In this document: positions 1-34,282 of the stretch, piece after piece
Layout: each line of letters begins with the position of its first letter
How positions within the stretch are numbered: position 1 is the stretch's first letter
Source of the DNA: a marine gamma proteobacterium HTCC2089
GTDB lineage: Bacteria; Pseudomonadota; Gammaproteobacteria; Pseudomonadales; Azotimanducaceae
Length of the DNA: 34,282 nt
Reading direction: 5' to 3'
Assembly: GCA_905182905.1 (NCBI GenBank)
Contig: CAJJDH010000096.1
Span: 1 to 34,282, forward strand
Position numbers and translations under genes: made by a program
The notes under the pieces: generated by a model
The model's input: only the letters and a program-made list of their open reading frames with translations
Databases searched by the model: none
Told to the model about the DNA's origin: nothing

Positions 1-1578
1 TGCGCCCGCTGAAGAGGCTGGCGTCAACAAGTCGGCAATGGCGCCACGTTGAGAAACACCGCCCCAAGCATCACGCTGCACTACAGAACCGGCAGAACGA
101 TTGTTCACCTCTGTGACCTGAACACCAAAGTCGATGCTGTCGATGAAACGATCGCCATCGAATTCAAACGTTCCAGAAAGTTTAGTTTGATCCAAATCCA
201 TTCTTGAGAAGTCATTGGCAAATACACTACCCGTTACGATCATATCGTCCGCAGTCAGTGGGTCAGACAAATCCAATTCAAGAATTGGTAATTCACCACC
301 AAAGTGTGTAGTTGTCTTCTCACGGCTAAACGCAGAGATAGCCAGTTGTGAGGCGCTACCAAATGGGCTATTCGGTGCATCTTGCGCACTAGAGTTATGA
401 TGATCTAACGCTAAAGAAAGTCTGTCAGTTACATCCCAAACAATGTTTAGGCCTGTAGATCTGTTTTCTGCCACGGTGCCGTCAGCACCTGCAGCCATTG
501 CGTAGTCGCCAGCGCCGCCATTATTCTCTGCATAACGAAGGGCAGAAGCATTAGGACCGTCTGTCCACTCACTTTCTTGACCGCCAAAGTTGAACCAAGC
601 TGAGTAGTTGTTGAACGTACGCTCAAGCTCTAGTTCTGAGTAGGTGTAATCCAATGTCGTTGTTACGCGCTCCATAGGCTTCCACTGCATGGTCAATTGA
701 CCATTAGTGCGCACTGAACTCCACTCTGCTAATTCATAGCCAGTGTTTTGTGGAACTGAGTAACGCTCGCTCTCGTCCGTCGGGCGATTGACCTGCGCGT
801 CGCCATAAGGAATACCACCCCACTCTGATGGACCAGCAGCACACCAGCAGTTACTTACGTTACCGTTGAATGTTCTCCACCCGCCAACGCTTGCAGTGTT
901 AGCGCCGTTGTCTCGTTCTTGACGAACTGCGCTAAGTGCTACGCCGAATGTATCTTCAGCAAAAGTGTTTGAGAAAAGTGCAGAAACTTCTGAGGTTAAA
1001 TCACTACCTGTAGTAGTTGACTCATCATGAGCTCCAGCAACACTTGCTGTAGCTTTCAGCCCAGGAGATTCTAAAGGGCGTGTTGTGCGGATATCAAAAG
1101 TAGCGCCGATACCACCTGATGGCACATCAGCCTTACCACTCTTTAGTACGCGAACTGAGCTAATGCCTTCAGAGGCTAGGTTAGCAAAGTCAAATGAACG
1201 TTCCGTGCCGCTAGATGTGGGCATTTGACGACCATTCAATAGCACTAGGTTAAATCCTGGACCGAAACCACGAGCGGTTACTTTAGAACCTTCGCCTCGT
1301 TCACGGTCAATTGACACACCTGTAATACGCTGAAGAGACTCAGCAAGGTTGCTGTCAGGGAAGTCGCCGATATCTTCAGCAGAAATGGCATCTACAACAC
1401 CAGTGCTTGAACGCTTGATTTCAGCAGACTTCTTCAAACTTTCTCTAATGCCGTAAACAACTTGCTCTTCTACGACACTAACTTCGTCAGCAACAACAAA
1501 ACCACCTGAAAACGGCAAGCCGAGTGCTAGCGATATACCAGCAGCCAGTGGCGCTTTTCTAAATTTCGTAACTTTCAT
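1..1578 (-). CDS. TonB-dependent receptor, partial (C-terminus beyond the window)
   Basis: An open frame of 526 codons starts at the ATG at 1578-1576 behind a G-rich ribosome site (GGGGGA) and runs off the left edge without a stop, so the distal beta-barrel is missing. The N-terminus is a signal peptide (MKVTKFRKAPLAAGISLALG...). A TonB-box-like stretch around EEQVVYGIRESL follows, then a plug domain with AISAEDIGDFPDSNLAESLQ, ITGVSIDRERGEG, ARGFGPGFNLVLLNGRQMPT and GGIGATFDIRTTRPL. This plug is typical of the Caulobacter/gammaproteobacterial subfamily (TIGR01782-type). Such outer-membrane receptors import a bound substrate using TonB-ExbBD energy; carbohydrates and other organics are known cargoes. 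The cargo cannot be read here. The gene lies 222 bp downstream of the LytTR regulator on the same strand, which suggests that this sensor pair controls it. That gap holds no gene. Confidence 0.95.
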   Translation of the reverse strand, partial: MKVTKFRKAPLAAGISLALGLPFSGGFVVADEVSVVEEQVVYGIRESLKKSAEIKRSSTGVVDAISAEDIGDFPDSNLAESLQRITGVSIDRERGEGSKVTARGFGPGFNLVLLNGRQMPTSSGTERSFDFANLASEGISSVRVLKSGKADVPSGGIGATFDIRTTRPLESPGLKATASVAGAHDESTTTGSDLTSEVSALFSNTFAEDTFGVALSAVRQERDNGANTASVGGWRTFNGNVSNCWCAAGPSEWGGIPYGDAQVNRPTDESERYSVPQNTGYELAEWSSVRTNGQLTMQWKPMERVTTTLDYTYSELELERTFNNYSAWFNFGGQESEWTDGPNASALRYAENNGGAGDYAMAAGADGTVAENRSTGLNIVWDVTDRLSLALDHHNSSAQDAPNSPFGSASQLAISAFSREKTTTHFGGELPILELDLSDPLTADDMIVTGSVFANDFSRMDLDQTKLSGTFEFDGDRFIDSIDFGVQVTEVNNRSAGSVVQRDAWGGVSQRGAIADLLTPASSAGA

Positions 1579-1800
1579 CAGTCCCCCGGGACATAAAGGG
1601 TTAATTAGACTCCGCAGCATAAATACCGGTTGAATCCAAATAACGAGTTTTCATAAATGATGGCGCATCTAAACCGGTCCAGAATAAAATTCACGAATCG
1701 GTCATCAACCCACCTTTCTCTCCAAAGCATAGACTCGTACAAAGTCAGGACGACTTCACGCCTTATGCGGCAAGATGGCATTTACATGAGATAAGATGGT

Positions 1801-2601
1801 TTATGAGGTGATTTTTAAAACCACACTGCGAAAATTGCGACTTACTTTCAATGTCACATCATTCGGAAGGAGGAGTAGGCTCTCGCCTCTGGTCAATGAC
1901 TCCAAGCCAATCACTTTATTTACGTTGACCATTGTGGAGCGGTGAATTCTGGCAAAGCTAGACGGAGGTAATTTGCTCACCAAGTCTTTCATGGTACTGC
2001 GCATAACGTGGGTTACCGCCCCAACGTGAACACACATATAGTCTCCAGCAGCGTCAATCCAATCAATGTCCTCAAACCGCACCAAGACAGTGTGAGAGCC
2101 GTCACGAATAGCCAGTCGCTCAGGCTGGCCGGAGGAAGTATCTAACTCGACGTTGTAGCTCTTATCATCACTCTTCTCATTAAGGGTATCGAAGGCTCTG
2201 AGGACAGTAGATTTGCCGGCAATAACGTCCCTAACCCGATAACGCTCCTGAACACGATCAAGGGCTAAACCCAGGCGGTCTGCATCAATTGGTTTCAAAA
2301 TATAATCAACCGCGTGCATATCGAATGCGCGCAGGGCGTATTGATCAAAAGCAGTTACAAAAACCACCATTGGCAGCACATCTGCTTGGAGTTTTTTAAT
2401 TACATCAAAGCCGCTAAGAACCGGCATATGAATATCTAAAAACAGCAGGTCTGGTTGGAGAAGCTGTATTTGCTTCACCGCGTCTTTGCTACTACGACAT
2501 TGGGCAACTACATCAACGTCTGCATGGGATGTAAGCATGGAGCTCAGCAGCTTTAGAGCTAACGGCTCATCATCCACTATAATAGCGGTTAACTTACTCA
2601 T
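1801..2601 (-). CDS. LytTR-family response regulator
   Basis: A 266-aa protein. The N-terminal receiver domain (about 4-120) has the acidic pair D10-D11, phospho-acceptor D56 in LLFLDIHMP, T83 and K103 in ILKPID. The C-terminal LytTR DNA-binding domain (about 160-264) shows IDWIDAAGDYMCVHV, RSTMKDLVSKLP and FARIHRSTMVNVNKV. It is the AlgR/LytR/YehT type, a transcription factor activated by phosphorylation. Its ATG comes one base after the TAG stop of the kinase gene (TAGCATG). There is no Shine-Dalgarno sequence; the upstream bases read CCTCCTAGC. Translation is therefore probably coupled to the kinase. The TonB-dependent receptor downstream is the nearest candidate target. Confidence 0.95.
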   Translation of the reverse strand: MSKLTAIIVDDEPLALKLLSSMLTSHADVDVVAQCRSSKDAVKQIQLLQPDLLFLDIHMPVLSGFDVIKKLQADVLPMVVFVTAFDQYALRAFDMHAVDYILKPIDADRLGLALDRVQERYRVRDVIAGKSTVLRAFDTLNEKSDDKSYNVELDTSSGQPERLAIRDGSHTVLVRFEDIDWIDAAGDYMCVHVGAVTHVMRSTMKDLVSKLPPSSFARIHRSTMVNVNKVIGLESLTRGESLLLLPNDVTLKVSRNFRSVVLKITS

Positions 2602-2602
2602 G

Positions 2603-3730
2603 CTAGGAGGCTGCCAATCGTAGCGGCAACATTAAGTTCGCTTGCAGGCCACCCAAATCCGCAGAGTCAATATCAAGTAAGGATTCATCGCCGTACAGTG
2701 TCTTTAAACGCTGACGAATATTGGTCAAACCGACGCCCGCACCTTGCGAGGCAACCACCGTTACTGCTTCATCATCAGCGCCAGAATCTGCTACAGAAAT
2801 AGCCAGATTGCCGCCATCAATAGACGCGGCGACTCGAATTACACCACCAGCTTCTGATCGAGCAATAGCATATTTTATTGCATTTTCTATGAGCGGTTGC
2901 AAAAGCAGACTAGGCACAAGGGAAGTTTTAGCTTCTTCGGAAATATCGAAAATCACCTTGAGCCTATCCTCAAAGCGCGCTTGCTCTATTTTTAAATACA
3001 AATTCACCGCTTCGATTTCTTTACTCAGCGGCACTTCAGTTACGCCGCCATTGTCAAGAGAGTAACGCAGAAAATGGCTCAGCTGCACAATCATATCGTT
3101 AGCTCTACGAGGCTCCTTAGAATTTACCAACGACGAAATCGCGTTGAGGGTGTTAAAGAGAAAGTGCGGATTTAGTTGGTAGCGGAGTAGTTTCAACTGC
3201 GCTTCCTTAGCAGCGGACTCCGCTTGCGTGCGCCGTAAAATTTCTTCTTTTTGAGCAGAAGCCAGCTGTTGCAGATTCTTGGATTCTTGCTGCAAAAGCC
3301 TGTAGTACTTGACTCCGTGATAAAAGGCAGTCCAGCAACCAAAAATAAAAATTGAAGAAAACAGCCAACCGCCAAAATCCGACCAAAGACCAGATTCATT
3401 TGTCATCAGAAGAAAAAGTGATAACCGCGACGCGGTCCAGAGGAAAGAAAATATCAGAGTTGCGGCAATAATTACCACAATTCTTGAGACGTTATTGTTG
3501 CCCCATACCGCTTGAAAGATGTGTCGTAGCGGCCAAGATATTACAATCCCAAGCACAGATTGCAGCAAGTTATGAGCGATATAGCTCATTTCAGGTTGGT
3601 TGTACCAAAGATTCAAACTGAAATAACTCACTAAAGAAATAGCCATCCAGCCACTGACATGGAGGAACCAAAAAAGGCGGTCGCCGTTTTCACTTTCGAA
3701 TACATTCAAACTCAAAAGACGATTTTGCAT
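2603..3730 (-). CDS. LytS/YehU-type sensor histidine kinase
   Basis: A 375-aa membrane kinase. About four hydrophobic segments lie between residues 20 and 140, then a coiled-coil-like linker (about 145-182), then the His_kinase domain with LRYQLNPHFLFNTLNAISS; H189 is the expected phosphorylated histidine. The ATP-binding part has the N-box LIENAIKYA (N283), DSG (315-317) and GAGVGLTNIRQRL (330-342). There is no PAS, GAF or periplasmic sensor domain, so the ligand is probably sensed in or near the membrane. The ATG at 3730 follows GGAG. The gene sits 95 bp downstream of the acyl-CoA synthetase on the same strand and is coupled to the response regulator, forming a two-component pair. Confidence 0.94.
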   Translation of the reverse strand: MQNRLLSLNVFESENGDRLFWFLHVSGWMAISLVSYFSLNLWYNQPEMSYIAHNLLQSVLGIVISWPLRHIFQAVWGNNNVSRIVVIIAATLIFSFLWTASRLSLFLLMTNESGLWSDFGGWLFSSIFIFGCWTAFYHGVKYYRLLQQESKNLQQLASAQKEEILRRTQAESAAKEAQLKLLRYQLNPHFLFNTLNAISSLVNSKEPRRANDMIVQLSHFLRYSLDNGGVTEVPLSKEIEAVNLYLKIEQARFEDRLKVIFDISEEAKTSLVPSLLLQPLIENAIKYAIARSEAGGVIRVAASIDGGNLAISVADSGADDEAVTVVASQGAGVGLTNIRQRLKTLYGDESLLDIDSADLGGLQANLMLPLRLAAS

Positions 3731-3825
3731 TTTAATCTCCGAACACAGATTGATCAGCCAAATTTCATACAGGCCAAGGTTACAATCGCTACCTCACCGA
3801 AGGAGTGGCACTCCACCCTAATTCT

Positions 3826-5388
3826 TTATTGCACAATTCTAGACTTACTCTCGCCCCAGTAACGGTCGCGCAACAAGCGTTTATACAGTTTACCTGTTGG
3901 CAAACGAGGCAGTTCAGCTTCGTAGTCGATAGAGCGAGGTACTTTTTGTCGAGACAAATGCTCTGAGAGATAACCTAGCAATTCCTCTGTAAGACTTTCA
4001 TCTCCCACCACGTTAGGAATCGGTTGAATTACAGCTTTCACTTCTTCGCCCAGGTCTACATTAGGCACACCAAAAACTGCAGCATCTGCGACTTTAGGGT
4101 GCGCTATCAAAAGGTCTTCGCATTCTTGAGGGTATATATTTACACCGCCAGAAATAATCATAAAAGTCTTGCGGTCGGTCAAATACAGGAAACCATCACT
4201 GTCCACATACCCTACATCTCCAACTGTCGTCATCGAACCATCCGAAGACGTAGATTCAGCAGTTTTAGTAGGGTCGTTGTGATAACTAAACTCGGTAGCT
4301 GTCTTAAACCACAAAGTGCCCGGTTCGCCTTCGGGTAGTCGATGCATCTCATCATCCAAAATCTCAAGGTCACCCAATACCACACGACCTACTGTACCTT
4401 TGTGAGTTAACCACTCTGCGGAATTACATGCAGCAAAGCCCAAGCCTTCAGTCGCCCCATAGTATTCGTGAATGATGGGCCCCCACCACTCAATCATTTG
4501 CTCTTTTACCATTACCGGACATGGCGCCGCTGCGTGAACTGCTACTTCAAGGGAAGACAAGTCTGCACTAGCGCGCTCAGCCTCGGTGAGCTTCAACATA
4601 CGACTAAACATGGTCGGCACGAGCTGTGAATGAGTAATCTGATAACGTTGAATTAAATGCAAATACTCTAATGGATCAAAGCGCTCCATTATGACCACTG
4701 TGCCGCCAGTACGAATGGTCAAATTGACCGCGGCTTGAGGCGCAGAGTGATAGAGGGGCGCTGGAGAGAGATAAACCATATCTTCACGATAACCCCACAG
4801 ATCACTCAAAAAAGAGTACATAGGCAACGGGTCTTGAGGCGCTTGAACGGGTAGCGGGCGGATAATGCCCTTTGGCTGCCCGGTCGTACCTGACGAATAG
4901 AGCATGGAGGTGCCAAGAGTTTCGTCTGCTAAAGGCGTTGCAGGGTATTCTAAGATCGCCGAGGCATAATCGGTCATCAGCTGCGGCAAATCTGTGTCTG
5001 CAGCGTCGGTAACAAGCACTACTTCAATATTCGGACAGGAACTCAATGCGTCCGCGACAACATCTATCTTTGCCTTTGAGGTAATGAGCACCTTAGATTC
5101 TGAATTATTTACAATGTACGCTAACTCGTCACCAGTGAGGTAAGAGTTGATACAAGTATAATACAAACCTGCCCGCTCTCCTGCCGAGCAGGACTCCATA
5201 TATCGCTCATTATTTTCCATAAAGATGGCGTAATGGTCTTGGAACCCAAGCCCTTGGTCACGAAGAAAATGCGCTAGTTTATTCGAACGCGCCTCAAACT
5301 CTGCGTAACTCACAGCAATACCGCTTCCGGCCATTATAAATGCCGGTCTATCCGGATTGGCTATCGCGTATTGCCCTGAATACATCAA
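3826..5388 (-). CDS. acyl-CoA synthetase (ANL superfamily, AMP-forming)
   Basis: A 520-aa enzyme of the adenylate-forming superfamily. The P-loop-like motif SSGTTGQPKG is at 165-174, YYGATEG at 309-315, GDVGYVDSDGFLYLTDRK at 390-407 and the hinge ISGGVNIYP at 412-420. K500 in LPTGKLYKR is the expected adenylation lysine. The reaction is carboxylate + ATP + CoA to acyl-CoA. The sequence resembles long-chain/terpenoid/steroid-type FadD ligases rather than acetyl-CoA synthetase, but the acid is not predictable. AGGAG precedes the ATG. The gene follows the isomerase-like gene by 93 bp on the same strand, so it probably activates the acid produced by that cassette (inference). Confidence 0.93.
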   Translation of the reverse strand: MMYSGQYAIANPDRPAFIMAGSGIAVSYAEFEARSNKLAHFLRDQGLGFQDHYAIFMENNERYMESCSAGERAGLYYTCINSYLTGDELAYIVNNSESKVLITSKAKIDVVADALSSCPNIEVVLVTDAADTDLPQLMTDYASAILEYPATPLADETLGTSMLYSSGTTGQPKGIIRPLPVQAPQDPLPMYSFLSDLWGYREDMVYLSPAPLYHSAPQAAVNLTIRTGGTVVIMERFDPLEYLHLIQRYQITHSQLVPTMFSRMLKLTEAERASADLSSLEVAVHAAAPCPVMVKEQMIEWWGPIIHEYYGATEGLGFAACNSAEWLTHKGTVGRVVLGDLEILDDEMHRLPEGEPGTLWFKTATEFSYHNDPTKTAESTSSDGSMTTVGDVGYVDSDGFLYLTDRKTFMIISGGVNIYPQECEDLLIAHPKVADAAVFGVPNVDLGEEVKAVIQPIPNVVGDESLTEELLGYLSEHLSRQKVPRSIDYEAELPRLPTGKLYKRLLRDRYWGESKSRIVQ

Positions 5389-5481
5389 ACTCTCCTATTC
5401 TTAGTTTTGTTTACTAACGCCTATAACTGCGCGGAACTTTTTGTTAGTTTTTGGTTAGCTGATTTTGGCCTGGCAACAATG

Positions 5482-5970
5482 CTAGCTTGCTTTCGCCTTC
5501 TCAAATGCTGCTAAAGCAAAAATTGTTACGGCAATAAATGTAAAGACCATACCAGCCCCCCCACCCAGAAAAGCAATTGCTCCGGCCATATCGCCCTCGC
5601 CAAAAGGTGTTGCGGAAACTGACAAGCCTCTGTTATCTGCAAAGTTACCCGCCCAGTAAAAAACAGTATTCGCCCAGCCAGTTATAATCATACCCCACGC
5701 TGCCCACTTTTCGCGGCGGCCTGTTAGATCAAGTGCCTGTATCAAGTAAGCCGCGCCGGCAATCATCACGCCGTTCAAAATGCCGCCAACATGGGCCGCC
5801 TGCCACCCTCTAGTAGAACCAGGAATTGCTACCTTCCATTCAGGTAATGGCCATAAGGTCACCGCATCCAGTAGCGAGAATATAAGCATCAATCCAGATA
5901 CCAGACCAATGAGCAATACGACCATCGCATTACCAATAACCAAAAATCTTAACTTGTTGTCTTGAGCCAC
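5482..5970 (-). CDS. styrene-oxide-isomerase-like integral membrane protein (StyC family)
   Basis: A 162-aa protein with about four membrane helices (roughly 9-34, 58-80, 88-108 and 128-155). Three blocks match styrene oxide isomerase StyC as I recall it: PGSTRGWQAAHVGGILNGVM (50-69), GWANTVFYWAGNFADNRGL (98-116) and PFGEGDM (122-128). StyC is a haem-b membrane enzyme that turns epoxides into aldehydes by Meinwald rearrangement. The residues reported for haem ligation and substrate contact (H58, N64, Y103 in StyC) fall here at H60, N66 and Y105, a constant offset of two. The start is GTG at 5970, six bases after GGAGAA; only 13 bp separate it from the PF10118 gene. No styAB or styD is visible, so the natural substrate is probably not styrene. 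The assignment rests on remembered sequence. Confidence 0.8.
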   Translation of the reverse strand: MAQDNKLRFLVIGNAMVVLLIGLVSGLMLIFSLLDAVTLWPLPEWKVAIPGSTRGWQAAHVGGILNGVMIAGAAYLIQALDLTGRREKWAAWGMIITGWANTVFYWAGNFADNRGLSVSATPFGEGDMAGAIAFLGGGAGMVFTFIAVTIFALAAFEKAKAS

Positions 5971-5983
5971 GAACTTCTCCGAC

Positions 5984-6868
5984 TTATGAATTTAGTACGC
6001 TGTTCATTTTTTCATTATCTAAAGTCAGAACATCATTGTCCTGACGATAGAATTTTCGCCACGCTACCGCGATAGGATTTTGTTCAGCATTACAAATTGG
6101 GTGATTGCGCGGGTGGTACGAGGAAGCAAATACTGGGAGCGCCGCATAACCTAGATCCCAGGCAAAACTAGCGAAAAACTTCCAAGCCCGTACTTTGGCT
6201 AACACACCACGATAACGAGACTCACCGCGAACCATTATTCGATAGGCTTTAAAGGTCTCCCAACAGATATGCAGAAAGGCATAAACGATCATGAAACGTC
6301 GGTAAATCTCTGCATTAGGGTAATTGGCCCTGAAAAAATCAAAAGCTACCCCACCGTGCTCTACCTCTTCTACCTGATGCCAAACCCATAGTGCACGAAT
6401 GGTTGGATCGGCTTCCTGCATCAATTCTTCATAACGATTAAGAATGATCATGCCGCCAAGGAATGTAAAAGTTTCGTATCCCGCGGTAAATCCTATGTGA
6501 AATTTCTTCCCCTTGTCAGCAAAAGCGGCGGCGAAGTAATTCTGTGCATCTTGATCTAATGCTGGAAGCTCTGGGTAACTCTCGCCCATTTTTGCAGTCC
6601 ACTGCACAAAATTGAAAGCATGATGAGACTCCTGTCCTATCAAAGCCTGAACCTCGGAGAGCAGTTTCTCATCAGCAATATCTTTGCGATAAGCACGCAT
6701 AGTCTTAACTAAAAAACGCTCAAAATGTGGAACATGAATACCCAGCGCATTGATAAACATCGAAAATTCAGGATTGGTGTGACTCCACAACGGATCGATA
6801 GCCTGATCATTTGCTAGGTCAAATTTCAGCGGACGCACTGGTATCTCGTCCATTGGATGTGTGCTCAT
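5984..6868 (-). CDS. PF10118 'metal-dependent hydrolase' family protein, ferritin-like
   Basis: A 294-aa soluble protein; the start chosen is the ATG at 6868 directly after GAGGAGGG. A longer reading to 6916 would add 16 residues ahead of that strong ribosome site. The family (COG3687) is annotated as predicted metal-dependent hydrolase, but the residues fit a di-iron four-helix bundle: E50 (PHFERFL), E80-x-x-H83 (GQESHHAF), E132 (GYETFTF) and E168-x-x-H171 (EEVEHGGV). The spacings of 30, 52 and 36 residues are typical of ferritin-like oxygenases and oxidases. It is the first gene of the minus-strand run, 13 bp before the isomerase-like gene, so the two probably act together. Whether it hydrolyses or oxidises is open; I favour oxidation. 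Confidence 0.85.
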   Translation of the reverse strand: MSTHPMDEIPVRPLKFDLANDQAIDPLWSHTNPEFSMFINALGIHVPHFERFLVKTMRAYRKDIADEKLLSEVQALIGQESHHAFNFVQWTAKMGESYPELPALDQDAQNYFAAAFADKGKKFHIGFTAGYETFTFLGGMIILNRYEELMQEADPTIRALWVWHQVEEVEHGGVAFDFFRANYPNAEIYRRFMIVYAFLHICWETFKAYRIMVRGESRYRGVLAKVRAWKFFASFAWDLGYAALPVFASSYHPRNHPICNAEQNPIAVAWRKFYRQDNDVLTLDNEKMNSVLNS

Positions 6869-7051
6869 ATTACCCTCCTCCTCAGAGCAGCATAGCCTAT
6901 ACATAACGCGCTGCAAGCCTAAAACTGGCGCACCTACATAACCCTAACGCTGGTAGATGGTCATACATTCGTAGTAGTTTGATTGTCATGAGATTGAACG
7001 CTGCCGGTATATCATTCAATTTTCGGCAAACCATCGGTTAAAAGGTGTCCT

Positions 7052-8845
7052 ATGAAAAATTCACTATTGCAAAAGGCCGCCGCCTCGATTGCCACATGTC
7101 TGGTATTGGTCATGTGCTTTATCAACCCAAGCTACGCGGAGAATAAACCAGCCGTTAATTCATCCTCTACGGTCGGCACCTGTGATTATTATAAGGCTGG
7201 CGAAAAGCACCTTTACTGGGGTGACCTCCACGTACACACAGCCTACTCCTTGGATGCCTATGCCTTTGGCACACTAAAGACGCCCGCAGAGGCCTTTGCC
7301 TTTGCCCGCGGGCAAGCTATGACGCTCCAAGACGGTTCCGTTGCGCAACTGGAACGGCCATTAGATTTCGCAGCGGTGACAGATCACGCCGAGTGGTTCG
7401 ACTTGATGCATATATGCACAGACCCGCAGAACTTTGACGATCCTTACTGCGAACGTTTGCGAACAGACAGTTCTACGGAAAATGGCTCAAGCTTGTTCGT
7501 AGATTACGTCATTCCAACCATTACCCTTGAATCGCCACAAGCAACCCCAGTATGTATCGCAAACCCAGCAAAGTGCTCTGCAGCAACAAAATCTCAGTGG
7601 CAGCGCGTACAGGACCAAGCCAATGCAGCCAACGAACCCTGTCAATTCACAGCACAAATTGGCTACGAATGGTCCTACACCAAATCCTTTAGTCACTCGC
7701 ATAGAAATATTATTTTCGCCAATGACAAAGTAACCAAGGACGCAATCGACTACATAAGAAATCCCACACTTAACGACTTATGGAAAAAGTTAGATGAGCA
7801 ATGCCGACCGGAGGATGGGTGCGACGTTTTGGCCATACCGCATAATACCAACATGGGCGACGGCACCACATTCGACGTAGAAACCGAAGATGACAGAACA
7901 TTGCAGTTGCGCAGTAAATACGAACGCTTGGTGGAGATACATCAGGAGAAAGGCAACAGCGAATGTTTGTCGCCGCTCAAATCTGATGAATCCGGAGATT
8001 GTAGTTTTGAAAATTACATCACAGATCATTCACGCCCCAAAGCCAAAGACAAATTCACTGACGAACAATGGACAAAAATGCGCAGTACCTACGTGCGCAG
8101 CCTGTTACTAAGGGGCTTAGCCGCTTACGCTAGATCTGGAGAAACAAAGCTAAACCCTCTTCAAATGGGCATTATTGGTTCTACGGATAATCATGCCGGC
8201 ACGCCTGGCCACGTTAATGAAGCGGCGTGGCAAGGCGCAGTGTTTGGCTTAGGCGATCTGGATAGAACCATGACGCGCAGGACCTTCAACCCCGGCGGGT
8301 TGGTTGCGGTTTGGGCTGAGGAAAACACCAGAGAAGGTATTTTCGCGGCTTTAAAACGCCGCGAAGTTTACGCAACCAGTGGACCTAGAATTAGCGTACG
8401 ACTCACTGCTAATACTAACGGCAAAAACCTTAGCTGCTCCGGCAGTGAACAAGGCAATCAAAATGCTATGGTGAGCATGGGGGGAGATTTCCACACAGCT
8501 CAAGGATTACCTTCATTTAAGGTGCACGCTCAAGCAGATCAAACGCCGCTGCAGCAAATTGAAATAATCAAAGGTCAATACGACAATGGCGAATTTAAGG
8601 AATCGAAAAGTACAATTTGGCAGCAAGCAGACAATGGCGGCGACGTATGCCAAGTGTGGGAGGATCAAGACTTCAACCCCAAGGCACCGGCATTCTGGTA
8701 CGCACGAATAAAACAGGCAGCTACACCAAGGTGGTCTGCGAAGTTGTGTCAAAAAGCTGGGCGGTGTGAGGAATTCCCTGATGCAGAGGTAATGATCCAA
8801 GAACGTGCCTGGACTTCTCCTATATGGTACCTGCCGCAGCAGTAA
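7052..8845 (+). CDS. secreted DUF3604 protein (PHP-like metal site)
   Basis: A 597-aa protein with an N-terminal signal peptide (about 1-29, ending SYA). The DUF3604 pattern is clear: YWGDLHVHTAYSLDA (H60, H62), VTDHAEWFDL (D111, H112, E114), LAIPHNTNMGDG (H264) and GSTDNHAGTPG (D379, H381). These HxH, DH and H motifs resemble a PHP/amidohydrolase metal centre, so a periplasmic metal-dependent hydrolase is likely; the substrate is unknown. It has many cysteines for a gammaproteobacterial protein, consistent with export and disulfides. It is transcribed divergently from the PF10118 gene across 183 bp. The ribosome site AAGGTG precedes the ATG. Confidence 0.9.
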   Translation: MKNSLLQKAAASIATCLVLVMCFINPSYAENKPAVNSSSTVGTCDYYKAGEKHLYWGDLHVHTAYSLDAYAFGTLKTPAEAFAFARGQAMTLQDGSVAQLERPLDFAAVTDHAEWFDLMHICTDPQNFDDPYCERLRTDSSTENGSSLFVDYVIPTITLESPQATPVCIANPAKCSAATKSQWQRVQDQANAANEPCQFTAQIGYEWSYTKSFSHSHRNIIFANDKVTKDAIDYIRNPTLNDLWKKLDEQCRPEDGCDVLAIPHNTNMGDGTTFDVETEDDRTLQLRSKYERLVEIHQEKGNSECLSPLKSDESGDCSFENYITDHSRPKAKDKFTDEQWTKMRSTYVRSLLLRGLAAYARSGETKLNPLQMGIIGSTDNHAGTPGHVNEAAWQGAVFGLGDLDRTMTRRTFNPGGLVAVWAEENTREGIFAALKRREVYATSGPRISVRLTANTNGKNLSCSGSEQGNQNAMVSMGGDFHTAQGLPSFKVHAQADQTPLQQIEIIKGQYDNGEFKESKSTIWQQADNGGDVCQVWEDQDFNPKAPAFWYARIKQAATPRWSAKLCQKAGRCEEFPDAEVMIQERAWTSPIWYLPQQ

Positions 8846-8864
8846 CCGCGAATCGAGATATAGC

Positions 8865-8889
8865 TGCTAGGGCAAATTCCGCCCTAGCA
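8865..8889. terminator. hairpin between convergent genes
   Basis: A perfect 9-bp stem, TGCTAGGGC and GCCCTAGCA, has a 7-nt loop. It lies between the ends of the DUF3604 gene and the convergent secreted-protein gene. The U-run is poor on both strands (ATTTAT on plus), so it may be a weak bidirectional terminator or an mRNA 3'-end stabiliser. Confidence 0.6.
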
Positions 8890-8904
8890 ATTTATCCCAG
8901 AGGC

Positions 8905-9960
8905 TTATAGCTCCTCTGTGGGTTCCTGCCACTCGCTCTCCAGCAATCGTGCACCGCGCAAAATGTTGCCCATAGCATAATTACCCTCATGACAAGCGTA
9001 CTCGTAAACCTTGCCCTCACTGGCTTGCCAAACATACTTCCCGCTCCAAGGCTGAGTCCAAGCGGTATCGTCCACCACGGTGAAGTCATATATCAAATTA
9101 CCCGTCTCGGCCATGCTGAAGCGCTCTACAACATGCAAATTTTCATCTGCGCCTGGAAGACCATTAACATTCTTAAAATTCTTGGTCTCAACCACTAAGA
9201 CATCCCCTTCCCAATAGCCTATTGAGTCGCCCAACCACTTGCGGTTAACGTCGGGCGAGTGTTCAGAGTCAATGCGAATGATTCGAGCATCATGAACCAT
9301 CTCTTGCAAAATCATGACATGGTCTTCAGTTTGCACGATACGCTTGTAGTTGTTGTATAGGCTAGAGATCGTTGGCACAGTGGAACCAAAGCTGATTAAA
9401 CAACGCTCCGAGGGCGCTAAACTCTCAGGACCGTCGAAGGGACCGGGACCGTCATGGGCCAGCCATGAGGCTTTGCCGTCATTCTCATAAAGGAAGCTCT
9501 GATACAGAGCACCAAGACGGCCTTGAGCTTCAGGCACCATTTCTGGCTGTCGACCATTTGGTGGATCGTAGATAACCGAGGTTCTAACCTTGCCATCCAT
9601 TTCAAATACTTCGCTGCCCGGATCAATCCAAAAGGCGTTATACCCACCAACGCCACCTGATCCAGCGGTATTGTCACCATCACCTCCAGCGGGTGGTGCC
9701 TCTCGATCGGGATCGCTCTCGCTCTCCGACGCCCACTCAATTGCAAGACCAGCAGCCCAATTAAGTAAATCGGCAAACCATGGGTAAAGATATTCTGTTT
9801 CACCAAGAAACTCAGGTCGCTGCAATGGCGTTAAAGTGCCGGTGTCGTACACGCCGGAAAAGTCAGGCTTACCAGTAGCTGTGCGCTTGATTTCTGCCTG
9901 CACAAACACCGTACCCAGCAGCACGATACCGCCAACAGTTGCGAGAATTAATTTTTTCAT
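8905..9960 (-). CDS. secreted protein of a widespread uncharacterised family
   Basis: A 351-aa protein with a signal peptide (MKKLILATVGGIVLLGTVFVQA). The mature start KPDFSGVYDTGTLTPLQRP and the core blocks ERCLISFG, YNNYKRIVQT, MVHDARIIRID, WLGDSIGYWEGDVLVVETKN, HVVERFSM and YEYACHEGNYAM recur, as I remember, in many proteobacterial and acidobacterial secreted proteins of unknown function. Residues about 78-102 are an acidic and glycine-rich spacer (SESDPDREAPPAGGDGDNT). There is no transmembrane segment after the signal. The gene converges on the DUF3604 gene, so the two are not co-transcribed. No function can be stated. Confidence 0.85.
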   Translation of the reverse strand: MKKLILATVGGIVLLGTVFVQAEIKRTATGKPDFSGVYDTGTLTPLQRPEFLGETEYLYPWFADLLNWAAGLAIEWASESESDPDREAPPAGGDGDNTAGSGGVGGYNAFWIDPGSEVFEMDGKVRTSVIYDPPNGRQPEMVPEAQGRLGALYQSFLYENDGKASWLAHDGPGPFDGPESLAPSERCLISFGSTVPTISSLYNNYKRIVQTEDHVMILQEMVHDARIIRIDSEHSPDVNRKWLGDSIGYWEGDVLVVETKNFKNVNGLPGADENLHVVERFSMAETGNLIYDFTVVDDTAWTQPWSGKYVWQASEGKVYEYACHEGNYAMGNILRGARLLESEWQEPTEEL

Positions 9961-10063
9961 ATGCTCCGCCCCAAGAAAATTTTACTCAAATAATACTTTG
10001 CCAGATATCTTCTGACAAAACACGATTTACGCAATCGCTTAGCACCTAACGCTGCGGCATAAA

Positions 10064-10345
10064 CTACTCGTAAGTACAGTGGTAGGCAGTTGGTCTTAAC
10101 ACTTTGACATCAAAGCTAGCATTCCCAGCTATCTCAAATTTCTCGCCACTGGTATAGCTTTGAAAGCTGGCCTGACCGGGTAACTTCACTTCTAACGCGC
10201 CATCAATAACGGTCATTCTTTCATATTGACTGGTGCCAAAGGTAAACTCACCCACTGACATTACGCCAACAGTCGTGGCCAATTTTTCGCCCTGAAAGGC
10301 AATAGACATGACCTGATCTTCAAAGTAGGCATTTACACTAAGCAT
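10064..10345 (-). CDS. ppnP: pyrimidine/purine nucleoside phosphorylase PpnP
   Basis: A 93-aa single cupin-like beta barrel (DUF1255/YaiE). It matches E. coli PpnP block by block: NAYFEDQVMSIAF, GVMSVGEFTFGTSQYERMTV, DGALEVKLPG and PTAYHCTYE, at the usual length of about 94 residues. PpnP reversibly phosphorolyses several purine and pyrimidine nucleosides to base and ribose 1-phosphate in the cytosol. The ATG follows AGGGAG. It is followed on the same strand by nothing close and preceded by the racemase gene 103 bp upstream, so it may have its own promoter. Confidence 0.94.
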   Translation of the reverse strand: MLSVNAYFEDQVMSIAFQGEKLATTVGVMSVGEFTFGTSQYERMTVIDGALEVKLPGQASFQSYTSGEKFEIAGNASFDVKVLRPTAYHCTYE

Positions 10346-10448
10346 TGAGGTACTCCCTTTTTAACTACATACAAATGGGCGTGATAGTAACGTCTGCGCG
10401 TAGGGTTGGGTACTACTCTCCCTTCGAGGACCAAGTGAAGTTGGGCAA

Positions 10449-11159
10449 CTAATTCACGCAATCAGCCAGCGCAAGCTTCACAGCCTGTGCCGCATGAATT
10501 TCAGTTGTGTCGTACAAGGGGACTTTGGTGTGGTGCTGCTGAACTAGGAGGGCTATTTCCGTGCACCCGAGCACTACCGCTTGCGCGCCTTGATCATGCA
10601 ACTGATCAATCACTTCTAGGTAGCGTTGCCTTGAGTCATCTTTAATTTGGCCCAGAATGAGCTCGGAATAAATGATGTTATGTACAGTATTTCTGTCGGA
10701 CTTATCGGGGACAACAACATCAATAGCATAATTTTCGCGGATCCTATCTTTGTAAAAACTCTCCTCCATAGTGAATTCCGTGCCCAACAAGCCAACCTTG
10801 GTAATACCATCTGCAAGCAATTTTTCCGCAGTCAAATCAGCAACATGTAATATCGGAATTGAGATTGCAGCCTGAACCTCATCCGCAACCTTATGCATAG
10901 TGTTGGCGCAAATCAGTAAAAAATCCGCGCCAGCAGCTTCAATGCCCACAGCCGCATCCGCTAAAATTTTCGCAGCCTGTCGCCATTTGCCTTGATGCTG
11001 TAACGTTTGTATCTCGTCAAAATCAACACTGTAGAGCCATATCTTTGCCGAATGTGAACCACCTAAAGCTTCCTTCACGCCGCGATTTAACGCTTGGTAG
11101 TAGCTCACAGTTGACTCCCAGCTCATACCGCCAATCATACCTATTGTCTTCATACCCAT
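10449..11159 (-). CDS. ygeA: aspartate/glutamate racemase family protein (YgeA-like)
   Basis: A 236-aa cofactor-independent racemase. MKTIGMIGGMSWESTVSYY opens the fold. The two catalytic cysteines lie in ICANTMHKVAD (C84) and VLGCTEIALL (C199), the same contexts as the broad-specificity amino-acid racemase YgeA. It interconverts L- and D-amino acids through a two-base thiol mechanism in the cytosol. Two starts are possible: ATG at 11159, with GAG four bases upstream, and ATG at 11153, which gives the family's usual MKTIG start. It lies on the same strand as the cupin gene upstream (89 bp) and ppnP downstream. The exact amino-acid substrate cannot be read. Confidence 0.9.
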   Translation of the reverse strand: MGMKTIGMIGGMSWESTVSYYQALNRGVKEALGGSHSAKIWLYSVDFDEIQTLQHQGKWRQAAKILADAAVGIEAAGADFLLICANTMHKVADEVQAAISIPILHVADLTAEKLLADGITKVGLLGTEFTMEESFYKDRIRENYAIDVVVPDKSDRNTVHNIIYSELILGQIKDDSRQRYLEVIDQLHDQGAQAVVLGCTEIALLVQQHHTKVPLYDTTEIHAAQAVKLALADCVN

Positions 11160-11248
11160 TTACTCAAATTTTGCTCGCTAAAAAATAGTCCAAGGACACT
11201 CACAATCTAGCAACGTTGTTTCAACAACATAGCCTCAACTTACCCCGT

Positions 11249-11722
11249 TTAATAACGACTACCGTCTTGACGTGTAAAAATCGTGACCCCACTATCATCG
11301 AGTTCGGCGCGCAGATCATCTTGTGGATACTCGATTACGTCGAACGGTATTCGACCGCCCACTTCGATATACACTACCTCTTCAGTGGTCGAATTGACCA
11401 GTTGATGCGCTTGCCCATCGCCTGCCTTAAAGCCAATACACTGGTCTGGAGACAATGTGAATTTTTCCACCCCTAGATATAGCGTAGGTTGACCCTCAAG
11501 GATATAGACTAACTCGTCAGATCTACTGTGCTTATGGAAAAGTGCCGAAATAGCACCAGGCGCGAGTTTTGTAATATTTACGCCAAAATTCGTAAGGTTA
11601 AAAAAGTCGCCCAGCTTTAACTTGGACCGCCCTTCGACCATGGATGCAAACGCACCAGGATAATTGGTTTTTTGTTTTGCAGCGGGAACTTCTTTTGCGT
11701 GGACTGGTTTTACTTGCGGCAA
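11249..11722 (-). CDS. cupin-domain protein
   Basis: A 157-aa protein with one full cupin. Motif 1 is H63-x-H65-x4-E70-x6-G77 (FHKHSRSDELVYILEG), and motif 2 ends at H106 (GDGQAHQLVN), so the four metal ligands are all present. It resembles the COG3837 group, single-domain proteins seen near amino-acid and sugar metabolism; no reaction is assigned. The start is TTG at 11722 with AGGA about ten bases upstream, and no ATG fits better. The racemase follows on the same strand. Confidence 0.88.
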   Translation of the reverse strand: MPQVKPVHAKEVPAAKQKTNYPGAFASMVEGRSKLKLGDFFNLTNFGVNITKLAPGAISALFHKHSRSDELVYILEGQPTLYLGVEKFTLSPDQCIGFKAGDGQAHQLVNSTTEEVVYIEVGGRIPFDVIEYPQDDLRAELDDSGVTIFTRQDGSRY

Positions 11723-11787
11723 GCTAGGATTCCTGGTGATTAATGGTCTTCTGTGGCCCAGCTGTGATAACTCACATAGAGGCGGCG

Positions 11788-12186
11788 CTATCCGCGTTTA
11801 CTAATGTGATAGGTTAGCGCGAGTCGAATACAGACTTTCAACTCATTTTCGGGAAGGTCATCGCTAACATTAAAAATGACAGCTCGATTGCCAGAAAAGC
11901 TCAGCTGGGGAAAAAGTGACCTATAGGTGTCTACTAGTGATGTCCTGCAGTTCACATACAAGCCGCAATAACTAGGCGCTTTCGCCTCCCAGTCGATTCG
12001 AATAGTTGTGCCACTTTTGCTCACAGATGTAAGATATGCAGGCACACCCCACTTCAGCGTTTCTTCTAACTCACCTATACGCTCGTCTTGTGCGGCAACA
12101 GCAAAAATAAGGCGGCGCAGATGCGCCAATTTGGGTTGTACGCTAGATGGGTAGGATGCAAACCGCTCGGCGACAAATTGATCCAC
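11788..12186 (-). CDS. DUF1801-domain protein
   Basis: A 132-aa small cytosolic protein of the YdhG/DUF1801 type. Diagnostic parts are the N-terminal helix SSVQPKLAHLRRLI, the ELEETLKWGVPAYLT block, YCGLYVNCRTSLVDTYR and the closing LALTYHISKRG. The fold is related to the CyaY/YjbR group; function is unknown. The start is GTG at 12186, supported by GGAGGAG eight bases upstream. A 15-bp tandem repeat array sits immediately upstream of this ribosome site. Confidence 0.85.
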   Translation of the reverse strand: MDQFVAERFASYPSSVQPKLAHLRRLIFAVAAQDERIGELEETLKWGVPAYLTSVSKSGTTIRIDWEAKAPSYCGLYVNCRTSLVDTYRSLFPQLSFSGNRAVIFNVSDDLPENELKVCIRLALTYHISKRG

Positions 12187-12204
12187 TTAACGCTCCTCCG
12201 CGCC

Positions 12205-12279
12205 ACCTATAGTATGACTATTTATAATACGGCGACTTATAATCTGGCTACTTAATGTCTGGCTACATATAGTCTGGAT
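12205..12279. repeat. five 15-bp degenerate tandem repeats
   Basis: Five consecutive 15-mers start at 12205, 12220, 12235, 12250 and 12265 with consensus ACTTATAGTCTGGCT. Unit 3 (ACTTATAATCTGGCT), unit 4 (ACTTAATGTCTGGCT) and unit 5 (ACATATAGTCTGGAT) are closest to one another; units 1 and 2 have drifted. A sixth, decayed unit may follow to 12294. The array ends next to the ribosome site of the DUF1801 gene, so it lies in that gene's promoter or leader. Confidence 0.75.
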
Positions 12280-12470
12280 ATTTCAGGCGATCAGGACTAA
12301 CTCTGACCCACATTTGGTTAGATGTGGAATCACCCAAGGACAAAATAAAATATAGTGTAGGGGCACAATAGTCTAAGCGTTAAACTACCAACGGCCTGAA
12401 TTTTTCTTCAACGGTAGAGCGTGTTGGAAACATATCTCACGGAGCACCAGTTAAAGGGCTGGACTAAATT

Positions 12471-13424
12471 TTAGTCGACCGCATCACCATTGAAATATCT
12501 GCGTCCACGAACGCTGGCGTGACGTTGCTCTTCGGTTTGTTCTTCTAGTTCTGGATATTTAGGCGCTGTCATAAACCGGGCGAACCAATCTTCGATCAGC
12601 TCATCATCATTGAGTAGATCGAACAATTGTTTTTTCGCCTGGTCGATAAAAGCGGGATGGATTTCTCTAGATGCCATATCAACGGTAAGCTCTGGGTCAC
12701 GATAGTGTTGAGTATTACCTTGGGTAATCATTTCAACGGCTAAATCACCCAACATATCCGCCAACGTTGGCGATCTAAAACCTATCGAAAAGGTTAAGCA
12801 CTCGCCTTCCGCAACACCCCAATGCCCTACTCCGGGCGGCAGGTAGAGCATGTCCCCGGGGTTGAGTACCCATTCCTGGACGGGTTTGAAGCCCTCAATA
12901 ATTCGTAATTCCGTACCTTCGCGTAGCGGTGTACTTGTCCCGCACTCCTCGCCTATCTGCCAGCACCGCTGGCCCTCTACCTGAAGAAGAAAAACATCAT
13001 ACTGATCAAAGTGCGGCCCAACACTGCCACCATCACAGGCATAACTGATCATTATGTCGTCTAATCGCCAAGCAGGTAAAAAGTCGAAACGCTGTAACAG
13101 CTCTTTGACCTCAGGCACCCACAAATCTGCACCCTGGACTAACAAGGTCCAATCCTGCTCGGGCATAGTTTGATAATCGTCCTCTTCAAACGGACCATGT
13201 CTCACTGACCATGGCCCATCACGACCATTTTCCTCCACAATCCGCGATTCAACCTCTGGCTCTAAAGACAACCCAGCCAATTCATCAGCGCTTACAGGCG
13301 ACTCATAGTCAGGTAAGGCATCTCGAATAAGCAGTGGCTGTTTTTGCCAGTAATGCTGAAGAAATTCTGCCGCAGAGGTATCTCCCAAAATACTTAGAGA
13401 CTCTTTGTCTATAGAGTTACCCAT
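12471..13424 (-). CDS. roxA: ribosomal protein uL16 (L16) arginine 3-hydroxylase RoxA
   Basis: A 317-aa JmjC-type Fe(II)/2-oxoglutarate oxygenase (YcfD family) that hydroxylates an arginine of ribosomal protein L16. Matching blocks are FLQHYWQKQPLLIRDA, SADELAGLSLEPEVESRIV, GPHFDQYDVFLLQVEGQRCW (iron ligands H138 and D140) and LPPGVGHWGVAEGECL (third ligand H201). The C-terminal winged-helix-like part continues to FMTAPKYPELEEQ. I chose the ATG at 13424; a GTG at 13451 would add nine residues not expected in the family. It is on the same strand as the DUF1801 gene but 284 bp upstream, with the repeat array between, so it is probably a separate transcript. No other gene is visible in that gap. 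Confidence 0.95.
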   Translation of the reverse strand: MGNSIDKESLSILGDTSAAEFLQHYWQKQPLLIRDALPDYESPVSADELAGLSLEPEVESRIVEENGRDGPWSVRHGPFEEDDYQTMPEQDWTLLVQGADLWVPEVKELLQRFDFLPAWRLDDIMISYACDGGSVGPHFDQYDVFLLQVEGQRCWQIGEECGTSTPLREGTELRIIEGFKPVQEWVLNPGDMLYLPPGVGHWGVAEGECLTFSIGFRSPTLADMLGDLAVEMITQGNTQHYRDPELTVDMASREIHPAFIDQAKKQLFDLLNDDELIEDWFARFMTAPKYPELEEQTEEQRHASVRGRRYFNGDAVD

Positions 13425-13667
13425 TGATTTGTTCCGATAGAAAATCAGCACCCTAACGGAAAACCCACTAATGGCCTATTGCAGAATTACATTTACGCAA
13501 AAAATTTACTGACATTTAGTCGGGCACCTTTTGCGTATCCACCCGGGTACAACTGCACTAGTTATGAGTTCTACCGCGCCCCTGACCTGACACTCAGAAA
13601 ACACATCCCATTGACTCGCGCTCAATAATCACTAATAAATAGAGGTTCAATTTGTAGGAGTGGGACT

Positions 13668-14894
13668 ATGATCGATTTTGAAATACCAGAAGAAACCAAA
13701 GCAATAAGGGCAAAGGTACGGACCTTTGTGCAGAATGTCTGTTTACCCGCCGAGGAAATCTGCACCGCAGAGAACTTTGACGAGATACTCGCTGAACTGC
13801 GACAAAAAGCCAGAGCGGAAGGTCTCTGGTGCCCATTCATACCCACGGAACATGGCGGCATGGGACTTAAACCCCTGGCTAACGCCTTGGTGCAAATGGA
13901 ACTGGGTGAAAGTCACCTTGGCGCTTTATCAATGAATACCCAAGGACCGGATGACGCCACCATGCTCACTCTGTTGGAGCACGGTACAGATTTCCAAAAG
14001 GAAAAATTCCTTAAACCGCTACTCAACGGCGAAAAGCGTATTTGCTATTCCATGACCGAGAAAGCCGCCGGCGCGGATGCAACCGGCATGCAAACCAGCG
14101 CAGTATTAGAAGGCGACAATTGGGTACTCAACGGCGAGAAGTGGTTCAGTTCATCAGCCTCAGTTGCTGATATAGCCGTTGTCATGGCAAAGACTGACCC
14201 CGACGCACCTCGCCATGAGCAATACAGTACTTTCATTGTGGAATTACCTAACCCAGGTTATGAGATTCTGCGCAATATCGAAACCATGCAACCGCATAGT
14301 GATCTAGGGCTTAAACTGGGTGGGTCCCACTCAGAGATCAAAATCGAAAACCTTGTTGTACCGCGTGAGAATATTTTAGGCGGTCGCGGCAAAGGTTTTT
14401 CTATGGGTCAGCATCGACTTGCTTATGGGCGTCTGCGTCATGGTATGCACAACGTCGCCATTGCCCAGCGTGCATTGGATTTAGCCGCAGGACATGTAGT
14501 GGGCCGAAACACCTTCGGTAAGCGCTTAGCTGATCGTCAGGGCGTGCGTTGGATGCTGGCTGACTGTGCGGCTGAGATTTACAAGGCGCGACTCATGCTA
14601 CTGCACATCGCCTACAAAGCAGAGCGCGGCGAGGATTTGCGTCAGGAAAATGGTATCGCCAAAGTATTCCTCGCACACATGGTGCATCAGGTAGTAGATA
14701 CTGCTCTGCAACTTCACGGCGCACTCGGATACAGCCATGACACCCCCCTAGCGCGCTGGTATACGGGTATTCGCAGTCAAAGATTGGTCGATGGTCCGGA
14801 TGAAGTACATCGCTGGCGCACTGGAGCAAATGTCATAAAAGCATTTGAAGAACATGGCACCACTGCTTCTGCCTGCGGCGGCGAACTACTCTAA
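13668..14894 (+). CDS. acyl-CoA dehydrogenase (ACAD10/11-like)
   Basis: A 408-aa flavoenzyme. The FAD/acyl-binding blocks are CYSMTEKAAGADATGM, LNGEKWFSSSASVADIA and GRLRHGMHNVAIAQRALDLA. The C-terminal motif RLVDGPDEVHRW puts D375 where medium-chain enzymes carry the catalytic glutamate, as in the ACAD10/11 branch. It introduces a C2-C3 double bond into an acyl-CoA and passes electrons to electron-transfer flavoprotein. The length is normal. TAGGAG precedes the ATG. It faces a second acyl-CoA dehydrogenase 181 bp downstream, but a hairpin lies between. The chain specificity is unknown. Confidence 0.93.
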   Translation: MIDFEIPEETKAIRAKVRTFVQNVCLPAEEICTAENFDEILAELRQKARAEGLWCPFIPTEHGGMGLKPLANALVQMELGESHLGALSMNTQGPDDATMLTLLEHGTDFQKEKFLKPLLNGEKRICYSMTEKAAGADATGMQTSAVLEGDNWVLNGEKWFSSSASVADIAVVMAKTDPDAPRHEQYSTFIVELPNPGYEILRNIETMQPHSDLGLKLGGSHSEIKIENLVVPRENILGGRGKGFSMGQHRLAYGRLRHGMHNVAIAQRALDLAAGHVVGRNTFGKRLADRQGVRWMLADCAAEIYKARLMLLHIAYKAERGEDLRQENGIAKVFLAHMVHQVVDTALQLHGALGYSHDTPLARWYTGIRSQRLVDGPDEVHRWRTGANVIKAFEEHGTTASACGGELL

Positions 14895-14902
14895 GCTGCA
14901 AT

Positions 14903-14942
14903 AAAAAAAGGGAACAGGTGCCCAACGCAGAGGCCTGTTCCC
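14903..14942 (-). terminator. strong intrinsic terminator for the minus strand
   Basis: A perfect 9-bp stem, GGGAACAGG (14910-14918) and CCTGTTCCC (14934-14942), has a 15-nt loop. On plus it is preceded by seven A (14903-14909), so on minus it is followed by seven T: a textbook intrinsic terminator for minus-strand transcription. No minus-strand gene ends here. On plus it has no U-run. Confidence 0.7.
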
Positions 14943-15075
14943 AGATACTTCTAGTAAATCGCTTAACCAACGTAATATTTGACCCTTGAAGGGCATTCCA
15001 CACTGGCAATTTACCTACAAATTTCCTAAATTCATGAACTACAAAGCACTTACCCCAACTCTATAGGAGACTCCT

Positions 15076-16269
15076 GTGTCTACAGCCACCAACACCGCAG
15101 CTTTTGAACAAGAAGTGAATGAGTTCTTAGCTGCAAATCTAACACCAGATCTCGTTAATTCTGCATCACTAGGCTTTGGCATCAGCCGCGAGGAAGGCAC
15201 ACGTTGGCACAAGGCACTTTTTGATAAAGGCTGGATCGCTCCAGACTGGCCTAGTGAATACGGTGGCTGCGACTGGTCAACGCGACAAAAACATATATTT
15301 TCCCAAGCTACAGCATTCGCTGGCGCGCCCATGGTTATGCCGTTTGGTATTGGCATGGTTGGACCTGTCATCTACACCTACGGCACTCAGGCACAGAAAG
15401 ACCAGCACCTGCCAAGCATATTGGATGGCAGCACTTGGTGGTGCCAAGGTTATTCTGAACCCGGCAGCGGTTCAGACCTTGCATCATTAAAGACTTCTGC
15501 AGTCCGGGATGGCGACGAGTACGTTGTAAACGGGCAAAAGATCTGGACAACCAATGCTCACAAGGCTGATTGGATCTTCGCCTTGGTGCGCACAGAAACC
15601 AAAGGCAAAGCTCAGCAAGGTATTAGTTTTCTTCTTATTGACATGAGTACCCCGGGATTAGAGGTCAAACCCATTGTCTCCATAGACGGCATGCATCACC
15701 TCAATGAAGTCTATTTCACTGATGTCAGGGTGCCAGTGAGCAATCGAGTGGGCGAGGAAAATTCTGGATGGACCTACGCAAAGTTTTTGCTTGGGCACGA
15801 ACGAACAGGCATTGCAGGAGTCGCTGGTTCTAAGCGCAAGATCGCAGCACTAAAGGAAATGGCCGCAGTTGAACATGACAATGACGGTCGCAAGTTGGCC
15901 GACTCTCAAGAATTCATGAACACATTGAATGAAATCGATGTAAGACTGAACTCATTAGAAGCAGTAGAGGCGAGAGTGATAGCGCATATGGAAGCCACCG
16001 GCGCGCCAGGCGACTCCGCATCAATGCTAAAAATCATCGGCACTGAAATTCAACAAGCATTGCAGGAGCTAACGGTGGAAGCTGTGGCTTATTACGCCCT
16101 ACCCTTTGATGTTGCCCTAATCAGGGGCGAAATCAACGAACCACCAATTGGACCAAAATATGCTGAGAGTGCGGTATCCGATATGAATTTCGGACGGGCT
16201 GCCTCAATCTATGGCGGCTCTAACGAGATTCAGCGCAATGTTATTGCCAAAGGTGTTTTAGGGCTGTAA
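15076..16269 (+). CDS. acyl-CoA dehydrogenase (pimeloyl/steroid-type FadE)
   Basis: A 397-aa flavoenzyme starting at GTG behind ATAGGAG. Signature blocks are WWCQGYSEPGSGSDLASLKT, NGQKIWTTNAHKADWI, DMSTPGLEVKPI and the C-terminus SIYGGSNEIQRNVIAKGVLGL. The canonical catalytic-glutamate position (YEGT in medium-chain enzymes) is glycine (IYGGS). E242 in LLGHERTGIAG sits where isovaleryl-CoA dehydrogenase carries its base, so the base has probably moved there. The branch is common in side-chain degradation of steroids, terpenoids and dicarboxylates. It is a close paralogue of the gene at 25662. A strong terminator follows. Confidence 0.93.
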   Translation: MSTATNTAAFEQEVNEFLAANLTPDLVNSASLGFGISREEGTRWHKALFDKGWIAPDWPSEYGGCDWSTRQKHIFSQATAFAGAPMVMPFGIGMVGPVIYTYGTQAQKDQHLPSILDGSTWWCQGYSEPGSGSDLASLKTSAVRDGDEYVVNGQKIWTTNAHKADWIFALVRTETKGKAQQGISFLLIDMSTPGLEVKPIVSIDGMHHLNEVYFTDVRVPVSNRVGEENSGWTYAKFLLGHERTGIAGVAGSKRKIAALKEMAAVEHDNDGRKLADSQEFMNTLNEIDVRLNSLEAVEARVIAHMEATGAPGDSASMLKIIGTEIQQALQELTVEAVAYYALPFDVALIRGEINEPPIGPKYAESAVSDMNFGRAASIYGGSNEIQRNVIAKGVLGL

Positions 16270-16299
16270 TCCAAGATAAGAGCTTGGCTAAGAAACTCC

Positions 16300-16326
16300 A
16301 AAAGCCGGCGCACTAGCCGGCTTTTT
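16300..16326 (+). terminator. intrinsic terminator after the acyl-CoA dehydrogenase
   Basis: A 10-bp perfect stem, AAAAGCCGGC and GCCGGCTTTT, has a 6-nt loop (GCACTA) and runs into TTTTT (16322-16326). It lies 30 bp after the stop codon and closes the 15076-16269 transcript. Confidence 0.9.
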
Positions 16327-16527
16327 ATATATCTACTGATCCACTTTGCGCATGCGCTTTCACCGTTGGTTTAACAACTCTGATAGCTCTTGCAAATAAG
16401 AAGAGCCCAGTGCGGCAGGATAGGTTGCAATCGATGCTAGCTTACCCAGATTACAAACCCTGCCCCTGTGCTGAGGAGGCCAGCGGTAAGTATTGGACAA
16501 CGCCGAAGCACAATCGCATAGTAAGTC

Positions 16528-16559
16528 TGTTCTAAGCATGAAGGCTTTTGCTTAGAACA
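16528..16559. repeat. 10-bp inverted repeat upstream of phoB
   Basis: TGTTCTAAGC (16528-16537) and GCTTAGAACA (16550-16559) are perfect inverted copies around a 12-nt loop. It lies 29 bp upstream of the Pho-box-like site. It could be an operator or an RNA hairpin; there is no U-run, so it is not a terminator. The rest of 16327-16658 holds no gene that I can support. Confidence 0.55.
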
Positions 16560-16587
16560 TTCTAACAGCAAGCGCTAAACGTCATTA

Positions 16588-16609
16588 TTTTCACCGTTTT
16601 GTCATAAAC
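16588..16609 (+). promoter_or_regulatory. Pho-box-like site and promoter before phoB
   Basis: Two 11-bp direct units, TTTTCACCGTT and TTGTCATAAAC, fit the PhoB-box design (CTGTCAT-like 7-mers spaced by 4 bp). A TATTTA -10-like hexamer starts at 16614, near the distance used in PhoB-activated promoters that lack a -35. Autoregulation of phoB is established in E. coli; here it is inferred from this match. Confidence 0.55.
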
Positions 16610-16658
16610 AGGGTATTTAATCTTCACAGCTCGCAAAACCAATAAGAAGAGACAGACA

Positions 16659-17345
16659 ATGGCAACTTCAATATTAGTAGTCGAAGATGATCCGGAAATC
16701 AGAGAGCTCCTTGTATTTACTCTCACTCGCGAAGGCTACAATGTCATTGAAGCCGACACGGCTGAAGTTGCATTACAAAAATTAGACAGTCGAGTGCCTG
16801 ATTTGATCTTAGTGGATTGGATGTTACCCGGCATGGATGGCGTTGAACTAGCCAAACGACTGCGCCGTGAAGAACTTACCACTCAAACACCTTTGGTAAT
16901 GCTCACCGCTCGAGGCGAAGAAACCGATAAGCTAAAAAGTTTCGCTGGTGGAATTGACGACTACATCACTAAACCATTTTCCCCACGAGAGCTTTTAGCG
17001 CGAGTTAAGGCGCTTTTAAGAAGAAGCGGCAGACCGCAAAATAATCTTGTTGAAGCCAGCGGCATCTGCTTGGACCTGAACAGCTATAGAATGACAGTGC
17101 ACGGCAAAGAAATTCAAATCAGCCCAACAGAATATAAATTACTAGAAGTGCTAATGCGCAACCCTGACCGAGCATTTGAGCGCAGCCAGCTATTGGATCG
17201 AGTTTGGGGTCGCCAAATCTATGTCGAAGAACGCACGGTCGACGTTCATATGCTCCGACTCAGAAAAATACTAAAGCCACACGGCGTTGATACAACATTA
17301 CAAACCGTACGCGGCATAGGCTATCGATTCACATCAATTAGTTAG
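16659..17345 (+). CDS. phoB: phosphate regulon response regulator PhoB
   Basis: A 228-aa OmpR/PhoB-class regulator. The receiver domain has D10-D11, phospho-acceptor D53 (LILVDWMLPGMDG), T83 (MLTARGEE) and K105 (DYITKPFSPRELLARVK). The winged-helix domain has ISPTEYKLLEVLMRNPDRAF, QLLDRVWG, YVEERTVDVHMLRLRK and QTVRGIGYRF. Length and motifs match E. coli PhoB almost throughout. It activates phosphate-starvation genes. The kinase gene phoR, usually next to it, is absent: the following gene is a convergent SDR. A Pho-box-like site lies in its promoter. Confidence 0.94.
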   Translation: MATSILVVEDDPEIRELLVFTLTREGYNVIEADTAEVALQKLDSRVPDLILVDWMLPGMDGVELAKRLRREELTTQTPLVMLTARGEETDKLKSFAGGIDDYITKPFSPRELLARVKALLRRSGRPQNNLVEASGICLDLNSYRMTVHGKEIQISPTEYKLLEVLMRNPDRAFERSQLLDRVWGRQIYVEERTVDVHMLRLRKILKPHGVDTTLQTVRGIGYRFTSIS

Positions 17346-17377
17346 CACTCCAATAAGGAAACTTTCCTTTCTAAGCT

Positions 17378-17399
17378 TAAGGGCAGTGAACTGCCCTTA
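17378..17399. terminator. hairpin between phoB and the convergent SDR gene
   Basis: TAAGGGCAG and CTGCCCTTA form a perfect 9-bp stem with a TGAA tetraloop. There is no T-run on either side, so it is a 3'-end hairpin or weak terminator. A smaller palindrome, AAGGAAACTTTCCTT, precedes it at 17355-17369. Confidence 0.5.
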
Positions 17400-17447
17400 C
17401 AAACCTAGTACTCCCTCGGCATTCGAGATAAACCCGTAGCACCGAGC

Positions 17448-18215
17448 CTAGTGATTCCACCAAGCGCGGTCAGAGAAGGAGCGTAAATCCATCTCATGGG
17501 TCCACACTGATCTATGTTGTTGATGAATATGGTAATAAGTGTCAGCAATACGCTCAGGCAACATTAAGCCATCATGCTCCATGCCCTTTGCTTCACGAAG
17601 GGCCTGAAATTTTTCCTCACCCAACATTTTACCCAAGGTGTCGGGCGCATCCACGGCGCCGTCAATAACGATATGCGCCACGTGAATCCCTTTGGGCGCA
17701 AATTCAGCATTTAGCGACTGGCACAGCATCCGCCGCCCACCCATAGCCGCTGCATGGGAATGCTGGCCTGCATTACCGCGTACGGCAGATGTAGCTGATG
17801 TCACTAGAATGGTGCCGCGCCCTCTTTCTTGCATAAATGGTGTAACCACTGAGGCCATCCTGAACAACGCAAACGTTGCCATCCGCCAACCAATCTCAAA
17901 AGCCTTATAACTTGTGTTAGCCAATGACCGGTCACCAATTTGTGCACCCAGGTTAAATACCACTGCATCAATAGGACCGATATTCGCTTCAACGTCAGCA
18001 ATTCTTTCCTCAAGCGCATCAGGCTCTACAGCATTGAGCAAATAGCCAGATGCAGAACCACCGCCAGCCTCAATCTCAGCCACCATTTTCTTCAGACCAC
18101 CTTCATCACTGCGCCGACACAACACAGTGTGATAGCCCTCTTGCGCGAATCGTTTTGCCACGTTGCCACCAATTCCTGCACCGGCACCTATTACTAAACA
18201 AACTGGCTTAATCAA
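17448..18215 (-). CDS. SDR-fold protein with degenerate catalytic triad
   Basis: A 255-aa Rossmann protein. The start chosen is TTG at 18215 after GGGAGAAGGAAC, giving MIKPVCLVIGAGAGIGG; a reading to 18272 would add 19 residues before the nucleotide-binding strand, which the family does not need. The cofactor loop GAGAGIG (10-16) and FNLGAQIG are present. The serine strand TILVTSATSAVRG is kept, but the usual Y-x-x-x-K reads H154-A-A-A-M158. HVAHIVIDGAVDAPD near the C-terminus marks a divergent SDR branch that often lacks the tyrosine. It binds NAD(P) or is a non-classical reductase. It is divergent from the sulfurtransferase gene. Confidence 0.87.
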   Translation of the reverse strand: MIKPVCLVIGAGAGIGGNVAKRFAQEGYHTVLCRRSDEGGLKKMVAEIEAGGGSASGYLLNAVEPDALEERIADVEANIGPIDAVVFNLGAQIGDRSLANTSYKAFEIGWRMATFALFRMASVVTPFMQERGRGTILVTSATSAVRGNAGQHSHAAAMGGRRMLCQSLNAEFAPKGIHVAHIVIDGAVDAPDTLGKMLGEEKFQALREAKGMEHDGLMLPERIADTYYHIHQQHRSVWTHEMDLRSFSDRAWWNH

Positions 18216-18379
18216 GTTCCTTCTCCCAATTGTGCTCTTTAAATCTAACCCACGTGAAAGTCGCGGGAGCAAAATACAACTAGAGCAAATTTACCAGCCT
18301 TAATCCAGTCTAGAAATCGGCCCTTGCAAAGACCTCGTAATTGGGCAAAAGTTTTGCAAATCCCGAAAAGGTACCAGAC

Positions 18380-19246
18380 ATGAACTATGCGCACCCAGAA
18401 TACCTAATAGACGCTGAAGAACTCGACAAGATCCTTGTCAATGACAACGTAAAGGTATTTGACACAAGTGTTCTCTTGCATCAAGTAGACGGCGCACATA
18501 AAGCCGAATCCGGCATTAACGCCTACTTAGAAGAGCATATCCAAGGTGCAGGATTTATAGACCTCCTCAACGATTGGTCTGATACAGATTCAGACCTAAA
18601 TCACACACTGCCGTCCGTTGCCACGCTCAGCCAAGCCATTGGAGCGAGTGGCATTGGCCCAGAAGATCAAGTCATTTTGTATTCGTCCGGTCACATGATG
18701 TGGGCAACTCGTGCTTGGTGGTGCCTACACTATGCTGGGCATACTAGCGTCAAGATCTTGAACGGCAATATTCGCGCATGGAAAAATGCCGGTTTACCCT
18801 GCGAATCAGGGCATCATGAATTCGCTAAAACTGAGTTCGCTGGGAGGCCTAAAACGCAAATATTTACTAATACCCAAGGCGTTGAAGACGGCCTGACCCA
18901 AAACACTTGTACCATTAACGCACTCACCACGCCGCTCTATGAAGGCACTGGAGATTTCTTCTACAAAAGGCGCGGACATATTCCGGGCAGCCTTTCACTC
19001 CCCTTCACCGAAGTGCTGGACAACGAATTCTTCCTTGCACCAGAGGCGCTTAAGACCGTGCTAGAAAGCCAAGGCATGCTCAGCGCAGATGACGTTATCG
19101 TCTATTGCGGTGGCGGCATTGCAGCGACCTTAAACGCCTTCGCCTGCAAATTACTTGGTCAAGAAAGCGTTAGCGTATACGATGGATCGATGTCCGAATG
19201 GGTCCTTTCAGAAAACCGCGCTCTGACTGTGGGTGCTAATCCCTAG
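18380..19246 (+). CDS. thiosulfate/3-mercaptopyruvate sulfurtransferase
   Basis: A 288-aa tandem rhodanese; I chose the ATG at 18380 with AAAGG upstream rather than an in-frame TTG at 18341. The N-terminal rhodanese domain is inactive (LYSSGHMMWATRAWW, no cysteine). The C-terminal domain has RRGHIPGSLSLPF and the active loop Y-C243-GGGIAAT. The loop resembles mercaptopyruvate sulfurtransferase (CGSGVTA) more than thiosulfate sulfurtransferase. It transfers sulfane sulfur to a thiol or cyanide acceptor. A classical SDR follows 70 bp downstream on the same strand. Confidence 0.9.
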   Translation: MNYAHPEYLIDAEELDKILVNDNVKVFDTSVLLHQVDGAHKAESGINAYLEEHIQGAGFIDLLNDWSDTDSDLNHTLPSVATLSQAIGASGIGPEDQVILYSSGHMMWATRAWWCLHYAGHTSVKILNGNIRAWKNAGLPCESGHHEFAKTEFAGRPKTQIFTNTQGVEDGLTQNTCTINALTTPLYEGTGDFFYKRRGHIPGSLSLPFTEVLDNEFFLAPEALKTVLESQGMLSADDVIVYCGGGIAATLNAFACKLLGQESVSVYDGSMSEWVLSENRALTVGANP

Positions 19247-19316
19247 CACTATCGGCCGCACACTTCGGCACGCATTTTAGGTCAGCACCACCCATGCAAA
19301 TTTAGGAGAATTTCAT

Positions 19317-20195
19317 ATGCAAAGTTTTGCACAAAAAGTAGCAGTTATTACTGGCGCAGGGTCAGGCATGGGGCGCTACTTAGCTATACTCATTGCTAAA
19401 GCCGGAGGCGATGTCGTGATTTGCGATGTGAATGATGAGTCTCTTGCAGAAACTAAGACACTGCTCCACAAATATAATGTCGCTGTCTCTAGCCATATCC
19501 TTGATGTGGCTGATAAAGATGCGATCAAAGCGTTGCCTGAAAAAGTGATCGCTCAACACGGCAAAGTCGACCTTGTCTTTAACAATGCTGGCGTCACCTT
19601 TGACTCAACCTTTGAAAACCTCGCTGAAGAGCAATGGGATTCGGTAATGGACATTAACCTTCATGGCGTAGTGAATATGACCCGCGCGTTTATGCCATAT
19701 CTAAAAGACCGTCCAGAAGCGGCCATTGTTAATACTTCGTCTATTTTCGGAATGGTCGCGGTGGCAAAACAAAGTGTTTACCACGCAACAAAATATGCGG
19801 TCAGGGGTTTCACTGAGAGCCTTGTAAAAGAGCAGAAAGGTACGTCTGTTCAAGTGCATTGTGTGCACCCTGGACACATTGGCACCAACATTTTGTCGAC
19901 CGCTAAGTTCAACGAAGACGATACAACTGGACCCGGATCTTCCTTGGGCCTAGGTGATAAGACAAGGGAGGAAATGGGTGACATGTTTAAGACACATGGC
20001 ATGCACCCCAGTCGTGCAGCTGAGATTATTCTAAAAGGAGTAAAGAAGAAGAAAGCGCGTATCTTTGTCGGCTTAGATGCCAAACTGATCGACCTGTCTC
20101 AACGCCTGATGCCTAATCACTATGAAAAGCTTTGGCCGATCTTTATGCTACCGTTATTCTTTTTGCGCAACAAAAAGGCAATTAAAGACCTTTAG
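19317..20195 (+). CDS. classical short-chain dehydrogenase/reductase
   Basis: A 292-aa NAD(P)-dependent oxidoreductase. TGAGSGMG (12-19) binds the cofactor, NNAG (89-92) stabilises the fold, and the triad is S141/S142, Y155 and K159 (YHATK). The C-terminus is longer than in minimal SDRs and ends with a hydrophobic stretch (LWPIFMLPLFFLRNKK), which may attach it to the membrane. It resembles the SDRs that act on hydroxyacyl, steroid or retinol-like alcohols; substrate unknown. AGGAG precedes the ATG. It probably shares a transcript with the sulfurtransferase. Confidence 0.92.
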   Translation: MQSFAQKVAVITGAGSGMGRYLAILIAKAGGDVVICDVNDESLAETKTLLHKYNVAVSSHILDVADKDAIKALPEKVIAQHGKVDLVFNNAGVTFDSTFENLAEEQWDSVMDINLHGVVNMTRAFMPYLKDRPEAAIVNTSSIFGMVAVAKQSVYHATKYAVRGFTESLVKEQKGTSVQVHCVHPGHIGTNILSTAKFNEDDTTGPGSSLGLGDKTREEMGDMFKTHGMHPSRAAEIILKGVKKKKARIFVGLDAKLIDLSQRLMPNHYEKLWPIFMLPLFFLRNKKAIKDL

Positions 20196-20381
20196 CAGCC
20201 TTGAGCACTAGGTAAACACCTCCAAACATGCTGGCCTCCTATCCATGACTGAGTATAGGCAGGCTCAAATACCTCTTGGAAAAGAGTCTCGCGCGATATG
20301 CGGAAAAATCAACTTTAACCACTCGCCCCAATAATGTAGTTTTAATTCGCGAACGCATTTTGTTTCAGTATTGGAGGAATA

Positions 20382-21377
20382 ATGTCAGACAATATCAATA
20401 TCAAATACGAGTACGTACCACGCTTTAAGGCAGGCGATCCAGAGAGTGTTAGTTATTTGGAGGAGCACGGCTACGTGGTGATCGCTAATGCGTTAAGTGA
20501 TCAAGAAAGTACAAAAGCCTTGAACCTGATATGGGATTACTTAGAAGGTTTAGACACTGGTATTGATAGAAATGACCGCGACACTTGGGACAACGATCGT
20601 TGGCCTACTGCGGTACATGGCGGCATTTTGCCGGGCCACGGCATTGGCCACAGTGCAGCACAGTGGTATATCCGTGACATCCCTGCGGTCAAAGAGGCTT
20701 TTGCAGCGGTTTGGGACGATGAGGATCTACTGGTCAGTTTTGACGGCGTGGCACTGTGGCGACCATGGACCTACAACGAAAATTGGAGGACCAATAACGG
20801 CCCCAGTTGGATGCATATTGACCAACACCCTATTGGGCGGCCGGGTAAACACTGTGTACAAGGCTTGGTTAATCTTCTGCCATCTTCGCCCGCAACAGGG
20901 GGTAATGTAATGGTTCCCGGCAGCCACAAGCGTTTTGCGCAAATCCCAGAACGCTATGCTGAACGACTTAGTCGCATCCACCCCAAAATAGATCACTTCA
21001 GATTCCCCAACGATGATCCGTTACTAGCAGATTCGCAGCCGATTATTTGTCACATGCAAGCTGGCGACCTTATGCTATGGGACTCAAGAACTATTCATTG
21101 CAGCAGCCCAGGACTAGAAACCCCTACTGGTGACCAACAGTTGTTTCGTGCAGCAAGCCTTATTTGTATGATGCCAAAATCTAAGTCTAATGCTGACGTA
21201 ATTGCCATGCGCAAAGAAGCAGTACAAAACCTCACTTCTACCACCAATTGGAGTGACCGATTTATCAACGCCGACGAATTCCCAGATATAGCTGCGGCTG
21301 GCAAAAACGCATTCAAGCTTCCACCGATACCGGTACTTAATGTAAATCAGAGAAAAATGGTTGGGTGGGACGAATAA
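20382..21377 (+). CDS. phytanoyl-CoA dioxygenase (PhyH) family protein
   Basis: A 331-aa Fe(II)/2-oxoglutarate oxygenase. The ligands are H145-x-D147 (SWMHIDQHPIG) and H239 (DSRTIHCSSPG); the double-stranded beta-helix is bracketed by GGNVMVPGSHKRF. PhyH enzymes hydroxylate the carbon next to a thioester or other small substrates. GGAGG lies just before the ATG. Upstream bases 20196-20381 show no gene. In this fatty-acid-rich region it may act on a branched acyl-CoA, but PhyH proteins have very diverse substrates. Confidence 0.9.
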   Translation: MSDNINIKYEYVPRFKAGDPESVSYLEEHGYVVIANALSDQESTKALNLIWDYLEGLDTGIDRNDRDTWDNDRWPTAVHGGILPGHGIGHSAAQWYIRDIPAVKEAFAAVWDDEDLLVSFDGVALWRPWTYNENWRTNNGPSWMHIDQHPIGRPGKHCVQGLVNLLPSSPATGGNVMVPGSHKRFAQIPERYAERLSRIHPKIDHFRFPNDDPLLADSQPIICHMQAGDLMLWDSRTIHCSSPGLETPTGDQQLFRAASLICMMPKSKSNADVIAMRKEAVQNLTSTTNWSDRFINADEFPDIAAAGKNAFKLPPIPVLNVNQRKMVGWDE

Positions 21378-21565
21378 TAGTACAGCACAGTCGCTGACCA
21401 TTTGAGCTCGCCCCACCCTTTCTAACAACTTTAACAGGGCGCTTTGATCGAGCGCCGCTTAAAATGTATCATTAGGACGGCTATGCGTGCTCTCGCAGAA
21501 ACCTTTTCTTGACTAGATAAAACCTGGCATCACTAAAAACCTTCTCACAAAGGATCCTTTGCTTC

Positions 21566-22231
21566 ATGACCGCAACTCAGTGGGCATTACTTTCAATCAC
21601 CCTGCTTGCCGGCGCTGCCACGCCAGGTGCCAGCCTTGCATTGGTTATCAGTACCGCGACCAAATATGGGCGCTTGCCCGGACTGGTTCAGAGTCTAACC
21701 CATGGCATCGGTATCGGCTTTTACGCCTTGCTAGTGAGTACTGGCATCAGCTCGTTACTCTTCGCATCCACCTACGCATTTCAAGTATTGCAGTTCACCG
21801 GCTGCATGTTGCTACTTTACCTCGGTGGGAAAATGTTCGTCGGCGGCTGGCGAAGCCGGCACAAGCAGACCATGGATATACCGTTAGACAACACTACAGC
21901 TACAGCAAAACCTAGTCTCTTGTCTCACGCATCTAAAGGTTTTCTCATAGTGTTTTTCAACCCAAAGGTTGCCTTGTTCTTTTTTGCAGTATTCAGTCAA
22001 TTCCTTAACCCTGAGCAAAGCCTAATGCTGCAATGGTCGATGGCTTCTCTTGCCGGTGTATTGGATGCGCTGTGGTATTCGTCGATGGCAATTTTGGTTT
22101 CCGTACCTCGAGTGAGTAAGGCCTTCAACCAGTTTGACTGGCAGTTGGAAATTTTGTGGGGTAGCGTGCTGGTATCTATCGCTGCGGGCTTACTCCTTAG
22201 CCTATTCACTGGATTAGCCGCAAGTTTCTAA
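21566..22231 (+). CDS. LysE/RhtB family amino-acid exporter
   Basis: A 221-aa inner-membrane protein with about six helices. The N-terminal GAATPGASLALVISTATKYG motif and the glycine-rich second half of helix 1 mark the LysE/RhtB family. A hydrophilic loop around 100-120 (GGWRSRHKQTMDIPL) separates the halves. It exports an amino acid or related small molecule using the proton gradient. AAGGA lies about ten bases before the ATG. The 288 bp after it carry no gene; nothing ties it to the neighbours. Confidence 0.9.
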   Translation: MTATQWALLSITLLAGAATPGASLALVISTATKYGRLPGLVQSLTHGIGIGFYALLVSTGISSLLFASTYAFQVLQFTGCMLLLYLGGKMFVGGWRSRHKQTMDIPLDNTTATAKPSLLSHASKGFLIVFFNPKVALFFFAVFSQFLNPEQSLMLQWSMASLAGVLDALWYSSMAILVSVPRVSKAFNQFDWQLEILWGSVLVSIAAGLLLSLFTGLAASF

Positions 22232-22519
22232 TTAGCGTCTAACCAAACCTCCCTACCAACATCCAAACCACCCCACTACAAACCTTGCTCCGTGAAGGCT
22301 TCCCGCATGGCATTGCAGAACCCAAATCTGCATATTTTACTGTGTAGCGTTAACACGGCCCCATGGACCTTACAAAATTACAATGAAATACTCTGGTAGG
22401 AATACGAATTTCTAATGACCCGAGCGGCTCACGCATTTAATCTGAGAACAAAACAGAGCGGGCAAGGCGCCACATAAGAAGTGCGTACCTAGAAATACTA
22501 ACGTAGAGGGAGAGAGACC

Positions 22520-23332
22520 ATGCTAAAGACAGATACCGTAAAGTTAACCCTAAACGCTGACATAGCAACCATTACATTAAATCGACCAGAAGCCATGAAC
22601 GCCATGACTAATGAGTTGATGCGGGGTATCTCAGAGGCTTTAGCGGTTGTGGAATCTAATACCGATATACGTGTAGTTATCTTAACCGGCGCTGGCAGAG
22701 GGTTTTGTGCTGGCGCCGATTTAGTGCAGGTGGCAGAGCCAATTAAAGAAAAAGACCCAGCGCCAGAAAACTCAGACAGTAGCAAACAAGGCGATGACTT
22801 TAACGCCGCCATGCGTGCGCTTATAGATTGCCCAGTGCCAACCATTGCGCGCATTAACGGTCCAGCGGCAGGCGGTGGATTTGGCCTAGCCTTAGCTTGT
22901 GATATCACCGTAGCCGCCCATTCAGCATTTTTTGTGGCGACCTTTGGCCCTAACCTAGGCATTGTCCCAGACATGGGGGCGACCTGGAGTATTCCCCAAC
23001 GTGTTGGTCGCGCCAGAGCACTTGGCATTACCCTACTAGGGGATAGAATCACTGCAGAACAAGCATTGCAGTGGGGTATGATTTGGGATGCCGTTGACGA
23101 ATCCAGACTAGACCCACGCGTAAACGAAATCGCCAATGTGCTAAAACGCTCATCTCCAAGCGCTGTCACTCGCACAAGACAAACAGTTGATGCCGCTATC
23201 CATAATACTTTCAGCGATCAACTAGATTTAGAAATGCAACACCAAGCGGTGCTCATTCCAAAAAATATGCAAGACGGGGCGAAAGCCTTCCTAGCAAAAA
23301 CTACAGCTCACTTTAGCGGCGAACGCGGATAG
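22520..23332 (+). CDS. enoyl-CoA hydratase/isomerase (PaaG-like)
   Basis: A 270-aa crotonase. NRPEAMNAMT, ILTGAGRGFCAGADL (first oxyanion-hole strand) and NGPAAGGGFGLALACDI (second) are present. The usual second glutamate pair is replaced by LGIVPDMGATW with D151, as in PaaG-type 1,2-epoxyphenylacetyl-CoA isomerase and some 2,3-enoyl isomerases. A short acidic insertion lies at 72-93. GAGGGAGAG precedes the ATG. It heads a row of four same-strand genes. Hydratase or double-bond isomerase are both possible; I favour isomerase because of D151. Confidence 0.9.
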   Translation: MLKTDTVKLTLNADIATITLNRPEAMNAMTNELMRGISEALAVVESNTDIRVVILTGAGRGFCAGADLVQVAEPIKEKDPAPENSDSSKQGDDFNAAMRALIDCPVPTIARINGPAAGGGFGLALACDITVAAHSAFFVATFGPNLGIVPDMGATWSIPQRVGRARALGITLLGDRITAEQALQWGMIWDAVDESRLDPRVNEIANVLKRSSPSAVTRTRQTVDAAIHNTFSDQLDLEMQHQAVLIPKNMQDGAKAFLAKTTAHFSGERG

Positions 23333-23367
23333 TGCAGCGCAACTGCGTTACATAAGGACAGCAAATT

Positions 23368-24477
23368 ATGACAACGGGATTTATTTGGAACGAACGCTAC
23401 ATGTGGCACGACAATGGCTCAGCTATTGGTGTTCAACCGTCTAAAGGCAATTTCCAGCCCGGCCTCCACCTAGAAAACGCCGAAACCAAAAGAAAGCTAA
23501 AAAACTTACTAGACGCCTATGGTGTCACCCCACAGTTAAAATCACTGAATCATGAAATAGCTGGGGATGACACCCTGTTACGTTTTCACACGCCCCAATA
23601 CATAAACTTGGTCCAGCAACTTAGCGACGGCAGCGGCGGCGATGCAGGTGAATCTGCGTTGATTGGCTCAGGATCCGCCGAGATAGCAAAGTTAGCCGTG
23701 GGCGGCACCTGTGCAGCAGTGGCTGCTGTTTGCAAAGGCGAGATCGAAAACGCTTACGCTCTAACCCGCCCACCCGGCCATCATGCAGAACGTGACAAAG
23801 GTCGAGGGTTTTGCATCTTTAATAATATTGGACTGGCCGTTATGCAGGCCCAAGCGGATAAGTTAGTTGAGCGTGTGGCAGTCGTGGATTGGGACGTGCA
23901 CCACGGCAACGGCACCCAGCAAGCCTTTTATAATTCTGCTGAGGTACTGACGCTGTCTATCCACCAAGAAATGCTCTACCCAGTAAATTTGGGCAAGGTT
24001 ACGGAGCAAGGTGAAGATGGCGGGCACGGACATAACATCAATATTCCACTGCCTGCAGGTTCTGGCGGCGGCGCCTACCTAGCTGCATTAGATAACGTTG
24101 TACTACCTGCCTTACATGCGTTTAAACCCGACCTAATTGTTATCGCCTGCGGATACGATGCCTGCTATTTCGACCCGTTAAGTCACATGCTGTTAGTCGC
24201 AAACCATTTTCGGACGATGACACAGAAAATTATGCAGGCGGCGGATGAGCTATGTAATGGCAGAGTGGTCGCCAATCATGAAGGCGGCTATTCAGACTTC
24301 TACGTGCCGCTATGTGGTATCGCGGTCATAGATACGCTTGCCGGTATCAGTAGCGGTGTTAAAGACCCCTATGCCGGCACTGAGTTTGTTGCCAATCAAA
24401 ACCTTTATCCGCATCAACAAGCAGCCATAAATGACGTTATCAATGGCCCACTGCAAACATTACTGCAACGCTACTAA
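23368..24477 (+). CDS. class II histone-deacetylase-like amidohydrolase
   Basis: A 369-aa zinc hydrolase. TRPPGHHAERDKGRGFC gives the charge-relay H138-H139, DWDVHHGNGTQ gives the zinc ligands D176 and H178, GYDA gives D264, and HEGGYS gives Y304. All catalytic residues are in place. Bacterial members deacetylate polyamines or small amides rather than histones; some act on acyl amines or acyl-CoA-derived products. The gene is 35 bp after the crotonase gene and 104 bp before the LLM enzyme gene. The company of beta-oxidation genes is unusual for a polyamine enzyme. Confidence 0.9.
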   Translation: MTTGFIWNERYMWHDNGSAIGVQPSKGNFQPGLHLENAETKRKLKNLLDAYGVTPQLKSLNHEIAGDDTLLRFHTPQYINLVQQLSDGSGGDAGESALIGSGSAEIAKLAVGGTCAAVAAVCKGEIENAYALTRPPGHHAERDKGRGFCIFNNIGLAVMQAQADKLVERVAVVDWDVHHGNGTQQAFYNSAEVLTLSIHQEMLYPVNLGKVTEQGEDGGHGHNINIPLPAGSGGGAYLAALDNVVLPALHAFKPDLIVIACGYDACYFDPLSHMLLVANHFRTMTQKIMQAADELCNGRVVANHEGGYSDFYVPLCGIAVIDTLAGISSGVKDPYAGTEFVANQNLYPHQQAAINDVINGPLQTLLQRY

Positions 24478-24581
24478 GTATGACGTTTGGAGTACTTCAC
24501 GAACAGTAGCAAGTCTTATAGTCTTGAGCCAAGCGGACCCTTTTGCTTAGAGAGGTCTTAGAGAGGTTTAAGGGAGAACTC

Positions 24582-25619
24582 ATGTCAAATGTTGGTACAA
24601 ATACAGGCCAAAAGAAAAATCTAAGGATTGGGGTTTGCTATGACTTTCGTAACCCCCCAGATTCCGGTGTCAGCCACCAGTATCTTTATCACGAGATCAT
24701 GAGCCAAGTGCAATGGCTGGACAAAATCGGCGCGGATCTGGTTTGGTTCACCGAGCACCATTTTGTTGAAGACGGCTACTTGCCCAGTTGGATTCCAGTG
24801 GCTGGAGCAATGTCGGCAGTGACCAAGAACGTCTGCTTCGGCACCAATATTTGCCTGATGCCATTCAATCACCCTATTCGCCTTGCCGAAGATCTAGCGG
24901 TACTGGATAACTTGTCCGGTGGCCGCGTGGAAATTGGCCTAGGCATGGGCTACGCACCACATGAATTCAGAGGCTTTGGCTTTCCGGTATCGCGCAGGTT
25001 GTCGCTAATGAACGAGGGTATAGAAGTCTTGCAACACTGTTTCAGCGGTGAACGTTTCAGCTACCGCGGTAAGCGTTATCAATTTGAAGATGTAAAGATA
25101 GCACCGGGCTACGTCCAAGATGGCGGTCCACCCTTGTGGCTTGCAGCTATGTCAGAAGCTGGCGCAGCGCGCGCCGCACATTACAACACCAACTTCTTAC
25201 CTCAAGGGTTGAAAAAACGCTCATTTGACCCTTGGGTAGATGCTTTAAAAAGCGACCAACGTGATCCAAGCGATTATAGGGTTGGCATTATTCGCAGTAT
25301 CTTAGTCACCGACGACCAAGGCAAAGATTGGCTACCCGTGCGTCAATCAGAACGCTACCGCATGGAACTCTACCGTCAATTCTTTAAGGAGAGCGGCGAA
25401 GGGTTTGGCGAGAAAGGCGAACAAGTGCCACAAACTTGGATAGTAGGAGACGTAGACCATTGCGTTGCAGAACTGAAAAAATTCATCACTGACTTTGGCA
25501 TAACCGACATTGTCTCCATGGCAGTGCCACCAGGTATGCGAGCAGATGATATGTCGGCTAGCTTAGAGCGCCTATTCACACAAGTTGTGCCACGAGTAAA
25601 GGCGGAGCTAGGTCAATAG
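24582..25619 (+). CDS. LLM-class flavin-dependent oxidoreductase
   Basis: A 345-aa luciferase-like monooxygenase. I chose the ATG at 24582 after GGGAG; the frame opens earlier at 24543 but with a TTG and no good site. Blocks LVWFTEHHFVEDGYLP, TNICLMPFNHPIRLAEDLAVL, SGGRVEIGLGMGYAPHEF and GGPPLWLAAMSEAGA are typical. It uses reduced FMN or F420-like flavin; a gammaproteobacterium would use FMN. It may oxidise an acyl or ketone intermediate. It sits between the deacetylase-like gene and an acyl-CoA dehydrogenase 42 bp downstream, so one operon is likely. Confidence 0.9.
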   Translation: MSNVGTNTGQKKNLRIGVCYDFRNPPDSGVSHQYLYHEIMSQVQWLDKIGADLVWFTEHHFVEDGYLPSWIPVAGAMSAVTKNVCFGTNICLMPFNHPIRLAEDLAVLDNLSGGRVEIGLGMGYAPHEFRGFGFPVSRRLSLMNEGIEVLQHCFSGERFSYRGKRYQFEDVKIAPGYVQDGGPPLWLAAMSEAGAARAAHYNTNFLPQGLKKRSFDPWVDALKSDQRDPSDYRVGIIRSILVTDDQGKDWLPVRQSERYRMELYRQFFKESGEGFGEKGEQVPQTWIVGDVDHCVAELKKFITDFGITDIVSMAVPPGMRADDMSASLERLFTQVVPRVKAELGQ

Positions 25620-25661
25620 CAGGCCGGGTCACGCAAAGACAATATTGTAGGAAGAATAATA

Positions 25662-26861
25662 ATGAACATTAGCTTCAGCCCTGAACACGAGAGATTTCGC
25701 GAAGAAGTACGCACATTCTTGGACGAGTCGTTAACCGAAGATTTACGCGCGGCCCAACGTTTGTGCCCGGGTATTTTTCTCGACTACGAACACAATATCG
25801 CCTGGCATAGAATTTTGCACAAAAAAGGCTGGGTAGCTCCAGCGTGGCCTAAAGAGTATGGCGGTACAGGCTGGGATTTAATGCAACGCTACATTTGGTC
25901 AATTGAAACCGCTAAGGCCGATGCCCCTAACTTAGCACCCATGAGTGTGGGCATGTGCGGACCAATGCTTATAGGCTGTGGTAGCGACGCTCAAAAGCAG
26001 GAGCTATTGCCAAGAATTCTCTCCGGTGAAGACTATTATTGCCAAGGTTATTCAGAACCAGGGTCTGGGTCAGACCTCGCCAGCCTAAAGCTCAAAGCCA
26101 CTAGTGACGGAGACGATTTAATTCTTAATGGCAGCAAGATATGGACCTCACACGCCCACTACGCCAATCGCATGTTTCTGCTCGTAAGAACTAATGACAG
26201 CGGCAAACCACAAGATGGCATCACTTTCTTGTTATTAGATATGGACAGCCCAGGCATAAAAGTTGAGCCCATTCTATTTGCCTCGGGGACCCATGAGGTG
26301 AACCAGGTGTTTTTTGAAAATGTCCGTGTTGCTAAATCGAATATTGTCGGTGAGGAGCATAAAGGCTGGTCTGTCGCCAAGTATCTTTTGGAGTTTGAGC
26401 GCGGTGGTGGCGGTACGGCGAGCCGCAAAATTGCCTTAAAGAGGCTGCGCAATTTAGCCGAACAAACACCTGTGGACGGATCAAACCTTGCCGCAGATCC
26501 TGAGTTTGCGCGCATATTAGACGAGGTAGAAGTGAAGCTTGAAGCCATTCAGTTTACAGAGTTTCGCATAATGGCGGCGCTGTCCAAGGGGCAAAACCCG
26601 GGACCGGAATCTTCCATCATGAAAACCTTGGGCGCGGATCTAGGCCAATACATTACCGAGTTAGCCACCCAGGTAATGGGCTACCACGCAGCAGTCCACC
26701 AACCCGAGGCGCGTACCGTTGGGAATAATGATTTAGCTATAGGGCCTGAGGCCGGACTAGCTACATTTTCTCAATACTTCAATTTACGCGCATCCTCAAT
26801 TGCAGGCGGCAGCAATGAAGTGCAGCGAAATATCATGGCAAAATTGGTACTAGGGTTATAA
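25662..26861 (+). CDS. acyl-CoA dehydrogenase (paralogue of 15076)
   Basis: A 399-aa flavoenzyme closely like the 15076 gene: YYCQGYSEPGSGSDLASLKL, NGSKIWTSHAHYANRMF, DMDSPGIKVEPI and SIAGGSNEVQRNIMAKLVLGL. Its medium-chain glutamate position is again glycine (AGGSNE), and E246 in LLEFERGGGG is the likely base. TAGGAAG precedes the ATG. It is the last gene of the 22520-26861 row. The pair of paralogues with one separate ACAD10/11-like enzyme fits stepwise oxidation of a bulky acyl chain, which is an inference. Confidence 0.92.
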   Translation: MNISFSPEHERFREEVRTFLDESLTEDLRAAQRLCPGIFLDYEHNIAWHRILHKKGWVAPAWPKEYGGTGWDLMQRYIWSIETAKADAPNLAPMSVGMCGPMLIGCGSDAQKQELLPRILSGEDYYCQGYSEPGSGSDLASLKLKATSDGDDLILNGSKIWTSHAHYANRMFLLVRTNDSGKPQDGITFLLLDMDSPGIKVEPILFASGTHEVNQVFFENVRVAKSNIVGEEHKGWSVAKYLLEFERGGGGTASRKIALKRLRNLAEQTPVDGSNLAADPEFARILDEVEVKLEAIQFTEFRIMAALSKGQNPGPESSIMKTLGADLGQYITELATQVMGYHAAVHQPEARTVGNNDLAIGPEAGLATFSQYFNLRASSIAGGSNEVQRNIMAKLVLGL

Positions 26862-26983
26862 CGCGCGCGGTCTTAGTACATTCTTTGGGCCGTTTTTAGG
26901 GCTGCCGAAGAGATCTTGCCCGCTTCAAGGTAGAACTTTGTGCTGTTCAGCGCAGGTGGCGTTTATATTCCAACAGCAATTGA

Positions 26984-27001
26984 ACTCACCTGACAGTGAG
27001 T
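26984..27001. terminator. small hairpin between convergent genes
   Basis: ACTCAC and GTGAGT form a 6-bp stem with a CTGACA loop between the end of the acyl-CoA dehydrogenase gene and the convergent small gene. There is no T-run, so the role as a terminator is weakly supported. Confidence 0.3.
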
Positions 27002-27011
27002 ACCCAAGGCT

Positions 27012-27356
27012 CTAGAACGGAATGTCGTCATCCATGTCATCAAAGTTGGTAATTGGCGGAGGCGGCGCTGGCATCGGTGAGCCATCGCTGAAAGAGCTGT
27101 CACCTGCAGGGCTAGGACCGGCATTTTGAGGATTGCCTCCTGCAGCTGAATTCGGCTTCCAATTATCTACCGAGGCATACCACTTACCTGACCGCGCTTC
27201 TTTCACATCAATATTGACCCATTCGTCCTCTTTCGCGGATAACCAACGGATCATTTCTTCACGCTTAATACTGATATTCGCCTTAACAAAATCCGGTGCA
27301 TTAGCGCGGGGTGCCTTGGCAAAAAAGCCATCTATAAATTCAATTTGATCTGCCAT
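27012..27356 (-). CDS. small protein with SSB-like acidic C-terminal tip
   Basis: A 114-aa protein. The N-terminal half (about 1-67) is a compact domain: IEFIDGFFAKAPRANAPDF, ISIKREEMIRWLSA, DEWVNIDVKEAR and GKWYASVDNWKP. Residues 68-103 form a disordered G/P/S/N-rich linker. The end is NFDDMDDDIPF, nearly identical to the C-terminal peptide of E. coli SSB (DFDDDIPF), which recruits DNA-repair and replication proteins. The length and layout (small beta domain, linker, acidic tip) suggest a single-stranded nucleic-acid-binding protein; the domain may be a divergent OB fold. GAGGAT precedes the ATG. No DNA-repair gene is adjacent. I do not recognise a named family. Confidence 0.8.
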   Translation of the reverse strand: MADQIEFIDGFFAKAPRANAPDFVKANISIKREEMIRWLSAKEDEWVNIDVKEARSGKWYASVDNWKPNSAAGGNPQNAGPSPAGDSSFSDGSPMPAPPPPITNFDDMDDDIPF

Positions 27357-27730
27357 CTAATCCTCAAAATCACAAGTTAACCCAAAACCTAAAATGCCAC
27401 TGCCGTAAAATGACGAGCACCCGCGTGGCGACTCAAAGTCGACTAAAACCCAAACAAACGGGCAAAATCGAAGCATAAGCAATGAGACGAAATTCCACGA
27501 GCACAATGCCATTTTGAAGTATCGAAGTACACGATACTTTGGAAAAACTATGCAGATTTTGCTGCAATAGTCTTTGCTGGAGGATTTCAGGATATACCTT
27601 ACCAACAGCATTGCTTAGAAGCACTCCGCAAAAGATTCGCCAAACGGACAACTTAGAGCCCATAGATCTCAACATCGAGTTGGCCAACAGCTCATAGCAT
27701 CTTGCGACAACTACCAGATCCTGCGAACAC

Positions 27731-27744
27731 TTTGTCCGGACAAA
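27731..27744. repeat. 14-bp perfect palindrome
   Basis: TTTGTCCGGACAAA is its own reverse complement. It is a typical dimer-operator size and the most distal of the three symmetric sites upstream of the MDR gene. Confidence 0.5.
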
Positions 27745-27805
27745 TTTCGATGACACTTGGTATTCCAGCGATGTTTTATCGAACTATTTAGTCGAGTTAT
27801 ACAGG

Positions 27806-27817
27806 CACCGTACGGTG
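27806..27817. repeat. 12-bp perfect palindrome
   Basis: CACCGTACGGTG is its own reverse complement; one flanking G-T pair on each side weakly extends it. Its centre is 74 bp from the centre of the first palindrome. Confidence 0.45.
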
Positions 27818-27888
27818 TCGACAGGTATCATATGCAACCAAGATTGCCATGAAACGCTGATAAAAATATTGAATATTGTACTTCGCAT

Positions 27889-27904
27889 ATAAGTTATAAC
27901 TTAT
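27889..27904. promoter_or_regulatory. 16-bp perfect palindrome, candidate operator
   Basis: ATAAGTTATAACTTAT is its own reverse complement. It is 68 bp upstream of the MDR start codon inside an AT-rich, promoter-like stretch, where a TetR/MarR/MerR-type dimer could bind. Its centre is 85 bp from the 12-bp palindrome. No regulator gene is adjacent. Confidence 0.45.
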
Positions 27905-27971
27905 TGTTTTAATTGAATTATTAGTACAAATATTCGCGCATAACAACAAAACCCATATACAAGAGATCCAT

Positions 27972-29030
27972 ATGCAAGCCCTATCCTACTCCAAGCATGG
28001 CGACCCCAGCGTGCTAACTCTCAATGAGGTAGCGGACCCAATATTCGGTACGAGCGATGTCCTCATCCGGACCCACGCAACCGGTGTAAATCGAGTCGAT
28101 GTAGCGCAACGTAACGGCTGGTTTACCCTCCCCAACTTCTCTTTGCCCAACATCCCGGGTATGGATATAGCAGGCGAAATTGTGGCATTTGGTGACGCAG
28201 CAAAAAATATAGCCCAAGCAAGAGGGTTAGATATTCAACTCGGCTCTCGGGTTGTAGTTGACCCATCCATGTCAGAGGTACCGGCCTCTTCCAACCTCTA
28301 CGGCAATGGAGATTTATACGGTGACCTCGACGTTATTGGGGCTACTCGCGATGGCGGTTATGCAGAATTGTGCGTTGCCCCAGCAAGCCACATCCACCTC
28401 ATACCAACAGATATGCCGTACACCCACGCAGCGGCGTTCCCTACGGCTTGGATGACCGCCCACCATGCACTATTTGACGTAGGCCATCTGCAAGCGGGAG
28501 AAACTCTACTGGTACACGCTGGCGCCAGCGGTGTTTCTTTAGCTGCCATTCAACTAGCGCGAGCGGCTGGCGCAACAGTTTACGCAACGGCAAGCAGCAC
28601 GGAGAAGTGTCAACGTGCGGTGCTAGCGGGCGCTCAAGCCGCAATCATCAACCGGACAACCGACGTTGCTCAATGGAGCAAAGAGCAAACGAACGGGCGC
28701 GGCGTGAATATGGTTTTTGACCATGTCGGTGCCGCACTATGGGCACAATCACTATTTGCTTTAGGACCCCGAGGGCGGCTCGTAAACTGCGGCAACACTT
28801 CAGGCGATGAAGCAGTAATACCTTCGCTTGGTCATTTGTTTCACATGGGCATCCAAGTTTTAGGCTCCGACCCCTACCGTTATGAAGAATTCGCTCTGGT
28901 GTGGGAAAAATACTGCAATGGCGACTTTGATCCGTCGATAGATAGCGTCTATGAATTAAAAGATGGCGCGGAAGCCCACCGTAAGATGGAGTCGAATGAT
29001 GTTTCAGGTAAATTTATATTAACCCTGTAA
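27972..29030 (+). CDS. NADPH:quinone reductase-like MDR oxidoreductase
   Basis: A 352-aa medium-chain dehydrogenase/reductase. GVNRVDVAQRNG and PGMDIAGEIVAFG form the substrate domain; HAGASGVSLAAIQLA (182-196) is the NADP-binding turn, followed by GATVYATASS. The zinc-ligand cysteines and histidines of alcohol dehydrogenases are missing, so it belongs to the zinc-free quinone reductase/enoyl reductase group. A longer insertion around 102-122 (ASSNLYGNGDLYGDLD) is a little unusual. The upstream palindromes suggest induction by a ligand. AGAGA lies before the ATG, a weak ribosome site. Confidence 0.9.
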   Translation: MQALSYSKHGDPSVLTLNEVADPIFGTSDVLIRTHATGVNRVDVAQRNGWFTLPNFSLPNIPGMDIAGEIVAFGDAAKNIAQARGLDIQLGSRVVVDPSMSEVPASSNLYGNGDLYGDLDVIGATRDGGYAELCVAPASHIHLIPTDMPYTHAAAFPTAWMTAHHALFDVGHLQAGETLLVHAGASGVSLAAIQLARAAGATVYATASSTEKCQRAVLAGAQAAIINRTTDVAQWSKEQTNGRGVNMVFDHVGAALWAQSLFALGPRGRLVNCGNTSGDEAVIPSLGHLFHMGIQVLGSDPYRYEEFALVWEKYCNGDFDPSIDSVYELKDGAEAHRKMESNDVSGKFILTL

Positions 29031-29157
29031 GTTATTGTTTTTAATAGTTTATATTTCGTGAAACATTCATTTCGACAAGTGTATAACGCCTTTGAGACAA
29101 CTAAAAAAAATGCCCTCACGAACCGCCTTGCCCTATAGCAAGCAGCCTCGGCAACCA

Positions 29158-29174
29158 TGAGATAGCCTATCTCA
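29158..29174. repeat. 8-bp inverted repeat, candidate operator
   Basis: TGAGATAG and CTATCTCA flank one central C. It lies in the 275-bp gap between the MDR gene and the ABM gene, which otherwise holds no gene; the -10-like TATGAT near the ABM gene is about 90 bp downstream. Confidence 0.4.
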
Positions 29175-29305
29175 AACCTCGTTTGTAAAAGGTAGCTAGC
29201 CGCCCGCATTCACAAACCCACAAATTGAATCAGCCTCCTTGTATTTGTTTTTCCTCGCATAGGTCAGATATGATCTGCTAATTATTACAACTAGAAGAGA
29301 GCCTT

Positions 29306-29599
29306 ATGAGCGTATTAGTCACCCTTGAACTACCGGCAAAAACCGAAACATTGGATGAGTTTTTAGCGGTCATGAAAGAAGCATTAGTGGACACGAGAGC
29401 TTATGCAGGTTGCGAAAAAGTAGAAACCTATGTGGAGCAAGGCAGCGGAAGCGTTTTTCTTGTTGAGCAGTGGGAAACAGCCGAGCACCAAGGCGCATAT
29501 ATGGGCTGGAGGATGGAAACTGGATTGATGGACGCAATTGGCGGATTTTTAGCAGGCCCTCCTGTCGCTCGTACTTTTGATCCAAAAAGCGAGGTTTAG
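29306..29599 (+). CDS. antibiotic biosynthesis monooxygenase (ABM) family protein
   Basis: A 97-aa dimeric alpha/beta-barrel protein. VLVTLELPAKTETLDEFL, YAGCEKVETYVEQ, FLVEQWETAEHQGAYMGWR and PPVARTFDP are the ABM pattern. Family members include quinol monooxygenases (YgiN) and haem-degrading enzymes, and many are unassigned. AGAAGAGAG precedes the ATG. Next to a quinone-reductase-like gene, a quinone/quinol cycle is conceivable, although the two genes have separate upstream regions. Confidence 0.88.
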   Translation: MSVLVTLELPAKTETLDEFLAVMKEALVDTRAYAGCEKVETYVEQGSGSVFLVEQWETAEHQGAYMGWRMETGLMDAIGGFLAGPPVARTFDPKSEV

Positions 29600-29629
29600 G
29601 CTTCTCAGGCCAGCACTGCACTAACATAC

Positions 29630-29648
29630 TGCGCGAACCACTCGCGCA
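29630..29648. terminator. hairpin after the ABM gene
   Basis: TGCGCGA and TCGCGCA form a perfect 7-bp GC-rich stem with an ACCAC loop, 31 bp after the stop codon. A weak pyrimidine stretch follows (CCTTTCC), so termination is plausible but not certain. Confidence 0.45.
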
Positions 29649-29666
29649 AGCCTTTCCGAGCGGCAC

Positions 29667-29702
29667 TTTGCAGGGATTTTACCTGCAAATCCGCACTTTG
29701 CA
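29667..29702 (+). promoter_or_regulatory. two mutually exclusive hairpins upstream of deaD
   Basis: TTTGCAGG (29667-29674) pairs with CCTGCAAA (29682-29689), an 8-bp stem with a 7-nt loop. The same TGCAAA arm (29684-29689) can instead pair with TTTGCA (29697-29702), a 6-bp stem, also with a 7-nt loop. The two cannot form together. A CGGCACTTT-like word recurs at 29661, 29691 (as CCGCACTTT) and 29732. If transcribed in the deaD leader, this would act as a switch. Confidence 0.45.
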
Positions 29703-29866
29703 TTGGGGAACCTCCGGACACCGGCTTTTCTCGGCACTTTCTCACCAATTTGGCGAAGATTACTCTCGCTTAATAGCGAAAAAAAGCCTATCACAGCGTT
29801 AGTTCATGTATGATGCGCGCTCTTCGGGCTCGGGCCAGCCCCTCTTACTCCCTTTCAGGACACTTC

Positions 29867-31786
29867 ATGTCGGATTCTAATGCTCCCTCGGTAACGTTTC
29901 GAGACCTAAACCTTAGTAATGAATTACTGCAGGGGCTGGATGAAGTGGGTTACCAAACACCCTCACCAATTCAAGCAGAGGCGATTCCCCATTTGCTGCA
30001 GGGGCTCGATATTTTGGGCCATGCGCCCACCGGCACCGGTAAAACCGCTGCCTTCGCCCTGCCCCTACTGTCTCGCTTGGACATGAACGATCGAAGCGTA
30101 CAGGTAATGGCACTGGCGCCGACCAGAGAGCTTGCTGTACAGGTCGCTGAAGCTTTCAAACGCTACGCTAAACACATCCCAGGATTCAACGTATTGGCTA
30201 TTTATGGTGGCCAAGATTACTCAGGCCAAATTCGTCAACTCAAGCGTGGCGTACAGGTTGTAGTGGGTACTCCTGGACGGGTTATGGATCACATGCGTAA
30301 GGGAACGTTGAAATTGAACGGGCTACAAGCCTTAGTCTTAGACGAAGCCGACGAAATGTTGCGCATGGGATTCGTCGACGAAGTGGAGTGGATCCTCGAG
30401 CAAACGCCACCCGAACGTCAAATGGCCTTGTTCTCGGCGACAATGCCTAAGGAAATTCAGCGTATTGCCCGACGTCATTTAAATGACCCTCAAGAAGTTT
30501 CCATCAAAGCCAAAACAGCTACCGCTGAAACTATACGCCAGCGTTATTGGTTGGTAAGCGGTTTACGCAAGCTAGATGCGCTGACCCGTATTTTAGAGGT
30601 AGAAGACTTTGATGGCGTTTTGATTTTCGTGCGCACCAAGATGGCCACTACAGAGCTTGCAGAGCAATTGGAAGCTCGAGGCCACGCTGCCGCGGCTATG
30701 AACGGCGACATGGCGCAAAAATCACGTGAGCAAATGGTTGCCCGCCTTAAATCTGGCGGGCTAGATATCTTAGTAGCCACCGATGTAGCTGCGCGAGGCC
30801 TTGACGTTGAACGCATAAGCCACGTTATCAACTACGATATCCCTTACGATACCGAAGCATATATTCACCGAATTGGGCGTACCGGTCGCGCCGGAAGAAG
30901 CGGTGATGCAATTTTGTTTGTAGCGCCTCGTGAGCGAAGGATGCTGGGTGCTATCGAGCGAGCAACACGCAAAAAAATAACTGAACTGGAATTACCCAGC
31001 ACAGAAATTGTGAACAAGAAGCGTATCGCAGATTTCAAACAAAAAATCACTGAAACTATCGCTAGTGGCCACCTTGCATTCATGCGCGGCATCATCGAAG
31101 AATACCAAGGCGAAACCGAAGCCTCGGCTATGGATATCGCAGCTGCTATGGCGAATATCGCCCAAGGCGGACAATCGCTGCTGATGGCGCCGGAAAAGAA
31201 GCAGCCGAACAAACCTCGACATGACAAAAGAGACTCACTTGAGCCACGAAACAGCCGCGGACGGCAGCGTGAACGCCCCCCTCGTGCAGAGCGAGGCGAA
31301 AGAGGTAATCGGCCAGAGCGAAACTCTGGCGGTAGCAGAAACATGGATCTTGAATTGTTTCGCATTGAAGTTGGACGCGAGCACGGTGTAGAACCAAGTA
31401 ATATAGTCGGAGCTATTGCTAATGAAGCAGGCCTAGACGCCAGAAATATTGGACAAATATCTATTAACGATAACTTCAGCATGGTGGAACTCCCCTTAGG
31501 CATGCCTAAAGACGTTTTTACCGATCTGCGTAAAGTATGGGTATGTGGCCAGCAACTGAGAATTAGTCGAGACGGTGAAGCGCCACGAGGCCCTGCAAAA
31601 GATGGGCGGCAACCTCGCTCAGAATCCAAACCCAGAAGGAAAGGGCCGCAAGGGGACGATTTCAAATCTGAGAAAAAGCGGGCGCCGAAAGCTAAGAACA
31701 AAGCTAATTCAGCAGGATCTAGACCCGACGATGGCGCGAAGAGAAAACCATCTAAGCGTAAACCCAAGCCAGTAGATGCCAGCTAA
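29867..31786 (+). CDS. deaD: DEAD-box RNA helicase DeaD/CsdA
   Basis: A 639-aa helicase; I chose the ATG at 29867 after CAGGA. An upstream in-frame ATG at 29810 would add 19 arginine/serine-rich residues not expected in the family. The helicase core has APTGTGKT (53-60), PTREL (85-89), TPGR (135-138), DEAD (159-162), SAT (190-192), ARGLD (309-313) and HRIGRTGR (334-341). A basic R/G/E-rich linker (about 447-492) leads to a DbpA-type RNA-binding domain (about 495-570: FRIEVGREHGVEPSNIVGAI) and a lysine/arginine-rich tail. It unwinds RNA in ribosome assembly and mRNA turnover and is often cold-induced. Confidence 0.95.
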   Translation: MSDSNAPSVTFRDLNLSNELLQGLDEVGYQTPSPIQAEAIPHLLQGLDILGHAPTGTGKTAAFALPLLSRLDMNDRSVQVMALAPTRELAVQVAEAFKRYAKHIPGFNVLAIYGGQDYSGQIRQLKRGVQVVVGTPGRVMDHMRKGTLKLNGLQALVLDEADEMLRMGFVDEVEWILEQTPPERQMALFSATMPKEIQRIARRHLNDPQEVSIKAKTATAETIRQRYWLVSGLRKLDALTRILEVEDFDGVLIFVRTKMATTELAEQLEARGHAAAAMNGDMAQKSREQMVARLKSGGLDILVATDVAARGLDVERISHVINYDIPYDTEAYIHRIGRTGRAGRSGDAILFVAPRERRMLGAIERATRKKITELELPSTEIVNKKRIADFKQKITETIASGHLAFMRGIIEEYQGETEASAMDIAAAMANIAQGGQSLLMAPEKKQPNKPRHDKRDSLEPRNSRGRQRERPPRAERGERGNRPERNSGGSRNMDLELFRIEVGREHGVEPSNIVGAIANEAGLDARNIGQISINDNFSMVELPLGMPKDVFTDLRKVWVCGQQLRISRDGEAPRGPAKDGRQPRSESKPRRKGPQGDDFKSEKKRAPKAKNKANSAGSRPDDGAKRKPSKRKPKPVDAS

Positions 31787-31802
31787 AATGGCACCACAAC
31801 AC

Positions 31803-31826
31803 GGGTACTAGTATGCGCTAGTGCCC
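31803..31826. terminator. hairpin between deaD and the convergent small gene
   Basis: GGGTACTAG and CTAGTGCCC form a 9-bp stem (one G-U-type pair) with loop TATGCG. It lies in a 44-bp gap between convergent genes. There is no T-run, so it is a modest bidirectional terminator candidate. Confidence 0.45.
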
Positions 31827-31830
31827 AGCA

Positions 31831-32037
31831 TTAGGCATCACGTTGCTTATTCAAAAGCCACCTTACAAACCTCGAAAAAGCATACATGTAGGCTAACAGC
31901 CCTACGGTAAACAAACCTGCGTTCCTCACCGGTGGCAGAAAATAGCTGACAGCCAAAAACCCCAGGACAAATGCTGAAACGGTGCCGAAAAAGATCAGCA
32001 GATCTTTAGCTAATCCTGTGAATGTAGGTTCGCTCAT
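31831..32037 (-). CDS. small two-helix membrane protein
   Basis: A 68-aa protein with two hydrophobic segments (about 12-33 and 40-58), starting MSEPTFTGLAKDLLIFFG and ending FVRWLLNKQRDA. The positive C-terminus suggests that this end lies in the cytoplasm. I do not recognise a named family. AAGGG lies about eleven bases before the ATG, a weak site. It converges on deaD and is divergent from yaiI across about 240 bp without other genes. Confidence 0.65.
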   Translation of the reverse strand: MSEPTFTGLAKDLLIFFGTVSAFVLGFLAVSYFLPPVRNAGLFTVGLLAYMYAFSRFVRWLLNKQRDA

Positions 32038-32279
32038 GGCGTAGTTAACCCTTAAAAACGATGAAGCAATTGTAACTGCTCTGGGTGGCTTAAAGTGTGT
32101 GCAAAGCTAACCCTTGGCGTTATTAGCCAGCTGATGTTTAATGCTTGTGACCAATAGACACAACAAATACTGAATTCATTGACCTTAATATTGACGACAA
32201 TAATTACCGCAAAATACAACGCTAATAGGACTGCCTTTATGCAGATTTGCTGCTTTGGCTCGGGCGAGAGCAAAATAAT

Positions 32280-32729
32280 ATGATGATCTGGGTCGATGCA
32301 GACGCCTGCCCCAACGTGGTTAAACAAGTACTATTTAAAGCTGCAACAAGGCTTTCTATCCAGACTATTTTGGTCGCCAATCAATATATTGCAACGCCGC
32401 CGTCAAAGGTCATCTCGGCAATCCAAGTACCCCAAGGCTTCGATGTGGCAGATGATGCAATTGTGCAAAAAATGTCCGCAGGTGATTTAGTGATCACAGC
32501 AGATATTCCATTAGCCGCAGAGGTAGTAGAAAAAGGCGGCACAGCCTTAAATCCTCGAGGCACTCTATATACCAAAGAAAACGTGAAAGACTTTTTGGCC
32601 CGGCGCAATCGGGCAGAAGAGTTGCGAGACAATGGCCTTATCAGTGGCGGCCCATCAGCGTTAGACAAAAAAGACATACAAGCCTTTGCCAACACTTTAG
32701 ATAAATTTCTCGCCAAAGCCGCCAGATAG
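32280..32729 (+). CDS. yaiI: YaiI/YqxD family protein (DUF188)
   Basis: A 149-aa protein almost collinear with E. coli Yai[59 protein letters not shown] and [12 protein letters not shown], ending [21 protein letters not shown]. The conserved aspartates (DADACP, ITADIP) resemble a PIN/NYN nuclease fold; no activity is established. The ATG at 32280 matches the family start; an ATG three bases on is possible. GAGAG lies upstream. Confidence 0.93.
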
Positions 32730-32757
32730 CAATCTCAACTGACCGTAAACAACCCAA

Positions 32758-33192
32758 CTACTTGGAGCTATGCATGGCGTACAAAACCCTGCCACGACAG
32801 CACAAAACACCCTGATCGTTCACGATGCTAACGTCCACAGTGCTCAGCTGGCGCCCACGCTTAACTATCGTTGCTATGGCATCTACCCACTCACCTTGAG
32901 CTTGACGCAAATAGGTAATAGAAAGATCCGCTGTACCGGCAGGTTCCGTGCCTGGCAAAGCTCTGCTAAATATCGCCACTATCGCGGCCATATCTACCAT
33001 AGTGGCTAGCACCCCACCGTTTACACTCCCACCGATACCGGTTGGTGTAGTTGGTGTTTTTAAAAGACGCAACCGTCCATAATCAGACTTTACCTCAGCT
33101 AAGGTTAACCCTAAATATTGATGTAACGGTATGTCGTCAAAACGTTGTAAAAAACCCTCATGCCCCTTTGGATTTTGTTCATCCGCAGCCAA
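32758..33192 (-). CDS. PaaI-type hotdog thioesterase
   Basis: A 144-aa hotdog-fold protein. The active-site helix is GGSVNGGVLATMVDMAAIVAI; the usual histidine of the HGG motif is N58, and D67 is the likely catalytic acid. LSITYLRQAQGEWVDAIATI and DVSIVNDQGVLCCRGRVLYA complete the fold. It hydrolyses an acyl-CoA thioester, perhaps aromatic or medium chain. I chose TTG at 33192 because AAGGAG lies just upstream; a TTG at 33249 would add 19 lysine-rich residues. It is convergent with yaiI. Confidence 0.87.
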   Translation of the reverse strand: MAADEQNPKGHEGFLQRFDDIPLHQYLGLTLAEVKSDYGRLRLLKTPTTPTGIGGSVNGGVLATMVDMAAIVAIFSRALPGTEPAGTADLSITYLRQAQGEWVDAIATIVKRGRQLSTVDVSIVNDQGVLCCRGRVLYAMHSSK

Positions 33193-33379
33193 AACTCGCT
33201 CCTTTTTCTTTATCAACTTTTGTGAATTATATTTTTTCAGACAACCCAATAAATAGCCGTACGCGCCTTTTTCTTCTTCCAGCCAGCATCAGGGAAGCAA
33301 GAATGTAACGAAAGCAAAAGAAAGCCCAAGGTTAGTGGCAATCATTGGCATAGATGGCTAGAATGCTCTCCCCTTCGAG

Positions 33380-33453
33380 GGCTGGGTGGCAGAGTGGTCA
33401 TGCAGCGGACTGCAACTCCGTTAACGCCGGTTCGATTCCGACCCCAGCCTCCA
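33380..33453 (+). tRNA. tRNA-Cys (GCA)
   Basis: A 74-nt cloverleaf: acceptor GGCTGGG (33380-33386) with CCCAGCC (33443-33449), discriminator T, encoded CCA (33451-33453), anticodon stem GCGGA/TCCGT and loop CTGCAAC with anticodon GCA. The anticodon arm and T-loop resemble E. coli tRNA-Cys. One T-stem pair is C-A (GCCGG/CCGAC), which is unusual. It is opposite in direction to pgsA. Confidence 0.95.
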
Positions 33454-33603
33454 TTTCCTACGTATTCAATGTCGTCAATTGCGCTTACCCAGCAACAGCT
33501 TGCCTGCATTTCTCCAAGATTGATTGAAGGTCATGTAAATACAAAGCTCGCCACGAGGAGTCTTGTGCTGTCTTGCCAACAGGCTGCAAAGGCCAAATTA
33601 GGT

Positions 33604-34170
33604 TCAATCTTTGCTATGTAACCCTCGGCTTAATGACGGCCATGCTGCTCTCAGGTACTGGGTCATTGACCACAAAGTCATCACAGCGGCTAGGTAGAGC
33701 ATCAAATACCCACCCTGAACCCATAAGGAGCTAAACACAGGGGGATAGGACAACAACATGGTAATGGCGACCATTTGTAGGGTCGTCTTGATCTTACCTA
33801 AATGGCTTACTGCAATAGTCACAGAGTCATTCATTTCAGCCATCCACTCGCGTAATGCGCTGATGACAATCTCACGGCCAATAATGACCAAACTAGGCAA
33901 TGTCAGCCAAATAGAATTGTGGTGAGCTATCAGTATCACCAAGGCAGACACAACAATGAGTTTGTCTGCGACCGGGTCAATAAACGCACCGAAAGGCGTG
34001 GTCTGATTGAGCTTGCGCGCGAGGTAACCGTCTAACCAATCTGTCGCGGCCGCAAGAGCGAACATAGACGCCGCCAGCCAATAACTCCAACTATTAGCCA
34101 TAAGAAAAATGATGACGAAAACTGGAATCAGCAGGATTCGAGCAATGGTAATGATGTTCGGTAAATTCAA
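33604..34170 (-). CDS. pgsA: CDP-diacylglycerol--glycerol-3-phosphate 3-phosphatidyltransferase
   Basis: A 188-aa inner-membrane enzyme that makes phosphatidylglycerol phosphate, the precursor of phosphatidylglycerol and cardiolipin. The CDP-alcohol motif is complete: D44-x2-D47-G48-x2-A51-R52-x8-G61-x3-D65-x3-D69 (TDWLDGYLARKL, GAFIDPVADK). Five to six membrane helices surround it. The start is TTG at 34170 with a weak upstream CGGAAC. It follows uvrC on the same strand by 53 bp, the order known from Pseudomonas and relatives. Confidence 0.95.
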   Translation of the reverse strand: MNLPNIITIARILLIPVFVIIFLMANSWSYWLAASMFALAAATDWLDGYLARKLNQTTPFGAFIDPVADKLIVVSALVILIAHHNSIWLTLPSLVIIGREIVISALREWMAEMNDSVTIAVSHLGKIKTTLQMVAITMLLSYPPVFSSLWVQGGYLMLYLAAVMTLWSMTQYLRAAWPSLSRGLHSKD

Positions 34171-34223
34171 AGGGTAGTTCCGAGTTTTAGGTAATGGTTT
34201 TCAAAATGTAATAATGACTGACG

Positions 34224-34282
34224 CTAGTGTAACGCATCATAGATTTGACTGGCCATTTTCGGACTAATGGTAGGTACCTTTG
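34224..34282 (-). CDS. uvrC: UvrC excinuclease subunit, C-terminal end only
   Basis: The last 18 codons read KVPTISPKMASQIYDALH and then TAG; the rest lies beyond the window. This resembles the UvrC C-terminal helix-hairpin-helix end (VPGIS...LAEKIY...LH-type). UvrC makes both incisions in nucleotide excision repair with UvrAB. The assignment from so few residues rests on this similarity plus the position directly upstream of pgsA, a well-known gene order. Confidence 0.8.
   Translation of the reverse strand, partial: KVPTISPKMASQIYDALH

Follow-up and report, generated by a model that had tools for sequence, protein, structure and literature searches.

The window, a 34,282-nucleotide stretch of DNA from a marine gamma proteobacterium HTCC2089 (contig CAJJDH010000096.1), carries three consecutive genes on its minus strand, which encode, in this order, a PF10118 protein, a StyC-like protein and an acyl-CoA ligase, and are separated by gaps of 13 and 93 bp (Table 1). 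A previous reading of the sequence alone had proposed these three genes as one cassette, and all three open reading frames were confirmed. The assignment of the third as an acyl-CoA ligase is likewise upheld by matches to PF00501 (E = 1.6e-67) and PF13193, and the nearest NCBIfam model is FadD4, below its cut-off. In styrene degradation, a flavin monooxygenase (StyAB), an epoxide isomerase (StyC), an aldehyde dehydrogenase (StyD) and a CoA ligase act together. Neither a ferredoxin nor an aldehyde dehydrogenase was found in the window, the latter as the sequence-only reading had remarked, and a StyA/StyB oxygenase is absent among the Pfam-scanned window genes. Promoter- and terminator-like sites occur at chance level. 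Open reading frames in our scripted scans are greedy calls.

Table 1. Genes of the locus, with positions in the window
Feature	Position	Strand	Remarks
PF10118 ferritin-like protein, probable diiron oxygenase (from sequence and model)	5984..6868	-	294 aa; ATG at 6868
StyC-like membrane protein, probable haem epoxide isomerase (from sequence and model)	5482..5970	-	162 aa
Acyl-CoA ligase (AMP-binding)	3826..5388	-	likely start ATG at 5385; local third gene

Predicted folds and conserved residues of the two paired proteins

Pfam assigns the first protein to PF10118 (Metal_hydrol; E = 3.4e-43, 148.8 bits against a gathering cut-off of 33.2). Its AF2 model (pLDDT 93.3) is nearly all helical, and the top Foldseek matches of this model are mostly ferritin-like diiron enzymes, with a best E-value of 4.7e-2 and none at or below 1e-3. 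These weak matches include CmlI, AurF and VlmB as well as aldehyde-deformylating oxygenases. Because ferritin-like diiron proteins lead the matches, we rejected the view that PF10118 is evidently a hydrolase. Seven residues are invariant in all 95 PF10118 homologues compared, and their spacing (E50, E80-x2-H83, E132 and H164-x3-E168-x2-H171) has the sequence pattern of the six AurF-type ligands plus a seventh His. The window protein is thus probably a ferritin-like, diiron protein with an AurF-type ligand pattern, in agreement with the di-iron type that had been suggested for it. A PDB sequence search with this protein, either as a single sequence or as a profile, returned nothing credible. 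PADLOC gave zero matches for the PF10118 and StyC-like proteins, and a defence-system reading was set aside.

The same residues raise the question of whether PF10118 could be an AurF-like N-oxygenase, in which case the haem protein would rearrange an N-O product instead of an epoxide. One report (PMC12154687) gives the six ligands plus seventh His for N-oxygenases, enzymes that act on nitrogen, and treats the seventh-His pattern as characteristic of them; the fold matches to CmlI, AurF and VlmB point the same way, and the next Pfam match after PF10118 is the AurF family PF11583, although this match is below the cut-off (E = 0.012 for the window protein, with 15.2 bits against 29.6, and 6.1e-4 for that of locus L027). 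However, every one of the 95 PF10118 rows has this ligand set, which makes it uninformative on the SOI-linked (styrene oxide isomerase-linked) members specifically. The cluster neighbours described below are of aldehyde dehydrogenase and acyl-CoA ligase type, and the known chemistry of the SOI partner concerns epoxides. We consider N-oxygenation an improbable role for the pair.

PF10118 is common, being found in at least 65 genomes among the 398 sampled from the phylum (a lower bound, as only some candidates per genome were scored). Relatives also occur in 67 plasmid records, 52 of them from Acinetobacter, all with less than 60% identity. In CC-licensed papers, we found no activity or function for any PF10118 protein, nothing for COG3687, no paper joining a predicted metal-dependent hydrolase with diiron and, in the available parts of such papers, nothing relevant joining SOI with a metal-dependent hydrolase or diiron protein.

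The second protein matches the NCBIfam StyC model NF045734 (E = 8.7e-31), but its score of 107 bits is under the equivalog cut-off of 150, and it was rejected as a plain StyC equivalog for this reason. Two solved SOIs match it with E-values of 1.5e-23 and 7.3e-16. Its AF2 model (pLDDT 93.0) resembles 8pnu (Foldseek E = 1.2e-9, TM 0.81/0.84). Structure prediction, which had been recommended for both proteins, gave a probably ferritin-like fold for the first and the four-helix SOI fold for the second. Residues H58, N64, N99, Y103 and R112 (VLB120 numbers) are kept, including the His that would ligate the haem (H58, which is H60 of the window protein), and the protein can reasonably be called StyC-like, as originally proposed. 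D95 is replaced by Thr. The D95A mutation impaired VLB120 SOI (PMC11374702); for D94A of RoSOI1, another study gives whole-cell activity as kept (PMC12502698). Up to seven SOI-like matches were found in one genome of an order-wide sample. Sequence comparison shows that SOI-like proteins, with their predicted haem site, are a wide superfamily and not a styrene speciality.

Among 90 distinct SOI-like rows (5 duplicates removed), the axial haem His58 is present in all 90, the window included, as against 65 with both N99 and Y103. This pattern could mean that the StyC-like protein does not isomerise epoxides but mainly serves the diiron protein, as its haem-containing membrane anchor or as its redox partner, and that the two jointly carry out a single oxidation at the membrane. 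Partners without N99/Y103 still lie beside PF10118 at nine places (L062, L065, the second copy in L028, L136, L207, L211, L212, L213 and L214), and PMC12502698 puts forward a function of SOI as a membrane anchor. SOI-like genes lacking N99/Y103 also exist without PF10118 (L205, L210 and L215). Because N99 and Y103 are missing from some SOI-like proteins paired with PF10118, epoxide isomerisation may not be common to all of these pairs. On the other hand, N64, N99, Y103 and R112 are kept in the window's branch. Moreover, the SOI copies near an aldehyde dehydrogenase (six regions: L206, L208, L209, L212, L214 and L132) keep N99 and Y103, with a separate ferredoxin gene present in five of the six. 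We consider a chiefly anchoring or redox role unlikely.

Conservation of the PF10118-SOI pairing

The association of the two genes, on whose conservation the initial proposal depended, recurs across relatives. Of 30 loci retrieved with the StyC-like query, 25 have PF10118 directly upstream of the StyC-like gene, and five have an SOI copy with no PF10118 next to it; since the window's own protein was the query, these loci favour close kin. In the less biased order-wide sample, for which loci were taken for 30 matches only, PF10118 is beside SOI in 13 loci, six of which were already known (L175, L176, L177, L180, L189 and L178, the last identical to L029), and there is no PF10118 within about 1.5 kb of SOI in the other 17. 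The paired genes are on the same strand, with -25 to 128 bp between the matched domains; in L062 and L084 their order is reversed and the linkage kept. Within the genus, 13 of 40 genomes yield a PF10118 match to the pair profile at E < 1e-60, a limit chosen after a gap in the match list was seen. All 13 are beside SOI, and none of the 24 SOI-less genomes has such a match (Fisher 4.7e-8). In the window's assembly, one StyC-like and one PF10118 gene were found. The pairing exceeds chance, as these two copies adjoin each other and the association recurs in relatives.

The linkage is also reflected in phylogeny. In a quick PF10118 tree (SH-aLRT only; duplicates and the near-copies L009 and L012 dropped), all 36 SOI-adjacent rows fall inside one 43-row clade, and none of the 52 rows outside it has an SOI-like gene in the fetched stretch. 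All 43 rows of this clade have lost His133 and gained His200, a signature that recurred in SOI-adjacent members not used before (7 of 7, then 6 of 7). The clade also includes SOI-less members from SOI-less genomes (G002, G006 and G010). The PF10118 and SOI trees, the latter made without duplicates and without L031, which is cut by the contig end, are correlated (mirror-tree r = 0.855; 0 of 2000 permutations). They are not fully congruent: the SOI of L028 groups with L065, and its PF10118 with L082 and L083.

Since StyC is the nearest named family, the locus might also belong to an ordinary styrene pathway whose StyC has been displaced, with PF10118 beside it by coincidence. Such a deep and clade-specific linkage argues against this explanation, as do the NF045734 score and a StyA-domain search of the genome, which gave zero matches with its search control also silent. 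In addition, three annotated canonical StyC copies are found with StyA and not with PF10118. This explanation is largely refuted and has very little probability.

The ligase is not part of the conserved core, because it adjoins the pair in only 3 of 30 loci by tblastn (L002, L004 and L005, all close kin of the window; L022 and L031 end less than 0.8 kb from the SOI gene, where a ligase could not show). Thus, the neighbourhood of PF10118 and StyC-like genes proposed by the sequence-only reading is kept in relatives, but its third member is a local addition to a two-gene core. The genes beyond the pair are mostly lineage-specific, so the wider neighbourhood does not name the substrate.

Full clusters and a candidate epoxide route

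More complete clusters exist in three other genomes, one of another class. Four loci (L208, L209, L212 and L132) each combine six genes, for PF10118, SOI, a Fer2 ferredoxin, an aldehyde dehydrogenase, a CoA ligase and a MalT-LuxR regulator. Since the g242 regions served to build the ferredoxin, dehydrogenase, ligase and LuxR search profiles, matches in those regions arise by construction and L132 alone is independent. Pfam backs all four of these genes in L208, and the ferredoxin and dehydrogenase in L132; among the matches listed, no NCBIfam model is above its cut-off for the L208 dehydrogenase and ligase. Two loci with ordinary PF10118 are also matched by these profiles, L070 through a ligase and L076 through a LuxR gene. 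The homology between the cluster ligases and the window ligase is only distant. Genes for the dehydrogenase and ligase steps anticipated from the window occur with the pair in these four clusters, although the window itself has no dehydrogenase.

The clusters also bear on whether PF10118 might act downstream of the isomerase, for example by oxidising or deformylating the carbonyl, while another enzyme such as a P450 would make the epoxide. The weak fold matches include aldehyde-deformylating oxygenases, and P450 genes lie near PF10118 in L159, L137, L017 and L213. However, the carbonyl-oxidising step is covered in the six regions with an aldehyde dehydrogenase, although a further oxygenase is possible among their other, mostly unannotated genes. 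We regard this order of steps as improbable.

The reading we favour, with a probability of roughly 0.58, is that the pair consists of a diiron oxygenase and a haem epoxide isomerase in a route of oxygenase, isomerase, aldehyde dehydrogenase and ligase, in which they would stand in for StyAB and StyC, and whose substrate would not be styrene, or not only styrene. The PF10118 protein would bind metal, activate O2 and form an epoxide by oxygenating an unsaturated substrate, probably a hydrophobic one, with electrons presumably supplied by the [2Fe-2S] ferredoxin where one is encoded nearby. The membrane protein of the SOI superfamily, with bound haem, would act on this shared epoxide intermediate as a Lewis-acid catalyst, opening it in a Meinwald rearrangement that yields an aldehyde or ketone. 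In the direction suggested here, an aldehyde dehydrogenase would then oxidise the carbonyl to an acid, and the AMP ligase would convert this acid to an acyl-CoA.

A broader and more tentative proposal, to which we give slightly less than an even chance, is that the PF10118 proteins linked to SOI constitute a family of diiron epoxygenases, so far unrecognised and fed by ferredoxin. They would act with haem isomerases from a superfamily that extends far beyond StyC, in a widespread epoxide route, continued by aldehyde dehydrogenase and CoA ligase, through which marine and other Pseudomonadota would process unsaturated natural compounds, and the His133-to-His200 change would mark the transition to such chemistry. 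PF10118 carries the label 'predicted metal-dependent hydrolase', and through the tie to SOI one of its branches acquires a specific function that can be tested. The four full clusters could be expressed to identify the substrate and to obtain new biocatalysts for epoxidation or Meinwald rearrangement.

Relation to known systems

The proposed route resembles StyABCD with phenylacetate CoA ligase in its logic of oxygenase, haem epoxide isomerase, aldehyde dehydrogenase and CoA ligase, but a PF10118 ferritin-like protein, which the full clusters supplement with a ferredoxin, would replace the flavin-dependent StyA/StyB. The window isomerase is homologous to StyC and has the same modelled fold and haem ligand, whereas it scores under the StyC cut-off and D95 is replaced. 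With AurF, CmlI, VlmB and Dob3 (PF11583), the PF10118 protein shares a helical ferritin-like fold, by weak match, and the six ligands plus seventh His. However, it belongs to another family, its PF11583 match is sub-threshold, and its branch is linked to an epoxide-isomerase homologue and has the clade-specific His200. The PaaABCE/PaaG ring-epoxide route likewise leads from a ferritin-like diiron epoxidase to an isomerase that rearranges the epoxide. However, PaaG is a soluble crotonase-type enzyme that acts on CoA thioesters, not a haem membrane protein, and PF10118 is a family distinct from the oxygenase of that route.

Pairing of the PF10118 and StyC-like genes

The three co-directional minus-strand genes described in the sequence-only reading are present in the window (table), which is contig 96 of a 2.83 Mb assembly (94% complete) in which searches found a single StyC-like and a single PF10118 gene. 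With the StyC-like protein as query against a species-genome collection, the nearest relatives were the K189A clade and uncultured gammaproteobacterial or Pseudomonadales MAGs. In the 30 loci retrieved (L numbers), PF10118 lies directly upstream of the gene for the styrene oxide isomerase (SOI) homologue, on the same strand, in 25, the ligase gene stands beside the pair in three (L022 and L031 end too early for it to be visible), and the gene surroundings vary by lineage. The proposal of a neighbourhood conserved in relatives thus holds for the pair and fails for the ligase. In L062 and L084 the gene order is reversed, with the pair still linked.

Among 40 genomes of the genus, 16 have an SOI gene and 13 a PF10118 protein matching the pair profile below 1e-60, each of the 13 adjoining an SOI; none of the SOI-less genomes has such a match. 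The Fisher value for this co-occurrence (4.7e-8) ignores kinship and uses a limit chosen after the list had been viewed. An order-wide sample of 390 genomes held SOI-like genes in 36, with PF10118 within about 1.5 kb in 13 of 30 returned loci (7 new). A sample of 398 genomes across the phylum gave StyC matches in four (one of them weak) and PF10118 matches in 65, which leaves most PF10118 genes outside the pairing.

Several cases run against a strict association. Of the 30 query-found SOI copies, five have no adjacent PF10118 (those of L015, L018, L020 and L030 and the first of L028); PF10118 was not found in G027 and G455, two genomes with an SOI-like gene; and in G002, G006 and G010 a PF10118 of the clade described below occurs with SOI absent. 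Canonical plasmid StyC (L093, L094, L096) adjoins StyA, not PF10118. A StyA-domain search of the window's genome gave no match, and its control search was silent too. The window's two genes almost certainly form one functional unit.

Other neighbours were also seen. In the close relatives L002 and L005 the pair has as neighbours a DUF3604 gene and the gene of a 351-aa protein that matches nothing in Pfam, the DUF3604 gene also in L004. About 0.7 kb downstream of the L027 pair, which belongs to a distant lineage, lies an SDR gene that shares 71% identity over 263 aa with the window's SDR gene. A ferrochelatase gene stands next to the pair in two loci, on a different side in each; this fits a haem partner, though the cases number two. 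A second SOI-like copy in L089 (G021, contig 119) is broken by stops and a frame change, with an intact copy elsewhere in that genome.

Coordinates of genes in the window and in fetched loci
Feature	Locus	Position	Strand	Remark
PF10118 gene, 294 aa	window	5984-6868, ATG at 6868	-	Pfam
StyC-like gene, 162 aa	window	5482-5970, 13 bp downstream of PF10118	-	co-directional
AMP-dependent acyl-CoA ligase gene	window	3826-5388, 93 bp beyond StyC-like gene	-	co-directional
DUF3604 gene and 351-aa protein	window	7052-9960		
SDR gene	window	17448-18272		
B-type pair	L207	6743-8118		SOI-like protein without N99/Y103 directly beside own PF10118
B-type pair	L211	225-1594		same kind
B-type pair	L212	11453-12824		same kind
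B-type pair	L213	8605-9974		same kind
B-type pair	L214	7937-9303		same kind
P450 gene	L159	1677-2930		
P450 gene	L137	6806-8068		
P450 gene	L017	7337-8602		
P450 gene	L213	17269-18555		
Ferrochelatase gene	L021	7164-8162		
Ferrochelatase gene	L029	10543-11541		
Second styC, Rhodococcus opacus 1CP	L095	6471-8492		preceded by several genes for hypothetical proteins and one annotated nitric oxide synthase oxygenase

A PF10118 clade and its partner

The 95-sequence PF10118 tree places all 36 rows with an adjoining SOI inside one 43-row clade (SH-aLRT 99), and the 52 rows outside it had no SOI-like gene in the fetched stretches, even with a widened profile. The SOI label requires 4 changes, vs 29.1 when shuffled (0/500). 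All clade members (43/43) have lost His133 and acquired His200; outside, His133 is kept in 51 of 52 and His200 present in three. Eight SOI-adjacent full-length proteins found later served as a test set, reduced to seven by leaving out L178 (identical to L029); at 31 to 68% identity to the nearest earlier row, all seven lack His133 and six have His200 (Gly in L190).

On the tree of SOI proteins, where 37 of 53 rows stand beside PF10118, the label requires 8 changes, vs 13.9 shuffled (0/500). The correlation of partner distances is 0.855 for 35 pairs and 0.435 for the 27 pairs of the window's own SOI clade (each 0/2000 permutations). Congruence is incomplete: at L028 the second SOI falls with L065 and the PF10118 with L082 and L083. 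In L160, L162 and L163, an SOI-less PF10118 of the same clade sits in another operon, with an AMP ligase overlapping or abutting it upstream; downstream come a cupin and a zinc alcohol dehydrogenase (Pfam for L162 alone).

Full clusters and the proposed route

Genomes of g242, a genus of the same order, have up to seven SOI-like matches each. Among 16 regions from 10 genomes, chosen for such matches, L208, L209 and L212 carry PF10118, SOI, ferredoxin, aldehyde dehydrogenase (ALDH), AMP ligase and a MalT-type LuxR regulator. Five of these six are found in L206 (without ligase) and L214 (without ferredoxin), and fewer in the remaining 11, with no PF10118 in L205, L210, L215, L219 and L220. L132 (G088), outside the window's class, has all six within about 15 kb, its SOI 9.9 kb from PF10118 on the opposite strand. 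The steps proposed from the window, including the ALDH missing there, are thus matched by the full clusters of relatives (L208, L209, L212, L132), with an electron donor added. SOI copies accompanied by ALDH (L206, L208, L209, L212, L214, L132) keep N99 and Y103 (VLB120 SOI numbering) with D95 replaced by Ala; R112 is His in those of L206, L208, L212, L214 and L132.

The best reading, at a probability of roughly 0.6, is that the PF10118 protein would act as a diiron epoxygenase and the StyC-like protein as a haem Lewis-acid isomerase, followed by ALDH and CoA ligase. On another contig of the window's genome (L221), a ligase and an ALDH gene 42 bp apart, 33% and 40% identical to their L208 counterparts, count at most as candidates for the later steps. 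Some clusters have TonB receptor genes alongside, identified by Pfam in L206 and with similar genes in L209 and L214, which may point to a larger natural compound being taken up. P450 genes also occur near PF10118 or the clusters in four loci, their best NCBIfam match being SolI, below cut-off.

The two proteins and known systems

The StyC-like protein scores 107 bits against NCBIfam StyC (equivalog cut-off 150 not reached) and matches two solved SOIs in sequence. Its AlphaFold model (pLDDT 93.0) has cryo-EM SOI 8pnu as sole Foldseek match at 1e-3 or better (E 1.2e-9, TM 0.81/0.84); likeness to LTC4 synthase is weak and non-significant (E 1.6-1.7, TM 0.56-0.62). According to PMC11374702, ferric haem b is bound through H58 of SOI, activity is abolished in N99A and Y103A, and N64A and D95A are impaired. 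For RoSOI1, PMC12502698 reports loss of haem and activity in H57A, much activity lost in membranes in R111A, and activity kept in whole cells in D94A. In alignment, the window protein retains H58, N64, N99, Y103 and R112, with D95 replaced by Thr. The fold match, retained residues and these mutants make haem binding and isomerase competence likely.

His58 is present in 90/90 distinct SOI-like rows, N99 and Y103 together in 65. His58 is thus more widely conserved, since SOI-like partners without N99 and Y103 adjoin PF10118 in L028, L062, L065, L136, L207 and L211 to L214, and such genes occur without PF10118 in L205, L210 and L215. Some pairs may therefore perform other chemistry. An A-type SOI lies nearby in four of the five B-type regions.

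Pfam labels the PF10118 family as predicted metal-dependent hydrolases. For the AlphaFold model of the window protein (pLDDT 93.3), no Foldseek match reaches 1e-3; the top-ranking ones, with E from 0.05 to about 1 and TM near 0.4, are for the most part diiron proteins of the ferritin-like kind, namely ribonucleotide reductase R2, CmlI, AurF, VlmB, R2-like oxidases, acyl-ACP desaturases and ADO. E50, E80, H83, E132, H164, E167, E168 and H171 are invariant across the 95 sequences. We read the PF10118 protein as a distant, putative AurF-like diiron oxygenase or oxidase.

In the portions of literature searched, no mention was found of the oxygenase family, of its pairing with SOI or of how wide the SOI superfamily is; the pathway logic is already known for styrene, as PMC13209321 indicates. 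For ferritin-like diiron enzymes, PMC12154687 lists E101, E137, H140, E198, E229 and H232, with an additional seventh histidine, H225, in N-oxygenases. After PF10118 itself, the protein's next Pfam match, below threshold, is to the AurF family PF11583 (0.012 with the window protein, 6.1e-4 with that of L027), and the local spacings E-x2-H and H-x3-E-x2-H of the PF10118 protein are identical to those of the enzymes in that paper.
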